Shown: piece by piece, positions 1 to 64,000 of the stretch
Layout of the letters: each line of letters begins with the position of its first letter
Numbering within the stretch: position 1 is the stretch's first letter
Source of the DNA: Hyphomicrobiales bacterium
Lineage (GTDB): Bacteria; Pseudomonadota; Alphaproteobacteria; Rhizobiales; Rhizobiaceae
NCBI GenBank assembly: GCA_900470805.1
Contig: UCCA01000004.1
Location: 1 to 64,000 of the forward strand
DNA length: 64,000 nucleotides
Reading direction: 5' to 3'
The notes under the pieces: model-generated
The model's input: the letters and a program-made list of their open reading frames with translations, nothing else
Database searches by the model: none
Told to the model about the DNA's origin: nothing
Translations under genes and position numbers: made by a program

Positions 1-30
1 CCCCCTTGTGGGGAGGGGTTGGGGAGGGGA
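1..30. repeat. Edge fragment of a GC-rich intergenic repeat
   Basis: The first 30 bases (CCCCCTTGTGGGGAGGGG followed by TTGGGGAGGGG) nearly match 30898-30926 between xylA and xylB, so this is probably the right end of a dispersed intergenic repeat that begins outside the window. Confidence 0.5.
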
Positions 31-41
31 GTTCGCTGCTA

Positions 42-680
42 CTAGGCCTTGAGAGCCGCCGCCTCGGCGGCGAGCTTGGTAATGCCGGCCCAGTCACCGG
101 CGGCAACCAGTTCCTTCGGCGCGACCCACGAGCCGCCGACGCAGATGACGTTCGGCAGCGACAGGTAGTCGTTGGCGTTCTTCAGCGAGATGCCGCCGGT
201 CGGGCAGAACAGCGTGCCGGCGAGCGGCGAGGAGAATGCCTTGAGCATGGCGGCACCGCCAGCCTGCTCGGCAGGGAAGAACTTCAGCACCTGGTAGCCC
301 TCTTCGCGCAGCGCCATGACTTCGCTGGCGGTGGCGGCACCCGGCAAAAGTGGTACGGAGGAATCGCGCGCCACATCGAGCAGTTCCTGCGTCGTGCCCG
401 GGCTGACGATGAACTTCGAGCCGGCCGCAACCGCCGCCTCCCAGTGGGCGACGTTGAGAATGGTGCCGGCGCCGACCTCCGCACCCTCGACCTCGTTGGC
501 CACGGCGCGCACGGTATCGAGCGCGGCCGGCGTGCGCATGGTGATCTCGATCGCCTTCAGGCCGCCGGCGACAAGCGCGCGGGCCAGAAGCACGCCGGAT
601 TTGACGTCGTCGACGATCAGGACCGGAACGACAGGCTGGAGTTTCAGGATGGAAAGGAGCTTTTCTGTCTTTTCGCCCAT
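42..680 (-). CDS. eda: 2-dehydro-3-deoxy-phosphogluconate (KDPG) aldolase
   Basis: A 212-residue class I aldolase that cleaves KDPG to pyruvate and glyceraldehyde 3-phosphate in the Entner-Doudoroff pathway, the main glycolytic route in rhizobia. Glu45 (in AIEITMRT) and the Schiff-base Lys133 (in VLKFFPAE) fall at the positions of the E. coli Eda catalytic residues, and the PGAATASE phosphate loop is present. I start at the ATG giving MGEKTEKLL because AAAGGA lies just upstream in the message; a longer frame to 791 has no support. edd and zwf are not in the window. It diverges from the CYTH gene. Confidence 0.95.
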   Translation of the reverse strand: MGEKTEKLLSILKLQPVVPVLIVDDVKSGVLLARALVAGGLKAIEITMRTPAALDTVRAVANEVEGAEVGAGTILNVAHWEAAVAAGSKFIVSPGTTQELLDVARDSSVPLLPGAATASEVMALREEGYQVLKFFPAEQAGGAAMLKAFSSPLAGTLFCPTGGISLKNANDYLSLPNVICVGGSWVAPKELVAAGDWAGITKLAAEAAALKA

Positions 681-760
681 GGCCGTGGTTCCTTTGAAAC
701 GATTGAAATTCCGCCACGGAATAACCCTAAGGGTCGACTTTGTCGAGCCCATCACCATCT

Positions 761-781
761 TTGGTACAGGGTGGGTACCAA
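761..781. promoter_or_regulatory. Inverted repeat between eda and the CYTH gene
   Basis: TTGGTAC, 7 bases, GTACCAA is a perfect 7-bp inverted repeat in the divergent region, 81 bases before eda and 54 bases before the CYTH start. It could be an operator for an unknown regulator. No function is assigned. Confidence 0.3.
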
Positions 782-834
782 CCCGAAACAATATGCGTTA
801 GCTTGGCACGGTCACAGAAAAAGGTCTTTCAGTC

Positions 835-1323
835 ATGGCGAAAGAGATCGAGCGGAAGTTTCTGGTTCGCAGCGATGGCTGGCGTTCCGGGGCTGAAACG
901 AAGTCCGTCCTGAGGCAAGGCTACATCGCGTCGATGGAGGATCGCTCCGTTCGCGTGCGCATCATCGACCGGAAAACCGCGCGGCTGACGACCAAGATCG
1001 GCCGCAGCACGATGACCCGTGACGAGTTCGAATACGAGATCCCGGTCGCCGACGCCGAAGAGATGTTGGGTGCGGCAATCGGTGTGGTGATCGAGAAGAC
1101 ACGGTATCGCGTTCCCTACGAAGGCTACATCTGGGAGGTGGACGTTTTTGCCGGCCAGCACCGCGGTCTTGTGATCGCCGAGGTCGAAATGGGTGCCGAA
1201 ACCGAGAAGCCGGCGCTACCGACATGGCTTGGTCGCGAGGTCACCGGCGACTTCAGATATTCCAATCAGGCACTGGCAACGGAATTCGAGCACGACCGCC
1301 ATGCCCTTCAGCATACGGCCTGA
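835..1323 (+). CDS. CYTH domain protein (triphosphate tunnel metalloenzyme family)
   Basis: A 162-residue protein opening with EIERKF, the signature of CYTH/triphosphate tunnel enzymes, which bind triphosphates and metal inside a beta barrel. Alternating charged residues (RVRIIDRKTARLTTK, EFEYEIP, EVDVFAGQHRGL, AEVEM) fit the inward-facing tunnel residues. Known members act as tripolyphosphatases, thiamine triphosphatases or class IV adenylate cyclases; the sequence alone does not decide which. Its end overlaps the CHAD gene by 23 bases, so the two are probably translated together and may work on polyphosphate-like substrates. Confidence 0.88.
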   Translation: MAKEIERKFLVRSDGWRSGAETKSVLRQGYIASMEDRSVRVRIIDRKTARLTTKIGRSTMTRDEFEYEIPVADAEEMLGAAIGVVIEKTRYRVPYEGYIWEVDVFAGQHRGLVIAEVEMGAETEKPALPTWLGREVTGDFRYSNQALATEFEHDRHALQHTA

Positions 1324-2209
1324 GCGATCCTTCAAATCCGAATTTCACAAGGTCGCCAAGCGACAGCTGCGCCATGCGATCGACGTACTCGAGCAGCAGC
1401 CATCGGGCCTCGACGAGGCGATCCACGAGGCCCGCAAGCGGCTGAAACGTGTTCGCTCGCTCTACCGGCTGGTCTCGCGGGAAAAGCCGAAATTCTTTGC
1501 CCGTGAAAATGCCCGGTTGCGCAAGATCGCCCGGTCGCTGTCCTCGCTCCGCGATGCTGCTGCCCTGGTCGAAACCGCCCGCTACCTGCATGGTCGCGCC
1601 CGGGACAGCGAAGAGGCAGCGTCGATCGATCGCATCGTAGCCGCATTGACGGCGCGACGCGACCAGATCTCCTCAACACGGAAAGACCCCGCCGAGACGG
1701 CGGAAGACGCGGTCGTCGCCCTGCGCAAAGCGAGCAAGGCCCTCGACGATATCAGCTTCAAGGGTGGGCATCGCAGGCACGGGCAAATGCTTGCCAAGGG
1801 CTGGGACGACACGATCCGCAGGGCGCGCCGGGCGTTGACCGCCTGCGAGGGCAAAGCCTCGGCAGAGGCGTTTCATACGTTGCGCAAGCGCACGCAGGAT
1901 TACCGCGCCTGCCATCTGCTGCTCCATCCGCTCTGGCCGGCGGCGATGACGGCCAAGTACAATGCCTCCAGCGGCCTGATCGACCTGCTCGGCCGGGTCT
2001 GCGACCTGGAGCTGCTGTGCGATCTCGTCGAGACCGAGCACCACCATTTCGAAAACGCCGACGACCTCGCGCATCTGCTCTACGCCATCATCTTCCACCA
2101 ACAGCACGACAGGCACGATGCCCTGCTGCGCGCCGAGGACATTTTCGGCGTCGATGCCGACGACGAGGCCACCCGCATCGAGCTGCTGTGGATCGCCTTC
2201 GGTGCGTGA
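1301..2209 (+). CDS. CHAD domain protein
   Basis: A 302-residue, strongly basic, alpha-helical protein. The pattern around His42 ([12 protein letters not shown]) and a second such helix ([12 protein letters not shown]) matches the conserved His/Arg/Lys helices of CHAD domains, which bind inorganic polyphosphate. CHAD is often fused to CYTH; here the two domains are encoded by overlapping genes. I start at ATG 1301 ([10 protein letters not shown]) because the longer frame runs through the CYTH gene without typical residues. Binding to polyphosphate is a family property, not something shown here. Confidence 0.85.
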
Positions 2210-2268
2210 ATATCAGGCGCTGCTCCGGACGATTGCGCTTGGCCCGCGAAAGCTGTATTTCCACCGCC

Positions 2269-3204
2269 ATGACCGACACATCGACCCAACAGGCGGCGAG
2301 GCCCTTTCTCGTCGCGGCGCTATACCATTTCGTTTCCGTGCCGCACTTCGAGAGCCTGCGCGCGCCGCTGCAGCAGCTGTGCGAGGACAACGGCGTCAAG
2401 GGCACGCTACTGCTCGCCCATGAAGGCATCAACGGCACCATCGCCGGGCCGGACGCCGGCATCGCCACCGTGCTGGCCCATCTGCGCGCCATGCCGGAGT
2501 TCGCCCGGCTCGAGCACAAGGAAAGCCGCGCCTCGAAGATGCCTTTCGTGCGCATGAAGGTGAAGCTGAAGAAAGAGATCGTGACGATGGGTGTCGAGAA
2601 CATCGACCCCAACAAGATCGTCGGAACCTACGTGGCGCCGAAGGACTGGAACGCGCTGATCTCCGACCCTGACACCATCCTGATCGACACCCGCAACGAC
2701 TACGAGACGGCGATCGGCATCTTCAAGGGTGCCGTCGATCCGAACACCAAGACCTTCCGCGAGTTTCCGGACTGGGTGAAGAACAACACCGGCCTGCACA
2801 ACAAGCCGAAGATCGCCATGTACTGCACCGGCGGCATCCGCTGCGAGAAGGCGACAGCCTTCATGAAGGATCAGGGCTTCGACGAGGTCTACCACCTCAA
2901 GGGCGGCATCCTGAAATATCTTGAGGAAGTGCCGGAGGAAGAGAGCCTGTGGGAAGGCGCCTGTTTCGTCTTCGACGAGCGCGTTTCGGTGGAGCATGGG
3001 CTGAAGGAAGGCGAGCACAAGCTCTGCCACGCCTGCCGCAACCCGATCACCGCGGAAGAGATCACCTCGGAGAAATACGAGGAAGGTGTGTCCTGCAGCC
3101 ATTGCTACGACAGCCGCACCGAGGAAGACCGTCTGCGCTACCGCCAGCGCCAGCTGCAGATCGCGCTTGCCAGGAAGCGCGGCCAGAAGCACATCGGCAC
3201 CTGA
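2269..3204 (+). CDS. trhO: tRNA uridine(34) hydroxylase, rhodanese-like
   Basis: A 311-residue protein of the TrhO/YceA family, which hydroxylates U34 of certain tRNAs on the way to 5-methoxyuridine-type wobble modifications. It has the N-terminal acylphosphatase-like part ([18 protein letters not shown]), a rhodanese domain with the active-site loop Cys186-TGGIR-Cys192, and a C-terminal pair of CxxC motifs (Cys253/256 and Cys276/279) that could bind zinc. The start at 2269 gives MTDTSTQQ and the usual length for alphaproteobacteria. It follows CHAD by 59 bases on the same strand. Confidence 0.93.
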
Positions 3205-3218
3205 TCACGGCCCGGCAA

Positions 3219-5429
3219 TCAGGCCGCGCTCACCCGCCGTCCGCCTGACATCCGGGCGCGTGCGTCCAGCAGGCGTTCGGTGATGTCTTCGGCCGGCATC
3301 GGCCTGCCGAAGAAAAAGCCCTGCAGCGTATCGCACCCGAACTGCCGCACGGCGGACGCCTGTTCCGGCGTTTCGATGCCCTCGGCGGTAACGGGAATGT
3401 CGAGCGACCGCGCCAGCGCCACGGTTGCTTTCAGCATCTCGCGCTGGCTTTCGCTCTCCTGGATATCCTTGACCAGCGACCGGTCGATCTTGATGCGGTC
3501 GAAACCGAACTGTCGGAGGTAGCCGATCGACGAGAAGCCCGAGCCGAAGTCGTCGAGCGCGATCTTGACGCCGAGCGTCTTCAGCTGCTCGATCGCCTGC
3601 CGCGTCCGCTTCGGGTTCTGGATCATGTAGCCTTCGGTCACTTCAAGCGTCACCCGGTTGGCCTCGATCTCCGTGTGCCTGAGCACATGGCGTACATAAT
3701 CGGTGAAGGCGGGATTGCGAAACTGGCCGGGCGAGACGTTGACAGCAACGCGCAATTCCGGCCACTCCTTGGCCGTCTCGCAGGCCGTGCGCAGCACGAA
3801 CAGGCCGAGCGCCTCGATCAGCCCACTGGTTTCTGCGACCGGTATGAAGACCTCAGGCGAAACCGGCCCATGGCCCGGGCGGTTCCAGCGCACCAGCGCC
3901 TCCACACCGACCATGTCGCTGGTCACGGCATCGACCAATGGCTGGTAGGCCAGCGTCAGCTGCCCGCCCTCGATCGCCATGCGCAGATCGAGTTCGAGCG
4001 CGTTGCGTTCTTCGCGATCGGCATCCATGGCCGGATCGTAGAGTGTCATACGCGCGCGGCCGGCTTCCTTGGCCTTGTACATGGCGAGATCCGCGCGCCG
4101 TACGAGTTCCTCGCGATCGACGCCACCGCCGGCGGAAACGGCAATGCCGATGCTGGCACCGATGACCACGACCCGGCGGCCGATCTCCAGCGGTTCGGCG
4201 AGAAAATCGAGAATATGCTCGGACAACTGCAGCGCCGAAGCGTCGCCATCACGGGACGTGAAGGCGATCGCGAACTCGTCGCCGCCGATGCGGGCCAGCA
4301 CCGCGCCATCGGGGATCAGCACCTTCAGCCCTGCGGCGACGGCGCGGATCAGCTGGTCGCCGGTTCCGTGACCGTAGGAATCGTTGACCTCCTTGAACCC
4401 GTCGAGATCGAGATAAAGCAGCAGCACGTTGTCCTGCGTCTGTTTTGCCGCTGCCACCAGCGCGTCGACCGAGACGCGCAGGCCATCGCGGTTCAGGAGC
4501 CCGCTCAGCCGGTCGCGATGCGCCTCCTCGCGAGCATTGACCTCCTCGGTCTTCAGCCTGCGGCCGGTCATCCAGCCGATGATCAGCAGCACCACGAAGA
4601 ACAGCCCAACCAGGCAGATCGCCTGCACCACCTGGCGTCGCACGTCGGCATAGCCGATATCGCCCGGCGCCCGCGAGGTCCAGATCAGCTTGCCGAGCGA
4701 CGCGCCCAGCGCATCCGCGATCGGCACGGAATAGGCCGCAGTGTATTCGGCCGGGACCAGCTTCAGGCCGCCGATAACATAGGTCGCGCCGATCTCGTCT
4801 ATCTTGCGAGCGTCGAGGTGGCGGATGAAGATGAGATAGCGATGCTTGCCGGCAGCGGTGACCAGCGCGCCCGACTTCTCGCGCACAAGCGCCACGCCGG
4901 CCACGGCGATGCCGACCTGCGTGCTGATGAAGCCGGAGGCCTCGGGTAGGTCCTGAGGGCCGGCGGCCTTCGCCTTGTCGAACAGCGTCCACAAGGCCGG
5001 CGAAAAGAACGCCTGTAGCGAACCGTCCATCGGCTTGCCGTCGCGGTAGACCATGATCGGGTTCTTGTCGTCGTCGATGACGACGGCCATGTCGAACAAG
5101 GCGCTGTTGACCGACATCTCGCCGTAGTTCGACACTGTCCAGTCCATGCCCTCGGTGGCATAGACATTGGTCGCGGCATCGTCCCAGGCTGCGTAGTCGT
5201 TGAGCGTGGCACCAAGCTGCGAGACAAAGTTCTGCAGCGCGCCGGACACCGTTTCGCGCGACCGCTCGTCGTCGAGGATGTTTGATTTCTGCGCCACGTG
5301 GTCAAGCGCGCTCAGCACCATCATCGTCACGACGGCGACCACCACGGCAAATGAAAACAGCACCGCCGCCACGGTGGCGTGGCGGCCGGCCCCCAGTATC
5401 GCGGTTCTCGGCTTGGAACTCGATGGCAT
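3219..5429 (-). CDS. CHASE4-GGDEF-EAL cyclic-di-GMP enzyme
   Basis: A 736-residue inner-membrane sensor. The first membrane helix is at about residues 18-41, followed by a periplasmic region that looks like CHASE4 ([11 protein letters not shown]), a second helix near 272-294, then GGDEF and EAL domains. The diguanylate cyclase motif is intact (ARIGGDEF), and the phosphodiesterase motifs EALVRW and [10 protein letters not shown] are present, so either activity is possible. The residues five before GGDEF do not form RxxD, so product inhibition through an I-site is not expected. The start is chosen for GGGGAG before ATG 5429. It is convergent with trhO, 14 bases away. Confidence 0.93.
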
Positions 5430-5651
5430 GCATTCTCCCCAGTAGAGGAAATACTGCCCGGAAGCCTTCAAGAAACGGTTAAAAGAGGATTGAACGATTA
5501 ATCATTCGCAACCGTTAATCTGCGAAAGTGAAGGGTGAAAATCTATAGATTTCAATTTCTTGTCCGGTCGGCCGGCGGCCGGTGAGACCGTTGCCGTACG
5601 GTAGCGGACAAAGTTTTTTTGCCCGCGCGTGCAATAACGGCGCCTTCAACG

Positions 5652-5682
5652 AAAAACGGCCCGGCAGAGCCGGACCGTTCTT
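5652..5682 (-). terminator. Rho-independent terminator of metNIQ
   Basis: On the minus strand a 9-bp stem (ACGGTCCGGC over GCCGGGCCGT, one G-T pair, 3-base loop) is followed by TTTTTC. It lies 24 bases past the metQ stop codon. Confidence 0.85.
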
Positions 5683-5706
5683 CGTCATAAGTTTGGCAGC
5701 AAGCGC

Positions 5707-6483
5707 TTACCAGGACGGGATGAGCGCGCCCTTGAACTGCTCGTTGATGAACTTGCGGATGCTGTCGTCATGGTAGGATTCGACCAGCGTCTTCGCCCAC
5801 GGGGCGTCCTTGTCGGCGGTGCGCACGACGATGACGTTGGCGTAAGGCGACTTCTCGCCTTCGATGGCGATGGCGTCGGTTTTCGGGTGCAGGCCGGCTT
5901 CCATGGCGTAGTTGGTGTTGATGACGGCGGCATCGACGTCTTCGAGCGAACGCGGCAGCTGCGCGGCGTCGATTTCGGCGAACTCGATCTTCTTCGGGTT
6001 CTCGACGATATCGGCAACCGTCACCTTGATGCCGGCATCATCCTTGAACTTGATCAGGCCCTTGGAGGCGAGCACGAGAAGCGCGCGGCCGCCATTGGTC
6101 GGATCGTTCGGGATGGCGACGGTGGCACCTTCCTTCAGCTCGTCGAGGCTCTTCACCTTCTTCGAATAGACGCCCATCGGCGTGGTGATCGTGGTGCCGA
6201 TGCTGACGAGATCGAACTTGCGATCGGCGATCTGGTTGTCGAGATAGGGCTGGTGCTGGAACGAGTTGGCCTGGATATCGCCGTCATTCAGCGCCTGGTT
6301 CGGCACGACATAGTCGGAGAACTCGACGATCTCGATGTTGAGGCCCTTGGTCTTGGCGACCTCGGCGACCTTTTCCATGATCTGCGCGTGTTCGCCCGGC
6401 GTCACGCCGACCTTGATGTCCTCGGCGAGCGCCGATCCGGCGGCGAAGGCCGCGAGTGCGGCTGCGATGATGAACTTCTTCAT
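5707..6483 (-). CDS. metQ: Methionine ABC transporter substrate-binding protein
   Basis: A 258-residue NlpA/MetQ-family binding protein that captures methionine in the periplasm and hands it to MetNI. The signal peptide MKKFIIAAALAAFAAGSALA precedes the mature EDIKVGVTPGEHAQI. There is no lipobox cysteine, so it is probably a soluble periplasmic protein rather than a lipoprotein. The start at 6483 is supported by AGGAGAC just upstream; a longer frame to 6558 overlaps metI. It is the last gene of metN-metI-metQ, 37 bases after metI, and ends at a clear terminator. Confidence 0.94.
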   Translation of the reverse strand: MKKFIIAAALAAFAAGSALAEDIKVGVTPGEHAQIMEKVAEVAKTKGLNIEIVEFSDYVVPNQALNDGDIQANSFQHQPYLDNQIADRKFDLVSIGTTITTPMGVYSKKVKSLDELKEGATVAIPNDPTNGGRALLVLASKGLIKFKDDAGIKVTVADIVENPKKIEFAEIDAAQLPRSLEDVDAAVINTNYAMEAGLHPKTDAIAIEGEKSPYANVIVVRTADKDAPWAKTLVESYHDDSIRKFINEQFKGALIPSW

Positions 6484-6520
6484 GGGTGTCTCCTTTGCGT
6501 TTATCGGTTTTTTCTTGAAT

Positions 6521-7189
6521 TCAGCTCTTGCGGTTGCGCTTGTCGAAGCGCCGGGCAAGCCCGTCGCCGGCGCTCTGCACCAGTTGCACCAGCACGATCA
6601 GCACCAGCACCACGATGACCATCATCTCCGGATTGAAGCGCTGGTAGCCATAGCGGATGCCGAGATCGCCGAGCCCGCCGCCGCCGACCGCGCCCACCAT
6701 GGCGGAGTAGCCGATCAGGCTGACGATGGTCATCGTTAGCGCCATCAGGATGCTCGGTCGCGCTTCAGCCAGCAGCACCTTGAAGACGATCTGCACCGGT
6801 GTCGCGCCCATGGCGCGGGCCGCCTCGATCAGCCCCTTGTCGATCTCGCGGATGGCGGATTCGACCAGCCGCGCGAAAAACGGGATGGTGGCGATGGTGA
6901 GCGGCACGATCGCCGCCGCCGTGCCGATCGACGTACCGGTGATGAACCGCGTCAGCGGCACGATGGCGACAACAAGAATGATGAACGGCGTCGAGCGCGC
7001 CGCATTGACGATCAGCCCCAGCACGCGGTTGGTCTTCGGCGCCGGAAACAGCTCGCCCTTGCCCGAGGTGGCGAGAAACACGCCGATCGGCAGGCCGATG
7101 ATCGAGCCGATGATGCCGGCGACCAACACCATCTGCAGCGTCTGCATCATCGCCTTGGAAAGCAGGTTGTAGATCATATCAGGCGACAT
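6521..7189 (-). CDS. metI: Methionine ABC transporter permease
   Basis: A 222-residue inner-membrane permease with about five hydrophobic helices and the ATPase-docking loop [25 protein letters not shown], which fits the EAA motif of MetI-type permeases. The N-terminal [20 protein letters not shown] and the C-terminal [22 protein letters not shown] are characteristic of MetI. The gene begins inside metN (11-base overlap), which indicates translational coupling. Confidence 0.95.
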
Positions 7190-8306
7190 AGCCGAGCACC
7201 TCCGTGGTCAGGCCGGTTTCGGCATAGAAGCGGCTGGCGCGCGCCACGACCTCTGGATCGGCCGAATAGGAGACAACAAGCGAGCCGAACGGTTCGCCCG
7301 CGATCTCCTCGATCGCGCCGGCAAGGATATTGACGTCGGAGCCGAGCTCGGCGACCAGCCGCCCGGTCAGAGGCTTGAAGGCGGTGTCGCCGTAGAACAC
7401 CAGCCGCACCAGCACGCGATCGCCGGAAGAAGGCTGCGGCTTGATCGTCGAGCGCAGCCATTGCGGCAGCTTCAGCGATGCCGCGAGCAGCGTCCGCGTC
7501 GTCTCGTGCTGCGGGTTGGTGTAGACGTCGAAGGTGCGTCCGGCCTCGACGATGCGCCCCGCATCGATGACCGCCACGTGGCTGGCGATGGTCTTCACCA
7601 CCTCCATCTCGTGGGTGATCAGAAGGACGGTCAGGCCGAGATCCCCGTTGATCCGTTTCAACAGTTCGAGGATCGACTGCGTGGTTTCCGGGTCGAGCGC
7701 CGAGGTCGCCTCGTCGGAGAGCAGCAGCTTCGGATCGGTCGCCAGCGCCCGCGCGATGCCGACACGCTGCTTCTGGCCGCCGGAGAGTTCCGAGGGGTAG
7801 CTGCCGGCCTTGTCGCCGAGGCCGACGAGATCGAGCAGCGGCCCGACCTTGGCGCGAATGGCTTGTCTGTCGACGCCTGCGATCTCCAGCGGCAGCGCCA
7901 CGTTGTCGAAGGCGGTGCGCGACGACAGAAGATTGAAGTGCTGGAAAATCATGCCGATCTGCCGGCGCAGGCCGCGCAAGCCGTCCTCGCCAAGCGCGCC
8001 GACATCGACGCCATCGACAAGCACCTTGCCCGAGGTGGCCGTTTCCAGCCCGTTGACCATGCGGATCAGCGTCGATTTTCCGGCGCCCGAGCGGCCGATG
8101 ATGCCGGTGATGGCACCGCGCGCGACGGTTAGATCGACATGCTCGACGGCCGTGAAGCCGCCCTCGCCCGCCGGTCCATAGCGCTTGCCGGCAGCCTGAA
8201 AGGCAACCATCGGCACGGCTGGCGTTGCGGTGGAAGGATCGGGCGCGGGGTGACTGGCCGGTGCGGCGCGGGCACCCGCTTGCTGGCCCGCTTGTTCGAT
8301 CGTCAT
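7179..8306 (-). CDS. metN: Methionine ABC transporter ATP-binding protein
   Basis: A 375-residue ATPase with Walker [10 protein letters not shown], signature LSGGQKQR and Walker [14 protein letters not shown] (Ser where Asp is usual in the hydrophobic stretch). The C-terminal 80 residues ([19 protein letters not shown] onward) form the NIL domain, through which MetN senses internal methionine and inhibits transport. An unusual Ala/Pro-rich leader of about 32 residues precedes the ABC core; translation could instead start at the internal [12 protein letters not shown]. First gene of the operon. Confidence 0.94.
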
Positions 8307-8338
8307 GCTATACTCTCAGGCGTTGGTCTTCAGAAACT

Positions 8339-8377
8339 GGCGGTTCTATACCGCCGATGCGCCGATTAGCCAATCGG
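8339..8377 (-). promoter_or_regulatory. Tandem hairpins in the metNIQ leader
   Basis: On the minus strand two hairpins lie 33-71 bases before metN: CCGATT-GGCT-AATCGG, then GGCGGT-ATAGA-ACCGCC, both perfect 6-bp stems separated by 6 bases. The arrangement could be an attenuator or an RNA sensor. I looked for the SAM-II pattern used upstream of methionine genes in rhizobia and did not recognise it. Confidence 0.4.
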
Positions 8378-8442
8378 GCAGCACATTCGAAGACAAACAC
8401 GGAGGAAAGGCATGCGACGCGGCTTTCGTTGCTGAAGGTCTT

Positions 8443-8462
8443 GAGAGGCGCATCCGCCTCTC
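8443..8462. other. Perfect hairpin between bgl and metN
   Basis: GAGAGGCG-CATC-CGCCTCTC is a perfect 8-bp stem with a 4-base loop between the beta-glucosidase stop and the metN leader. Neither strand has a T-run after it, so it may end the beta-glucosidase transcript only weakly or protect its 3' end. Confidence 0.4.
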
Positions 8463-8561
8463 CGGTTGATGCCGCTTATGCCGCCCGCGGTTGCAGGTGC
8501 ACAGGGATGATTTTCCGTTTGTGCGCTGCAGCAGAAAAAATATTCCTGCGGCTCCGTTGCA

Positions 8562-9950
8562 TCAGCCCTTGGTGTGGTTGCCCTTCGGAAACTCCGCGGC
8601 GAGCTCGGCGTACCACCTGCCGCTGGTCTTCACGGTGCGCACCTGGGTGTCGTAATCGACATGCACGAGGCCGAAGCGCATGCGGTAACCCTCCGCCCAC
8701 TCGAAATTGTCCATCAGGCTCCAGGCGAAATAGCCGCGCATCGGGTAGCCGTCCTTGATCAGGTCGGCAACGACGGCGAGATGCTGGCCATAGTAATCGA
8801 GCCGCATCGTGTCGTTGACCTCGCCCTCTTCGATTCCGGTATTGTCGCAGGCGCCGTTCTCGGTGACGTAGCACTCCGGCAGTTCGTAGCGGCGGTAGAG
8901 ATCCTCGACGACGTTCTTCAGCCCCGGCGCATAGACCTCCCAGCCGATATCGGTCTTGACGTCGCTGACGCGCGGCGCCTCGACCGTCCAGGGGAAATCG
9001 CCTGACCTGGCGGGATCGTCGGCGACGCGCAGCGGCGTGTAGTAATTGAGCCCCCACCAGTCGAGCTTCTGGCTGATGATCGCGAGATCGCCGTCTTCCA
9101 CGACGGGCATGCGATCGCCGAGCGCCTCAACGAACTGGGCGGGATATTCGCCCTTGAAGACAGGATCGAAGAAAGCGCCGTTGTGGAACTGGTGCGCCCG
9201 TTCGCCCGCCGCCTGGTCGGCATCGCTGTTTGACCCCGGCATCACCGACATCGCGTTGAGCACCAGCCCCACCGGCACATTGGGCGCTTCCGAACGGATC
9301 GCCTCGACACCGAGGCCATGCGCAAGGTTCATGTGGTGCATGGCGTGAAGGGCGGCCTGCATGTCGCGCTCGCCCGGCGCGTGGATACCGTAGAGATGGC
9401 TGAGCCAGACGATGCACCACGGCTCGTTGAAGGTGGCGACGCTGTCGAGCCGGTCGCCGAGACGCGACATGACCGTCTTGGCATAGCGCTGGAACGCATA
9501 GGCCGTAGACCGCGCCGTCCAGCCACCGTCACCGGCGAGCAGCAACGGCAGGTCCCAGTGATAGAGCGTCGCGAAAGTCTTGATCCCGCGCGCCTTGCAG
9601 CCGTCGATCAGCCGATCGTAGAAATCGAGACCCGCCTCGTTCACCGGGCCGGTGCCGTCGGGGATGATGCGCGGCCACGCGATCGAAAAGCGATAGGCCT
9701 CGACGCCCATCGACTTGATGAGATCGAGATCCTCGTCCAGCCTGTTGTAGTGATCGCAGGCGACGTCGCCATTGTGGCGCTGATAGACCCGGCCCGGCAT
9801 ATTGCAGAACGCATCCCAGATCGACGCCTTGCGGCCATCGGCCTTGGTCGCGCCCTCGATCTGGAAGGCGGCGGTGGCGACGCCGAATGTGAAATCGCCG
9901 GGAAAGCGGGTGGCCAAGGTCTTGGCATCAAGGGTCTTCGCATCGATCAT
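8562..9950 (-). CDS. GH1 family beta-glucosidase
   Basis: A 462-residue glycoside hydrolase family 1 enzyme that hydrolyses beta-glucosides such as cellobiose or plant glucosides. The acid/base glutamate is in FNEPWC and the nucleophile glutamate in YVTENGACDN; GVATAAFQIEGA at the N-terminus is also typical. No signal peptide, so cytosolic. I prefer ATG 9950 (MIDAKTLD) over 9962 because AAGGATGG is correctly spaced only for it. A LacI-type operator lies about 100 bases upstream. No transporter gene is adjacent. Confidence 0.92.
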   Translation of the reverse strand: MIDAKTLDAKTLATRFPGDFTFGVATAAFQIEGATKADGRKASIWDAFCNMPGRVYQRHNGDVACDHYNRLDEDLDLIKSMGVEAYRFSIAWPRIIPDGTGPVNEAGLDFYDRLIDGCKARGIKTFATLYHWDLPLLLAGDGGWTARSTAYAFQRYAKTVMSRLGDRLDSVATFNEPWCIVWLSHLYGIHAPGERDMQAALHAMHHMNLAHGLGVEAIRSEAPNVPVGLVLNAMSVMPGSNSDADQAAGERAHQFHNGAFFDPVFKGEYPAQFVEALGDRMPVVEDGDLAIISQKLDWWGLNYYTPLRVADDPARSGDFPWTVEAPRVSDVKTDIGWEVYAPGLKNVVEDLYRRYELPECYVTENGACDNTGIEEGEVNDTMRLDYYGQHLAVVADLIKDGYPMRGYFAWSLMDNFEWAEGYRMRFGLVHVDYDTQVRTVKTSGRWYAELAAEFPKGNHTKG

Positions 9951-10050
9951 GAATGTACCCATCCTTGGTGATCAGGTCGGTCGGCAAGGCCGTTATGTGG
10001 CGGCGGTTTAGACAAGCTGGAAAGCCTTGTACAGGCCGGAAATGTCAAAT

Positions 10051-10064
10051 CTGCAACGTTGCAG
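10051..10064. promoter_or_regulatory. LacI-family operator upstream of the beta-glucosidase
   Basis: CTGCAACGTTGCAG is a perfect 14-bp palindrome with the central AACGTT common to LacI-family sugar operators. On the minus strand it directly precedes a TTGACA -35-like hexamer, a position suited to repression of the beta-glucosidase gene. Confidence 0.55.
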
Positions 10065-10105
10065 CGAAACACCGCTTGCTCCACGGCCAATCGCATTCCT
10101 CCCGA

Positions 10106-11704
10106 TCAACTGATGTCGGCACCCCCAGGTAGCAACAGCCGCCGCGTGATGCCGATGCTCTCCAGAAAGACGGCATCGTGACTGACGACGATGAGCGCGC
10201 CATCATAGGCGGTGAGCCCCGCTTCCACGGCCGCGATCGAGGCGAGGTCTAGATGGTTTGTCGGCTCGTCGAGAATGATCAGCGGCGGCGGTGCCACGCC
10301 GCCCAGCACGCAGGCGAGACCGGCCCGCAACAATTGCCCGCCGCTGAGCGTCGACACCTGCTGGAGCGCTGCGTCGGCACGAAACATGAAGCGCGCCAAG
10401 GCGGCACGGCAGGCGTTTTCGTCGGCGTCGGGATTGAGATTGCGGAAGTTCTCGCGGATAGACAGAGACCGATCGACGAGGCTGACGCTTTGATCAAAGA
10501 ACGCGAAATCGACGGGAACCGAAAGCGTGCCGGCCCACGGCGCGATCCGCCCGGTGATCAGCGATAGCAGCGTGGTCTTGCCGGACCCGTTCGCTCCCTC
10601 GATCGCCACCCGCTCCGGCCCGGTGATCGCGAACGACAGATCCGTGATGATCGGATGGCCAGTTTCATAGCCCGCCGCCACGCTGTCCAGCCGCAGCACC
10701 ACCCGCGAAGAAGCCAATCCCGAAGATCCCAGCCGCGCGGAAAATGGCTGCAGCACCTCGATCCGCTCCCGTGCAGCGGCGGCATCCTCCATCGCCTTCC
10801 CCCGCCGCGCCTCGCCAAGGCGGACCCTGTCCCCCCTGGTATTTTCCGCCGCCCGCTTCAACCCGCCGGCGACAATGCGCGGCATGTCGCCCCGCGCCGC
10901 CTTCCTGGCGCCTCCCCCGTCGCTGCGGGCCTGCCTTTCCGCTGCAAGCTGCGCGCTGCGCGCCACATCGGCCACCCGCTTGTCGGCATCCGCCAGATCA
11001 TGTTCCGCTGCCGCAAGCTCGACAGACTTGCGCGCCTGAAACGCGCTCCAGTTGCCACCGTAGCGTTTGGCGCCAAGCGTTGTCAGCTCGACAATCGCAT
11101 CCATCCGCTCGAGCAACTCGCGGTCATGACTTACGACAAGCGCACCGCCCCGCCAGCGTTCGATCAGGGCGATGACCGCCTCGCGTCCGTCGCGATCGAG
11201 ATTGTTGGTCGGCTCGTCGAGAATGAGGAAATCAGGTTCGGAAAAGATCAGCGCCGCAATGGCAACACGCGTCCGCTGTCCGCCGGAGAGCGCCGTCAGC
11301 GCCGTGCCCGGCTCGGCAGCGAAACCGACACGCTCCAGCGCTTCGGCCAGTCGCGTCTCGAGCGTCCAGTCGGCGGTGGCGACTTCATCCGCGGAGGCAT
11401 CTCCGTCAATCGAACGCGCGACGACATCAAGCCTCTCGCGCACGCCGAACAGATCGGCAACGGTCATGTCGGCATCGACCTGAACGGCCTGACGCAACAC
11501 GCCAATCCGACCATTGACGGCGACGCCACCCGTTTGCGGCACGACCTCTCCCGTGATCAGCCGCAGCAGCGTGGTCTTGCCGACGCCATTTCGACCGACC
11601 AGTCCGGCGCACTCGGCCCCGAAGCTCAGATCGAGATTGGAAAAAAGTGCACGCCCGTCAGGCGTGGACCAGGAAAGATTGGAAAGGGTAATGGATGCAG
11701 GCAT
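10106..11704 (-). CDS. ABC-F family ATPase
   Basis: A 532-residue protein with two ABC domains and no membrane segment. The first has GRNGVGKTT, LSGGQRTRV and LILDEPTNNLD; the second has GANGSGKTT, LSGGQLLRA and LILDEPTNHLD. Between them is a charged helical linker of about 80 residues. This layout defines ABC-F proteins, which act on the ribosome in translation or antibiotic protection rather than in transport; which of these applies cannot be read here. The start at 11704 (MPASITLSNL) has GGGAG upstream. It is divergent from the CE7 esterase gene. Confidence 0.9.
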   Translation of the reverse strand: MPASITLSNLSWSTPDGRALFSNLDLSFGAECAGLVGRNGVGKTTLLRLITGEVVPQTGGVAVNGRIGVLRQAVQVDADMTVADLFGVRERLDVVARSIDGDASADEVATADWTLETRLAEALERVGFAAEPGTALTALSGGQRTRVAIAALIFSEPDFLILDEPTNNLDRDGREAVIALIERWRGGALVVSHDRELLERMDAIVELTTLGAKRYGGNWSAFQARKSVELAAAEHDLADADKRVADVARSAQLAAERQARSDGGGARKAARGDMPRIVAGGLKRAAENTRGDRVRLGEARRGKAMEDAAAARERIEVLQPFSARLGSSGLASSRVVLRLDSVAAGYETGHPIITDLSFAITGPERVAIEGANGSGKTTLLSLITGRIAPWAGTLSVPVDFAFFDQSVSLVDRSLSIRENFRNLNPDADENACRAALARFMFRADAALQQVSTLSGGQLLRAGLACVLGGVAPPPLIILDEPTNHLDLASIAAVEAGLTAYDGALIVVSHDAVFLESIGITRRLLLPGGADIS

Positions 11705-11760
11705 GGACACGGAACTCCCTGAAGGCAAAGCGAAGCGGCGTTGCGATCGGGGTGAAATCC

Positions 11761-11799
11761 ATGGTGCACCATCCTGTAGGTATTGCAGATGGATGCAAT
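11761..11799 (-). promoter_or_regulatory. Inverted repeats upstream of the ABC-F gene
   Basis: ATGGTGCACCAT (perfect 12-bp palindrome) and ATTGCA-6-TGCAAT lie 57-95 bases upstream of the ABC-F start. They could be an operator or a folded leader. The first also overlaps the start of a possible 34-codon upstream reading frame (11762 down to 11658) that runs into the ABC-F gene. Confidence 0.3.
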
Positions 11800-11981
11800 C
11801 TAGACATGCGCAACGGCCAAATCAAGGTTTACGGCTTGGTCGCCATATCGACGGTGTTCGCTACCGGATAATTGGCCTGGCGCATTCAGCCTGCTCCCTT
11901 CCCAAACGGGTCACGCGACCGGTGCACGCTTTTGGTCGACTTTGCCTTGCAAAGCCCCGATTTCCACGAAACAACTTGGCC

Positions 11982-12971
11982 ATGAGCATTCCCAAGACAC
12001 ACCCATTCCCCTTCGACCCAACCTACGGCATGACGCTGGAACAGCTGCGATCGATCGTGCCGCCAGAAGCCCCCGCCGGTTTCGACGCCTTCTGGCAAAA
12101 GCGCTACAGACGCGCGTGCGCCATTGATCCAAAACCAGCATTGAGCGGGAGCAAGATCACCCACCCCGCCTGGCAGGTGCTCGACATCACCTACGCCTCG
12201 ACCGACGGCATCGAGATCGGCGGCTGGCTGCTCCTGCCGCGCGAGAGGCCGGTGCGACGCGGCCTTGTCGTCGGCCACGGTTACGGCGGTCGCGACGCGC
12301 CGGATCTTGACCTGCCGGTCGAGGAGACCGCCATTCTTTTCCCCTGCTTTCGCGGCATGTCGAAAAGCGCCCACCCGCCGATCCCGCCCGATGCACCGGG
12401 TCATGTGCTCCACGGCATCGACAAGCCCGACGATTACGTCATCGGCGGCTGCGTCGAGGACCTGTGGCTTGCCGTCTCGACGCTGCTGGCGCTCTATCCG
12501 TGGCTTGCCGGCGCCATCGGTTATATCGGCGGCAGCTTCGGTGGCGGCATCGGCGCGCTGGCGATCCCTTTCGACAACCGCATCGATCGCGGCCACCTGA
12601 TCGTCCCGACCTTCGGCGACCGCAAGAAATGGCTGACGCTGCCGACCGTCGGCAGCGCCGATTCCGCCCAAACCTACCAGAAGACCCATCCCGACGTGTT
12701 CGAGCATCTTCGGCTGTTCGATGCCGCGATTGCCGCGACGCGCATCACCGTGCCGATGCTGGTCGCCCCGGCGCAGTTCGATCCCGCCGTCGCCCCGCCC
12801 TGCCAGTTCGCCGTCGCCAACGCCCTGCCGGCCTCGAAATATAATGAAATCTTCATCCTCGACGCCGGACATTTCGATTATCCTGGCATGACGGAGCAGA
12901 ATTTTGCGCTCCGCCAGAAGGTGCGAGGTTTTTTCAGGGTTCATGAACCGGGATTATCTGCGCTGGTATAG
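11982..12971 (+). CDS. Acetylxylan esterase / cephalosporin-C deacetylase (CE7)
   Basis: A 329-residue alpha/beta hydrolase of the AXE1/CE7 family, which removes acetyl groups from xylo-oligosaccharides and similar substrates in the cytosol. The nucleophile is Ser185 in GGSFGGGIG, and the late DAGHFDYPG supplies the catalytic histidine. GYGGRDAPD and RGMSKSAHPP match the family oxyanion region. The start at 11982 gives MSIPKTHPFPFDPTYGMTLEQL, a normal family N-terminus, though the ribosome site is weak. It overlaps the next esterase gene by 29 bases. Confidence 0.88.
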   Translation: MSIPKTHPFPFDPTYGMTLEQLRSIVPPEAPAGFDAFWQKRYRRACAIDPKPALSGSKITHPAWQVLDITYASTDGIEIGGWLLLPRERPVRRGLVVGHGYGGRDAPDLDLPVEETAILFPCFRGMSKSAHPPIPPDAPGHVLHGIDKPDDYVIGGCVEDLWLAVSTLLALYPWLAGAIGYIGGSFGGGIGALAIPFDNRIDRGHLIVPTFGDRKKWLTLPTVGSADSAQTYQKTHPDVFEHLRLFDAAIAATRITVPMLVAPAQFDPAVAPPCQFAVANALPASKYNEIFILDAGHFDYPGMTEQNFALRQKVRGFFRVHEPGLSALV

Positions 12972-13671
12972 CCCGCGCCTCGATCGCGACATGGAGCTCC
13001 TGGTGTTCGGCCATGCCGGCGCCAAGGTGCTGGTGTTTCCGACGCGCGACGGCCGGTTCTGGGAATATGAGCGGCTCGGCCTCGTCGCCAGCCTGTCGCA
13101 AAAGCTTGAGGCCGGCCAGCTGCAGCTCTACTGCATCGAGGGGCTGGCCAGCGAGACCTTCTACGGCTTCGACCGGCACCCCGCCGACCGCATCCACCGC
13201 CACGAGGCGCTCGAAGACTATATCCTCCACGAAGTGCTGCCGCTGATGGCGGACAGAAACCGCCATGACTGCACCATCGTCCACGGCTGCAGCCTCGGCG
13301 CCTTCCAGGCCGCCAGCCTGGTGTTTCGCCACCCACATCTGTTCCGCAAGCTCGTCGCCTTCTCCGGCCGCTACGACCTGACGATCGAGGTCGAATCGTT
13401 CGGCAACCTGCTGAACGGCTACTACGACAGCTCGGTCTATTTCCACACGCCGACGCATTTCCTGCCGGGACTTGGCGACGGCTGGCAGCTTGAGCGGCTG
13501 CGTGAGGTCGAGATCGTCCTCACCATCGGTCGCGACGACCCGTTCCTCGACAACAACCAGCATCTCAGCCGCCTGCTCGCCGACAAGCACGTCGGCCACC
13601 AGCTGCATTTGTGGGACGGTCGCGCCCACCGCGCCACTGAATGGCGCAAGATGGCGACGCTCTACATCTGA
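12943..13671 (+). CDS. Esterase-like alpha/beta hydrolase
   Basis: A 242-residue hydrolase of the putative esterase (EstD/EstA-like) group. It has the elbow HGCSLGAFQ with nucleophile Ser117, a VFPTRDGRFWEYE oxyanion region and a late RAHRATEWRKM histidine. The substrate is unknown. ATG 12943 lies inside the CE7 gene, so the two are probably translationally coupled and may deacylate parts of the same molecule. No signal peptide. Confidence 0.75.
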   Translation: MNRDYLRWYSPRLDRDMELLVFGHAGAKVLVFPTRDGRFWEYERLGLVASLSQKLEAGQLQLYCIEGLASETFYGFDRHPADRIHRHEALEDYILHEVLPLMADRNRHDCTIVHGCSLGAFQAASLVFRHPHLFRKLVAFSGRYDLTIEVESFGNLLNGYYDSSVYFHTPTHFLPGLGDGWQLERLREVEIVLTIGRDDPFLDNNQHLSRLLADKHVGHQLHLWDGRAHRATEWRKMATLYI

Positions 13672-13807
13672 GCCGGCTCACGATGCAGCGTGAACAAGCG
13701 TCACCGCGGGCTATTCCGCGATAACGATGATGTCAGAACTCGTGAATTGTCATTGCATCGGCGATCACTAAAGGCTGACGCTGATTTCAACCTAAGAAAG
13801 GTCTTCG

Positions 13808-14215
13808 ATGTTCGCTTCCGTCAGTTCCCTGCAGCCGCATCTTCTCAGCCTGCTGCGCATCGTCTCGGCGCTTGTGCTGTTCAGCTACGGCACCCAGAAG
13901 ATCCTGCACTTTCCGGCTGCCGAACGGGTTCCGGAAGCCGGCTCGCTGCCGTGGATTGCCGGCATGTTCGAACTGATCCTCGGCTTCCTGGTGCTGATCG
14001 GTTTCAAGACCCGCATCGCCGCCTTTGTTCTGTCGGGCGTCATGGCCTTCGCCTATTTCCTCAGCCATGCCCCGCGCGGCTTCTACCCCGCCCAGAACGG
14101 CGGCGTTGCCGCCATCCTCTTCTGCTTCGTCATGCTCTACTTCGTCGCCGCCGGCGCCGGCCCGCTCAGCGTCGATGCGATGGTGAAGCGGAAGTCGGCG
14201 GAAGTCGCCGCCTGA
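13808..14215 (+). CDS. DoxX family membrane protein
   Basis: A 135-residue protein with four predicted membrane helices and the DoxX-like LRIVSALVLFSYGTQKILHF start, matching the DoxX/YphA family of small inner-membrane proteins. Members have been linked to redox and thiol stress, but a precise role is unknown. AAGAAAGG precedes the ATG. It stands apart from the upstream esterases (136 bases) and is convergent with the next gene. Confidence 0.85.
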   Translation: MFASVSSLQPHLLSLLRIVSALVLFSYGTQKILHFPAAERVPEAGSLPWIAGMFELILGFLVLIGFKTRIAAFVLSGVMAFAYFLSHAPRGFYPAQNGGVAAILFCFVMLYFVAAGAGPLSVDAMVKRKSAEVAA

Positions 14216-14240
14216 TCGCTGATGCGCATGAGAGGCAGTC

Positions 14241-14642
14241 TCAGGGGTTCTGCGGATTGCCTTTCAGCTTCACCGCCATGGTGACCGTTCCGCGAATGGT
14301 GATTTCGCTTCTCATCGTACGGTTGAGATCGGCATTGCTGTTGAGATTGACGATCTGGCAGGTCTCGCCGACCGTCTCCAGCACCAGTTTGCATTGCCCC
14401 TGCGCCATCAGGTAAAACGCCTTCTGCGCTGTATTGATCTGTGCGTCAGGTGCTTCTGCCGCATCAACGGCCACGCCCATCGCAACGGTGGTCTGGATAT
14501 TGATCGTTCCGACCTGCCTCTGTCCACCGGGCACGACGCCCGGATTGTTCATGCGCGTCGGCATTTCCTGCTGTGCCTGGACGGGCATGACGCCCAGTCC
14601 AGCCAGAATCACGCATGTCGAAAACCTTGAAAAAAATCGCAT
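14241..14642 (-). CDS. Hypothetical secreted protein
   Basis: A 133-residue protein with a signal peptide (MRFFSRFSTCVILAGLGVMPVQA, cleaved before QQEMP) and a mature part of about 110 residues predicted to be mostly beta strand (TINIQTTVAMGVAVDA, EITIRGTVTMAVKLKG). Two cysteines (GQCKLVLETVGETCQIV) are spaced to form a disulphide. I do not recognise a family. GAGGAGA sits before ATG 14642. It is convergent with DoxX and the last gene before the sugar regulon on the same strand. Confidence 0.7.
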   Translation of the reverse strand: MRFFSRFSTCVILAGLGVMPVQAQQEMPTRMNNPGVVPGGQRQVGTINIQTTVAMGVAVDAAEAPDAQINTAQKAFYLMAQGQCKLVLETVGETCQIVNLNSNADLNRTMRSEITIRGTVTMAVKLKGNPQNP

Positions 14643-14765
14643 CGGGTCTCTCCTCGGTAAGAAGACACTATGGAATGGCCCGATGCCAAACCGCAATGAG
14701 CACATCCCCCAAAGTCTGAAGGGATGCGCCCAAAAGCTGCACCGGGCCGACCCGTCTACCGGTGA

Positions 14766-15953
14766 TCAGACCTTGACCCATGCCCCATTGCGCTTCGAAG
14801 ATGCCACGCAGGCCTCGACGAACGCCACGCCCTTCACGCCGTCGTCGACCGTCGGGTAGACCACCGCCTTATCGACCGCCTTGCCCTGCTTGTGGGCGTT
14901 GATGGCGAGCGCCGCTTCCGTATAGATCGTCGCGAACGCCTCGAGATAGCCTTCCGGGTGCCCGGACGGGATGCGCGAGACACGGGCGGCGGCGGGGCCG
15001 GAACCGGCGCCGTTGCGGGTGATCAGCCGCTTGGATTCGCCGAACGGCGTGTACCAGAGATAATTCGGATCGGCCTGCACCCATTCGATGCCGCCCTTGG
15101 TGCCGTAGACGCGCACCTTCAGCCCGTTCTCGTGACCCGGCGCCACTTGGCTGCACCACAGCATGCCCTTGGCCGGTTTTTCCGAGCCCTTGGCCTTGTA
15201 GCGCAGCATTACATGGGCGTTGTCGTCGAGCCGGCGGCCTTCGACGAAGCTGTCGAGATCGGCAGCCAGGCTGTCGAGTTCCAGCCCCGACACGAAGCAT
15301 CCGAGATTGTAGGCATGCGTGCCGATATCGCCGGTCGAGCCGCCTGCACCCGACTGGGCCGGATCGGTACGCCACACCGCCTGCTTGGCGCCCTGCTGCT
15401 CGACGGCCTCCGTCAACCAGTCCTGCGGATACTCGGCCTGCACCAGGCGGATATCGCCGAGCTCGCCATTGGCGATCATCTCGCGCGCCTGCCGCACCAT
15501 CGGATAGCCGGTGTAGTTGTGCGTCAGGATGAACAGTGCGCCGCTCTCGTCGGCCACCTTCTTCAGCTTCTTGGCGTCGGCGAGGTTCGAGGTCAGCGGC
15601 TTGTCGCAGATGACGTGGATGCCGCGACGCAGGAATTCCTTGGCGGCGTCGTAGTGAACATGGTTCGGCGTCACGATCGACACCGCCTCGATGCCATTCT
15701 TCAGCTTGGCTTCCCGGATCGCCATCTCGCGATAGCTGGAATAGGTGCGAGATGGATCGAGCCCGAGATCGGCGCCTGAGGCCATCGCTTTCTCCGGCGT
15801 CGACGACAGCGCGCCCGCGATCAGCTCGTACTGGTCGTCGATGCGCGCCGCGATGCGGTGAACCGCCCCGATGAATGCGCCGGCGCCACCACCGACCATG
15901 CCAAGACGGATACGCGGCTGGCGCGTCTGTTGCGTTGATGCTTCGATTGCCAT
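14766..15953 (-). CDS. Gfo/Idh/MocA family sugar dehydrogenase
   Basis: A 395-residue NAD(P)-dependent oxidoreductase. The N-terminal Rossmann fold has LGMVGGGAGAFIGAVHR, and the EAVSIVTPNHVHYDAAKEFLRRGIHVICDKPLT block carries the conserved lysine of the CDKP motif used for catalysis. The GGSTGDIGTHAYNLG motif supplies the Asp/His pair. Enzymes of this type oxidise sugar or cyclitol hydroxyls, often at C3. It is the last gene of the ABC-isomerase-dehydrogenase operon, separated from the isomerase gene by a palindromic repeat. The start is set by AAGGAAAAG before MAIEAST. Confidence 0.9.
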   Translation of the reverse strand: MAIEASTQQTRQPRIRLGMVGGGAGAFIGAVHRIAARIDDQYELIAGALSSTPEKAMASGADLGLDPSRTYSSYREMAIREAKLKNGIEAVSIVTPNHVHYDAAKEFLRRGIHVICDKPLTSNLADAKKLKKVADESGALFILTHNYTGYPMVRQAREMIANGELGDIRLVQAEYPQDWLTEAVEQQGAKQAVWRTDPAQSGAGGSTGDIGTHAYNLGCFVSGLELDSLAADLDSFVEGRRLDDNAHVMLRYKAKGSEKPAKGMLWCSQVAPGHENGLKVRVYGTKGGIEWVQADPNYLWYTPFGESKRLITRNGAGSGPAAARVSRIPSGHPEGYLEAFATIYTEAALAINAHKQGKAVDKAVVYPTVDDGVKGVAFVEACVASSKRNGAWVKV

Positions 15954-15995
15954 TAGTCTTTTCCTTGAATTGGGTTTGATGGCATGGGGCGGAAC

Positions 15996-16140
15996 ACCCC
16001 CCTCTGTCACTATCGTGACATCTCCCCCTCAAGGGGGGAGATTGACCGCGAACGTCGCGCTATCTCTTAGGCAATGCGAGCGGCCGCCCCAACCGATCTC
16101 CCCCCTTGAGGGGGAGATGCCCGGCAGGGCAGAGGGGGGC
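15996..16140. repeat. RIME-like palindromic intergenic element
   Basis: About 145 bases with inverted termini: the left end CCCCCCTCTG...CATCTCCCCCTCAAGGGGGGAGAT is mirrored by the right end GATCTCCCCCCTTGAGGGGGAGATGCCCGGCAGGGCAGAGGGGGG. It sits between the isomerase and dehydrogenase genes, both read on the minus strand. Confidence 0.8.
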
Positions 16141-16160
16141 GGCCACCATATCCACGCCGC

Positions 16161-17213
16161 TTACAGCCCCAGCATCCGCCGGTTGGCCGCATCGTCGGTA
16201 CCGCCCGAGGCGAAGTCATCGAACGCATGCTCCGTCACCCGGATGATATGCGCCTTGACGAATTCGGCGCCCTCGCGGGCCCCGTCTTCCGGATGCTTCA
16301 GCGCGCATTCCCATTCGACCACGGCCCAGCCGTCGAAATCGTTCGCGGTCATCTTCGAGAACACCGCCCCGAAATCGACCTGGCCGTCGCCGAGCGAGCG
16401 GAAGCGGCCGGCGCGTTCGACCCAGCCCTGATAGCCGCCATAGACGCCCTGCCGACCCGTCGGGTTGAACTCGGCATCCTTGACGTGGAACATCTTGATC
16501 CGGTCCTTGTAGATGTCGATGTTGTCGAGGTAGTCGAGGCACTGCAGCACGTAGTGCGAGGGATCATAGAGCATGTTGGCGCGCGGGTGGTTCTTCACCC
16601 GCTCGAGGAACATCTCGAACGTAACGCCGTCATGCAGGTCTTCGCCGGGATGAATCTCGTAGCAGATGTCGACGCCGTTGGCGTCGGCATGGTCGAGGAT
16701 CGGCGTCCAGCGCTTGGCCAGTTCGTCGAAGGCGGTCTCGACCAGACCGGCCGGGCGCTGCGGCCACGGATAGATGTAGGGCCAGGCCAGCGCGCCGGAG
16801 AAGGTCGCATGCGCCTTTATGCCGAGATGCTTCGACGCGGTCAGCGCCATCTTCACCTGCTCGACCGCCCATTCCTGCCGCGCCTTCGGATTGCCGCGCA
16901 CTTCGGGCGCGGCGAAACCGTCGAAAGCCTCGTCATAGGCAGGATGCACGGCGACCAGCTGGCCCTGCAGATGGGTGGAAAGCTCGGTGATCTCGACGCC
17001 GTTCTGGCGTGCTACGCCGGCCAGCTCGTCGCAATAATCCTTCGAGGACGCCGCCTTCTTCAGGTCGATCAGCTGGCTCGCCCAGGTCGGAACCTGCACG
17101 CCCTTGTAGCCGGTCTCGGCCGCCCATTTGGTGATCGAATCCCAGGAATTGAAAGGAGCGGAATCGCCCGCGAATTGCCCGAGAAACAGTCCGGGGCCCT
17201 TGATCGTTTTCAT
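16161..17213 (-). CDS. Sugar phosphate isomerase/epimerase (TIM barrel)
   Basis: A 350-residue AP-endonuclease-2-like TIM-barrel protein. Likely metal ligands are Glu in YEIHPGED, Asp/His in YDPSHYVLQ, His in MFHVKDAEF and the late VVEWE. It is longer than the 260-280 residues common in the family. Relatives isomerise or epimerise sugars and cyclitols, and some eliminate or hydrate 3-keto sugars made by a partner Gfo/Idh enzyme, such as the one encoded next. AGGGAGGAA precedes the start, and a LacI-type operator lies 26 bases upstream, so it may also have its own promoter. Confidence 0.88.
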   Translation of the reverse strand: MKTIKGPGLFLGQFAGDSAPFNSWDSITKWAAETGYKGVQVPTWASQLIDLKKAASSKDYCDELAGVARQNGVEITELSTHLQGQLVAVHPAYDEAFDGFAAPEVRGNPKARQEWAVEQVKMALTASKHLGIKAHATFSGALAWPYIYPWPQRPAGLVETAFDELAKRWTPILDHADANGVDICYEIHPGEDLHDGVTFEMFLERVKNHPRANMLYDPSHYVLQCLDYLDNIDIYKDRIKMFHVKDAEFNPTGRQGVYGGYQGWVERAGRFRSLGDGQVDFGAVFSKMTANDFDGWAVVEWECALKHPEDGAREGAEFVKAHIIRVTEHAFDDFASGGTDDAANRRMLGL

Positions 17214-17238
17214 GTCGGATTCCTCCCTTGAGATCGAC

Positions 17239-17252
17239 CGTAAACGTTTATG
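17239..17252. promoter_or_regulatory. LacI-type operator before the isomerase gene
   Basis: CGTAAACGTTTATG contains the perfect palindrome TAAACGTTTA and resembles the two TGTAAA-NN-TTTACA sites at 21297-21331. It lies 26 bases upstream of the isomerase start, which suggests an internal promoter under the same LacI regulator. Confidence 0.55.
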
Positions 17253-17441
17253 TGAACTTCCGGCGCGCGATTTACGGGTTCAGATGGCTCTGGCGCCGCA
17301 CTCCTACATTTCGCCTGAACGCTGGAAGTCAATGCGAAGCGAACTAATCATGTCGGTGGCGAGACGGCAAGAGGTACGTACGGCATTTTTGTGATCGGCG
17401 GGCCCGGGGGAGTTAAAATGGGACGCGCATGCCGCGTGGCG

Positions 17442-17590
17442 CCCCCCTATGCCCTACCGGGCATCTCCCCCACAGGTGGGGAGATCGGCTGGGCGCACTC
17501 GCTCGCTCCAACCTTCATTGTTTGGCGTAACCCAACCACGAGTCGATCTCCCCCTTGAGGGGGAGATATCAGGCAGGACAGAGGGGGGGT
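17442..17590. repeat. RIME-like palindromic intergenic element
   Basis: CCCCCCTATGCCCTACCGGG then CATCTCCCCCACAGGTGGGGAGAT on the left, and GATCTCCCCCTTGAGGGGGAGAT then CAGGCAGGACAGAGGGGGGG on the right. The centre (GCTCGCTCCAAC...ATTGTTTGGCG) is shared with the element at 51227-51376. Together with the operator at 17239 it fills the 401 bases between the binding-protein and isomerase genes. Confidence 0.8.
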
Positions 17591-17614
17591 ACCCCCTGTC
17601 CCACCAATTCAATA

Positions 17615-18562
17615 TCAGAACGGTGAATCCGGGAAGTAGAAGTCCTTGGCGTTGTCCTTCGTCACCAGCGTGGCGTCGAGGATGTAGGTGCCGCGGACCG
17701 GAACCTGGTCGTAGAGCGAAGCAGCGGTGAGCTCCATCGCGGTTCCGACCATCGCCGGCGGATAAAGAACGTCTACCGGGATCAGCTTGTCGCCGTCCAT
17801 GACCTTCTTGACCATGTCCTTGGAGCCGGCGCCGGCCACGACATACTGGATGTCGGTGCGCTTGGCCTGCTCGATCGCCTGCAGCACGCCGACGGCCATG
17901 TCGTCGTCCTGGCACCAGACCACGTCGATCTTCGGGTACTTGGTCAGGTAGTCCTGCATCACCTTGAAGGCGTCGTCGCGGTTCCAGTTGCCGAACTGGC
18001 GGTCGAGAACCTTGACGTTGGAGCCGGCAATGCCCTTGTCGAAGCCGTCCTGGCGCTGCTGGTCGATCGGGATCGGCAGGCCGCGGATGACGACGACCTG
18101 TGCGTCGGGCGTGGTTTCCTTGATGTACTTGCCGGCGACTTCGCCCAGCGCCGGGTTGTTGCCCGCGATGTAGATGTCGCGGACGGAATCGTCGTTGGTG
18201 CTCGGTGCGCGGTCGACCAGCGCCACGAAGGTGCCCTTGTCCTTAACTTCCTTGATGGCGTTGACCAGCGGATCCGGATCCGAAGGCAGGATGACGAGGG
18301 CGTCGATGCCCTGGGTCGCCAGATCCTGCACCGCGTTCGCCTGGCTCGCCGCATCCGGCGACGTCTTGACGATGACGGTGAGGTCAGGATGCTCGGCCAT
18401 CAGAAGCTTGGCGACGCGCTCGGCATGGAACACCACGCCGGAGGTCCAGCCGTGGTCGGCCGCCGGGATCGATACGCCGATGGTCTTCTTGTCCGCCGCC
18501 TGCGCGACGCCGGCGAGCAGAGCCGCCGTCAGGATCGCCAGGCTGAACATTGTCTTACGCAT
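17615..18562 (-). CDS. Sugar ABC transporter substrate-binding protein (RbsB type)
   Basis: A 315-residue periplasmic binding protein of the Peripla_BP_4 group. The signal peptide MRKTMFSLAILTAALLAGVAQA precedes ADKKTIGVSIPAADHGWTSGVV, the usual family opening. The WCQDDDMAVGVLQAI hinge segment and ILPSDPDPL are typical. The sugar cannot be read from sequence; position in an operon with a Gfo/Idh dehydrogenase and an isomerase suggests a sugar or cyclitol that must be oxidised before use. It follows the permease by 76 bases. Confidence 0.9.
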   Translation of the reverse strand: MRKTMFSLAILTAALLAGVAQAADKKTIGVSIPAADHGWTSGVVFHAERVAKLLMAEHPDLTVIVKTSPDAASQANAVQDLATQGIDALVILPSDPDPLVNAIKEVKDKGTFVALVDRAPSTNDDSVRDIYIAGNNPALGEVAGKYIKETTPDAQVVVIRGLPIPIDQQRQDGFDKGIAGSNVKVLDRQFGNWNRDDAFKVMQDYLTKYPKIDVVWCQDDDMAVGVLQAIEQAKRTDIQYVVAGAGSKDMVKKVMDGDKLIPVDVLYPPAMVGTAMELTAASLYDQVPVRGTYILDATLVTKDNAKDFYFPDSPF

Positions 18563-18638
18563 GTCTATTCTCCTCCCATTGAATGTCAGGGCTTTCCTAC
18601 CTCCAGGCTGGGGCGCCCCGTCGACCCAGCCAATCCCT

Positions 18639-19640
18639 TTACCTGCGCGCCAGCGACCGCTGCACGAGCATGGCGATGATGATGATCGAGCCCTGGATGG
18701 CGCCGATCAGGTATTCCGAGATGAAGTTCGACAGCAGCATGATGTTGCCGACGAGCTCCAGAATGAAGGCGCCGCAGATCGTTCCCCACACACGCCCCGC
18801 CCCGCCTTTAAGCGCAGTGCCGCCGACGACGACGGCGGTGATCGCCTGCAATTCCCACAGGATGCCCGTGGTGGCCGATGTCGAGCCGAGCCGCGGCACG
18901 TAGAGCAGCACGGCGATGGCAACGCACAGCCCCTGGATGACGAAGGCGATGGTGCGCACCTTGTTGACGGCGATACCGGAATAGCGCGCCACATCGCGGT
19001 TCGATCCGACGGCGACCACATGGCGGCCATAGCGGGTGCGATAGAGAATGAAGGCGGCAACGGCAGTGACGGCGAGAATGACCACGATCGGCACCGGAAT
19101 GCCGGCAATCGAGCCGAAATAGACCGGGCGATAGAGCGCCTGCTGCTCGGCCGAGCGCAGCGTGATCGCCCCGCCCTGAGACAGCCACGTCGTCAGGCCG
19201 CGATAGATACCCATGGTGCCAAGCGTGGCGATGAACGGCTCGATCTTCCCAAGCGTGGTGATCAGCCCGTTGGCGAGACCGCAGAGCGCGCCGGCGGCGA
19301 TGGTGAAGACAACCGCGACGACAAGCATCAGCACCGGATTGGCGATGATGCCGGAATTCATCAGCAGGATCATCAGGCTGGCGACGAAGGCCACCATCGA
19401 ACCAACAGACAGATCGAGATCGCCCGACGAGATGACGAAGGTGGCGCCGACCGCGATGATGGCGATGAAGGCGCTGCGGGTAGCGACGTTGGCGAGGTTG
19501 GTGATGCCGATGAAATTCGGGTTGACCAGCGCGCCGACGACCAGGAGCAGCGCAAGGGCCGCGAACGGCGCCACCGCCCTGAGGTCGATATCCCGCCAGG
19601 AACGCCGCCTGATCTCCCTGGTCTCCTCATTCATGCTCAT
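18639..19640 (-). CDS. Sugar ABC transporter permease (RbsC type)
   Basis: A 333-residue inner-membrane permease with 8-10 predicted helices. GDLDLSVGSMVAFVASL and GLANGLITTLGKIEPFIATLGTMGIYRGL are the signature segments of RbsC/AraH permeases, and AVVVGGTALKGGAGRVWGTI is the conserved late loop. I start at ATG 19640 (MSMNEETR) since GGAGG is too close to the ATG at 19652. Forms the membrane channel with the ATPase encoded just upstream. Confidence 0.92.
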   Translation of the reverse strand: MSMNEETREIRRRSWRDIDLRAVAPFAALALLLVVGALVNPNFIGITNLANVATRSAFIAIIAVGATFVISSGDLDLSVGSMVAFVASLMILLMNSGIIANPVLMLVVAVVFTIAAGALCGLANGLITTLGKIEPFIATLGTMGIYRGLTTWLSQGGAITLRSAEQQALYRPVYFGSIAGIPVPIVVILAVTAVAAFILYRTRYGRHVVAVGSNRDVARYSGIAVNKVRTIAFVIQGLCVAIAVLLYVPRLGSTSATTGILWELQAITAVVVGGTALKGGAGRVWGTICGAFILELVGNIMLLSNFISEYLIGAIQGSIIIIAMLVQRSLARR

Positions 19641-19733
19641 GTCCAATGCCATCCTCCCGTCATGCCTCAGCTCCACCTGCCGGCATCGCATATATCGTTC
19701 CGCCCTCAGAGCGGTATGTTCCCGTCGACCGCC

Positions 19734-21257
19734 TCAGGCAGCCTTTTTCTTCAGCCCCGCCGCGTAGCGCATGATCTCCTGTTCGGAGATCTCGTCGCCC
19801 TCCAGCACGCCGACGATCCGCCCCTCGCGCATGACCGCCACGCGGGTACAGAGCCCGATCACCTCGGGCATCTCCGAGGAGACGACGATGATCGAGCGGC
19901 CATCGCGGGCGAGCGCGGAAATGAAATGATAGACCTGCTGTTTGGTGCCGACATCGATGCCGCGGGTCGGCTCGTCGATGATGATGATATCCGGCTCCGT
20001 CTCCATCACCTTGGCGAGCAGCAGCTTCTGCTGGTTGCCACCCGACATGCGCCCGGCAACGATGTTCGCATCCCGCACCCGGATATCGAAGCGCCGCCGT
20101 GCCTTGGCCAGCGCCGCCGCCTCGCTGTTGGGGCTGAGATAGCCGTGCCGCGAATGCTGGTCGAGCGACTGCAGCGTCAGGTTCGCCATCATGTTGGAAC
20201 CGAGCAGCAGGCCCTTGTGCTTGCGATCCTTGGTCATATAGGCGAGCCCGGCGCGATTGGCCGCATGCACATCGCCGGAGGGAACGCTGTCGCCGTGGAT
20301 CGTTACCTCGCCGGACGTACGACCACGCAAGCCGGCAATCGCCTCCATCAGCTCCGTGCGACCGGAGCCGATCATCCCGGAAAAGCCGATGATCTCGCCC
20401 TTGCGCACCTCGAAGCTGGCATCCTGAACGTAGCCGGTCGAGACACCCTCGACCTTGAGCACGATCTCCTCGTCGACATCGGGCTCGGCCTTGGTCGGAT
20501 AGAGGCTGGAAAGCTCGCGCCCGACCATCAACTGGGCGATCGACTCGCCGTCGAGCAGCGCCGTCGGCGCCGTCTTCACCCACTGCCCGTCGCGCAGCAC
20601 GGTCACCCGGTCGGTCAGTTCCATGACCTCATCGAGCTTGTGCGACACGAACACGAAGCTCGTGCCCTTGTCGCGCAGCTTGCGCACCTGCTTGAACAGG
20701 AAGTTGGTTTCCTCGCGCGACAGCACCGCCGTCGGCTCGTCCATGAAGACGACGCGCGCGTCGCGGCTGATCGCCTTGGCGATCTCGACCATCTGCTTGT
20801 CGGCGATGGAAAGCGTGCTGATCAGTGCGTTCTCGTCGACATGCGAGCCGAGCAGATCGAGCGCCTTGCGGGTCTCGGCGCGCATGAACTTGCGGTCGAG
20901 CACGCCGAAACGGGTGACCTCGCGGCCGAGAAACAGGCTTTCAGCGACGGTCAGGTGGTCGGCAAGATTGAATTCCTGGTGGATGATGACGATGCCGAGC
21001 GCTTCGGCCGCACCATTCGGCGGCAGCACGATCGGCTGGCCGTCGAAGACTATCTCGCCAGACGTTGGCTGCTCGAAGCCGGACATCACCTTGACCAGCG
21101 TCGATTTTCCGGCGCCGTTCTCGCCCATCAGCGCGTGGATTTCACCGGCGCGAAGCTCGAAGTTGACGCTGAATAGCACCTGCACGCCGTTGAACGACTT
21201 GCATATGCGTCGAGCCGACAACACCACCGGCGCAGCCTCGACAATCTCCGAATTCAT
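19734..21257 (-). CDS. Sugar ABC transporter ATP-binding protein (RbsA type)
   Basis: A 507-residue double ATPase. The first domain has GENGAGKST, a degenerate signature LSIADKQMVEIAKA and VVFMDEPTAVLS; the second has GMIGSGRTE in place of a full Walker A, SGGNQQKLLLAK and DIIIIDEPTRGID. This asymmetry is normal for RbsA-type proteins. ATG 21257 (MNSEIVEAAP) has GGAGGG upstream. First gene of the operon and directly downstream of two LacI operators. Confidence 0.93.
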   Translation of the reverse strand: MNSEIVEAAPVVLSARRICKSFNGVQVLFSVNFELRAGEIHALMGENGAGKSTLVKVMSGFEQPTSGEIVFDGQPIVLPPNGAAEALGIVIIHQEFNLADHLTVAESLFLGREVTRFGVLDRKFMRAETRKALDLLGSHVDENALISTLSIADKQMVEIAKAISRDARVVFMDEPTAVLSREETNFLFKQVRKLRDKGTSFVFVSHKLDEVMELTDRVTVLRDGQWVKTAPTALLDGESIAQLMVGRELSSLYPTKAEPDVDEEIVLKVEGVSTGYVQDASFEVRKGEIIGFSGMIGSGRTELMEAIAGLRGRTSGEVTIHGDSVPSGDVHAANRAGLAYMTKDRKHKGLLLGSNMMANLTLQSLDQHSRHGYLSPNSEAAALAKARRRFDIRVRDANIVAGRMSGGNQQKLLLAKVMETEPDIIIIDEPTRGIDVGTKQQVYHFISALARDGRSIIVVSSEMPEVIGLCTRVAVMREGRIVGVLEGDEISEQEIMRYAAGLKKKAA

Positions 21258-21296
21258 GATGCCCTCCAATGCGGACTCCCACCCGCTTGACCCTTG

Positions 21297-21331
21297 TGTA
21301 AACCTTTACATGTGCGATGTAAAGGTTTACA
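21297..21331. promoter_or_regulatory. Twin LacI operators in the divergent promoter region
   Basis: TGTAAACCTTTACA (21297-21310) and its exact reverse complement TGTAAAGGTTTACA (21318-21331) have centres 21 bases apart, two helical turns, so two repressor dimers would bind on one face. They lie between the ABC operon (start 21257) and the LacI gene (start 21425) and probably control both. Confidence 0.8.
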
Positions 21332-21424
21332 TCGTTGCTTCAGGCGGATGTTGCAGCTTCGCCCTTTGACGTAAGCCGCAGTCTGTGTAGTGTCGCCGCG
21401 AATTGAGCCTCAAGGCAGGACGCA

Positions 21425-22456
21425 GTGTCGAATTCATCACCCGCCACCATCGAAGACGTTGCCCGGATCGCGGAAGTGTCGATCGCCACCGTGTCGCGGG
21501 CGATCCACACGCCGGAGAAGGTCGCCAACTCGACGCGGCTTAAGGTCAACCAGGCGATCGCCATCACGGGATATACGACGAACGCCATGGCCCGCAGCCT
21601 GCGGCTCGGCCGGTCCAATATGATCCTGGTCGTGGCTCCTGACATCGGCGATCCCAATTTTTCCAACATCCTGATCGGCCTGGAGAACGAAGCCCGCGCC
21701 CATGGCTACGGCATTCTCATCGGCCATACGCAAAACGACGCCCAGCGCGGCCTCGAATATCTCAAATTTCTAAATTCAAACCAAGCGGCAGGATTGATTC
21801 TCTTTACCGGCATCCTGCCTTTCGGCCACCAGACCATGACGGCCCGGCTTCCGCCCAGCGTCGGCGTCTTCGAACCGGTGTTCAACGGCGGCATTCCCTA
21901 TGTCGGCGTCGACGACACCGAGGGCGCCCGCAAGATGGCTGACCTGCTGATCGCCGAAGGCCACCGCAAGATCGCTTTCATCGGCGACAACAGGACTAGG
22001 CTCGCCTACACCCGGCGCAGAAAGGGCTATGACGACGGCTTGGACGCCGCCGGCGTCGCGCCCAACCATCGCATCATCCTCGAAGGCGACGGCACGCTGG
22101 AAAGCGGCCGCCATGCCGTCGAGCAGCTGTTCATGCGCGACACGCTGCCCACCGCCTTCATGTGCGTCAACGACCAGACGGCAATCGGCGTGATGATCGG
22201 CCTTAACGCCCGCGGCTACGACATCCCCCGCGACTTCTCCGTCACCGGCTTCGACGACATCCCGCAGGCAACGTTCATGTCGCCGCCGCTGACGACAATC
22301 CGCCAGCCACGCACCGCGATCGGCAAACAGGCGATGGCGCTTCTGCTGGAGTTTCTCGGCGACGGCCAGCCGACCGAAACCGAGATCCTGTTGCGCCCGG
22401 ATCTGGTGGTCCGCAACTCGGTATCGGCTCCACCGCGCCGCGCACCGACCGTCTGA
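21425..22456 (+). CDS. LacI family transcriptional regulator of the sugar ABC operon
   Basis: A 343-residue repressor. The N-terminal helix-turn-helix ATIEDVARIAEVSIATVSRAIHTPEKV and hinge helix NAMARSLRLGRSN are followed by a sugar-binding core (LVVAPDIGDPNFSNILIGLENEA, GFDDIPQATFMSPPLTTIRQP). It starts at a GTG with AGGA upstream. The divergent position and the twin operators in the gap make it the likely local repressor of the transport operon, released by the transported sugar or a derivative. Confidence 0.92.
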   Translation: MSNSSPATIEDVARIAEVSIATVSRAIHTPEKVANSTRLKVNQAIAITGYTTNAMARSLRLGRSNMILVVAPDIGDPNFSNILIGLENEARAHGYGILIGHTQNDAQRGLEYLKFLNSNQAAGLILFTGILPFGHQTMTARLPPSVGVFEPVFNGGIPYVGVDDTEGARKMADLLIAEGHRKIAFIGDNRTRLAYTRRRKGYDDGLDAAGVAPNHRIILEGDGTLESGRHAVEQLFMRDTLPTAFMCVNDQTAIGVMIGLNARGYDIPRDFSVTGFDDIPQATFMSPPLTTIRQPRTAIGKQAMALLLEFLGDGQPTETEILLRPDLVVRNSVSAPPRRAPTV

Positions 22457-22528
22457 GCCTCACCGCCTATTTCAAGGCCAGCCACAGCCGCAGCATCCCG
22501 ACAGGTCGGCAGATCGAGGCGCGTTGGC

Positions 22529-22567
22529 GACGTAAACGTCATCCTGTTTTACCGTAACGTACTTACG
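22529..22567. promoter_or_regulatory. Inverted repeats upstream of the sulfatase gene
   Basis: GACGT-AA-ACGTC (22529-22540) and CGTAA-CGTAC-TTACG (22553-22567) lie 94-132 bases before the sulfatase start. The first contains GTAAACG as in the operator at 17239, so the same LacI protein might bind, but the match is partial. Confidence 0.3.
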
Positions 22568-22660
22568 CGCGCTCTGACGGAGTGCACTGTTGTGGCGTCA
22601 GCCGTGCATCTCACCGTGGCCGAGGATCGTCGGCCCAATCCTCAATGGGAGACATGCGAA

Positions 22661-24316
22661 ATGACCCCCGACACGCTTTATGAAACATCTGGCGCCGACG
22701 CCAAGAGCGTCACGCGCCGCAATCTGCTGATCGGCTCGACGGCGCTCGCGGCCGGCGCCATGGCGGCCGCCAACGTGGTCAGCTCGACCGCTGCCCGGGC
22801 GCAGGCGGCGGCGACGCCGTCGGCGACCGGCAAGCCCAACATCCTGGTGATCTTCGGCGACGACATCGGCGTGCCGCAGATCAGCGCCTATACGATGGGC
22901 CTCATGGGCTACCGCACACCGAACATCGACCGTATCGCCGCCGAAGGCGCGATTTTCACCGACAGCTATGGCCAGCAAAGCTGCACGGCCGGCCGCGCCT
23001 CGTTCATTCTCGGCCAGGAGCCGTTTCGCACCGGCCTTCTGACAATCGGCATGCCCGGCGATCCGCATGGCATCCAGGAGTGGATGCCGACGATCGCCGA
23101 CGTCATGAAGACGCAAGGCTATGCCACCGGGCAGTTCGGCAAGAACCATCTCGGCGATCGCGACGAGCATCTTCCGACCAATCATGGCTTCGACGAATTC
23201 TTCGGCAACCTCTACCATCTGAACGCCGAGGAAGAGCCGGAAGGCTACTTCTATCCGAAGGACCCGGAGTTCAGGAAGAAGTTCGGCCCGCGCGGTGTGA
23301 TCCACTCAAAGGCCGATGGCAAGATCGAGGACACCGGGCCGCTGACGACCAAGCGCATGGAAACGGTCGACGAGGAATTCCTGACGGCGGCCAAGGATTT
23401 CATCGACCGGCAGCACAAGGCCGACAAGCCTTTCTTCGTCTGGTTCAACGCCACCCGCATGCACGTCTTCACCCACCTGAAACCGGAGTCCGAGGGCAAG
23501 ACCGGCAAGGGCATCCATGCCGATGGCATGGTCGAGCATGATGGCATGGTCGGCGACCTGCTGAAACAGCTCGACGATCTCGGCATCGCCGACAACACCA
23601 TCGTTCTCTACACCACCGACAACGGCGCCGAGATCGCCCTTTGGCCGGATGGCGCAATGACGCCTTTTCACGGCGAAAAGGGAACGACATGGGAAGGCGG
23701 CTTCCGCATCCCGATGATGGTGCGCTGGCCGGGCGTGGTGAAGCCGGGCACGCAGATCAACGAGATCGTCACGCTGATGGACTGGATGCCGACGCTGGCG
23801 GCCGCGGCGGGTATCCCCGATCTCAAGGAACAGATGAAAACGGGCTTTGCCGCCAGCGGGAAGAACTTCAAGGTTCATCTCGACGGCTATGACCTGACGC
23901 CTCTCCTGAAAGCGGAAACGAAGGAGCCGCCGCGCGATACTGTCTATTATTTTGACCAGGGCGGAAATCTCAATGCGATCCGCTGGAACGACTGGAAGCT
24001 GAGCTTCGCCGTCGCGCATGGCAACATCGCCACCGGCGTCAGGGAAACCCCCGCCTGGGCACTGATCGCCAACCTTCGCATGGATCCCTACGAAAAAGGC
24101 ATGGAGGAAGGCGGAGGCGCGGTTGAATTCCTGGCGCGAAACATGTGGCTGCTTGTGCCCATCCAGGGAAAGATCAAGGAGTTCTTCGCCGATTTCGACC
24201 AGTTCCCGTCGCAGAGTGGCAGCACGCTCAACGCCAGCAACATCAATTACGGCACGCTGCGACAACAGGCGGCGCTCAACAGGCTCAAGGAACTGGAAAC
24301 GCTGGCGCCGCAGTAG
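22661..24316 (+). CDS. Tat-exported arylsulfatase-type hydrolase
   Basis: A 551-residue alkaline-phosphatase-fold sulfatase. A twin-arginine signal (VTRRNLLIGSTALAAGA..., about residues 19-50) predicts folded export to the periplasm. The active-site motif is Cys108-T-A-G-R, the CxAxR variant whose cysteine is converted to formylglycine. ILVIFGDDIGVPQ supplies the metal aspartates and GQFGKNHLGD, HVFTH and TTDNGAE further active-site residues. It cleaves sulfate esters, though phosphate mono- or diesters are possible for this fold. No formylglycine-generating enzyme gene is in the window. ATG 22661 is chosen for GGGAGA upstream. Confidence 0.9.
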   Translation: MTPDTLYETSGADAKSVTRRNLLIGSTALAAGAMAAANVVSSTAARAQAAATPSATGKPNILVIFGDDIGVPQISAYTMGLMGYRTPNIDRIAAEGAIFTDSYGQQSCTAGRASFILGQEPFRTGLLTIGMPGDPHGIQEWMPTIADVMKTQGYATGQFGKNHLGDRDEHLPTNHGFDEFFGNLYHLNAEEEPEGYFYPKDPEFRKKFGPRGVIHSKADGKIEDTGPLTTKRMETVDEEFLTAAKDFIDRQHKADKPFFVWFNATRMHVFTHLKPESEGKTGKGIHADGMVEHDGMVGDLLKQLDDLGIADNTIVLYTTDNGAEIALWPDGAMTPFHGEKGTTWEGGFRIPMMVRWPGVVKPGTQINEIVTLMDWMPTLAAAAGIPDLKEQMKTGFAASGKNFKVHLDGYDLTPLLKAETKEPPRDTVYYFDQGGNLNAIRWNDWKLSFAVAHGNIATGVRETPAWALIANLRMDPYEKGMEEGGGAVEFLARNMWLLVPIQGKIKEFFADFDQFPSQSGSTLNASNINYGTLRQQAALNRLKELETLAPQ

Positions 24317-24350
24317 AACCGTTCACCGGCATGACTTGAACAGAGAATGC

Positions 24351-24368
24351 CTTGCGGCAGGCCGCAAG
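24351..24368. other. Perfect hairpin downstream of the sulfatase
   Basis: CTTGCGGC-AG-GCCGCAAG, 8-bp arms, 34 bases past the sulfatase stop. There is no T-run, so it may be a Rho-dependent or weak terminator. The rest of the 282-base gap before the phosphate transporter shows nothing else clear. Confidence 0.4.
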
Positions 24369-24598
24369 CGTCAGCTCTCATCGCCTTCCGTGCGGGCGCG
24401 ATGCCTTTCCGATGCAGCCACCCGTTCCCGGCGCCATGCGACCGGGGACGTCGGCAAACTCGGGTATCGCCGGTCCACGGCTGATCTGATTATGGCGGCG
24501 GCCGCGCGGAGCGGATAAGACCACACCTGACGATTGTCATGAGAAGTTCATCTAGCAAGCTTAATCCAGCAGGGCGGCTTGGAAGCGGAGAGACGGAC

Positions 24599-26200
24599 AT
24601 GGCGGACGTTACCAACGATACTGTTCAGACAAATCGAGACAGCCACCCGCTACATGGATCTGGCTCGGGCAAGTGGTTTCTGCCGGTGGTTGTCGTGCTG
24701 CTGCTCGCCGGGCTTGGCTATGTCGCCTATGCGCTTGGCCGCGATCTGACCAGCGCCGTCGCCGTGCCGTGGCTGCTGCTCGGTCTGGCGCTTTTGATCG
24801 CGCTGGGCTTCGAATTCGTCAATGGCTTCCACGATACCGCCAATGCCGTGGCGACGGTCATCTATACCAGGTCGATGCCGGCGGAATTCGCGGTCGTCTG
24901 GTCCGGTTTCTTCAATTTCCTCGGCGTCATGATGTCGAGCGGCGCGGTCGCTTTCGGCATTCTCGCCCTGCTGCCGGTCGAGCTGATCCTGCAGGTCGGA
25001 TCCGGATCGGGCCTGGCCATGGTCTTCGCGCTGCTGATCGCCGCGATCATCTGGAATCTCGGCACTTGGTATCTCGGGCTCCCCTCCTCCAGCTCGCATA
25101 CGCTGGTCGGATCGATCATTGGCGTCGGTCTTGCAAACCAGTTCCTGGCGCCGGCTGGCAGCGCCACCAGCGGCGTCGACTGGTCGCAGGCAACCAATAT
25201 CGGACTGTCGCTGCTGATCTCGCCGCTGATCGGCTTCGGCCTCTCCGCCGTGCTGCTGCTGGTGATGAAGTATCTGGTCCGCAACAAGGCGCTTTACGAG
25301 GAGCCAAAGGGCAACAACCCACCGCCGATCTGGATCCGGGCACTGCTGATCTTCACCTGCACCGGCGTGAGCTTCGCTCACGGATCGAACGACGGACAGA
25401 AGGGCATGGGCCTGATCATGCTGATCCTGATCGGCCTCGTGCCGACAGCCTTCGCGCTCAATCGCACTCCCGACATCAACTATCTCGAGGCCTACAAGTC
25501 CGCCTCCGCACAGGTCGAAACCGCGCTTGGCAAATATGTGAAGCCAGGCGCAGCCGCTGGCGACTACCGCGTCGAGGTCAGCAACGCGGTGAAAAACAAG
25601 GTATGGACCGACGCAACCACCCCGGCCCTGCAGCAATTCATCCACGCCACCAGCGCCGAAGTTGCGGGCTTCCCGACGCTCGAGGCCGTCCCGACCAATC
25701 TCGTCAGCAACGTCCGCAACGACATCTATCTGATCGGCGAAGCGCTGAAACTGATCGACAAGCAGAAGCTTCTTGCCATGGACGCCGCCGATCTCCAGGC
25801 CGTCACCGCCTACCACAAGGCCGTCGACAACGCGACGAAGTTCATCCCGCTCTGGGTCAAGATCGCAGTCGCCATCGCCCTTGGCCTTGGCACCATGGTC
25901 GGCTGGAAGCGGATCGTCATCACCGTGGGAGAGAAGATCGGAAAGACACACCTGACCTATGGCCAGGGCGCCGCCGCCGAGGTCGTCGCCATGGTGACGA
26001 TCGGCGCGGCCGACCATCTCGGCCTGCCGGTGTCGACGACGCATGTGCTGTCTTCCGGCGTGGCGGGAACCATGGCGGCAAACGGCTCGGGCCTGCAATG
26101 GTCGACCGTGCGCAACATGCTGGTCGCCTGGGTGCTGACCCTGCCCGCGTCGATCGCCATCGCCTTTGTGCTCTTCCTCATCCTCCGGCAGGTGTTCTAA
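24599..26200 (+). CDS. pit: PiT family inorganic phosphate transporter
   Basis: A 533-residue membrane protein of the Pho-4/PiT family, low-affinity cation-coupled phosphate uptake. The two inverted halves each carry the family signature: GFEFVNGFHDTANAVATVIYTR near the start and FAHGSNDGQKGMGLI in the middle; LPSSSSHTLVGSIIG and LPVSTTHVLSSGVAG are the matching pore segments. About ten helices with a soluble loop of roughly 150 residues in the middle. ATG 24599 follows GCGGAGAGACGG. It lies downstream of the sulfatase on the same strand, with a 282-base gap. Confidence 0.93.
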   Translation: MADVTNDTVQTNRDSHPLHGSGSGKWFLPVVVVLLLAGLGYVAYALGRDLTSAVAVPWLLLGLALLIALGFEFVNGFHDTANAVATVIYTRSMPAEFAVVWSGFFNFLGVMMSSGAVAFGILALLPVELILQVGSGSGLAMVFALLIAAIIWNLGTWYLGLPSSSSHTLVGSIIGVGLANQFLAPAGSATSGVDWSQATNIGLSLLISPLIGFGLSAVLLLVMKYLVRNKALYEEPKGNNPPPIWIRALLIFTCTGVSFAHGSNDGQKGMGLIMLILIGLVPTAFALNRTPDINYLEAYKSASAQVETALGKYVKPGAAAGDYRVEVSNAVKNKVWTDATTPALQQFIHATSAEVAGFPTLEAVPTNLVSNVRNDIYLIGEALKLIDKQKLLAMDAADLQAVTAYHKAVDNATKFIPLWVKIAVAIALGLGTMVGWKRIVITVGEKIGKTHLTYGQGAAAEVVAMVTIGAADHLGLPVSTTHVLSSGVAGTMAANGSGLQWSTVRNMLVAWVLTLPASIAIAFVLFLILRQVF

Positions 26201-26205
26201 GGTCG

Positions 26206-26228
26206 AAACCCAATCAGGATAGGGTTTT
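26206..26228 (+). terminator. Weak terminator after pit
   Basis: AAACCC-10-GGGTTT followed by one more T just after the pit stop. The stem is short and the T-run minimal, so termination may be partial; the convergent HxlR gene ends 15 bases beyond. Confidence 0.45.
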
Positions 26229-26242
26229 GAGGTTGGAGCCGC

Positions 26243-26620
26243 TCAGGTCCGGGCGTTGCGCCTCTCGGCCAGATCGTCGAGCGCATCGGCGTTCGCCCGG
26301 CCCCAGCCATAAAGCAACTCGATCGGTTCGACGAAGCGCCTTCCAAGCGACGTCAGCGTATAATCAACCGCCGGCGGCACCGTGCCGTAGACGCGACGGG
26401 TGACGAGGCCATCTGCTTCCATGTCGCGCAGCGTCTGCGTCAGCATCTTCTTCGAGATACCCGGCAGGCTGCGCTGCAGCACGCCGGTGCGGGCGCAGCC
26501 GTCCAGCCGGGTGTCCAGCACATGCAGGATCATGCTGGTCCATTTGCTGGAAAAAATCTCCAGCACGCGGCGCGGCGCGCAATCCTCGCGCCATTCGTGG
26601 TCGGGCGATCCTATACGCAT
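26243..26620 (-). CDS. HxlR family transcriptional regulator
   Basis: A 125-residue winged-helix regulator. CAPRRVLEIFSSKWTSMILHVL is the HxlR/MarR-like opening with a conserved cysteine near the N-terminus, and the recognition part is GISKKMLTQTLRDMEADGLVTRRVYGTVPPAVDYTLT. Such proteins sense aldehydes, redox state or small electrophiles. It diverges from the PRISE-type reductase gene, 96 bases away, and is its likely regulator. Confidence 0.92.
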   Translation of the reverse strand: MRIGSPDHEWREDCAPRRVLEIFSSKWTSMILHVLDTRLDGCARTGVLQRSLPGISKKMLTQTLRDMEADGLVTRRVYGTVPPAVDYTLTSLGRRFVEPIELLYGWGRANADALDDLAERRNART

Positions 26621-26716
26621 GTGGTTACCTCAGGGTGTCTATGTCTCGAATGGGTGCCTTCTAGCCGCAAACGATCGAAATGACTACATCCGTCGAAACA
26701 GACAGGAGACAGTCAT

Positions 26717-27775
26717 TTGAACAAGGTATTGATCGCAGGCGCGAGCGGCATCGTCGGCAGCGCCACGGCGCAACTTTTGAGCGGCAAGGGGTGGGAGGTC
26801 CACGGCCTGGCGCGCAAGCCGCAACCGATCCCGGGCATGCGGCCCGTCGCCGCCGATCTCATGGATCCGGCCTCGCTGGCATCGGCGCTCGCCAATCTCC
26901 AGCCCACCCACATCGTCATCTCCAGCTGGCTGCGGCAGGCGACCGAAGCCGAAAACATCCGGGTCAATTCCGCCATGGTCCGCAACCTGCTCGACGCCGT
27001 CAGCCCGTCCGGTTCCGTCCGCCATGTTGCCCTCGTCACCGGGCTGAAGCACTATCTCGGCCCGTTCGAGGCCTACGGCAAGGGCGCCCTGCCGCAGACG
27101 CCGTTCCGCGAGGAGCAGGCGCGGCTCGACATCGACAATTTCTACTACGCGCAGGAAGACGAGGTCTTCGCCGCCGCCGCCCGCGACGGCTTCACCTGGA
27201 GCATCCACCGCCCGCACACCATCGTCGGCAAGGCGGTCGGCAACGCCATGAACATGGGCACCACGCTGGCGGTCTACGCCAGCATCTGCAGGGCAACCGG
27301 CCGGCCATTCCGCTTTCCCGGCGTGGCAGCGCAGTGGGACAGCCTGACCGACATGACCGACGCACGCCTGCTCGCCCGCCACCTCGAATGGGCATCGACC
27401 ACGCCAACCGCCGCCAACGAGGGCTTCAACGTCGTCAACGGCGATGTCTTCCGCTGGAGCTGGATGTGGGGCCGCATCGCCGACTGGTTCGGTATCGAGG
27501 CGGTTGCCTTCGACGGCGTGGTTCGCCCGCTCGAGCTGCAGATGGCGGATGACGCCGTTCTCTGGCGCGACATCGCCGCCCGCCACGGCTTAGCCGAACC
27601 CGATATCACCCGGCTCGCCTCCCCCTGGCACACCGACGCCGATCTCGGCCGTCCGATCGAGGTGGTCACCGACATGTCCAAAAGCCGCCGCCTCGGCTTC
27701 CTCGACTACCAACCCACCGACGACGCATTCTTCGACCTGTTCCAGCAACTGCGAGCCGACAAGCTGATCCCGTAG
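26717..27775 (+). CDS. PRISE-type short-chain reductase
   Basis: A 352-residue extended SDR. The NADP-binding GASGIVGSATAQLL is at the N-terminus, and NFYYAQED matches the NFYYxxED motif of the PRISE group (progesterone 5-beta-reductase/iridoid synthase-like), in which the tyrosine is catalytic. PRISE enzymes reduce activated C=C bonds of enones. The bacterial substrate is unknown. It begins at TTG with AGGAGACA upstream. The divergent HxlR regulator suggests induction by a reactive carbonyl. Confidence 0.82.
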   Translation: MNKVLIAGASGIVGSATAQLLSGKGWEVHGLARKPQPIPGMRPVAADLMDPASLASALANLQPTHIVISSWLRQATEAENIRVNSAMVRNLLDAVSPSGSVRHVALVTGLKHYLGPFEAYGKGALPQTPFREEQARLDIDNFYYAQEDEVFAAAARDGFTWSIHRPHTIVGKAVGNAMNMGTTLAVYASICRATGRPFRFPGVAAQWDSLTDMTDARLLARHLEWASTTPTAANEGFNVVNGDVFRWSWMWGRIADWFGIEAVAFDGVVRPLELQMADDAVLWRDIAARHGLAEPDITRLASPWHTDADLGRPIEVVTDMSKSRRLGFLDYQPTDDAFFDLFQQLRADKLIP

Positions 27776-27805
27776 AATTGCGGGCTGCGGCAAGTATCTC
27801 GAACC

Positions 27806-27834
27806 TTGACGCAATGTCGTTTATAAACTACAAA
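27806..27834 (+). promoter_or_regulatory. higBA promoter with embedded operator
   Basis: TTGACG (27806-27811), a 17-base spacer and TACAAA (27829-27834) form a good sigma-70-type promoter. The perfect palindrome GTTTATAAAC (27819-27828) lies in the spacer next to the -10, where the antitoxin could block RNA polymerase. The predicted transcript start falls at about 27841, the A of the toxin ATG. Confidence 0.65.
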
Positions 27835-27840
27835 TCGCCA

Positions 27841-28134
27841 ATGTTCGAACTCCGGCAGTCCGAAACATTCCGAAAGTGGAGGACGCGCTTGAAGGATGAG
27901 CGCGCCAGAGCCCTGATTGCGTCGCGGCTCGACAGACTTGCCTTTGGTCATGCGGGAGATGCGGCATCCGTAGGCGACGGAATCAGCGAACTGCGAATTC
28001 ACTACGGTCCGGGGTATCGAATTTATTTCACGAAGGACGGAGATACGCTGATCATCCTCCTTTGTGGCGGCGACAAGAGCAGTCAGGCACGCGATATCAG
28101 GATGGCGAAGCGCCTGCTCAGCGAGATGCGATGA
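27841..28134 (+). CDS. RelE/HigB-type toxin
   Basis: A 97-residue toxin of the RelE/ParE superfamily, the group annotated as addiction module killer protein. MFELRQSETFRKWRTRLKDERARALIASRLDRLAFGHAGD and SELRIHYGPGYRIYF are characteristic, and the basic residues fit an mRNA interferase that cuts at the ribosome. I choose ATG 27841 over ATG 27814 because the -10 element overlaps the longer start region. The antitoxin follows 6 bases later, the toxin-first order of higBA systems. Confidence 0.88.
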   Translation: MFELRQSETFRKWRTRLKDERARALIASRLDRLAFGHAGDAASVGDGISELRIHYGPGYRIYFTKDGDTLIILLCGGDKSSQARDIRMAKRLLSEMR

Positions 28135-28140
28135 GGAAAA

Positions 28141-28452
28141 ATGGCTGAGAAATTGACTCCTTACGATCCGGCCGAAGATCTGACGTCCGACGCTTCCGCG
28201 GCGATCTTCATGGCCGAGGCATTCGAGACCGAAGATGCCGGCTATATCGCCCACGCTCTTGGCGTCGTCGCGCGTGCCAGAGGCATGACCCAGATTGCCA
28301 ACGAGACGGGACTGTCACGAGAACAGCTCTATCGCTCGTTCAGCGAAAACGGCAACCCGACACTGAAAACCACGATATCGGTCATGAAGGCGCTGGGTGT
28401 CAGCCTGACCGCAAAGGTGCACTCTGAGCCGGGACGTGAAGGCCCGGCGTGA
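28141..28452 (+). CDS. HigA-like antitoxin
   Basis: A 103-residue DNA-binding antitoxin of the 'addiction module antidote' family. The helix-turn-helix is in VARARGMTQIANETGLSREQLYRSFSENGNPTLKTTISVMKALGV, and YDPAEDLTSDASAAIFMAEAFETEDAGYIAHALG is the family N-terminus that contacts the toxin. GAGGAAAA precedes the start. It neutralises the adjacent toxin and should repress the promoter at 27806. Confidence 0.9.
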   Translation: MAEKLTPYDPAEDLTSDASAAIFMAEAFETEDAGYIAHALGVVARARGMTQIANETGLSREQLYRSFSENGNPTLKTTISVMKALGVSLTAKVHSEPGREGPA

Positions 28453-28479
28453 TCGTCGCCAGCGAGTGAACCGCCCGGT

Positions 28480-29262
28480 CTAGACCGTAAACGCCTCGCG
28501 AAACGCCTCAAGCGCCAACTCGGGATCGCCCGACGCAAACGCCTCCATCCCCACGGGACCGGCATAGCCCATTGCCTTCAGCGCCCGCGCGATACCCTTC
28601 CAGTTGACCTCGCCCGTTCCCGGCTCCATGCGGCCGGGAACGTCGGCGACCTGGATTTCGCCGATCCATGGCAGGCTCTTGCGGCAGAGCTCGATCAGGT
28701 TCCCCTCGCCGATCTGGGCGTGATAGAGATCGAGATTGAGCCGCAGGCGCGGATGGTCGACGCTGGAGACCAGCGCCAGCGTGTCCTCCGCCCGCCCGAA
28801 CGGCACGCCGGGGTGATCGACCGGGAGGTTCAGGTTTTCGAGCGTGAAGGTCACGCCTTCCTCCTCGGCCATATCGACGATGCGGCAAAGCGTGTCGCGC
28901 GCCTTCAGCCACATCGGACCGGTCACCACCTCGATCGGCTGCACCGGCAGGCCACCGTCGCCGAGACCGGTCCCATGAAGGTTGAGGCGTTGCACGCCGA
29001 GCCGCTTGCCGACCTTGGCGGTCTCGCGCGCGGTTTTCAGCAACTCCGCCGCGCCCTCGTCGTCAGTCAGGCGGCCGCTGAGATAGCCGTTCATGATGGT
29101 GAAGGTCGCGCCTGACGCCTCAAGCTTGGATAGGTCATGCTCCGGCCAGTTCCACAGCCCGACGCCAAAACCCATCTCCGTTAACCTGGAGGCGCGCCAC
29201 TCGATAGGGCGGTCGCGCCAGATCATTTCGGCGCAGGCGGCCAGTTGGAACGGCGAACTCAT
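28480..29262 (-). CDS. Hydroxypyruvate isomerase-like TIM-barrel protein
   Basis: A 260-residue protein of the Hyi/OtnI family (AP-endonuclease-2 fold). MSSPFQLAACAEMIWRDRPIEWR, TLENLNLPVDHPGVPF, LNLDLYHAQIGEGNL and IQVADVPGRMEPGTGEVNW supply the metal and substrate residues. Family members interconvert hydroxypyruvate and tartronate semialdehyde or act on similar small keto acids and four-carbon sugars. The gene is downstream of xylA on the same strand but behind a strong terminator, so it is probably expressed separately. GGGAGG precedes the ATG. Confidence 0.87.
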   Translation of the reverse strand: MSSPFQLAACAEMIWRDRPIEWRASRLTEMGFGVGLWNWPEHDLSKLEASGATFTIMNGYLSGRLTDDEGAAELLKTARETAKVGKRLGVQRLNLHGTGLGDGGLPVQPIEVVTGPMWLKARDTLCRIVDMAEEEGVTFTLENLNLPVDHPGVPFGRAEDTLALVSSVDHPRLRLNLDLYHAQIGEGNLIELCRKSLPWIGEIQVADVPGRMEPGTGEVNWKGIARALKAMGYAGPVGMEAFASGDPELALEAFREAFTV

Positions 29263-29362
29263 GGTGATCCCTCCCGATCATGCATGCGAAATATCTGGTG
29301 CAATAGAGCTGATATTCGAGACATCCGCAATCGCGGATCATTGCCACCTATCGCCTTGCTTC

Positions 29363-29403
29363 AAAAAAGAAAAAGGTCGGGAAGCATGCGCTTCCCGACC
29401 TTT
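29363..29403 (-). terminator. Strong rho-independent terminator of the xyl operon
   Basis: On the minus strand an 11-bp perfect stem (GGTCGGGAAGC over GCTTCCCGACC, 4-base loop) is followed by TTTTTCTTTTTT. It lies 22 bases past the xylA stop. Confidence 0.93.
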
Positions 29404-29425
29404 GATTTCAGCAACCGCGCGTCGA

Positions 29426-30736
29426 TCAGACGTAACGGTTGACGACGTTCTCCAGCAGTTCTTGCTGGCCCGAGCGCGGCTGCGGGTTGATGTCCTGGCT
29501 CTCGACGCGGGCCGCGATCGCTTCCAGCGAATACTCGCCGCGCAGCATCTTCTGGCTTTCGGCCGAATCCCAGCCAGCATAGCGGTTGGCGAGCGGCTGC
29601 GACAGCGCCCTGTCCTCGATCATCTTCGCCGCAGCCTTCAGGCCACGGGCGCAGCAATCCATGCCGCCGATGTGGCCGATCAGGAGATCCGCCGGATCGA
29701 GCGACTGGCGGCGCAGCTTCGAATCGAAGTTGGTGCCGCCCGAGGTGAAGCCACCGCCGGCCAGGACCTGGTAGTAGGCGAGCGCCATTTCAGGCACGTT
29801 GTTCGGGAACTGGTCGGTATCCCAGCCGGACTGGTAGTCGTTGCGGTTCATGTCGATCGAGCCGAAGATGCCGAGCGCGTTGGCAAGCGCCAGCTCGTGC
29901 TCGAAGGAGTGGCCGGCGAGGATCGCGTGGCCCTGCTCGATGTTGAGCTTCACTTCGTTCTCGAGGCCGTTCTTCTTCAGGAAGCCGTAGACCGTCGCGA
30001 CGTCGTAGTCGTACTGGTGCTTGGTCGGCTCCTGCGGCTTCGGCTCGATCAGGATCTGGCCCTTGAAGCCGATCTTGTGCTTGTACTCGACCACGAGGTT
30101 GAGGAAGCGGCCCATCTGGTCGAGCTCGCGCTTCAGGTCGGTGTTGAGCAGCGTCTCATAGCCTTCGCGCCCGCCCCACAGCACATAGTTCTCGCCGCCA
30201 AGCCGCTGCGTTGCGTCTAGGCAGGTCTTCACCGTCGCCGCCGAAAAAGCGAAGACGTCTGGGTCCGGATTGGTGGCCGCACCCGACATGAAGCGGCGGT
30301 TGGAGAACAGGTTCGCCGTGCCCCAGAGCAGCTTGGTACCTGTCGCGGCCTGCTTCTCGGCGAAGTAATCGACGATCTCGTTGAGGTTCCTGGTATTCTC
30401 GGCAAAATTCTTGCCCTCGGGACGCACGTCCGCGTCGTGGAAGCAGTAATACGGCGCGCCGAGCAGCGAAAAGAATTCGAAGGCGACGTCGGCCTTCAGC
30501 TTCGCGGCCTGCATCGTGTCCTCGAACCACGGACGCAGGAACGTCTGCCCGCCGAAGGGGTCGCCGCCCGGCCATGTGAACGTGTGCCAGTAGGCGACCG
30601 CGAAACGCAGATGGTCTTCCATCCGCTTGCCGAGAACGATCTCGTCCGGCTGGTAGTAGCGGAAGGCCAACGGATTGGTGCTGTCGGGGCCTTCATACTT
30701 GATCTTCTGGATATCGCCGAAAAATCCGGTGCTCAT
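29426..30736 (-). CDS. xylA: Xylose isomerase
   Basis: A 436-residue class II xylose isomerase converting D-xylose to D-xylulose in the cytosol. The family motifs [10 protein letters not shown] and [17 protein letters not shown] carry metal and substrate residues; [11 protein letters not shown] holds the catalytic His region and HDADVRPEG another ligand set. The length matches the family. The start at 30736 (MSTGFFGDI) has AGGAGGAG upstream. Last gene of the operon regulator-xylB-xylA, separated from xylB by a 218-base repeat-containing gap. Confidence 0.97.
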
Positions 30737-30799
30737 GGGGTACTCCTCCTTGGGTGTGGTTCGATGGTGATGGTGTTCCGTAGAGCCTGCGGCTCGAGA

Positions 30800-30926
30800 C
30801 CCCCTCTGCCTGCCGACATCTCCCCCACAAGGGGGGAGAAAGCTGGTGGCACCGCCCCTCACCTCGAAAGGCGAGAGCGCGGGGGCACGAAGCCCCTCCC
30901 CCTTGTGGGGAGGGGTCGGGGAGGGG
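30800..30926. repeat. Mosaic intergenic repeat between xylB and xylA
   Basis: Left part CCCCCTCTGCCTGCCGACATC then TCCCCCACAAGGGGGGAGA resembles the RIME left end; the right part CCCCTCCCCCTTGTGGGGAGGGG is a different palindrome that also appears at the left edge of the window. It looks like a hybrid of two repeat modules. Confidence 0.7.
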
Positions 30927-30954
30927 CCTTACGACACCTCCCAGTGAATTTTCC

Positions 30955-32409
30955 TCAATGCGCCAAAGCCTTGATCGCCGGATAAAGCTCACGATAGCGG
31001 CCATAAGCCTCCTCATACGCCCCGCTCAGCGCCGCAACCGGCTCGATCGTCCCATCCGTCTCAGGCGGCGTGCAGACCGCCACAGGATCGGCCCCGGTGG
31101 CCGCGATCAGCCCCAGCCGTGCCGCACCGAACGCTGCGCCGAAATCCCCGTCGGCAGGCAGGTCTACCGGCACGCCGAGCGCGGTGGCGATCGACGCCAG
31201 CCAGTAGCGCGAGCGCGAGCCGCCGCCGATGGCGGTGACGCGGGAGATGTCCGTGCCGGCAGACCGCAGCGCTTCGAGATTGTCGCGGATCGCAAACGAC
31301 ACGCCTTCGAGCACCGCCTGGGTCAGCACCACGCGGCTGCTCTCGTGCTCCAGGCCCATGAAGGCCCCGCGAATGGCGGCGTCGTTGTGCGGCGTGCGCT
31401 CGCCGGAAAGATAAGGCAGGAAGGTGACGCCGGAGGGCGCCTTCAGCGTCTCGCCGAGTTCGGCCGTCAGATCGGCGGCCGACTTGCCGGTCACGTGCGA
31501 ATGCCAGTTGAGCGCGTCGGTGGCCGACAGGATCACACCCATTTGGTGCCAGGTGTTGGGCAGTGCGTGGCAGAAGGCGTGCACGGCGCTCTCCGGCTTC
31601 GGCAGATAGGACCCGTTGGCGGCAAACAGCACGCCCGAGGTGCCAAGCGACACGAAGGCCGCGCCATGGCTGACGGTGCCCATGCCGCAGGCCGACGCCG
31701 CGTTGTCGCCTGCCCCGCCGGCAACGACGACAGAACCGGTAATGCCCCATTGCGACGCCAGTTCGCCGCGCAGCTTGCCGGCCTGCTCGGTACCTTCGAC
31801 CAGCGTTGGCATATGCGTCTCGTCAAGGCCGGTGGCTTCGAGCAACTCCGACGACCATTTGCGCTTGCCGGTGTCGAGCCAGGAGGTGCCAGCCGAGTCG
31901 GACATTTCGGAAATGTGCTCGCCGGTCAGCCAAAGCCGCAGATAATCCTTTGGCAGCAGCACCTTGGCCACCTTGGCGAAAATCTCAGGCTCGTTTTTGG
32001 CGACCCAGGCGAGCTTCGGCGCGGTGAAGCCGGGGAAAACGATGTTGCCGGTCAGCTTGCGGAATTTCGGATCGGCGTCGAGCGCCGCCGCTTCCGCGTA
32101 GCTGCGCGTGTCGTTCCAGAGGATGCAGGGGCGTAGCACCTTGTCGTCGGCGTCAAGCAGCGTCGCGCCATGCATCTGCCCGGAGAGGCCGATGCCCTTC
32201 ACGGCGGCCAGCTCCTTCGGATGCTTCGCCGTCAGCCCCGCGATCGCCTCTTCGCTGGCGCGGATCCAGTGCGACGGCTCCTGTTCAGACCACCCGTGAT
32301 GTGGACGCGACACGTCGAGCGAGCCGTTGGCCGAACCGATGATCTTCTGATCGCCATCGATCAGCATGGCTTTGACGCCTGATGTTCCGAGATCGAGACC
32401 CAGATACAT
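30955..32409 (-). CDS. xylB: Xylulokinase
   Basis: A 484-residue FGGY-family kinase that phosphorylates D-xylulose to xylulose 5-phosphate for the pentose phosphate pathway. MYLGLDLGTSGVKAMLIDGD is the N-terminal phosphate-binding segment, GLSGQMHGATLLDADDKVLRPCILWNDTR the xylulokinase-specific block, and TAIGGGSRSRYWLASIATALGVPVDLP the C-terminal FGGY signature region. It follows the LacI gene by 18 bases; GGGAGAAA precedes the ATG. Confidence 0.96.
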   Translation of the reverse strand: MYLGLDLGTSGVKAMLIDGDQKIIGSANGSLDVSRPHHGWSEQEPSHWIRASEEAIAGLTAKHPKELAAVKGIGLSGQMHGATLLDADDKVLRPCILWNDTRSYAEAAALDADPKFRKLTGNIVFPGFTAPKLAWVAKNEPEIFAKVAKVLLPKDYLRLWLTGEHISEMSDSAGTSWLDTGKRKWSSELLEATGLDETHMPTLVEGTEQAGKLRGELASQWGITGSVVVAGGAGDNAASACGMGTVSHGAAFVSLGTSGVLFAANGSYLPKPESAVHAFCHALPNTWHQMGVILSATDALNWHSHVTGKSAADLTAELGETLKAPSGVTFLPYLSGERTPHNDAAIRGAFMGLEHESSRVVLTQAVLEGVSFAIRDNLEALRSAGTDISRVTAIGGGSRSRYWLASIATALGVPVDLPADGDFGAAFGAARLGLIAATGADPVAVCTPPETDGTIEPVAALSGAYEEAYGRYRELYPAIKALAH

Positions 32410-32427
32410 GTGTTTCTCCCTTTGCCG

Positions 32428-33453
32428 TTACGGCAGATTGTCTTTCAAGAATATGTCGAGACGGATGCGTTCCTGCGCGTCGATGACGGACAGCCCATCA
32501 GCTTTCGCCTTCAGCACGCGGATGGCGCTGCGCACCTCGTGGCCCGCATCCTGGTTCAAGATTGCGTCGATCGTACCGTCGAGAAGGGCGGCGCGCGTAT
32601 GCGCGGTCAGCTCATGCGCGACGACGGTCAGCCGCCGGTCGGCCGCCTTGTCCTTCAGCGCCCGGATCAGCCCGCGATTGCCGGCGCCGAGGCTGTAGAC
32701 CCCGATGATCGCGTCGCGCTTCGCCAATGCATCGGCCACCAGCATGTGCGCCATATCGGGATCGTCACGACCTTCGATCACGGGCAGAACGGTCAGATCC
32801 GGAAACTCCTCGGCGATCAGCGAGGCGAACCCCTCGAGCCGCTCGCGGTGGTCGCGCACCAGCATCGAGCCGGCGAGAACCGCGATGTCGCCCTTGGCGC
32901 CACCGAGAAACCGCCCGAGCAGCCGCGCTGCCGTGCGGCCGGCCGCAATATTATCGACGCCGGCATAGTGATAGCGCAGCGAACCGGTGAGATCGGAAAC
33001 GACGGTAACGACGGGAATGCCAGATTGAACCAGCCGATCGACCGCCTCGCGCACGTCAGGCGAGTCGGTCGCCACCAGCGCGATGCCGGCCGGCCGTTCC
33101 TCACCGAGCTGATCGAGCACGGCGACCAGCGCTGCCGGATCGAAAGCCGGAACCTCGACGGTGCGAATATCGGTCCGCTCCACCGGTGAGCGCGCCACGG
33201 CGGCCCGGACCTCGGCGTTCAGCCCGTGCATGAAGGAATTGTCGCTGGCGGGAACGATGAAGACCAACGGATACGTGCGGCCCTTGGCCAGATTGGCGGC
33301 GGCAACGTCCCTGACATAGCCGATCTCGCGAATGGCAGCCTCGACCTTATCCCGCGTCACGCCACGCACACCAGGACGCTGGTTCAGCACCCGGTCGACG
33401 GTCGCAAGGCTGACGCCCGCTGCAGCGGCGATATCGTGAACGGTTGGCCTCAT
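32428..33453 (-). CDS. LacI family regulator of the xylose operon
   Basis: A 341-residue LacI-type regulator. RPTVHDIAAAAGVSLATVDRVLNQRPGVRGVT is the helix-turn-helix, with LATVDRVLN typical of the subgroup regulating pentose genes; the rest is a periplasmic-binding-protein-like core. It is the first gene of regulator-xylB-xylA and probably represses its own operon through the operator 20 bases upstream. I start at ATG 33453 with AGGAGGAG upstream; the preceding codon is an in-frame GTG. Confidence 0.88.
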   Translation of the reverse strand: MRPTVHDIAAAAGVSLATVDRVLNQRPGVRGVTRDKVEAAIREIGYVRDVAAANLAKGRTYPLVFIVPASDNSFMHGLNAEVRAAVARSPVERTDIRTVEVPAFDPAALVAVLDQLGEERPAGIALVATDSPDVREAVDRLVQSGIPVVTVVSDLTGSLRYHYAGVDNIAAGRTAARLLGRFLGGAKGDIAVLAGSMLVRDHRERLEGFASLIAEEFPDLTVLPVIEGRDDPDMAHMLVADALAKRDAIIGVYSLGAGNRGLIRALKDKAADRRLTVVAHELTAHTRAALLDGTIDAILNQDAGHEVRSAIRVLKAKADGLSVIDAQERIRLDIFLKDNLP

Positions 33454-33472
33454 CACTCCTCCTGACGAGACC

Positions 33473-33484
33473 TTTAACGCTAAA
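33473..33484. promoter_or_regulatory. LacI-type operator of the xyl operon
   Basis: TTTAACGCTAAA is a near-perfect palindrome (TTTAnCGnTAAA) with the central CG of LacI operators, placed 20 bases upstream of the regulator start. It fits autoregulation of the whole operon. Confidence 0.6.
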
Positions 33485-33540
33485 TTTGATGTACGTAAAT
33501 CAGAAATTCGGCGAGGCCGATATTTCGTCCTGCCGGAGGC

Positions 33541-34536
33541 TTACTTCTCATGGTCGCCAGCGATGCTGGTTTCCAGCGCGGCAGCCATTTTCCTGAGATC
33601 GCGCGGCTTGCCGCCCACCGTCTCGATCGCCGCGACGGCGAGATCGCGGGCGACGTAATCGGACTTGTGGCCCATGTTGTGGATGACGAGCAGACGCGCG
33701 CCCTTGATGACTCGGGCGAGATGGCGCGAGTGGATGTCGGGCGAAACGACGCTGTCGGTATCACCCGTGATGATGACAGTCGGCGTGGCAATGCGCCCGT
33801 ATTGCGGCGAATTGGTCTTCGTCCATTCCAGCAGGTTGGCGACGTCGATGGCGTTGTCGCGGAACGCCCTGGGCCCTAGCGCCTGAAGCGCCCGCGCCTC
33901 GGTGACATAGCCCGGCGGTCGCGGATTGGGCGCGAACACCGAGCGCGTCGCGCCATTGATCATCGCCAACCCGACCGGCGGCACGACCAGAGCACTGAAA
34001 AGCGCGCCCGTGACCGGCACCTTGGCCGCGTCGTAATACCAGGCGATGCCGCCCGGCCACGGGTAAACCGCCGGCGACAGGAAGACGAGGCCAAGCACCA
34101 TGTCGGGATGACGCAACGCGAAGGCCGCCGCCACCGCGCCGCCGAAGGAATGGCTGACGATAACAGCCTTGCCGATGCCGCGCTTCTTCATCAGCGCCGC
34201 GATCGCATCCGCCTGCCCGTCGGGAAACGCGTTCTCCGGCCCGCCCCGATCGGATCGGCCGTGACCGGGGCGATCGACGAACAGCAGGTCGGCGCGGCCC
34301 TCCAGCTTTTCGCGGAACGAAAACACCGGATCGTAGAGATTGGCGCTGGCGCCGTGGATGAAGATGATGGGCGGCAGCTCAGGCTTCTTCGCGCGGAGAT
34401 AGAGGCTGTTCATCCTGTAGCCGCCAACATCGATCCGCTCCTCATCCGCCGACGGGGCGACGGCGAGGACCTGGCTGACGGCGATGGAGAACACGACGGA
34501 GAGAAGCGCGAGGAGTTTGGCGGAGGCTTTGATCAT
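33541..34536 (-). CDS. Exported alpha/beta hydrolase
   Basis: A 331-residue alpha/beta-fold hydrolase. The N-terminus MIKASAKLLALLSVVFSIAVSQVLA is a signal peptide or membrane anchor. IIFIHGASANLYDP is the oxyanion loop, VSHSFGGAVAAA holds the nucleophile serine, and VITGDTDSVVSP and HNMGHKSDY supply Asp and His. Similar proteins include haloperoxidase-like esterases and epoxide-type hydrolases; substrate unknown. The start at 34536 is inferred from the signal sequence. The gene is on the same strand as the efflux genes upstream (92-base gap). Confidence 0.8.
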   Translation of the reverse strand: MIKASAKLLALLSVVFSIAVSQVLAVAPSADEERIDVGGYRMNSLYLRAKKPELPPIIFIHGASANLYDPVFSFREKLEGRADLLFVDRPGHGRSDRGGPENAFPDGQADAIAALMKKRGIGKAVIVSHSFGGAVAAAFALRHPDMVLGLVFLSPAVYPWPGGIAWYYDAAKVPVTGALFSALVVPPVGLAMINGATRSVFAPNPRPPGYVTEARALQALGPRAFRDNAIDVANLLEWTKTNSPQYGRIATPTVIITGDTDSVVSPDIHSRHLARVIKGARLLVIHNMGHKSDYVARDLAVAAIETVGGKPRDLRKMAAALETSIAGDHEK

Positions 34537-34628
34537 GAAGCAGCGTCGATCCCGGTGATATCGACGACTATACGCAGATACGCCGGCTTTGGTTTCCAAA
34601 GCCGGCGTCATTATTCCAACGGTCTGCG

Positions 34629-36221
34629 TCAGTGGCCGCCGCCACCGCCGCCGCCACCTTGCGGCGCTGGCTTGTCGATCAGCACGATGCCGACAATCAT
34701 GGCGGTAAACAGCACCGTCAGGATGACGAAGATATCGCTGAACGACATCACCATCGCCTGCTTCGTCACCATGCCGACCATCTGCTTGATCGCGACGGTG
34801 GCCCCATCCATGCCATAGGCATCGTAGTTCGAGGTCATCGACTTGATCTGGTCGTTCGCCATCGGGTTGCCCCAGTCGAGACCCTCGCGGATGCGCTGGT
34901 AGTGGACGTCCTGCCGGTTGGTCAGCAGCGTGTTGATGACAGCCAGACCGACGGCGCCGCCGAGGTTACGCGTCAGGTTGAACAGGCCCGAGGCGCCGCG
35001 CATGCGGGCCGGCGGCATCGTGCCGAGCGCGATGTTGTTGATCGGCACCATGCACATCATCAGGCCGAAGCCGCGCAAAAGCTGCGGTATCAGCAACTCG
35101 TAGAAGTCCCAGTCCGTGGTCACGCCGGTCATGATCCAGGTGCCGGCGGCAAAGCTCACGAAGCCGAGCACCATCATCATCCTGAGATCCATCTTGGTCG
35201 ACAGCTTTCCGGCGATCGGAGCCGTGACGAACATCGCAAGACCAGAAACGAACATGGTCTCGCCGATCATCAGCGAATCGTAGCCGCGGATCCGCCCGAG
35301 ATAGAGCGGGTAGATGTAGGTCAGCCCGTAGAGGCCGATACCCATGACGAAGGAAAACAGCGAGCCCACCGCAAAGTTTCGATTGCTGAAAGCCCTGAGA
35401 TCCACCACCGGGAAATCCACCTTGAAGGCGCGATAGAAGAACACAACGCAACCGATCGTCGACGCGATGGCGCCCATGACGATATGGCTGTCGTTGAACC
35501 AGTCGTTCGAGTTGCCTTCCTCCAGCACGTATTCCAGCGCACCGAGGAACACGCCCATCGACACCAGGCCCCACCAGTCGAACTTCTTGATCAGCGAGAA
35601 TTCCGGCTTGTCGAAATCGATGAAATTCCAGGTCACGATAGTGACGATGATGCCGGGAATGATATTGACCAGGAACAGCCAGTGCCACGAGAACGCATGG
35701 CTGAGATACCCGCCGACGGTCGGCCCGATGGTCGGTGCCAGCGTCGCAATCAGGCCGATGATCGGCGAGACGATCGAGCGCTTGGAGGCCGGGAAGATGG
35801 TGAAGGCCGCCGCGAACACCGAGGGGATCATGCCGCCGCCGATAAAGCCCTGGATGGCGCGGTAGACGATCATCTGGTCGATGTTCGTCGCCGTCGCGCA
35901 GAGCGCGCTGGCCATGGTGAAACCGGCCGCCGAAAAGGCGAACAGGTAGCGGGTCGAGATGATCCGCGCCAGCGTGCCCGATAGCGGGATCATGATGACT
36001 TCGGCGATCAGGTACGATGTCTGCACCCAGCCGATCTCGTCCGAGCCGGCGCTGAGGCCGGCCTGGATTTCGGAGAGCGACGCCGACACGATCTGGATGT
36101 CGAGAATCGACATGAACATGCCGACCACCATCGCGAAAAACGCGATCAGCTTGCGTGGGTCCATCGCATCCGCTGCGGCCGGGGGGGCCGGAACGGATCC
36201 TGCTGTTACGCTCGTGGCCAT
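34629..36221 (-). CDS. EmrB/QacA-type multidrug exporter (DHA2 family)
   Basis: A 530-residue major facilitator with about 14 helices. The motif-C segment APTIGPTVGGYLS and the early MSILDIQIVSASLSEIQ are hallmarks of DHA2 drug:proton antiporters of the EmrB group. It ends in an unusual run of eight glycines and a histidine. With the adjacent membrane fusion protein (67 bases upstream in the same operon) it should form an EmrAB-like pump that exports lipophilic toxins through a TolC-like channel not present here. Confidence 0.92.
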   Translation of the reverse strand: MATSVTAGSVPAPPAAADAMDPRKLIAFFAMVVGMFMSILDIQIVSASLSEIQAGLSAGSDEIGWVQTSYLIAEVIMIPLSGTLARIISTRYLFAFSAAGFTMASALCATATNIDQMIVYRAIQGFIGGGMIPSVFAAAFTIFPASKRSIVSPIIGLIATLAPTIGPTVGGYLSHAFSWHWLFLVNIIPGIIVTIVTWNFIDFDKPEFSLIKKFDWWGLVSMGVFLGALEYVLEEGNSNDWFNDSHIVMGAIASTIGCVVFFYRAFKVDFPVVDLRAFSNRNFAVGSLFSFVMGIGLYGLTYIYPLYLGRIRGYDSLMIGETMFVSGLAMFVTAPIAGKLSTKMDLRMMMVLGFVSFAAGTWIMTGVTTDWDFYELLIPQLLRGFGLMMCMVPINNIALGTMPPARMRGASGLFNLTRNLGGAVGLAVINTLLTNRQDVHYQRIREGLDWGNPMANDQIKSMTSNYDAYGMDGATVAIKQMVGMVTKQAMVMSFSDIFVILTVLFTAMIVGIVLIDKPAPQGGGGGGGGH

Positions 36222-36288
36222 GGGCCCACCTCGTCAGACGATATTGCGTGCCGCTGCAATTGCTTGCGGCAGGATTACTTGAAAGCGA

Positions 36289-37491
36289 TTACTTGGAAGC
36301 GTCGGGCGCCGTGCGCGTATCGACGTCGACGACGACGCTGAGGCCGGCGCGCAGGCGGCCGGTGTCGAGCGCATCCTGCGGCAGGGCGATACGAACCGGC
36401 ACGCGCTGGATGATCTTGGTGAAGTTGCCGGTCGCGTTTTCAGGCGGCAGCAGCGAGAACACCGAGCCCGAAGCCGGCGAGATCGACTCGACGGTGCCGA
36501 CGATCGCGTGATCGTCATAGGCATCGACATGGACGTTGACCTTGGAACCGGGAACCAGGTGCTGAATCTGCGTTTCCTTGAAGTTCGCGTCGATATAGAG
36601 CTCGCGCGTCGGCACCAGCGCCATCAGACGCTGGCCGGGCGACACCAGGTCGCCTTCCTGAACGGAGCGATTGCCGACGACGCCGTCATATGGTGCCTTG
36701 AGAATCGTGAAGGACAGGTCGCGCGCGGCCTTGTCGCGGGCAAGCCCGAGCTGGCGGATCGTGCCTTCGGCTTCTCGGCGCTGGGCGTGCAGCAGCGTGA
36801 CATTGGCTTCGGCCGACGCGATCGCGGCGTCGCCGCCGACGAGATTGGCGCGGGCCTGATCGAGAGAGATATTGGCGGTATCGAGCGATGCGGTGGTGCC
36901 GACCGACTTGGCCTGCAGGTCGCTCGCGCGGGTCTGGGTGATTTGCGCGCCGCGAACGGTCGCCTCAAGCGCGACCTTCTGCGCCTTGGCCTGATCGAGG
37001 CTCGCCTCGCCGCCGGCGATCTGCGCGTCGATGCGCTGCAGCGACAGCTTTTCGGTGTCGAGCGAGGCCTGCGCCTGTTCCAGCGCCAGCTTGTAGTCGC
37101 CGTCATCAAGCGTCGCCAGAACGTCGCCGGCCTTGACCTGCTGGTTGGCGACCACGTTCACCTTGGCGACGTAACCGGTCACCTTCGGCGAGATCGTGGC
37201 GATATCGCCTTCGATATAGGCATCGTCGGTGGAAACCATGAAGCGGCCGGTCGTGAACCACTGGTAGCCGTACCATGCGGCACCGGCCAAGAGCACGAGG
37301 CCGAGGATCGGAAGCACCGGGCTGCGCTTCTTCTTCGTGACTTCGGGCGCGGGTGCGGCCTGCACGGCGGCAGGCGTCTGCGGTGTGCGCGGCGCTTCCG
37401 CTGTGGTGACGACGGCTTCCTGTGCCTCGCCTTCGGCATCAGCTGTCTTGCTGACAATGCGGGCGACATTGGCGTTCTGGTTGGACGACAT
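36289..37491 (-). CDS. HlyD/EmrA-type membrane fusion protein
   Basis: A 400-residue periplasmic adaptor. A soluble, Ala/Pro-rich N-terminus of about 55 residues precedes one membrane helix (VLPILGLVLLAGAAWYGYQW); then come the lipoyl/barrel segment FMVSTDDAYIEGDIATISPKVTGYV, a long alpha-helical hairpin (about residues 130-260) and the second lipoyl half with APYDGVVGNRSVQEGDLV. This fits the EmrA/HlyD group. First gene of the efflux operon, divergent from the TetR gene. Confidence 0.92.
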   Translation of the reverse strand: MSSNQNANVARIVSKTADAEGEAQEAVVTTAEAPRTPQTPAAVQAAPAPEVTKKKRSPVLPILGLVLLAGAAWYGYQWFTTGRFMVSTDDAYIEGDIATISPKVTGYVAKVNVVANQQVKAGDVLATLDDGDYKLALEQAQASLDTEKLSLQRIDAQIAGGEASLDQAKAQKVALEATVRGAQITQTRASDLQAKSVGTTASLDTANISLDQARANLVGGDAAIASAEANVTLLHAQRREAEGTIRQLGLARDKAARDLSFTILKAPYDGVVGNRSVQEGDLVSPGQRLMALVPTRELYIDANFKETQIQHLVPGSKVNVHVDAYDDHAIVGTVESISPASGSVFSLLPPENATGNFTKIIQRVPVRIALPQDALDTGRLRAGLSVVVDVDTRTAPDASK

Positions 37492-37526
37492 GAGAAACTA
37501 CCGGTATAAACGAGTGAAACAGATCG

Positions 37527-37602
37527 AACTGAACGGTTCGGTTTAGTTGACATAGAACCTTTTAACGTTCATATCAAGATGTATCGAACCACCCGGTTCG
37601 AT
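37527..37602. promoter_or_regulatory. Two TetR-type operators in the efflux divergent region
   Basis: Inverted repeats AACTGAAC-G-GTTCGGTT (37527-37543, one mismatch) and ATCGAACC-ACCC-GGTTCGAT (37583-37602, perfect) share a GAAC/GTTC core. TTGACA at 37547 could be the -35 of the TetR promoter. They lie between the pump operon and the TetR gene and are the likely repressor sites. Confidence 0.65.
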
Positions 37603-37646
37603 TTTGTTAACGAAACATTCGCATGTGCGAATATGGTTAAGGAGCT

Positions 37647-38318
37647 ATGACAGAGCTTTCCGATATGTCCGTGGGGGATTCACCATCGAGCGGAGGCCGA
37701 TGGGCTGCAGGAGAAGACCCTGCCAAGCGCAAGCAGATTCTCGACGGCGCCCGACGCGTCTTCATGAAGCTCGGCTTCGATGCCGCGAGCATGAACGACG
37801 TCACGCGCGAGGCCGGTGTCTCGAAGGGAACGCTCTACGTCTACTTCGCCAATAAGGAAGAGCTCTTCGCGGCGATGATCGAGAGCGAGCGCGCCGCGTT
37901 CGTCGCGGCCATGCGAACGACGCTTGCCGAGCACGAAGACATCGAAACCGGCCTGCATGATTTCGGCGTCGGCTTTGTTGCCCACATGACGGACGAAAAG
38001 ATTATCACTGCGATGCGCACGGTCCTCGGCGTGCGAGATCGCATGCCGGCGCTGTGTCAGCGCTTCTTCAACGGCCCGGAAAATTTGCGCACCATCCTGC
38101 ATGATTATCTCTCCCGCTACGTCGAGGCCGGCAAGGTCGAGATCGACGACATCGATCTGGCTGCCGCGCAGTTTCTCGATCTTGCCAGCGGCAGCTTCTT
38201 CAAGTTCCGTCTGTTCGGCAGCATGGAGCAGCCGCCATCGAGGCCCGACGTCGAACGCGTCATCAACGGCGCCGTGCGTATGTTCATGGCGACCTACGGC
38301 ATCCGCGGCGACCGCTGA
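37647..38318 (+). CDS. TetR family regulator of the efflux pump
   Basis: A 223-residue repressor. The helix-turn-helix is in RRVFMKLGFDAASMNDVTREAGVSKGTLYVYFANKEELFAAMI, the standard TetR signature, and the C-terminal helical part resembles the AefR-like ligand domain. The divergent HlyD/DHA2 genes and the two shared operators indicate local control of the pump. Confidence 0.92.
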   Translation: MTELSDMSVGDSPSSGGRWAAGEDPAKRKQILDGARRVFMKLGFDAASMNDVTREAGVSKGTLYVYFANKEELFAAMIESERAAFVAAMRTTLAEHEDIETGLHDFGVGFVAHMTDEKIITAMRTVLGVRDRMPALCQRFFNGPENLRTILHDYLSRYVEAGKVEIDDIDLAAAQFLDLASGSFFKFRLFGSMEQPPSRPDVERVINGAVRMFMATYGIRGDR

Positions 38319-38365
38319 AGCGTCGCCGGCCGTTTCGATGCGGGAATAAAACCCACCCAGCTTTC

Positions 38366-38445
38366 GTATACCCCCTTGCGCGCTTGCCAAGCTGCAGCGC
38401 AACATTACATTCGAGCGACCGCTAATGTGGCGCAAGGGGATATAC
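38366..38445 (+). ncRNA. Structured terC leader (candidate terC RNA motif)
   Basis: The 5' leader folds on itself: GTATACCCCCTTGCGC (38366-38381) pairs with GCGCAAGGGGATATAC (38430-38445), 15 of 16 positions. Inside are a small hairpin GCTT-GCC-AAGC (38382-38392) and a second one with ACATT/AATGT and AGC/GCT (38407-38428). The AAGGGG ribosome site lies in the closing stem, so folding would hide it. I recall a published cis-regulatory 'terC' motif in Alphaproteobacteria; identity with it is not checked. Confidence 0.65.
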
Positions 38446-38449
38446 ATAA

Positions 38450-39214
38450 ATGCAAGACATCATGATGCTCGTTCAGGACCCGGCCGCCTGGGTGGCCCTC
38501 GTTACCCTGGTGGTAATGGAAGTGGTCCTCGGGATCGACAACCTGATCTTCATTTCCATTCTCACCAACAAGCTGCCGCCGGAACACCGTGAAAAGGCCC
38601 GCAAGGTCGGTATCGGCCTGGCCCTGATCATGCGTCTGGCCCTGCTCGGCACCGTTGCCTGGATCGTCAAGCTGACGACGCCGGTCTTCGACCTGTTCGG
38701 CCACGGCTTCTCCTGGAAGGACATGATCCTGATCGCAGGTGGCCTGTTCCTTCTCTGGAAGGCGACCAAGGAAATCCACCACTCGGTGGACCCCGCCGAA
38801 CATGAGAACGATGCGGCGGCCAACGCGGTCACGACAAGCTTCGCCGCCGTCATCGGCCAGATCCTGGTGCTCGACCTCGTCTTCTCGGTCGACAGCATCA
38901 TCACCGCCGTCGGCATGACGCCGCATCTGCCGATCATGGTGGTCGCCGTGGTTGCCGCCGTCACCGTCATGCTGGTCGCCGCCACGCCGCTTGCCAACTT
39001 CATCGAGAAGAACCCGACCATCGTCATGCTGGCGCTAGGCTTCCTGATGATGATCGGCACGACGCTGATCGCCGAAGGCATGGGCTTCCACGTTCCCAAG
39101 GGCTACGTCTACGCCGCCATGGCCTTCTCGGCGCTGGTCGAGGTACTCAACATGTTTGCCCGCAACGCCAAGAAGCGAAAGCGCGAAGCGGCCAAGCAGG
39201 ATACCGTTCACTAG
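38450..39214 (+). CDS. TerC family integral membrane protein
   Basis: A 254-residue protein with seven or so membrane helices and the TerC signature aspartates: [20 protein letters not shown] near the start and [17 protein letters not shown] in the middle. TerC proteins are linked to metal export (manganese, tellurite resistance) and to metalation of exported proteins. The C-terminus is short and basic ([12 protein letters not shown]). Translation is probably controlled by the folded leader directly upstream; the gene ends at a large hairpin shared with gpx. Confidence 0.93.
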
Positions 39215-39231
39215 CAGCGGTAAGCACAACA

Positions 39232-39273
39232 AATGAGAAAGGGCGCGGCCAGCATACCGCGCCCTTTCTCATT
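39232..39273. terminator. Bidirectional hairpin terminator between terC and gpx
   Basis: AATGAGAAAGGGCGCGG, an 8-base loop and CCGCGCCCTTTCTCATT form a perfect 17-bp stem between convergent genes. It has no separate U-tract, but the outer AT-rich stem part can supply one on either strand. Confidence 0.8.
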
Positions 39274-39287
39274 CAACACAATGGCTA

Positions 39288-39833
39288 TCAACCGGCCGCC
39301 AGTTCCTTGTCGATCGCTTGCACCAGCCGCTGGTCGTCGGCGGTGACATCGGGCGCGAAGCGGGCGACGATCTTGCCGTTGCGGCCGATCAGGAATTTTT
39401 CGAAGTTCCACAGCACGTCTGCGTCACTGCCGTCGACGAGACCGCGCTCCTTCAGCTTCTCGCGCATCGGGCCCTCGCCCGTTGTCGGCAGGCCGGTTCC
39501 CGTCAGGAGCTTGTAGAGCGGGTGCTGATCGTCTCCCTTGACAGAGATCTTCGAGAAGATCGGGAATTTCACGTCATAGGTCAGCGTGCAGAATTCGACG
39601 ATCTCCGCGTCCGTGCCCGGTTCCTGGCCCTTGAAGTTGTTGGCCGGGAAAGCGGCGATCTCGAAGCCGCGCTCGCGCTTGTCCTCGTAGAGCTTCTCCA
39701 GACCCTCGTACTGCACCGTCAGCCCGCATTTGGAGGCGACGTTGACGACCAGCACCACCTTGCCACGGTATTCGTCCAGCGTCGTTTCGCGGCCATCGGC
39801 AAGCTTCACCGGCACACTCAAAACATCGGTCAT
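39288..39833 (-). CDS. Glutathione peroxidase-like thiol peroxidase
   Basis: A 181-residue cytosolic peroxidase with the GPx tetrad pattern: Cys36 in VNVASKCGLT, Gln/Asn in FPANNFKGQEPGT, and Trp in LWNFEKFLIGRNGKIVARF. Cysteine replaces selenocysteine, as in most bacterial members, which reduce hydroperoxides with thioredoxin or glutathione. I start at ATG 39833 (MTDVLSVPVK), the normal family length; longer frames overlap the divergent DUF4239 gene. Confidence 0.92.
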   Translation of the reverse strand: MTDVLSVPVKLADGRETTLDEYRGKVVLVVNVASKCGLTVQYEGLEKLYEDKRERGFEIAAFPANNFKGQEPGTDAEIVEFCTLTYDVKFPIFSKISVKGDDQHPLYKLLTGTGLPTTGEGPMREKLKERGLVDGSDADVLWNFEKFLIGRNGKIVARFAPDVTADDQRLVQAIDKELAAG

Positions 39834-39966
39834 AACAGTTCTCCAATATGAAATTGCGATGCGGAAGCTATACCCGCCGCTCTGTTTGTCCAGCGCCGAT
39901 GGACGCGCGCTGGCAAAATCCTGCAAAGCATATAGTTTCCATCGTGACGGCAGCGGGGAGAGCGCA

Positions 39967-40725
39967 ATGTCTCGGGAAGTGTTTTTGGCGGCCTTCATCT
40001 GCGTCTGCCTGATCGCCGCCTCGATCGGCACCTTGCTCACCTATTCGAAACTGCCGATCCACCACCGCCAGGACGAGACCAACGCCGTCGTGCGGCTGGT
40101 CGCCAACATCTTCGTGGTCATGACCTCTCTGGTGTTCAGCCTGATGATCAACTCGGCGAAGAACACGTTCGAAGGCATCGACAGCAACGTCCACTCGTTC
40201 GCCACCCAGATCATCCTGTTCGACCAGACCTTGAGGACCTACGGGCTGGAAGCCAACGAGACCAAGCAGCGGCTGGCCGTCTATGTCGAGAAGGCGCTCG
40301 GGGCTGCGCCCGAGAACACGGACCCGCTCGTCAAGGGCGACCCGACCTCCGAATTCGCGCTCAACGAGGTCGGCAACAGCCTGGGGCTGCTCACCCCCAC
40401 CGACCCCGGACACATCGCGCTTTGGAACGACGCCCGCCAGCACTATCAGAAAATCGTCGAGCAACGCTGGATCCTGGTCGAGCAGTCGGAAGGCGTCATC
40501 CCGAGGCCGCTGATCGTCATGTTGCTGGCATGGCTGATCCTGATCTTCGCCAGCTTCGGCTATCGCGCGCCCCGCAACATCATCATCGTCGCCATGTTCA
40601 TCATCGCCGCATTCCTGATTTCGGCATCCATCTATCTGGTGCTCGACATGGACATTCCCTTCTCCGGTCTGATCCAGATTTCCGACCTGCCGCTGCGCCG
40701 GGCGCTGGCGGAAATCCAGCGGTAG
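39967..40725 (+). CDS. DUF4239 (bestrophin-like) membrane protein
   Basis: A 252-residue protein with two N-terminal helices (about 5-25 and 45-65), a soluble helical middle and two C-terminal helices (PLIVMLLAWLILIFASFGY, IIVAMFIIAAFLISASIYL). ETNAVVRLVANIFVVMTSLVFSLMINSAKNTF fits the DUF4239 family, distantly related to bestrophin channels. The function is unknown. GGGGAGAG precedes ATG 39967. It diverges from gpx with 133 bases between. Confidence 0.75.
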   Translation: MSREVFLAAFICVCLIAASIGTLLTYSKLPIHHRQDETNAVVRLVANIFVVMTSLVFSLMINSAKNTFEGIDSNVHSFATQIILFDQTLRTYGLEANETKQRLAVYVEKALGAAPENTDPLVKGDPTSEFALNEVGNSLGLLTPTDPGHIALWNDARQHYQKIVEQRWILVEQSEGVIPRPLIVMLLAWLILIFASFGYRAPRNIIIVAMFIIAAFLISASIYLVLDMDIPFSGLIQISDLPLRRALAEIQR

Positions 40726-40831
40726 CGAGGCAAAGCCGCTCGCGACTTGTTGATCGCCGGAGGGCGCGACTGATCGCGCAGCGCCGGGAATTGCCCTTGT
40801 CGCTCCTTCGACCCGCCCCTAAAGAGACGGC

Positions 40832-42031
40832 ATGACCATCTCCCAGACCGAACGCCCGGTAGCACCCGGCATGTCCCGCCCGCTGACGCTGCTGTTTGCG
40901 ATTTCGGGAGGTGCCGCCGTCGGAAATCTCTATTGGGCGCAGCCGCTGCTTTCGGATATCGCCGGCTCGCTCGGCATCTCGATCGGCACTGCCGGCACGC
41001 TGATCACCATGACCCAGATCGGCTATGCCCTCGGCATTCTGCTGATCGTGCCGCTTGGCGACACGCTCAACCGGCGCAGGCTGATCCCGGCAATCATGCT
41101 CTGTTCCGCCGTGGCGCTGGCCGCCTGCGCGCTGGCCCCAAGCTTCGGCGCCCTCCTCGCGGCGCTGGCCGCGCTTGGCCTGACCACCGTCGCCGGACAG
41201 CTATTGACCCCGCTTGCCGGCGATCTCGCCAGACCGGAGCAGCGCGGCCGCGTCGTCGGCACCATCGTCTCCGGCCTGATCTCGGGCATCCTCCTGTCGC
41301 GAACCATCAGCGGTTTCCTCGCCGACGCGCTCGGATGGCGCGCCATATACATCGCGGCCGCCATCTTCATCGTGCTGCTCGCCGCCCTCGTGGCCCGTGC
41401 CCTTCCCGCCGAACGGCCACGCCCGGCCGTCGCCTACGGCACGCTGCTCAAATCGGTATTCTCGACGGTGCGCCAACACCGCGCCGTGCAGATCACGCTC
41501 GTTATCGGCGCCAGCGGCTTTTCCGTTTTCACCATGTTCTGGACCGGCCTGACCTTCCTTCTCAGCTCCGCCCCCTTCAATTACTCCGTCAGCCAGATCG
41601 GCCTCGTCGGCCTCGTCGGCCTCGCCGGTGCCCTTGCCGCCCAGCGCGCCGGCTGGCTGCATGATAGAGGTTGGTCGGTGAACGCCACCGGAGCGGCGTT
41701 GGTATTGGCCCTCGTCTCGCTGGTGATCGCCGGCTTCGGCGCCACCCATATCATCCCGATTCTGGTCGCCGTCCTGCTGCTCGATATCGCCATCCAGGGC
41801 CTCAACGTCCTCAACCAGACGCGCCTGTTCTCGATCGACCCGAACGCCAGAAGCCGGCTCAACACCGCCTTCGTCGCCAGCAACTTCGTCGGCGGCGCCA
41901 TCGGCTCGACGCTGGCCGGCGTGCTGTGGGAACATGGCGGATGGGTGTTCGTTGCCGCAGGCGGCATGGCGATCGTCGCCTTCGCGCTGATCGTTTGGCT
42001 GACCCAGCGCAAGGCGCTGGAGATCCGCTGA
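40832..42031 (+). CDS. MFS transporter (DHA1, YnfM-like)
   Basis: A 399-residue major facilitator with 12 helices. YWAQPLLSDIAGSLGIS opens the protein, and GILLIVPLGDTLNRRRLI is the loop 2-3 motif A of the superfamily. The type resembles YnfM-like and arabinose or drug efflux permeases. The substrate cannot be inferred. It follows the DUF4239 gene by 106 bases on the same strand. Confidence 0.88.
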   Translation: MTISQTERPVAPGMSRPLTLLFAISGGAAVGNLYWAQPLLSDIAGSLGISIGTAGTLITMTQIGYALGILLIVPLGDTLNRRRLIPAIMLCSAVALAACALAPSFGALLAALAALGLTTVAGQLLTPLAGDLARPEQRGRVVGTIVSGLISGILLSRTISGFLADALGWRAIYIAAAIFIVLLAALVARALPAERPRPAVAYGTLLKSVFSTVRQHRAVQITLVIGASGFSVFTMFWTGLTFLLSSAPFNYSVSQIGLVGLVGLAGALAAQRAGWLHDRGWSVNATGAALVLALVSLVIAGFGATHIIPILVAVLLLDIAIQGLNVLNQTRLFSIDPNARSRLNTAFVASNFVGGAIGSTLAGVLWEHGGWVFVAAGGMAIVAFALIVWLTQRKALEIR

Positions 42032-42067
42032 GACACCGGCCGATCAAACATCGCGATCAGAAAATGT

Positions 42068-42093
42068 GGAACAATTTCCGCGGTTCGGCGGTT
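42068..42093 (+). promoter_or_regulatory. Putative EcfG (general stress) promoter
   Basis: GGAAC (42068-42072), a 17-base spacer and GGTT (42090-42093) match the alphaproteobacterial EcfG/RpoE2 consensus GGAAC-N16/17-cGTT closely. The predicted start of transcription is at or within a few bases of the ATG at 42102. Confidence 0.55.
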
Positions 42094-42101
42094 TGGTCTG
42101 C

Positions 42102-42221
42102 ATGAAGAGCACAGAGAAAAAAGCCCGCCGCGGCATGTCGCGGTTCGTCCCCATCATCTTCGTCATCGCCGTTGTCATGGCGGCGGTCTACCTGCTGGCG
42201 TTCACGCCCGGCTCGGCATAA
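42102..42221 (+). CDS. 39-residue single-span membrane peptide
   Basis: A small open frame with a basic, cytosolic N-terminus (MKSTEKKARRGMSR) and one membrane helix (FVPIIFVIAVVMAAVYLLAF), ending TPGSA. No ribosome site is visible, and a stress-type promoter ends 8 bases before the ATG, so the message may be leaderless. I do not know its function; similar short anchors occur next to stress genes in rhizobia. It lies 70 bases after the MFS gene and is convergent with the next gene. Confidence 0.6.
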   Translation: MKSTEKKARRGMSRFVPIIFVIAVVMAAVYLLAFTPGSA

Positions 42222-42227
42222 CGCCGT

Positions 42228-42488
42228 TTATTTGACCGGCTTGAAGGTCAGCTTCAAGACATAGTCGCCGTTGCGTTTCCGGCGGCTCTTGGTCTTGACC
42301 CGTACCGGGCGACCAAGGGCGGCCTCAGCCGCCTCGAATGCTTGGCGCGCCTGTGCCATAGCCTCGTGATAACTGGAGTTGTCGCGTCTAGGACTATCGG
42401 CAATCGCTCTCAGAAGCGCGACCGTATCGGGTGCACCCTCATTCGGTCTGTTGTTGGTCACTGCGGTCTCGCGCTTTTTACTGCCCAT
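42228..42488 (-). CDS. Hypothetical basic protein
   Basis: An 86-residue protein without membrane segment or signal. The N-terminal half is polar (MGSKKRETAVTNNRPNEG), the middle is a predicted helix (SSYHEAMAQARQAFEAAEAALG) and the end is basic (VRVKTKSRRKRNGDYVLKLTFKPVK), which could bind nucleic acid. No family is recognised. GGAGTGAG precedes ATG 42488. It ends 6 bases from the small peptide gene and diverges from the SLC13 transporter. Confidence 0.6.
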   Translation of the reverse strand: MGSKKRETAVTNNRPNEGAPDTVALLRAIADSPRRDNSSYHEAMAQARQAFEAAEAALGRPVRVKTKSRRKRNGDYVLKLTFKPVK

Positions 42489-42686
42489 GCTCACTCCTCG
42501 GCGGCGCCGTCGCCTGCAAGCATCCATATACCTGCAGGGAACAACATCTCAATGCGAGCGAGGCCCCAAACGCCGGGTGCCTCGTGAATTTGCCAGGCCA
42601 AAGCCATTGAAGTGTATCGGACGCGGTCCAGTTATCCGCTGACACCGGGTGTCTTCCCGGCTCCAGATCCCTGTCCCCGGTACAGC

Positions 42687-44456
42687 ATGACAACACAGCA
42701 GCTCCTTGCCTTCGGCGTCATCGGCCTGATGATGGCGGTCTTCATATGGGACCGGTTTCGTTACGATCTTGTGGCCTGCTGCGCACTCGTGCTGGCTGTT
42801 GCCGTTGGGCTCGTGCCATTTGAGCAGGCCTTTTCGGGCTTCAGCGACGACATCGTCATCATCGTCGGCAGCGCGCTCGTCGTCAGCGCCGGCGTCGCCC
42901 GTTCCGGCATTGTCGATACCGCGATCAAGCGCTTCTTTCCCAATCTGGACACGCTGCATGCCCAGTTGGCGCTGCTTTTGATCGTCGTCGCCTTGCTCTC
43001 GGCCTTCATCAAGAACATCGGCGCGCTGGCGATCATGATTCCGGTCGCCTTCCAGTTCGCCCGTAAGAGCGGCAAGTCGCCTTCGCTTTATCTGATGCCG
43101 ATGAGTTTCGCGGCCCTGCTCGGCGGCCTGATGACGCAGATCGGCACCTCGCCGAACATTGTCGTCTCGCGCCTTCGCGGCGAGATAACAGGCACACCCT
43201 TCACCATGTTCGACTTCACCCCCGTTGGCGCGACGCTGGCGTTTGTTGGCGTTACCTTCCTGATCTTCTTCCACTGGTTGGTACCCGAGCGGAAGAACGA
43301 AAACCCGTCTCTGGAAGAAGCTCTCGACGCCAAGGCCTACTTTTCCGAAGCCACGGTGGCAGAGGAATCGACCGTCGAGGGCAAGCCGCTCAGCGACTTG
43401 CTGAAACTCGGCGACGGCGATGCCGTGGCAACCGCGATCCTGCGCGGCCATACCCGCCTCTCGCCCTTTCCCGATATCGAGCTCAGGAACGGCGACACAT
43501 TATTGCTCGAAGGAAGTCCCGACGCGCTGGACCGCATTGTCTCCAACGCCAAGCTCAAACTCTCCGGCAAGCCGATCGCCGATCCCGCCGAGCGCAACGA
43601 CCTGATCTCGATCGAGGCGATCGTCGCTTCCGAGTCGCAGCTTGTCGGCTGGTCGGCGCGGCAGCTGTCGCTCTCCAACCGCCGCAGCGTCAATCTTCTC
43701 GCCGTCTCCCGCAAAGGCCACAGGCTGAACGAACGACTAAGCGAAGTCAGGTTGCGCGCCGGCGACGTGCTGGTGTTGCAAGGCAGCCGGCGCAATCTCC
43801 CCGCCTTCCTTCAGGAATTCGCATGCTTGCCGCTTGCGCAGCGCGACATCATGCTCGGCACTTCGCGCCGAGCATACGTGCCGCTCCTGATACTCATCAC
43901 CGCCATGGCCGCCACCGCGACGGGCATCGTACCCGTCGCCGTCTCCTTCTTTTGCGCGGCACTCGCCATGGTCGTCTTCCGGGTCATCCCGCTGGTTGAC
44001 GTCTACAAGGCACTCGACGCGCCGATCCTGATCATGCTTGCAGCCCTGATCCCGGTCTCCGATACGCTGCGAACGACCGGCGGCAGCGAGCTGATCGCCG
44101 GCTGGCTCGGCCACCTTGCCGCGCAGATGCCGCATTACGGAGCGCTGGCGCTGATCCTGATCACCGCCATGGCAGTGACGCCCTTCCTCAACAACGCCGC
44201 CACCGTGCTGGTCATGGCGCCGATCGCCGCCAGTTTCGCGCAGACCCTAGGATACAGGCCGGACGCCTTCCTGATGGCGGTGGCGATCGGCGCCGGTTGC
44301 GATTTCCTTACCCCGATCGGCCACCAGTGCAATACGCTTGTCTTCGGCCCGGGCGGCTATCGCTTCAGCGATTACCCCCGCCTTGGCCTGCCGCTGTCGC
44401 TGCTCATCATCCTCGTCAGCGTACCGCTGCTGCTCTGGGTCTGGCCAGTCGCCTGA
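42687..44456 (+). CDS. SLC13/DASS-type anion transporter with RCK_C domains
   Basis: A 589-residue transporter: N-terminal helices up to about residue 200, two soluble TrkA-C (RCK_C) domains (about 205-290 and 300-385, each ending in a GDxLLLEG/GDVLVLQGSR strand), then further helices. LSAFIKNIGALAIMIPVAFQFARKSG and LTPIGHQCNTLVFGPGGYRFSDY are the two conserved SNT-like re-entrant regions. Related proteins carry sulfate, dicarboxylates or sodium and protons. The ATG lacks a clear ribosome site; the true start could lie upstream. Confidence 0.87.
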   Translation: MTTQQLLAFGVIGLMMAVFIWDRFRYDLVACCALVLAVAVGLVPFEQAFSGFSDDIVIIVGSALVVSAGVARSGIVDTAIKRFFPNLDTLHAQLALLLIVVALLSAFIKNIGALAIMIPVAFQFARKSGKSPSLYLMPMSFAALLGGLMTQIGTSPNIVVSRLRGEITGTPFTMFDFTPVGATLAFVGVTFLIFFHWLVPERKNENPSLEEALDAKAYFSEATVAEESTVEGKPLSDLLKLGDGDAVATAILRGHTRLSPFPDIELRNGDTLLLEGSPDALDRIVSNAKLKLSGKPIADPAERNDLISIEAIVASESQLVGWSARQLSLSNRRSVNLLAVSRKGHRLNERLSEVRLRAGDVLVLQGSRRNLPAFLQEFACLPLAQRDIMLGTSRRAYVPLLILITAMAATATGIVPVAVSFFCAALAMVVFRVIPLVDVYKALDAPILIMLAALIPVSDTLRTTGGSELIAGWLGHLAAQMPHYGALALILITAMAVTPFLNNAATVLVMAPIAASFAQTLGYRPDAFLMAVAIGAGCDFLTPIGHQCNTLVFGPGGYRFSDYPRLGLPLSLLIILVSVPLLLWVWPVA

Positions 44457-44484
44457 CCCGGTGACCTAACGATGCCGCCCATGC

Positions 44485-44515
44485 CCGCGGACGGCATTTT
44501 CCTTGACGTCCGCGG
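44485..44515. other. Inverted repeat between SLC13 gene and gltX
   Basis: CCGCGGACG, 13 bases, CGTCCGCGG is a perfect 9-bp inverted repeat 28 bases after the transporter stop. No T-run follows. It may end the transporter message. Confidence 0.4.
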
Positions 44516-44677
44516 CCGAATATGGCCTTAAAGCCAGCCAAACGGGCAATTGGCCGGGCAAGCGCGCAGGACACCCTTTTCCGGCCGGTTTCCTGATCCA
44601 GTTATCTGCATTCTTTCCGGCCGAGCGTCGCTTTCTCCTTTGAAAGCCGTCCGGCATTTATTTGACGGGCACATAAA

Positions 44678-46135
44678 ATGACAGCTTCCGGCGTCCGCGT
44701 CCGCATTGCTCCCTCGCCGACCGGCGAGCCGCATGTCGGCACCGCATATATCGCACTCTTCAACTACCTGTTCGCCAAGAAGCACGGCGGCGAGTTCATC
44801 CTGCGCATCGAGGATACCGACGCGACGCGTTCGACGCCGGAGTTCGAGACCAAGGTTCTGGATGCGCTGAAGTGGTGCGGCCTGGAGTGGTCGGAAGGCC
44901 CCGATGTCGGCGGCCCCTACGGCCCCTATCGCCAGTCCGACCGCAAGGACATGTATCAGCCCTACGCCCAGCAGTTGCTGGACAAGGGCCATGCCTTCCG
45001 CTGTTTCTGCACGCCCGAACGCCTGACCGAAATGCGCGAGGCCCAGCGCAGCTCTGGCAAGCCGCCGAAGTACGACGGTCTGTGCCTGAAATATTCGGCG
45101 GAAGAAGTCAGCGCCAAGATGGCATCGGGCGAGAGCTCGGTCATCCGCATGAAGATCCCGACCGAAGGCTCCTGCGACTTCACCGACGGCGTCTACGGCG
45201 ACGTTTCGATCCCGTGGGATTCGGTCGACATGCAGGTGCTGATCAAGGGCGACGGCATGCCGACCTATCACATGGCCAACGTCATCGACGACCATCTGAT
45301 GAAGATCACCCACGTCGCCCGCGGCGAGGAGTGGCTGTCGTCGGTGCCGAAGCACATCCTGCTCTATCGCTATTTCGAGTGGGACGAGCCGGTGTTCATG
45401 CACCTCTCCTTGATGCGCAACGCCGACAAGTCGAAGCTGTCGAAGCGCAAGAACCCGACCTCGATATCCTATTACTCGGCGCTCGGCTATATCCCCGAAG
45501 CGCTGATGAACTTCCTCGGCCTGTTCTTCGTGCAGATCGCCGAAGGCGAGGAACTGCTGACCATTGCCGACCTCGTCGAAAAGTTCGACCCCGAGAATCT
45601 CTCCAAGGCCGGCGCCATCTTCGACATCCAGAAGCTCGACTGGCTGAACGGCCGCTGGATCCGCGAGAAGATGTCGGAAGAAGAGTTCCGCGACCGCGTC
45701 TTGACCTGGGCGATGGAAAACGACCGCCTCAAGGCCGGCCTCGGCCTGTCGCAGTCGCGCATCTCCAAGCTCGGCGAACTGCCGGAGCTGATGGGCTTCC
45801 TGCTGAAATCCGATCTCAACCTCGATCCTTCGGCCTTCGCCAAGATCAAGTCGCCGCCGGAAGAGATTCTCGAGATCTTGAACACCGTGCAGCCGGATCT
45901 GGAAAAGATCCTCGAATGGAACGTCGAGGCGATCGAAGCCGAACTGCGCGCCATCGCCGACCGCATGGGCAAGAAGCTCAAGGTCATCGTCGCGCCGCTC
46001 TTCGTCGCCGTCTCCGGCTCATCGCGCTCGCTGCCGCTGTTCGACTCGATGGCCATCCTCGGCCGCTCGGTCGTGCGCCAGCGTCTGAAGCTGGCGGCGC
46101 AGGCCGTCGCGGCGCTGGTTGGAAGCGGGAAATAG
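44678..46135 (+). CDS. gltX: Glutamyl-tRNA synthetase
   Basis: A 485-residue class I aminoacyl-tRNA synthetase. The HIGH-type motif is in APSPTGEPHVGTAY and the KMSKS-type motif in KSKLSKRKNP; FILRIEDTDATRS and the PPKYDGLC linker are typical. Alphaproteobacteria lack GlnRS and use GluRS with GatCAB to make Gln-tRNA, and many carry two gltX copies; this one cannot be assigned as discriminating or not. It precedes lysS by 179 bases. Confidence 0.95.
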   Translation: MTASGVRVRIAPSPTGEPHVGTAYIALFNYLFAKKHGGEFILRIEDTDATRSTPEFETKVLDALKWCGLEWSEGPDVGGPYGPYRQSDRKDMYQPYAQQLLDKGHAFRCFCTPERLTEMREAQRSSGKPPKYDGLCLKYSAEEVSAKMASGESSVIRMKIPTEGSCDFTDGVYGDVSIPWDSVDMQVLIKGDGMPTYHMANVIDDHLMKITHVARGEEWLSSVPKHILLYRYFEWDEPVFMHLSLMRNADKSKLSKRKNPTSISYYSALGYIPEALMNFLGLFFVQIAEGEELLTIADLVEKFDPENLSKAGAIFDIQKLDWLNGRWIREKMSEEEFRDRVLTWAMENDRLKAGLGLSQSRISKLGELPELMGFLLKSDLNLDPSAFAKIKSPPEEILEILNTVQPDLEKILEWNVEAIEAELRAIADRMGKKLKVIVAPLFVAVSGSSRSLPLFDSMAILGRSVVRQRLKLAAQAVAALVGSGK

Positions 46136-46153
46136 GGAACCACGGGCGCGGAG

Positions 46154-46256
46154 CCCCCTCACCCTACCCTCTCCCCGGGGGGAGAGGGGGAGCGAGCTGC
46201 CAGTTCGGAGTCTCTTCTCCCCTCGGGGAGAAGGTGCCGGCAGGCGGATGAGGGGG
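46154..46256. repeat. Palindromic intergenic repeat between gltX and lysS
   Basis: Two hairpin modules, CTCTCCCCGGGGGGAGAG on the left and CTTCTCCCCTCGGGGAGAAG on the right, are flanked by CCCCCTCA and TGAGGGGG. The right side GGTGCCGGCAGGCGG resembles the GCCCGGCAGG part of the RIME-like elements, so it is probably a related but distinct class. Confidence 0.7.
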
Positions 46257-46314
46257 CCACAGCCTCCGAGTTAATAAATCTATCTGCGGCAGTGCCGCCA
46301 AAGAGGTCGAACAT

Positions 46315-47811
46315 ATGTCCGAGAACAAGACCGAAACCACCCTCTCCTCCGACGCCACCGAAGTGCGTGCCCAGAAGCTTGCCAAGCTGCGCGAGACGAT
46401 TGGCGACGTCTATCCGGCGCATTTCCACCGCACGATGACAAATGCCGAGCTGGTCGAGAAGTACAAGGACCTGGAAGCCGACGTCGAGACTTCGGATGTC
46501 GTCACCGTCGCCGGTCGTGTCTACTCCTCGCGCAACTCCGGCATGTTCATGGACATCCATGACGCCGGCGCCAAGATCCAGATTTTCAGCCACAAGGACG
46601 TGACGCCGGAAGAGGCGCGCAATCTCCTGGCGATGATCGATATCGGCGACATCATCGGCGTCACCGGCACCGTGCGCCGCACCAAGCGCGGCGAGCTGTC
46701 GATCAACGCCCGCGAAATCACCATGCTGACCAAGTCGCTTCTGCCGATGCCGGAGAAGTGGAACGGCATCGCCGACGTCGAGATCCGCTACCGCAAGCGC
46801 CACCTCGACATCCTCAGCAACGAGGAATCCAAGCTGCGCTTCCAGCAGCGCTCGAAGATCGTCTCCGGCATCCGCCGTTTCATGGAAAACGACGGCTTCA
46901 TGGAAGTCGAGACGCCGATGCTGCATTCCGTCTATGGCGGCGCCACGGCCGAGCCTTTCAAGACCCACCACAACACGCTGAAGCTCGACATGTACCTGCG
47001 CATCGCGCCGGAACTGTTCCTGAAGCGCACGCTGGTCTCGGGCCTCACCGACAAGGTGTTCGAGATCAACCGCAACTTCCGCAACGAAGGCGTCTCGACC
47101 CGGCATAATCCCGAGTTCACCATGATGGAGTGCTACTGGGCCTATGCCGACTACGAGGACATCATGGACCTCGTCGAGCGGCTGTTCGAGACGCTGGCGC
47201 TGTCGATCCATGGCACCACCGACTTCGCCTTCGGCGACAAGCAGATCTCCTTCAAGGGTCCGTTCAAGCGCGTGCCGATGCCCGACGCAGTCAAGGACGT
47301 GACCGGCATCGACTTCCTGGCAATCAAGACCGATGAGGAGGCCCGCGCTGCTGCCAAGGCCGCCGGCTTCGAAGTCGAGAAGGACTGGACCTGGGGCGAA
47401 TGCCTCGCCTTCATTTTCGAAGAAAAGGTCGAGGCCACGCTGATCCAGCCGAGCCACGTTACGCACTTCCCGAAGGACATCTCGCCCTTCGCCAAGGAAG
47501 TGCCGGGCGAGCCGCGCTTGGTCGAGCGCTTCGAGACCTATTGCAACGCCTGGGAATTGGGCAACGCGTTTTCCGAGCTCAATGATCCGGAAGAGCAGCG
47601 CAAGCGCATGGTCGAGCAGCTCGAACAGGCGCATGCCCGCGGCGAGAAGGAAAAGCAGCTGGACGACGAGTTTCTCGACGCCATCGACCAGGGCATGCCG
47701 CCCGCCGGCGGCCTCGGCATCGGCGTCGATCGCCTGATCATGCTCCTGACCAACGCCCCGTCGATCCGCGACGTCATCCTCTTCCCGGCCCGCCGCGCCA
47801 AGGCGGACTGA
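46315..47811 (+). CDS. lysS: Lysyl-tRNA synthetase, class II
   Basis: A 498-residue class II synthetase. The anticodon-binding OB fold spans about 60-150 (VTVAGRVYSSRNSGMFMDIHDAGAKIQIF). Motif 2 is FRNEGVSTRHNPEFTMMECYWAYADY and motif 3 GLGIGVDRLIMLL. Alphaproteobacteria more often use class I LysRS, but rhizobia commonly have this class II type. The N-terminal 30 residues are a polar extension. Ends at a clear terminator. Confidence 0.94.
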   Translation: MSENKTETTLSSDATEVRAQKLAKLRETIGDVYPAHFHRTMTNAELVEKYKDLEADVETSDVVTVAGRVYSSRNSGMFMDIHDAGAKIQIFSHKDVTPEEARNLLAMIDIGDIIGVTGTVRRTKRGELSINAREITMLTKSLLPMPEKWNGIADVEIRYRKRHLDILSNEESKLRFQQRSKIVSGIRRFMENDGFMEVETPMLHSVYGGATAEPFKTHHNTLKLDMYLRIAPELFLKRTLVSGLTDKVFEINRNFRNEGVSTRHNPEFTMMECYWAYADYEDIMDLVERLFETLALSIHGTTDFAFGDKQISFKGPFKRVPMPDAVKDVTGIDFLAIKTDEEARAAAKAAGFEVEKDWTWGECLAFIFEEKVEATLIQPSHVTHFPKDISPFAKEVPGEPRLVERFETYCNAWELGNAFSELNDPEEQRKRMVEQLEQAHARGEKEKQLDDEFLDAIDQGMPPAGGLGIGVDRLIMLLTNAPSIRDVILFPARRAKAD

Positions 47812-47831
47812 CACGGGATTGGTTTCAGACA

Positions 47832-47867
47832 AAGGCGGCCGTCCGAGAGGGTTGGCCGCTTTTTTTG
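47832..47867 (+). terminator. Rho-independent terminator of lysS
   Basis: GCGGCC, 13 bases, GGCCGC followed by seven or more T residues, starting 21 bases after the lysS stop. Confidence 0.85.
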
Positions 47868-47923
47868 TTTGCTAGGATTGGGAACGGGCTTGAGGCGTGC
47901 CCTCTTCGCTCACCTCCCCACGA

Positions 47924-48042
47924 CCCTCATCTCTGTGCTTGTCACAGAGATCCAGCCAACGCGCGTCCGCGCGGTGAAAAGAGCCTATTGCGATCAAGGA
48001 CTTGATCGCGCTGGATGCCTGTGACAAGCACAGGCATGAGGG
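47924..48042. repeat. 119-bp mosaic palindrome with four hairpins
   Basis: The outer arms CCCTCAT...ATCCAGC and GCTGGAT...ATGAGGG are exact inverted copies. Each arm holds its own 7-bp hairpin, CTCTGTG-CTTGT-CACAGAG and GCCTGTG-ACAAG-CACAGGC; the two differ at paired positions so both stay perfect. Between them are GCGC-GTCC-GCGC and GCGATCAAG-GA-CTTGATCGC. With the terminator it fills the 312 bases between lysS and the next gene. Confidence 0.75.
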
Positions 48043-48123
48043 AAAATGTGGGGACGTCTGTGCTACATCATAAGCGCTGGAATTCGTGGAGAGCGCTTGG
48101 CGGCCTCAAGACCGGCTACTCGA

Positions 48124-48822
48124 TCAATGCCCTCCAGATGGCTTTGCCTCAGCCTCAGCCGGCGCTGCGCCGTGCCCGCCCTCGGCCGCCTTCGCCTCGC
48201 CCTTCGGCTTCTCCGACTTGCCCTCCCCACCCTCGGTCGCCGCGACCGCGATGGGATCGATACAGTCGGAGACGTCCTTGAAGGACGCGTTTAGCGTGGT
48301 GATCTCGTCTTCCGGAAGATCGACGCGTTCGCCGAAGAACAGGCCGTTGGCGGCCGCTGTTCCGTCATAATAGCGTGCCGTGAAGGTCTTGTTGCCCTCG
48401 ATGCTTTCGACGATGGGATCGGGGTGAGGAATATAGACGACGTCGGCGCCGATCGCCCGACCGCGAATGTCGGAGCGCAGCGTCGGGCCGTTGGCGTCGA
48501 GAACCACGACCTGCACCAGATCGGGTTTCTGCGCCTCGTACACGGCCTTGGCCACCCGGAGCGCCGTCTTGACACGGGTCATGCCGTCTGTCGGCTCCGT
48601 CTTGATATACTTGCGGATCCAGACCCGCTTCTGCTTTTTGATGGTCACGAGGTTGACGTCGGTGCATGAAGCCCCGTTCGCGGTCTCGGCTGGCGCACCG
48701 AAGATCGCTTCTTTTCCGACAAATAGCGCTGCGCCGCCGGAAACACCCCCGAGGAGGGCAATTCCGCCGACGATCAGAACCAGTTTCCGGGAAGGCCGGA
48801 AAATGCGCAGTAAGGCCTTCAC
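48124..48822 (-). CDS. Membrane-anchored hypothetical protein
   Basis: A 232-residue protein. After a short basic start (KALLRIFRPSRK) there is one membrane helix (LVLIVGGIALLGGVSGGAALFVG), then a periplasmic domain of about 150 residues with two cysteines (GASCTDVN, VSDCIDP) that could form a disulphide, and an Ala/Glu/Gly-rich tail. The domain has VKTALRVAKAVYEAQKPDLVQVVVLD, but I recognise no family. There is no ATG in frame; GTG 48822 has GGAG upstream with good spacing, so I prefer it to TTG 48852. Confidence 0.7.
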   Translation of the reverse strand: MKALLRIFRPSRKLVLIVGGIALLGGVSGGAALFVGKEAIFGAPAETANGASCTDVNLVTIKKQKRVWIRKYIKTEPTDGMTRVKTALRVAKAVYEAQKPDLVQVVVLDANGPTLRSDIRGRAIGADVVYIPHPDPIVESIEGNKTFTARYYDGTAAANGLFFGERVDLPEDEITTLNASFKDVSDCIDPIAVAATEGGEGKSEKPKGEAKAAEGGHGAAPAEAEAKPSGGH

Positions 48823-49000
48823 GCCAACTGCTCCGCCATCAAGTAACTCCAACGCAACAAACTGGTTTCGACGCTAGAGAAATGACGTTTCGGAATACTT
48901 AAATAGAGCAAATAAGTTTGTGCCAGTCAGGGACTTATCCCAAAAAAGGTCCTGCCGGTGCACGCTTGCAATAGCGCCGGCCGCCATGCTCTAACGTGGC

Positions 49001-49909
49001 ATGGCCTTCACGCTTCGCCAGATCCAGTATTTCATCGCAGTGGCCGAGCAGGGCTCGATCACGCGGGCCGCGCAGAACCTGTCGATCTCGCAATCCTCGG
49101 TTACAGAAGCGCTGAAGGAACTGGAAACCGACCTCGGCGTCGAACTTTTCGACCGCCACCCGCGCGGCCTGACGATCACCCACAACGGCCACCAGTTCCT
49201 CCGTCACGCCACCAAGATTCTGTCGAGCGTCTCCGACGCCCGCACCAGCTTTTCCGGCAACAAGAACGAACTGTCCGGCAAGCTCAACATCGGCGTCACC
49301 TCGCTGGTCGCCGGCTACGTGCTGTCGGACCTGCTCGCCCGCTACCGTCGCGCCTGCCCCGGCGTCGAGGTTTCGGCGATCGAGGACAATGGCGGCTATC
49401 TCGAACATCTGCTTGTCGGCGGCGAGCTCGACGTCGCCGTCATGGTCATCTCCAACCTGCGCGACCGCATGGCGCTGCAGGCCGAAATCCTCGAAACCTC
49501 GCCCTACCGCCTGTGGCTGCCCATGGGCCACCCGCTCGTTTCCGCCGACATCATCTCGATCGCCGACATCGCCCGCGAACCGCTGATCATGCTGACGGTC
49601 GACGAAATCGAGGAGAACACCGGCAAGCTGCTCTCGGCGCTCGGCGCCCGCCCGCATGTCGCCTTCCGGACCCGCTCGGTCGAGGCGGTGCGCAGCCTTG
49701 TCGCAACCGGCGCCGGCGTGGCGCTTCTGCCTGATCTCGTCTACCGCCCCTGGTCGCTGGAAGGCGACCGTATCGAAAGCCGCGACGTCTCCGGCGCGCT
49801 GCCCGTCGTGCAGGTCGGCATGGTTTGGCGCAAGGGCTCCAGCCTGCCACAGGCGGCGCGCGATTTCGTCGGCATCGCCGAGGCGATGCGTTCGGGACGT
49901 CCACGCTGA
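49001..49909 (+). CDS. LysR family transcriptional regulator
   Basis: A 302-residue LysR-type regulator. The N-terminal helix-turn-helix is in LRQIQYFIAVAEQGSITRAAQNLSISQSSVTEALKELETDLGVELFDRH, and the rest is the effector domain. It lies directly upstream of the ydcSTUVW-like operon on the same strand (137-base gap), and would be its likely activator, responding to a polyamine-derived or amino acid signal. Confidence 0.9.
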   Translation: MAFTLRQIQYFIAVAEQGSITRAAQNLSISQSSVTEALKELETDLGVELFDRHPRGLTITHNGHQFLRHATKILSSVSDARTSFSGNKNELSGKLNIGVTSLVAGYVLSDLLARYRRACPGVEVSAIEDNGGYLEHLLVGGELDVAVMVISNLRDRMALQAEILETSPYRLWLPMGHPLVSADIISIADIAREPLIMLTVDEIEENTGKLLSALGARPHVAFRTRSVEAVRSLVATGAGVALLPDLVYRPWSLEGDRIESRDVSGALPVVQVGMVWRKGSSLPQAARDFVGIAEAMRSGRPR

Positions 49910-50046
49910 CGCCGCCATCGTCTCGATATCGGAATTTCCGATAACGCCATTCTGATAAATGGATTTGCGAAAGCGGCTTTTTCGCGTCACCTTTTCCGGC
50001 GGGAACAAAACGCCACGAAGTGGCACCTAAAACCGGGAGACATCAG

Positions 50047-51204
<1,158 letters not shown>

Positions 51205-51226
51205 TCGTCGGCCTTGCGTTTGTGGC

Positions 51227-51376
51227 ACCCCCCTCTGCCCTGCCGGGCATCTCCCCCTCAAGAGGGGAGATCGAATAGAGGCGCCCGCTCGCTCCACATT
51301 GATTGTTTGACGCTGACCTAACCGCGAGTCGATCTCCCCCCTTGAGGGGGAGATGCCCGGCAGGACAGAGGGGGGT
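51227..51376. repeat. RIME-like palindromic intergenic element
   Basis: CCCCCCTCTGCCCTGCCGGG then CATCTCCCCCTCAAGAGGGGAGAT at left, mirrored by GATCTCCCCCCTTGAGGGGGAGATG then CCCGGCAGGACAGAGGGGGG at right; about 150 bases. The central CCCGCTCGCTCCA...ATTGTTTGACG matches the element at 17442. It fills most of the gap between the binding-protein and ATPase genes. Confidence 0.85.
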
Positions 51377-51422
51377 GCACCCCACGGCACAACGCCCACA
51401 CTAATACCCCGAGGAGCCCACC

Positions 51423-52409
51423 ATGACCCCCGCCGTCCGCTTCCAGCAGGTCTCCCGCCACTTCGGCCCTGTGCGCGCCGTCGATGCCGTCGATCTCGAG
51501 ATCGCGCCCGGCGAGTTCTTCGCCATGCTCGGCCCCTCCGGCTCCGGCAAGACCACTTGCCTGCGCCTGATCGCCGGCTTCGAGCAGCCAACGTCGGGCC
51601 ACATCGAGATCTTCGGCGAGACAGCCGAGGGCGTGCCGCCCTATCGGCGCAACGTCAACACCGTCTTCCAGGACTACGCGCTGTTCCCGCATCTCAACAT
51701 CCTCGAAAACGTCGCCTACGGACTGATGGTCAAGGGCGTCGCCAAGCTCGAACGCACCAAAGCCGCCGAGCAGGCGCTTGAACTCGTCAAACTCCCCGGC
51801 TACGGCGCCCGCAAGCCCGGCCAGCTCTCCGGCGGCCAGCGGCAGCGCGTGGCGCTTGCCCGGGCTCTCGTCAACAAGCCGAAGGTGCTCCTCCTCGACG
51901 AACCGCTCGGCGCGCTCGATCTGAAGCTGCGCGAGCAGATGCAGGAGGAGTTGAAGAGCCTGCAGCGGGCGCTCGGCATCACCTTCGTCTTCGTCACCCA
52001 CGATCAGGGCGAGGCGCTGTCGATGGCCGACCGCGTCGCCGTCTTCAACGATGGCGGCATCGTCCAGGAAGGCACGCCGCAGGATATCTACAACAGGCCG
52101 AAGACCCGCTTCGTCGCCGATTTCGTCGGCTCCTCCAATGTCATCGCCCCGGACCTGATGAACGCGCTCGGCGGCGAGAAGCGCTGGGCGAGCCTGCGGC
52201 CCGAGGCGATCCGCCTCGCGGGCGACGGCGTCGAATCCCGGGTCGAGAACGCCAGCTTCCTCGGCGCCGCCACCCGCCTCACCGTCGCCGCCAAGGGCAC
52301 CCGCCTCCACGTCATGCTGCCTGCGGGCGCAGCCGTGCCCGAGGTCGGCGCCAACGTCCGCCTCGCCTGGCAGCCGCTGGACGTGCACTACATGGACGAC
52401 GCCGCATGA
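51423..52409 (+). CDS. Polyamine-type ABC ATPase (YdcT/PotA-like)
   Basis: A 328-residue ATPase: Walker A GPSGSGKTT, Q-loop VFQDYALFPHLNI, signature LSGGQRQRV, Walker B LLLDEPLGALD, and a C-terminal TOBE domain (about 240-325). This fits the PotA/YdcT group that energises spermidine/putrescine-type importers. It overlaps the first permease gene by 4 bases. Confidence 0.94.
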   Translation: MTPAVRFQQVSRHFGPVRAVDAVDLEIAPGEFFAMLGPSGSGKTTCLRLIAGFEQPTSGHIEIFGETAEGVPPYRRNVNTVFQDYALFPHLNILENVAYGLMVKGVAKLERTKAAEQALELVKLPGYGARKPGQLSGGQRQRVALARALVNKPKVLLLDEPLGALDLKLREQMQEELKSLQRALGITFVFVTHDQGEALSMADRVAVFNDGGIVQEGTPQDIYNRPKTRFVADFVGSSNVIAPDLMNALGGEKRWASLRPEAIRLAGDGVESRVENASFLGAATRLTVAAKGTRLHVMLPAGAAVPEVGANVRLAWQPLDVHYMDDAA

Positions 52410-53374
52410 CGGCGCTGGCGCTCAATCCGACCGAACAGGCCACATCGATCCTGCCCGGCCGCGGCGGCTTCTTCGGCAGCCTGTCGGACGCCTTCTGGCG
52501 GCATCCGAAGCTGCTGCTGTTCCTGATGCTAACGCCGCCGCTGCTCTGGCTTGGGATCATCTATATCGGCTCGCTGATCGCGCTCCTGCTGCAGAGCTTC
52601 TTCTCGATCGACGATTTTTCCGGCCTGGTGAACTACGAGTTCACGCTGGCGACCTATGCCCAACTCCTGAGCCCAACCAATTTCGACATCATCGTCCGCA
52701 CGGTGATGATGGCAGCGCTGGTAACGCTCGCCTCCGCTGTCGTCGCCTTCCCGATCGCCTACTACGCGGCCCGTTACGCGAGGGGAAAATGGAAGGCGCT
52801 GTTCTATCTCGGCGTGATGCTGCCGCTGTGGTCGAGCTATCTGGTCAAAATCTACGCCTGGAAGCTGATCCTCGCCAAGGAAGGCATCCTCACCTGGATC
52901 TTCGCCAAGCTGCACCTCTCGTGGCTGCTCGACGGCGTCCTTTCGCTCCCCGTCATCGGCGGCAACTCGCTGTCGGTCAGCTATATCGGCACATTCCTCG
53001 TGTTCGTCTATGTTTGGCTGCCCTACATGATCCTGCCGACGCAGGCAGCACTCGAGCGCGTGCAGGGCAACCTGATCGAGGCCTCGTCCGATCTCGGCGC
53101 CACGCCGAGCCAGACCTTCCGCACCGTGCTCTTCCCGCTGGCGCTGCCCGGCATCGTCGCCGGCTCGATCTTTACCTTCTCGCTGACCTTGGGCGACTAC
53201 ATCATCCCGCAGATCATCGGCTCCTCACGCCTTTTCATCGGCCAGGCGGTCTATGCGCAGCAGGGCACGGCCGGCAACGTGCCGCTTGCCGCGGCCTTCT
53301 CCGTCGTGCCCATCGTCATCATGGCCGTCTATCTCTGGCTCGCCAAGAAACAGGGAGCCTTCGATGCGCTCTAA
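52406..53374 (+). CDS. Polyamine-type ABC permease (YdcU/PotB-like)
   Basis: A 322-residue permease with six helices. The N-terminal region is about 40 residues of soluble sequence, then [31 protein letters not shown]. The EAA loop [26 protein letters not shown] contacts the ATPase. Start ATGA-overlap with the ATPase stop and an 11-base overlap with the next permease show one transcription unit. Confidence 0.93.
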
Positions 53375-54179
53375 CCGTGGCCAACGCTCGCCGCTGCTTC
53401 TGAAGATCGCCGCCGCCGGCGGGCTGCTCTTCCTGCACCTGCCGATCCTCTTGATCTTCGTCTACGCCTTCACGACGGAGGAGAAGAGCTACCAATGGCC
53501 GCCACCGGGACTGACGACGCAGTGGCTGGCCGTCGCCTGGAATCGCCCTGACGTCTGGGCCGCGCTCGGCCTCTCTGTGCAGGTCGCCTGCATCGCCACC
53601 GCGATCGCGCTACTGCTCGGGACGCTTTGCGCCGCCGCCGTCAGCCAGACGAAATTCTTCGGCCGCGAGGCGATCTCGCTGCTGGTCATCCTGCCGATCG
53701 CGCTTCCGGGCATCATCACCGGCATCGCGCTCCGCTCCGCCTTCAGCCTCTTCGACATCCCCTTCTCGGTCTGGACGATCGTGCTCGGCCACGCCACCTT
53801 CTGCGTCGTGGTCGTCTATAACAACGCCGTCGCCCGCTTCCGCCGCACCCAGGGCTCGCTCATCGAAGCCTCGATGGATCTCGGCGCCGATGGCTTCCAG
53901 ACCTTCCGCCATGTCATCCTGCCGAATATCGGCACGGCGCTGCTGGCCGGCGGCATGTTGGCCTTCGCGCTCTCCTTCGACGAGGTCATCGTCACCACGT
54001 TTACCGGCGGCCAGCAGTCGACGCTGCCGATCTGGATGCTGGAAGAGCTCATCCGCCCACGCCAGCGCCCCGTCACCAACGTGGTCGCCATGGTGGTCGT
54101 GCTCGTCACCTTCCTGCCGATCCTGGCGGCCTATTACCTCACACGCGACGGCGATCAGGTCGCCGGCGCCGGAAAATAA
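53364..54179 (+). CDS. Polyamine-type ABC permease (YdcV/PotC-like)
   Basis: A 271-residue permease with six helices. The EAA loop is [27 protein letters not shown], and [22 protein letters not shown] is the conserved C-terminal loop of PotC-type proteins. It starts at ATG 53364 inside the previous gene, with AGGGAG upstream. Pairs with the YdcU-like permease. Confidence 0.93.
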
Positions 54180-54231
54180 ACAGGACGCGGGATAACCCCC
54201 ATCCCGCCTACATCAGACAAGGGAGAATATC

Positions 54232-55659
54232 ATGGACACCGCGATGCTGATTGGATCCCGCTTCGAAGCGGGCACCGAGAACGAGGAGACTATCCTCAAC
54301 CCGAAGACCGGCGAAACCGTGCTGAACCTGCCGGAGGCCTCGCTCGGCCAGATCGACGCCGCCGTCGATGCCGCAGAGAAAGCTTTCACCGCATGGTCGC
54401 AGACGACGCCCGGCGAACGCTCCAACTACCTCCTGAAGATCGCCGATGCCATCGAAAGGGACGCAGAAGGTTTTGCCACGCTGGAAGCCCTGAACTGCGG
54501 CAAGCCGATCAACGCGGTGCTGAACGACGAGATCCCCGCCATTGTCGATTGCTACCGCTTCTTCGCCGGCGCCGTGCGCAACCTGCATGGCCCCGTCGCC
54601 GGTGAATATCTGCCCGGCCACACCTCGATGATCCGCCGCGACGCCATCGGCATCGTCGGCTCGATCGCGCCCTGGAACTACCCGCTGATGATGATGGCCT
54701 GGAAGCTGGCGCCGGCAATCGCAGGCGGCAACACCGTCGTCTTCAAGCCTTCCGAGCAGACGCCGCTGACGGCGCTGAAGATGGCCAAGCTCCTCTCCGA
54801 CATCCTGCCCGAGGGTGTCGTCAACGTCATCCTCGGCCGCGGCGAAAGCGTCGGCAACGCGCTGATCAACCACCCGAAAATCGCGATGCTGTCGATCACA
54901 GGCGACGTCGCCACCGGCAAGAAGGTGCTCACCGCCGCCGCCAAGACCGTCAAGCGCACCCATCTCGAACTGGGCGGCAAGGCCCCGGTCATCGTCTTCG
55001 ACGATGCCGACATCGACGCCGTCGTCTCAGGCATCCGCACCTTCGGCTACTACAATGCCGGCCAAGACTGCACCGCCGCCTGCCGCATCTATGCCGACGC
55101 CAAGGTCTACGACAAATTCGTCGCCGATCTCTCCTCGGCCGTGTCCTCGATCAAGTTCAACCTTGCCGACGACAGCGAAAACGAGATCGGCCCGCTGATC
55201 TCCAAGCGCCAGCGCGACCGCGTCGAAAGCTTCGTGGCGCGTGCCGGCGAGCACAAGCACATGGAGATCACCACGGGCGGCAAGACGTCAGGCGACAGGG
55301 GTTTCTTCTATACGCCGACCGTTATCGCCGGCGCCACGCAGGAAGACGAGATCGTCCGCCGCGAGGTCTTCGGTCCCGTCGTCTCGGTCACCCGCTTCAC
55401 CGACGTCGAGGACGCAGTCACCTGGGCCAACGACAGCGACTACGGGCTCGCCTCCTCGGTCTGGACCAAGGACATCAGCCGCGGCATGAAGACGGCGGCC
55501 CGCCTGCAATATGGCTGCACCTGGATCAACACCCACTTCATGCTCACCAACGAGATGCCGCATGGCGGCCTGAAGCAATCGGGCTACGGCAAGGACATGT
55601 CAGTCTACGCGCTGGAAGACTACACGGCCGTCCGCCACGTGATGATCAATCACGGCTGA
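54232..55659 (+). CDS. Gamma-aminobutyraldehyde dehydrogenase (YdcW/PatD-like)
   Basis: A 475-residue NAD-dependent aldehyde dehydrogenase. The catalytic Cys280 ([11 protein letters not shown]) and general base Glu246 (LELGGKAP) are at the positions seen in E. coli YdcW, and [25 protein letters not shown] and [11 protein letters not shown] form the NAD pocket. YdcW oxidises 4-aminobutanal from putrescine to GABA. The location right after a ydcSTUV-type transporter supports this role over general aldehyde oxidation. It follows the permease by 52 bases. Confidence 0.9.
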
Positions 55660-55682
55660 GCGGATCTCGGCTCGACCACGCA

Positions 55683-55708
55683 CGCCGCCGAGGGAAACCA
55701 TGGCGGCG
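55683..55708. terminator. Hairpin between convergent aldehyde dehydrogenase and GFA genes
   Basis: CGCCGCC, 12 bases, GGCGGCG is a perfect 7-bp stem just after the ydcW-like stop. No T-run on either strand, so the terminator call is tentative. Confidence 0.4.
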
Positions 55709-55732
55709 CTTGCCCTTCCAGACAGGCGCGGG

Positions 55733-56146
55733 TCAGCCCGGCGGCATCCGCTCGAATGTCGGCAGCGCCGGATCGAGGTGATCCCACGCGTAGCCCGCAG
55801 CCGTCCACGACACCAGCTGCGGCGCAAAACGGCTCGGGTCGTCGAGGCTTGCCGGCGGAACGATGAACACGTCGGGCATATCGGGAAATGTCAGCTGGAC
55901 GGAGGAGCCGCATGTCGGGCAGAACGCCCGTCGCTTCACGGTGCCGCCATCGCCGACGGTCTGCCAGTATGATGCCTGGCCGTCGACCTTCACCTCCGCC
56001 GCAACGAATGTCAGGTGCGACTGGTGCCCCGTACCGCTGTCGCGTTGGCATTGCCGACATTGACAGTGAAGCATGACCACCGGTTCGCCTGATATTTCGT
56101 AGCGGATGGCGCCGCAAGCGCAGCCGCCGGTATAGGACGCGTTCAT
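55733..56146 (-). CDS. GFA/CENP-V family zinc protein
   Basis: A 137-residue protein of the glutathione-dependent formaldehyde-activating (GFA) fold. Zinc ligands are visible as CACG (residues 9-12), CQCRQCQ and FCPTCGS. Most members are not proven formaldehyde enzymes, so I give only the family. No signal peptide. It is convergent with the ydcW-like gene. Confidence 0.88.
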   Translation of the reverse strand: MNASYTGGCACGAIRYEISGEPVVMLHCQCRQCQRDSGTGHQSHLTFVAAEVKVDGQASYWQTVGDGGTVKRRAFCPTCGSSVQLTFPDMPDVFIVPPASLDDPSRFAPQLVSWTAAGYAWDHLDPALPTFERMPPG

Positions 56147-56310
56147 GCTTTCTCCTCCAATCAGCTTCGATGCCGGGTTCGCGATGGCTGCCCGGCAACC
56201 AGCTTCGAACCACAGCGGTTATTGAGTCAATACTAAATTATTAAGGCCTGGCGGCAGGCATCAACGCGCGGTGATCCGTTCAAAAAGTCGGCCGCTATCT
56301 CATTGGATAT

Positions 56311-56335
56311 GGAACCTTTTTCCACTTGAAGCGTC
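56311..56335 (+). promoter_or_regulatory. Putative EcfG (general stress) promoter
   Basis: GGAAC (56311-56315), a 16-base spacer and CGTC (56332-56335) match the consensus GGAAC-N16/17-cGTT of EcfG/RpoE2, 31 bases before the DUF1328 start. Confidence 0.7.
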
Positions 56336-56365
56336 TTCTACGCACCAACAAGAAGGAACACTTCC

Positions 56366-56539
56366 ATGCTGAAATGGGCTCTCATCTTTTTCGTGGTTTC
56401 GCTGATCGCCGGCTTCTTCGGTTTCTCCGGGATATCGGCCGCGACCGCGACCGTCGCCCGCGTCCTCTTCGGCATCGCGCTGGTGATCTTCCTGATCTTC
56501 CTGGTGCTGGCGCTGCTGGCCGGACAGGCGATCCTATAA
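56366..56539 (+). CDS. DUF1328 small membrane protein (YtjA family)
   Basis: A 57-residue protein with two membrane helices ([18 protein letters not shown] and [21 protein letters not shown]). [24 protein letters not shown] is the DUF1328/YtjA signature. Function unknown, but such genes are common members of the general stress regulon in rhizobia, which agrees with the promoter just upstream. AAGGAA precedes the ATG. Its last 6 bases overlap the end of the convergent cyclase gene. Confidence 0.9.
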
Positions 56540-57754
56540 TCTGCGCGTGACCGAATAGAGCAGCACCGGCTCCGGCAGACCTTTCAGGGATAACGGCGCA
56601 AGTGGAGTGAAATCGGCCGCATCGAAGTTACCTGCCGCGTCGCCATGGGTGCTGCGGCAGGCGAGTATTTGTGACGGTGCGGCCGCCGCCGCGATACGAG
56701 CCGCCAGATTGACCGTCTGTCCGAAGATATCGCCATCGCGCGGCACCACCTGTCCGGTCGCCACGCCGACCCTGACATCCGGCAAGTCATGCGCGGCGCT
56801 TTGCTCGACCAGCGACAGTGCGGTCCGCAGCGCCGCACCGGAATCGGGAAACAGCATCATCACCCCATCGCCAAGCGGTTTGACGATACGACCGCCGAAA
56901 CCGCTGCAAAGCCGCTGTGCCAGCGCCTCGAAGCCAGCCGCTTTTTCTGCGGCCTTGAGGTCGCCGATATCCTGCGTCAGCGCCGTAAAGCCGGAAAGAT
57001 CGGCGAAGGCCACAGCCGGCAGCGGCCGGTTTGTATCGGCATCCAACCCTCCACCATGTCCCACACCGCGCAGCGCCTCCTGCAGCCGGCCGACGACATT
57101 GTCGAACACCGCTTCTTCAAGCAGGCGCCGCTGCAGCAGGAAGAGCATGCGCATGCCGATCCGTTGCAATTCCAGCCGTTTCGCGGCACCCGCCGCCAAA
57201 ACATCGCGATGGCTGAGCCCCGCCTGCAGCATCGGCGCCTCGACCTCGGAGCGAAACAGGTCGCGCATGGTATCGACGCAGCGCCGCATGGATTGTCCAA
57301 ACACCCGGAGAACCCGGTGCATCCCATCGCCGGTGGCGCCGAGAGCGGCGCATTCGGCGACCAGCCGGATGAACTCCAGGTCGTCCTCCCGCAGCGCTCG
57401 CGCCGGCGACATCGGCGGCAGGCCGGCGCTGGAGTGCAGGGCATTGAGCTTTTCGATATCGAGCGGCGAGCGTTCCAGCGCCGCCGAGAGCGGCGTTTGC
57501 GAGATCGTCACCGGCTCGAACATCAGCTGGCTGGCGAAATCCAGTGATACCACCTGCCGCCGCAGCCCTTCCGCCAGCGTCTCCAGCGCAATACCGGCAT
57601 CATTGAGCGCCAGCACCAGCCGCAATCGGCTGACGTCGCTACCGGCATAACCGGCCGCACCCGCCTCGATGATCCGCAACTGCTCGATTTGCTGTAGCCG
57701 ATCATCGTCGCAGCCGGCCAGAGACGCCAACATTTCACGGGACAAGACATCCAT
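56534..57754 (-). CDS. Class III adenylate cyclase
   Basis: A 406-residue soluble cyclase. The C-terminal catalytic domain (about 235-390) has the metal aspartates in [11 protein letters not shown] and [11 protein letters not shown], the purine-specifying Lys and Asp in VKPLGD and DIFGQTVN, and the transition-state Asn/Arg in VNLAARI, so it should be active as a homodimer making cAMP. The N-terminal 230 residues are helical and resemble the regulatory domain found before the cyclase in Rv1264-like enzymes, but I cannot name the signal. It is upstream of nothing on its strand. Confidence 0.88.
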
Positions 57755-57825
57755 GAAACAACCCCAGGTGAATAAAACCTCTCATACACCAAAATGCATC
57801 GAGGCTCTATTCCTGGCCGCTACCT

Positions 57826-58515
57826 CTAAAGGAGGCTTGCGCCGACATTGATGGCGAGCGCCAGGATCGTCGTGTTGAACAGGAAGGACAGCACCGAATG
57901 CAGCAATGTCAGCTTGCGCATGACGGTCGAGCTGGTTGCCACGTCGGCTGTCTGCGAGGCGACGCCGATGGTGAAGGAATAGTAGAGAAAATCCCAGTAG
58001 ACCGGCTCGTCGAGCCCCTCCGGGAACTTCAACCCGTCGCCCTTGACGCCGTCGCCGTCATCGTCTCCGCCATAATAGCGGTGCGCATAGTGCAGGGTGA
58101 ACAGCGTGTGCAGGAACACCCAGGAAATCAGGATGGTGGCGATCGCCACCATGGCCCGCGCCAGCGCCGCGCCGGGCGCCGCATCTTTCACTTGATGCAG
58201 TTCCAGACCGATGCCGGCAATGCTGGCAAGGGCTGCCGCGATCGACAGGAACATCAGCAGCGTATCGGAAAAATCGAGATCCGCCGATCGCTTGCGGATC
58301 GTCGCGACGCTCGCCCTCAGCATGCGGCGCCATGTAGCGGCGATGAACAGCAGGGCGGAGACGTTCCAGCCGGCCAAGAGGTTGCGAGCGTTGACCTCGC
58401 GCGTCGTCAACAGCAGGAACACCAAAAGGCCTGCCAGAATGGCGATCGCGAAGATCACATGCTTGCGCAGCAGCTGCAGGATGCGGCTTGTCTCGCCTTG
58501 TCTGTCGTCTGCCAT
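57826..58515 (-). CDS. DUF1345 integral membrane protein
   Basis: A 229-residue protein with about five membrane helices. HYAHRYYGGDDDGDGVKGDGLKFPEGLDEPVYWDFLYYSFTIGVASQTADV is the DUF1345 hallmark. The FTIGVASQTADV part recalls the pore region of small potassium-channel-like proteins, but transport is not shown. Ends 71 bases before the cyclase gene starts on the same strand, so the two could share a transcript. Confidence 0.85.
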   Translation of the reverse strand: MADDRQGETSRILQLLRKHVIFAIAILAGLLVFLLLTTREVNARNLLAGWNVSALLFIAATWRRMLRASVATIRKRSADLDFSDTLLMFLSIAAALASIAGIGLELHQVKDAAPGAALARAMVAIATILISWVFLHTLFTLHYAHRYYGGDDDGDGVKGDGLKFPEGLDEPVYWDFLYYSFTIGVASQTADVATSSTVMRKLTLLHSVLSFLFNTTILALAINVGASLL

Positions 58516-58580
58516 CGCCTGCTCCGCCGGTGCGAGATTGCCTTTGATATCAGCTTGATACCGGCAAGAGCAAGACGGCG

Positions 58581-59312
58581 TCAGCCGGTCCAGCCGCCAT
58601 CAACGACGTGGATCTGCCCGGTGGTGAACCCGGCTTCGTCGCCGGCGAGATAGGTGACCAGCGCCGCGATCTCCTCCGGCGTGGCGATCCGGCCCATCGG
58701 CTGGCGGCCGATGAAATCCTTCAGCGCCTTGTCGTAATCGCCGGTGGCGCGCAACCGCTCATGCAGCGACGGGCTATCGACAGTACCTGGGCAGATTGCG
58801 TTGGCGCGGATGCCCCGGGCGACGAAATCCGCGGCGATCGACTTGGTGAGACCGATGACGGCGGCCTTGGAGGCGCTGTAGGCGAAGCGGTTCGGTACGC
58901 CCTTCACGCTTGAAGCGACCGACGCCATGTTGACGATCGCGCCCTTGCCCTTCTCCAGCATGCCGGGCAGGAAGGTGCGGCAGGTGGTATACATCGCCTT
59001 GGCGTTGAGATTGAACGAGAAGTCCCAGTCCTTTTCCTCGCAGTCGAGGATCGATCCGGAATGGACGAAACCGGCGCAGTTGAACAGCACGTCGATCGGG
59101 CCGATCTCGGCCGCGAAGGCGCGCACGGCATCGCCATCGAGCACGTCGAGCACCCGCGTCGTGGCACCCTGAAGCGTCGACAGCGTCGCCTGGTTGATAT
59201 CGGTGGCATGCACATGCGCGCCAAGCGAAATGAACCGTTCGGCGCTGGCGCGCCCGATCCCCTGTCCGGCCGCCGTAACGACGACTGTCTTGCCTTCCAG
59301 ACCGTGGCTCAT
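58581..59312 (-). CDS. SDR dehydrogenase, probably 2-keto-3-deoxy-L-fuconate type
   Basis: A 243-residue classical SDR. NAD binding is at TAAGQGIGRASAERF (about 12-26), the catalytic Ser/Tyr/Lys are in NMASVASSVKGVPNRFAYSASKAA, and GQIHVVDGGWTG is the family C-terminus. The gene diverges from a fuconolactonase-like gene, which supports a role in L-fucose or related sugar acid oxidation, namely 2-keto-3-deoxy-L-fuconate dehydrogenase. Other sugar or steroid SDRs are possible. GGGAGGAA precedes ATG 59312. Confidence 0.85.
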   Translation of the reverse strand: MSHGLEGKTVVVTAAGQGIGRASAERFISLGAHVHATDINQATLSTLQGATTRVLDVLDGDAVRAFAAEIGPIDVLFNCAGFVHSGSILDCEEKDWDFSFNLNAKAMYTTCRTFLPGMLEKGKGAIVNMASVASSVKGVPNRFAYSASKAAVIGLTKSIAADFVARGIRANAICPGTVDSPSLHERLRATGDYDKALKDFIGRQPMGRIATPEEIAALVTYLAGDEAGFTTGQIHVVDGGWTG

Positions 59313-59501
59313 ACTTCCTCCCATGCTGCATCGCGCTTGCGGTGCCCTCATTCATATGCAAACATTATATTCATTATGCCGTCAATGACATTGTCCGACA
59401 CCGGACGCCGACCCAGGCAGAGGAGGCCTGTTCAGCATTCGAAAATCCGGCGCGCGGAGACATTGACGATACGACGACCCGGCATGAATGGGAGGAACCG
59501 C

Positions 59502-60341
59502 ATGCTTTTCGATACCCACCTGCATGTCATGGACAGGACGCGGCTAGACTATCCCTGGCTGCCGGATGTGCCGGCGCTCGATCGCGACAGTCTCTATGAG
59601 CACTATGCCCGCGACGCCCTGCGTTGCGGTATCTCCAACGTGCTGCACATGGAGGTGGATGTCGCGCCCGAGCAGATCGACGCCGAGACGGATTATATCA
59701 AGACGATCGGCCAGCGACCGGGAAGCCTCGTGCGCGGCGCCATCGCCGCCTGCCGCCCGGAAGACGAGGGCTTCCCGGCCCACCTCGAACGCTGTCTCGC
59801 CGACCCCTTCGTCAAGGGGTTTCGCCGGGTGCTGCACGTCGCGCCTGACGACACCTCGGAGCGACCGCTGTTTCGCGAGAACATCCGGCAGCTCGCGGAC
59901 ACCCGCCTGACCTTCGACCTCTGCGTCTTCCCGCACCAGTTCGAGCGTATCCTTGATCTGGTCGATCTCAACCCCGGCGTCCATTTCATCCTCGACCACT
60001 GCGCCAATCCGCCGATCAAGGATGGCATGAGCACCGTCTGGCACCACGGCATCACCGAATTCGCCCGCCGCCCCAACGTCACCGCCAAAATCTCCGGCGT
60101 CATCGCCTATGGCGATTTCGAAACCTGGTCGGTCGACAGCCTGCGCCCCTATGTCGAACACGTTATCAACAGTTTCGGCTGGGACCGCGTCGTCTGGGGC
60201 AGCGACTGGCCGGTCTGTACGCTCGGCGGCGGACTGACACCATGGGTCGCGGCGACACACGCGCTGACATCCGGTTGCAGCGCCGAGGAGCGCGACAAGC
60301 TGTATCAGGGCAATGCGAAACGCATTTGGGCGGTGGAGTAG
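59502..60341 (+). CDS. Amidohydrolase 2 family lactonase, L-fuconolactonase-like
   Basis: A 279-residue TIM-barrel hydrolase of amidohydrolase-related family 2. MLFDTHLHVMDRTRLDYPWL carries the HxH-like start, and LDHCANPPI, AKISGVI and VVWGSDWPVC are the family metal and substrate motifs. Relatives open L-fuconolactone, L-rhamnonolactone or 4-sulfomuconolactone rings. The divergent SDR gene makes sugar acid lactones the likely substrate. GGGAGGAAC precedes ATG 59502. No fucose dehydrogenase or dehydratase gene is in the window. Confidence 0.82.
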   Translation: MLFDTHLHVMDRTRLDYPWLPDVPALDRDSLYEHYARDALRCGISNVLHMEVDVAPEQIDAETDYIKTIGQRPGSLVRGAIAACRPEDEGFPAHLERCLADPFVKGFRRVLHVAPDDTSERPLFRENIRQLADTRLTFDLCVFPHQFERILDLVDLNPGVHFILDHCANPPIKDGMSTVWHHGITEFARRPNVTAKISGVIAYGDFETWSVDSLRPYVEHVINSFGWDRVVWGSDWPVCTLGGGLTPWVAATHALTSGCSAEERDKLYQGNAKRIWAVE

Positions 60342-60421
60342 CCGAGGTCGGACGCCGCCCATCAACATAACACGACGTCCCTCAACGCCTGCTTTGATAA
60401 TGTGAGCGCACCCCACCCTCA

Positions 60422-60450
60422 CTCATTCTCGCCCTTGTGGCGGGAATGAG
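60422..60450. repeat. Small palindromic repeat downstream of the lactonase
   Basis: CTCATTCTCGCC-CTTGT-GGCGGGAATGAG forms a 12-bp stem with one T-G pair. It looks like another intergenic repeat of the rhizobial type; the surrounding 223-base gap holds nothing else but the transaldolase terminator. Confidence 0.5.
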
Positions 60451-60511
60451 GGCCGAGAAGGTCGCGAGCGAGAGCGTCCAGTGGGCCACCCATCAAGAAC
60501 AGCCAAAACGC

Positions 60512-60540
60512 AAAAAAGGCGGCGCCACCGGCACCGCCTT
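60512..60540 (-). terminator. Rho-independent terminator of the transaldolase gene
   Basis: On the minus strand GGCGGTGCC-GGT-GGCGCCGCC followed by TTTTTTG, 25 bases past the transaldolase stop. Confidence 0.9.
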
Positions 60541-60564
60541 CCAGATCAAATCACCCGCAAAGCC

Positions 60565-61530
60565 TTAAGCGGCGGCGAGCTGCAGTTCCTTGGTGACCAT
60601 TGTGCGCAGGATGCCGAGGTCCTTGGCGAAAGCGCGGATGCCTTCGGCGAGCTTTTCGGTCGCCATTGCATCTTCGTTCATCATCCAGCGGAAGGTCTTC
60701 TCATCGACGGCGATCTTGGAGACCGGCTTGATGACCTCGGGCGACAGCTTGCGCTCGAGCTTGCCTTCGTCCTTGGCCAGTTCGTCGAGCAGGTTCGGCG
60801 CGATCGTCAGGCGGTCGCAACCGGCCAGCGCTTCGATTTCGCCGGCGGAACGGAACGAGGCGCCCATGACGATCGTCTTGATGTCGTTGGCCTTGTAGTA
60901 GTTGTAGATCTCGCGAACCGACAGAACGCCCGGATCTTCTTCAGGCGTGAAGTCCTTGCCGGTCGACTTCTTGTACCAGTCGAGGATACGGCCAACAAAG
61001 GGCGAGATCAGGAAGGCCTTTGCATCGGCGCAGGCGATCGCCTGGGCCTGCGAGAACAGCAGGGTCAGATTGCAGTCGATGCCTTCCTTCTGCAGGATTT
61101 CGGCAGCGCGAATACCTTCCCAGGTCGATGCCAGCTTGATCAGGATGCGATCCTTCTCGATGCCGCGTTCCTTGTAGCCGGCGATGATGCCGTGGGCCTT
61201 TTCGACCGACGCCTTGGTGTCGAACGAGAGGTCGGCATCGACTTCGGTCGATACACGGCCGGGAACGAGCTTCGACAGCGCGGCGCCGACGGAGATGGCG
61301 AGGCGGTCGGCAACGGCAGCCGAAACGGCTTCGGAATTGCCGCCCTGCTTCTTGCCCCAGGCAACGGCTTCCTTGATCGCGTCGGCGAACATCGGCGTGC
61401 CGAGTGCCTTGAGAACGATGCTCGGGTTGGTGGTGCAATCCACCGGCTTCAGGCGGGCAACGGCTTCGATGTCACCGGTGTCGGCAACGACGGTGGTAAT
61501 CTCGCGGAGTTGGTCAAGCTTGGATGTCAT
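60565..61530 (-). CDS. tal: Transaldolase
   Basis: A 321-residue TalB-type transaldolase of the pentose phosphate pathway, linking sedoheptulose 7-phosphate and glyceraldehyde 3-phosphate to erythrose 4-phosphate and fructose 6-phosphate. The Schiff-base lysine is Lys132 in [11 protein letters not shown], the E. coli TalB position; [10 protein letters not shown] and [11 protein letters not shown] are conserved. I start at MTSKLDQL (61530). Works with the products of xylAB and of ribose-type sugars. It has its own terminator and stands alone. Confidence 0.96.
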
Positions 61531-61979
61531 GATCGAGTGTCCTTCTGACTTGAGCTGCGGACCGGGGCGTTTGCCGACCGGCAAAGAGGTGATCTACGGA
61601 AGCGTCCGTACGGTGAATGTCGGCCGTCTCTCAACGATAGGCCATAAACGCTGGTGAAGGTATCGTCGTTCCGGCATCGCCAATCGGCAAGGCGCCTCGC
61701 CGGGCTTCATCAGCCCGCAGCGCCAAAGCGTGTCGTGACGACCCATATGCCCGCACATTGCCTCCTCGAACGGGCCTCCTCGAAGGGAGGGAGCGACTAT
61801 TGGCAAGACTATCACTATTCCGACCGCACTATGTCAAGGACATTTGTGCATTTCAATTGACATAAGTGTCACACCCGTCATTATCGCGGGCTTCAAGGCG
61901 CCGCCGGTCGATAGGTGCGGTTCAAGCGCATGCCCTGCGTAGAACACGCAAATAGGGCGCAATTCGCTGAGGAGGAGAT
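61531..61979. other. 449-base divergent region between tal and the SorC regulator
   Basis: No convincing gene or RNA is visible. The left 300 bases (61531-61830) are ordinary GC-rich sequence. The right part has the inverted repeats listed at 61831 and, just before the regulator start, GGAGGAGAT. A frame on the minus strand in this area has no codon-use support. Confidence 0.5.
61831..61871. promoter_or_regulatory. Candidate SorC operators
   Basis: ATGTC-AAG-GACAT (61831-61843) and TGACA-TAAG-TGTCA (61858-61871) are perfect 5-bp inverted repeats with a shared GACA/TGTC core, centres about 27-28 bases apart, in an AT-rich stretch that is likely promoter DNA. Confidence 0.5.
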
Positions 61980-62963
61980 GTGGTCAAGCTCAAACGCGGC
62001 ACGCACACCGCTTATTCGGAAGCCTCCTCCCTCCGCCTGCGGGCGGCCTGGCTTTACTATAACCAGGGATTGACGCAGAAAGATGTCGCCGAGCAACTCG
62101 GCATCAGCCGCACCACCGTCATCCGCCTGCTCGACGAAGCGATGAAGCGCAGCGAGGTGCAGATCTGGATCAACGACTCGATCGGCGATTGCGTCGAACT
62201 GTCGGTGAAGCTGGAGCGTGCCTATGGGCTGGACGAAGCGATCGTCGTGCCGGCGCCGGTCAGCAGCGATGCCAACGCGCTGGCCAAGAGCGTCGGCCTG
62301 GCTCTTGGCCAGTTCCTCTCCGAAGCCATACCCGACAACTATACCATCGGCGTCGGCTGGGGCCGCACCATGACCGCGTCGCTGTCGAGCTTCCGGCCGC
62401 CACGGCGCGACAACTGCAAGGTCGTCTCGCTGCTCGGCGGCATCGTTGCCGTCCACCAGACCAACCCGATCGACTACACCTGGCGGCTGGCAAGCCAGCT
62501 CGGCGCCGAGTGCTACATGTTCCTGGCGCCGCTACTGGTCGATTCCACCGAGACCAAGCGCAACCTGATCGAGAAGTGCGGCCTCGACGCCATCTACCGC
62601 CTTGCCGAAACGCTCGATCTTGCCATCGTCAGCTGCGGCGATATCGGCCCGCATTCGACATCGCTGTCGGAAGGCTGGATTTCCAAGGCCGAACTGCAGG
62701 AACTGATCGACGCCGGCTGCGTCTGCGACACCATGTTCAACTTCCTCGACAAAGACGGCAACACGGTCGATCATTCGATCAACAGCCGCGTCATGTCGGT
62801 CGATCTCGACACGCTGAAGAAGGCCAGGCACATCGTGCTCTCTTCCGGCGGCGCCCACCGCGCCATCGCCATCAGCGCCACCATCAAGCGTATCGGCTGC
62901 AACACGCTGATCACCGACGAAAGCGCCGCCCGCGCTCTGCTGGAGTTGGCGGACGCAGCCTGA
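61980..62963 (+). CDS. SorC/DeoR-type sugar-binding transcriptional regulator
   Basis: A 327-residue regulator of the SorC family. The N-terminal helix-turn-helix is in LRAAWLYYNQGLTQKDVAEQLGISRTTVIRLLDEA, and the rest (from about 70) is the NagB/RpiA-like sugar phosphate-binding domain with VGWGRTMTASL and LLGGIV. It starts at GTG with GGAGGAGAT upstream. Its neighbour tal is divergent, so it may sense a pentose or polyol phosphate and affect tal, itself or a distant operon. Confidence 0.9.
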   Translation: MVKLKRGTHTAYSEASSLRLRAAWLYYNQGLTQKDVAEQLGISRTTVIRLLDEAMKRSEVQIWINDSIGDCVELSVKLERAYGLDEAIVVPAPVSSDANALAKSVGLALGQFLSEAIPDNYTIGVGWGRTMTASLSSFRPPRRDNCKVVSLLGGIVAVHQTNPIDYTWRLASQLGAECYMFLAPLLVDSTETKRNLIEKCGLDAIYRLAETLDLAIVSCGDIGPHSTSLSEGWISKAELQELIDAGCVCDTMFNFLDKDGNTVDHSINSRVMSVDLDTLKKARHIVLSSGGAHRAIAISATIKRIGCNTLITDESAARALLELADAA

Positions 62964-63033
62964 CCACAGGTCACATCGGCGTCATCTGAGACCCAGGCGT
63001 CATCCGGCGGCAGTTCGTCCACGTATAGGCTTG

Positions 63034-63447
63034 ATGACCCAATGCACGGAGACGACCCAAGGCCGGATCGGCAGATATGCCCTGGCCGCCCTTTACACCC
63101 TCGCCGGCCTAGCACACCTGCTCTTCGCCGACGCGTTCCTCTCGATCACCCCGGGGTGGGTCCCCGTTCCGGCCACCATCATCGCCCTGACCGGAATCTG
63201 CGAGATAGCAGGCGCCATCGGACTGATGACGAGGCGCTTCCGCCGCGTCGCCGGCATCTGTCTGGCCGTCTACGCCGTCTGCGTCTTCCCGGCCAACATA
63301 AAGCACGCGATCCACGACCTAGGTTCGGCGACGGCGCCCTTGGGCTGGTGGTATCACCTGCCGCGGCTTGCCCTTCAGCCGGCGATCGTCTGGTGGGCGC
63401 TGTTTGCCGGCAGGGTAACCCGCTGGCCGTTCGCGGCGCAAAGCTGA
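63034..63447 (+). CDS. DoxX-like small membrane protein
   Basis: A 137-residue protein with four helices. YALAALYTLAGLAHLLFADAFLSITPGWVP and ICEIAGAIGLM match DoxX-like/MauE-type membrane proteins. Function unknown. ATG 63034 is preferred to the TTG three bases earlier. It lies 70 bases after the SorC gene on the same strand. Confidence 0.8.
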   Translation: MTQCTETTQGRIGRYALAALYTLAGLAHLLFADAFLSITPGWVPVPATIIALTGICEIAGAIGLMTRRFRRVAGICLAVYAVCVFPANIKHAIHDLGSATAPLGWWYHLPRLALQPAIVWWALFAGRVTRWPFAAQS

Positions 63448-63464
63448 CCGTCATTCGACGACAC

Positions 63465-63488
63465 GAGAGCGGATAAAATCCCGCTCTC
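63465..63488 (+). terminator. Hairpin after the DoxX-like gene
   Basis: GAGAGCGG-ATAAAATC-CCGCTCTC, a perfect 8-bp stem 17 bases after the stop codon. It lacks a T-run, so the terminator call is tentative. Confidence 0.45.
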
Positions 63489-63587
63489 CAGCCGTTATGC
63501 GTCAAACCGCCACGTCGCGGACGCAAAATCATTTGATAATAGCCAGATGAAGAACTGGCCGACGGGGCACAGTCGGGGGCACATAAT

Positions 63588-64000
63588 TTGTCGAAGCGCA
63601 GCTTTTCGTTTCCAGTAGCCGATGTCCGCGCCCGCGCGCTTGGCGAAATCCACTCGCGCCCCTACACCCTCGTTCCCCTGCCCCGCGTCATCTTCCAGGT
63701 CGCGTTCCTGACCGAAGCCAATTTCGCCGCCGATCAGGCATTGCTGTCCGACCTATCTCTCGCTCAGGGCGTGCCGGCGCCGGCTGCCGACACCAGCCAT
63801 CACACCATGACCTGGGGCAACGGCACGCTGCGCTGGGAGCGGCACACTGAATTCTCCACCTATTTCTGGGATACGCCGGCGCTGGCCGAATTCGGCGCCG
63901 AAATCCCGATCAACCCCTTCGGTGTCTCATTCGCGGCTCCGGGCGCCTTCATATCCGGCGTCCGCATCGAGATCCGCCCCGATAGCGAGGATGTCGGCGA
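63588..64000 (+). CDS. DUF3422 family protein (partial, runs off the window)
   Basis: The first 137 codons of a longer gene. The frame gives LGEIHSRPYTLVPLPRVIFQVAFLTE near the start and LRWERHTEFSTYFW around residue 85, both typical of DUF3422, a family of roughly 430-residue proteins with two C-terminal membrane helices that I know mainly from proteobacteria. The start is uncertain: no in-frame ATG is near, so I place it at TTG 63588 with GGGGG upstream. Function unknown. Confidence 0.8.
   Translation, partial: MSKRSFSFPVADVRARALGEIHSRPYTLVPLPRVIFQVAFLTEANFAADQALLSDLSLAQGVPAPAADTSHHTMTWGNGTLRWERHTEFSTYFWDTPALAEFGAEIPINPFGVSFAAPGAFISGVRIEIRPDSEDVG

Follow-up and report, generated by a model that had tools for sequence, protein, structure and literature searches.

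The yybP-ykoY manganese riboswitch precedes TerC-type genes in other bacteria. In phage T4, the leaders of gene e (lysozyme) and I-TevI carry a late promoter within the 5′ strand of the helix that hides the Shine–Dalgarno sequence (SD); long gene e RNAs hide the SD, while RNAs from the late promoter, which lack the 5′ strand, are well translated (accessible sections of PMC3014915). Promoters of the ECF26 group of sigma factors share a cross-species consensus of -35 GGAATA and -10 GT, and the regulons of S. meliloti RpoE1 and RpoE4 include sulfite oxidation and others, with terC mentioned nowhere in the accessible sections of the same source (PMC6180224). TerC is named only as a tellurite protein in the accessible part of PMC3557214, and ‘terC’ is absent from the accessible main text of two R. 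etli papers (PMC3188799 and PMC4167512). The literature searched, with most subscription papers outside its scope, contained no report of an ECF–terC link in Rhizobium; it contained nothing joining ECF26 with TerC or GGAATAAAA with an ECF sigma factor, and nothing joining terC, a riboswitch, an RNA motif and the Alphaproteobacteria.

Here, we analysed the leader of a terC gene within a 64,000-nucleotide stretch of DNA (the window) together with leaders from related genomes. Sequence comparison and folding make it rather probable that positions 38343–38449 form a two-promoter control region rather than a ligand-sensing leader, in which predicted transcription starts would gate translation in the manner of T4 gene e.

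A folded leader covers the ribosome site of terC

The features of the locus are as follows.

37647–38318, + strand, TetR/AefR-like regulator gene and possible source of read-through (ORF; PF00440, PF14246)
38343–38370, + strand, putative ECF-type promoter (-35 GGAATA at 38343–38348, N16, -10 CGTATA at 38365–38370)
38366–38381, + strand, 5′ arm of the closing stem, overlapping the -10 box and the predicted ECF start
38372–38375, + strand, CCCC, the anti-SD run within the 5′ arm, partner of the SD GGGG
38375–38380, + strand, predicted ECF-dependent transcription start (by transfer from nine ECF26-type promoters of S. meliloti, PMC6180224 Table 1)
38382–38400, + strand, first inner hairpin (MFE fold), containing the sigma70-like -35 box; 53.4% of cells paired in relatives
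38383–38411, + strand, putative sigma70-like promoter (CTTGCC at 38383–38388, TACATT at 38406–38411)
38406–38429, + strand, second inner hairpin (MFE fold, pair counts), whose 5′ strand is the sigma70-like -10 box
38430–38445, + strand, 3′ arm of the closing stem, containing the SD AAGGGG at 38434–38439
38450–39214, + strand, terC, encoding a TerC-family membrane protein of 254 aa (ORF; PF03741, 172.5 bits)

The terC protein did not reach the cut-offs of the NCBIfam models YkoY, YjbE and Alx. In its leader, the two arms pair at 15 of 16 positions, with a mismatch between C38371 and A38440, and in the MFE fold of 38366–38452 this closing stem encloses both inner hairpins. The SD lies inside the 3′ arm, ten bases 5′ of the ATG at 38450. 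The fold reaches −35.7 kcal/mol (z −4.72), a stability equalled in none of 200 dinucleotide shuffles. Fold and shuffles together confirm the architecture that an earlier note on this DNA had described, a closing stem with one mismatch around two inner hairpins and an SD 10 bases before the ATG, and its statement that the stem hides the SD is borne out for any RNA containing the whole stem. The frame matters, as a wider one (38319–38464) gave a z of only −1.29 with 21 of 200 shuffles equally stable, and the leader from 38377 onward or from 38418 onward gave z values of 0.01 and 0.57.

When the 100 nt 5′ of the 3′ arm were mononucleotide-shuffled 20,000 times, a 16-mer able to pair with that arm at 15 of 16 positions arose in 3 cases. 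Across the 64-kb window, 57 inverted-repeat placements of similar quality were detected (loop 30–70, at most one mismatch, G-U allowed), many of them, among the 40 placements listed, being a single repeat in shifted registers. A long inverted repeat at 16019–16119 is perfect with G-U pairs in most registers, and 16-position arms slide over 11 registers within it; other repeats of similar quality were found at 6450–6545, 30819–30914, 42723–42811, 44214–44296 and 46165–46236. What is unusual about the terC repeat is that it covers the SD and recurs in relatives.

A probable ECF-type promoter is shared with a sigma factor gene

The GGAATA-N16-CGTATA sequence ahead of terC has the features of ECF26-type promoters, a -35 GGAATA, a GT in the -10 and ECF spacing; the spacers in nine S. 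meliloti ECF26-type promoters measure 14–16. The pattern matched once in the window against 0.02 matches expected. In the 6.49-Mb genome, GGAATA-N15..17-CGTATA occurred twice (once for the reversed pattern), in the terC leader and at G000:C27:180769-180796, where the match ends 7 nt 5′ of a 179-aa ECF sigma gene. An ORF of 257 aa overlaps this gene; it has no Pfam match, and its anti-sigma hits are weak and fall below cut-off. The sigma product matches NCBIfam PRK12511 (297 bits), a model that names no ECF group. The motif, together with the way the sigma and anti-sigma genes are arranged, leads us to infer a sigma factor of an ECF26-like group.

At L141 954–1493 and 1598–1993 (contig C27), the sigma operon adjoins a MerR-type regulator gene and an apparent metal P-type ATPase gene, the latter named by eye from its ORF.

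Among 37 genus genomes, the pattern stood directly 5′ of the sigma gene in all 37 and before terC in 23, a perfect match being absent at terC in 14; the tally came to 71 matches, 11 of which lay at neither gene, compared with 30 for the reversed-pattern control in the same genomes. In two further genomes searched, G040 and G055, the pattern was absent, and their best sigma matches were 60% and 39% identical. Sharing of the motif between the sigma gene and terC is what an ECF operon under its own control, with terC as a second conserved target, would show, and we regard the ECF promoter at terC, and its link to that sigma factor, as very likely. At the sigma gene itself, CGTATA lies 7 nt from the ATG in all 30 loci read (L143–L172), so the sigma mRNA probably has little or no leader.

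The ECF-dependent start at 38375–38380 was predicted from nine mapped starts in PMC6180224 Table 1, in rows tied to RpoE1, RpoE3, RpoE4 or RpoE6. Rows with RpoD/RpoH-like motifs according to PMC6180224 (rpoE3, SMb20556, SMc04046 and ribH2) were omitted, as were rpoE6, rows shared with RpoE2, an sRNA row and SMa0139, in which CGT is missing at the expected place. Bold start marks are lost in the text version of the table, and the last letter of each promoter sequence was used as the start base because the lowercase letter is last where both mapping methods agree. For SMc02156, the adjacent AGAATT was used as the -35 and the CGT-based value was identical (38375). The predicted start falls within the 5′ arm, and an RNA begun there would retain at most one base of the anti-SD run.

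A probable sigma70-like promoter lies inside the fold

Leaders were collected from 80 of 394 relatives and combined with the window, giving 53 with the ECF pattern (ECF+; 52 distinct from CGTA on) and 28 without (ECF−). In the window, TTGCCA-N16-TACATT is the sole sigma70-like match in 38250–38500. CTTG-N18..20-TA.A.T was found in 53/53 ECF+ leaders, always with a spacing of 19 nt, where mononucleotide shuffles predict 0.21 leaders, and the strict CTTG/TA.A.T pattern was present in 5 of 28 ECF− leaders. The CTTG and TA.A.T boxes, their promoter spacing and their conservation make a sigma70-like promoter within the leader loop likely. Going by usual promoter spacing, its start would presumably lie at 38417–38419 (about 38418). 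The earlier note had held that a start downstream of 38381 would tell against its folded leader; the predicted sigma70-like start does lie downstream, but the predicted ECF start lies upstream of that position.

Computed accessibility of the SD depends on where the RNA begins

The computed probability that the SD is unpaired, P(SD unpaired), changed sharply with the 5′ end of the RNA. With the 5′ end at 38343 the mean was 0.16 and the SD was hidden (P < 0.25) in 41 of the 52 distinct leaders, being poorly hidden even in this long RNA in 11 of them. It was still hidden in 40/52 with the 5′ end at 38372, in 3/52 at 38374, and in 0/52 at 38375–38379, where the mean reached 0.62–0.66. The switch in accessibility thus comes between 38372 and 38375, immediately before the predicted ECF starts.

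When each leader was compared with 20 shuffles of its upstream sequence, the 53 ECF+ leaders (window included) had a mean P(SD unpaired) of 0.19 versus 0.42 for shuffled sequence; for the 28 ECF− leaders the values were 0.42 and 0.44. The SD was hidden below all 20 shuffles in 24/53 ECF+ leaders and 3/28 ECF− leaders.

An upstream gene may supply read-through RNA

A co-directional upstream gene was recognised in 49 of 52 ECF+ loci from the relatives. Grouped by C-terminal sequence, the upstream same-strand frame was TetR-like in 13 and AraC/GyrI-like in 36, with one example of each confirmed by Pfam. As for the exceptions, the longest frame at L077 and L131 was another one, and L065 reaches the end of its contig. 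In 20/52 loci, GGAATAA supplies the stop codon (TAA) of the upstream gene. No terminator-like site was found in 38250–38500, and upstream RNA running into terC is plausible. Read-through might be terminated in R. leguminosarum-like leaders, where visual inspection showed an inverted repeat 5′ of GGAATAAAA.

Conservation of the stem and alternative explanations

Covariation in the closing stem among homologues, on which the earlier note had staked its reading, was looked for and is absent. Across the 52 distinct leaders, two-sided changes occurred at 2/15 pairs (shuffled mean 1.9) and the covariation score was 0.065 versus 0.068 shuffled. Two alignments were available, A1 with 34 hand-picked leaders of the 53 ECF+ and A2 with all 53, both including the stemless L098 and L100. 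The 34-leader subset agreed (2 two-sided pairs vs 2.3 shuffled), and RNAalifold applied to it returned seven short pairs, the closing stem not among them. Selection for pairing is therefore not demonstrated by covariation. Closing-stem cells were nevertheless paired in 84.7% of cases versus 30–76% with partners slid by 1–3 columns (52 leaders). In an arm-swap test allowing register shifts, native arms gave −21.19 and permuted arms −20.45 kcal/mol, with 15 of 5000 permutations as good; native arms beat the swapped mean in 34/52 leaders, a small advantage in a statistic that ignores kinship. Taken together, the comparative evidence for selected pairing in the stem appears mixed.

It is possible, if somewhat doubtful, that both promoters are real and the stem has no function, its arms being constrained as promoter/start and as SD, and their pairing incidental or inherited from one ancestor. 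In its favour, covariation is absent, the window contains a fair number of other long inverted repeats, and L098 and L100 keep the promoter match with the stem absent. A functionless stem is harder to reconcile with CCCCTTGCG, which is missing downstream of the sigma gene’s own promoter, so that ECF recognition offers no explanation for its presence in the terC leader. It is also at odds with the CGC 5′ of the SD, invariant in all 53 rows though neither promoter box nor SD, and with the hiding of the SD in ECF+ leaders beyond that of shuffled sequence.

In the two stemless leaders (L098 and L100, from Rhizobium sp. FKY42 and R. lemnae), CCCCTTGCG lies inside the ECF promoter spacer, ~110 nt 5′ of terC, and GCGTA stands at the -10, as might result from a deletion that recreated the promoter with unchanged spacing.

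The inverted repeat could also be a DNA operator, offering two half-sites to a regulator such as the neighbour, given that it brackets the sigma70-like promoter and adjoins a regulator gene. We think this unlikely, as the repeat is kept while the neighbour varies, TetR-like or AraC/GyrI-like by locus, arm spacing varies, and one arm contains the SD itself.

The earlier note took the whole 38366–38449 fold for a translational riboswitch or thermosensor, a claim left unsupported here. A riboswitch for a metal or other ligand would account for a stable multi-helix fold with a hidden SD, and genes of this family are riboswitch-controlled elsewhere, to judge from the NCBIfam model names R_switched_YkoY, YjbE and Alx. 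We consider it very improbable. An Rfam search of the window at gathering score and of the leader up to E 10 gave no riboswitch or thermometer-family match; at the permissive threshold the leader had three weak matches, to microRNA models on the other strand. There is no covarying aptamer core, and the invariant columns of the 53 ECF+ leaders are mainly GGAATAA, CGTA, CTTG, TA.A.T and the CGC before the SD; the conserved blocks within the fold are promoter boxes. The CGTA-to-ATG length varies between 83 and 115 nt, core insertions included, the inner hairpins are poorly kept in relatives (53–76% of cells paired), and the predicted starts lie at or past the end of the anti-SD run and would remove it.

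Two narrower statements of the earlier note hold. Neither the window nor the leader gave an Rfam match to the yybP-ykoY manganese riboswitch, whose conserved loops the note had not seen in this leader. A separate terC RNA motif does exist, as Rfam RF03067 (59 positions; matches in 114/199 family genomes), and the terC leader is another element, without a match to this covariance model in the window (gathering) or leader (E 10). Under stricter filters, RF03067 has one match in the source genome, on contig C62 (L051 1501–1563), before a DUF475/TerC paralogue.

An RNA thermosensor opening at raised temperature, to which the sequestered SD might point, is least likely of all, since the computed P(SD unpaired) of the full fold was 0.001 at 20 °C, 0.003 at 42 °C and 0.007 at 60 °C, so that the SD stays closed when heated (accessibility <1% at 60 °C), and no thermometer family matched in Rfam.

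A proposed two-promoter control of terC

In the two-promoter reading, an autoregulated ECF26-like sigma factor would start terC RNA from GGAATA-N16-CGTATA, and the housekeeping sigma factor would start it further in, from CTTG...TACATT. With both putative promoters inside the hairpin, RNAs made from terC’s own promoters probably begin too far in to form it; retaining at most one base of the CCCC run, they would leave the SD open and terC translatable. An RNA arriving from the co-directional upstream gene would carry the whole stem and its SD would be locked, making terC expression dependent on the firing of one of its own promoters. The stem would at most mute messages running in from the upstream gene, and we suggest only tentatively that it serves this purpose. 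The broader proposal, which we put forward with similar reserve, is that translation of a chromosomal gene may be gated by where its RNA starts, the ECF start lying in the anti-SD strand, that this arrangement may be kept across many Rhizobium species, and that terC may be the second conserved target in a small, self-regulating ECF26-like regulon.

The analysis names a candidate regulator in Rhizobium for terC, a member of a gene family linked to metal handling. It also points to a trap in riboswitch hunting, in that a strongly folded leader concealing its ribosome site can turn out to be a promoter region, with a stem that the gene’s own RNA probably lacks. Should the stem indeed mute read-through RNA, a bacterial stress regulon would share a device known from phage T4.

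Comparison with known systems

Unlike yybP-ykoY, the terC leader has no Rfam match. Like RF03067 in the source genome, it precedes a gene of the TerC superfamily, but it differs in lacking a match to that covariance model. With the ECF26 promoters of S. meliloti RpoE1 and RpoE4, it shares the GGAATA -35 and the GT in the -10, and the sigma gene with its overlapping membrane-type anti-sigma ORF and apparent autoregulation likewise resembles those systems, as far as described in the accessible sections of PMC6180224 and PMC3511301; unlike the S. meliloti promoters, the terC leader has CGTATA as its -10. The closest parallel in the gating of translation is T4 gene e. There, an RNA started upstream hides the SD, and an RNA from a promoter within the 5′ strand lacks that strand and leaves the SD open; for terC, the computed accessibility and the predicted starts suggest the same plan. 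The two differ in that terC is a bacterial chromosomal gene, with promoters of ECF type and sigma70 type in place of the T4 late promoter.
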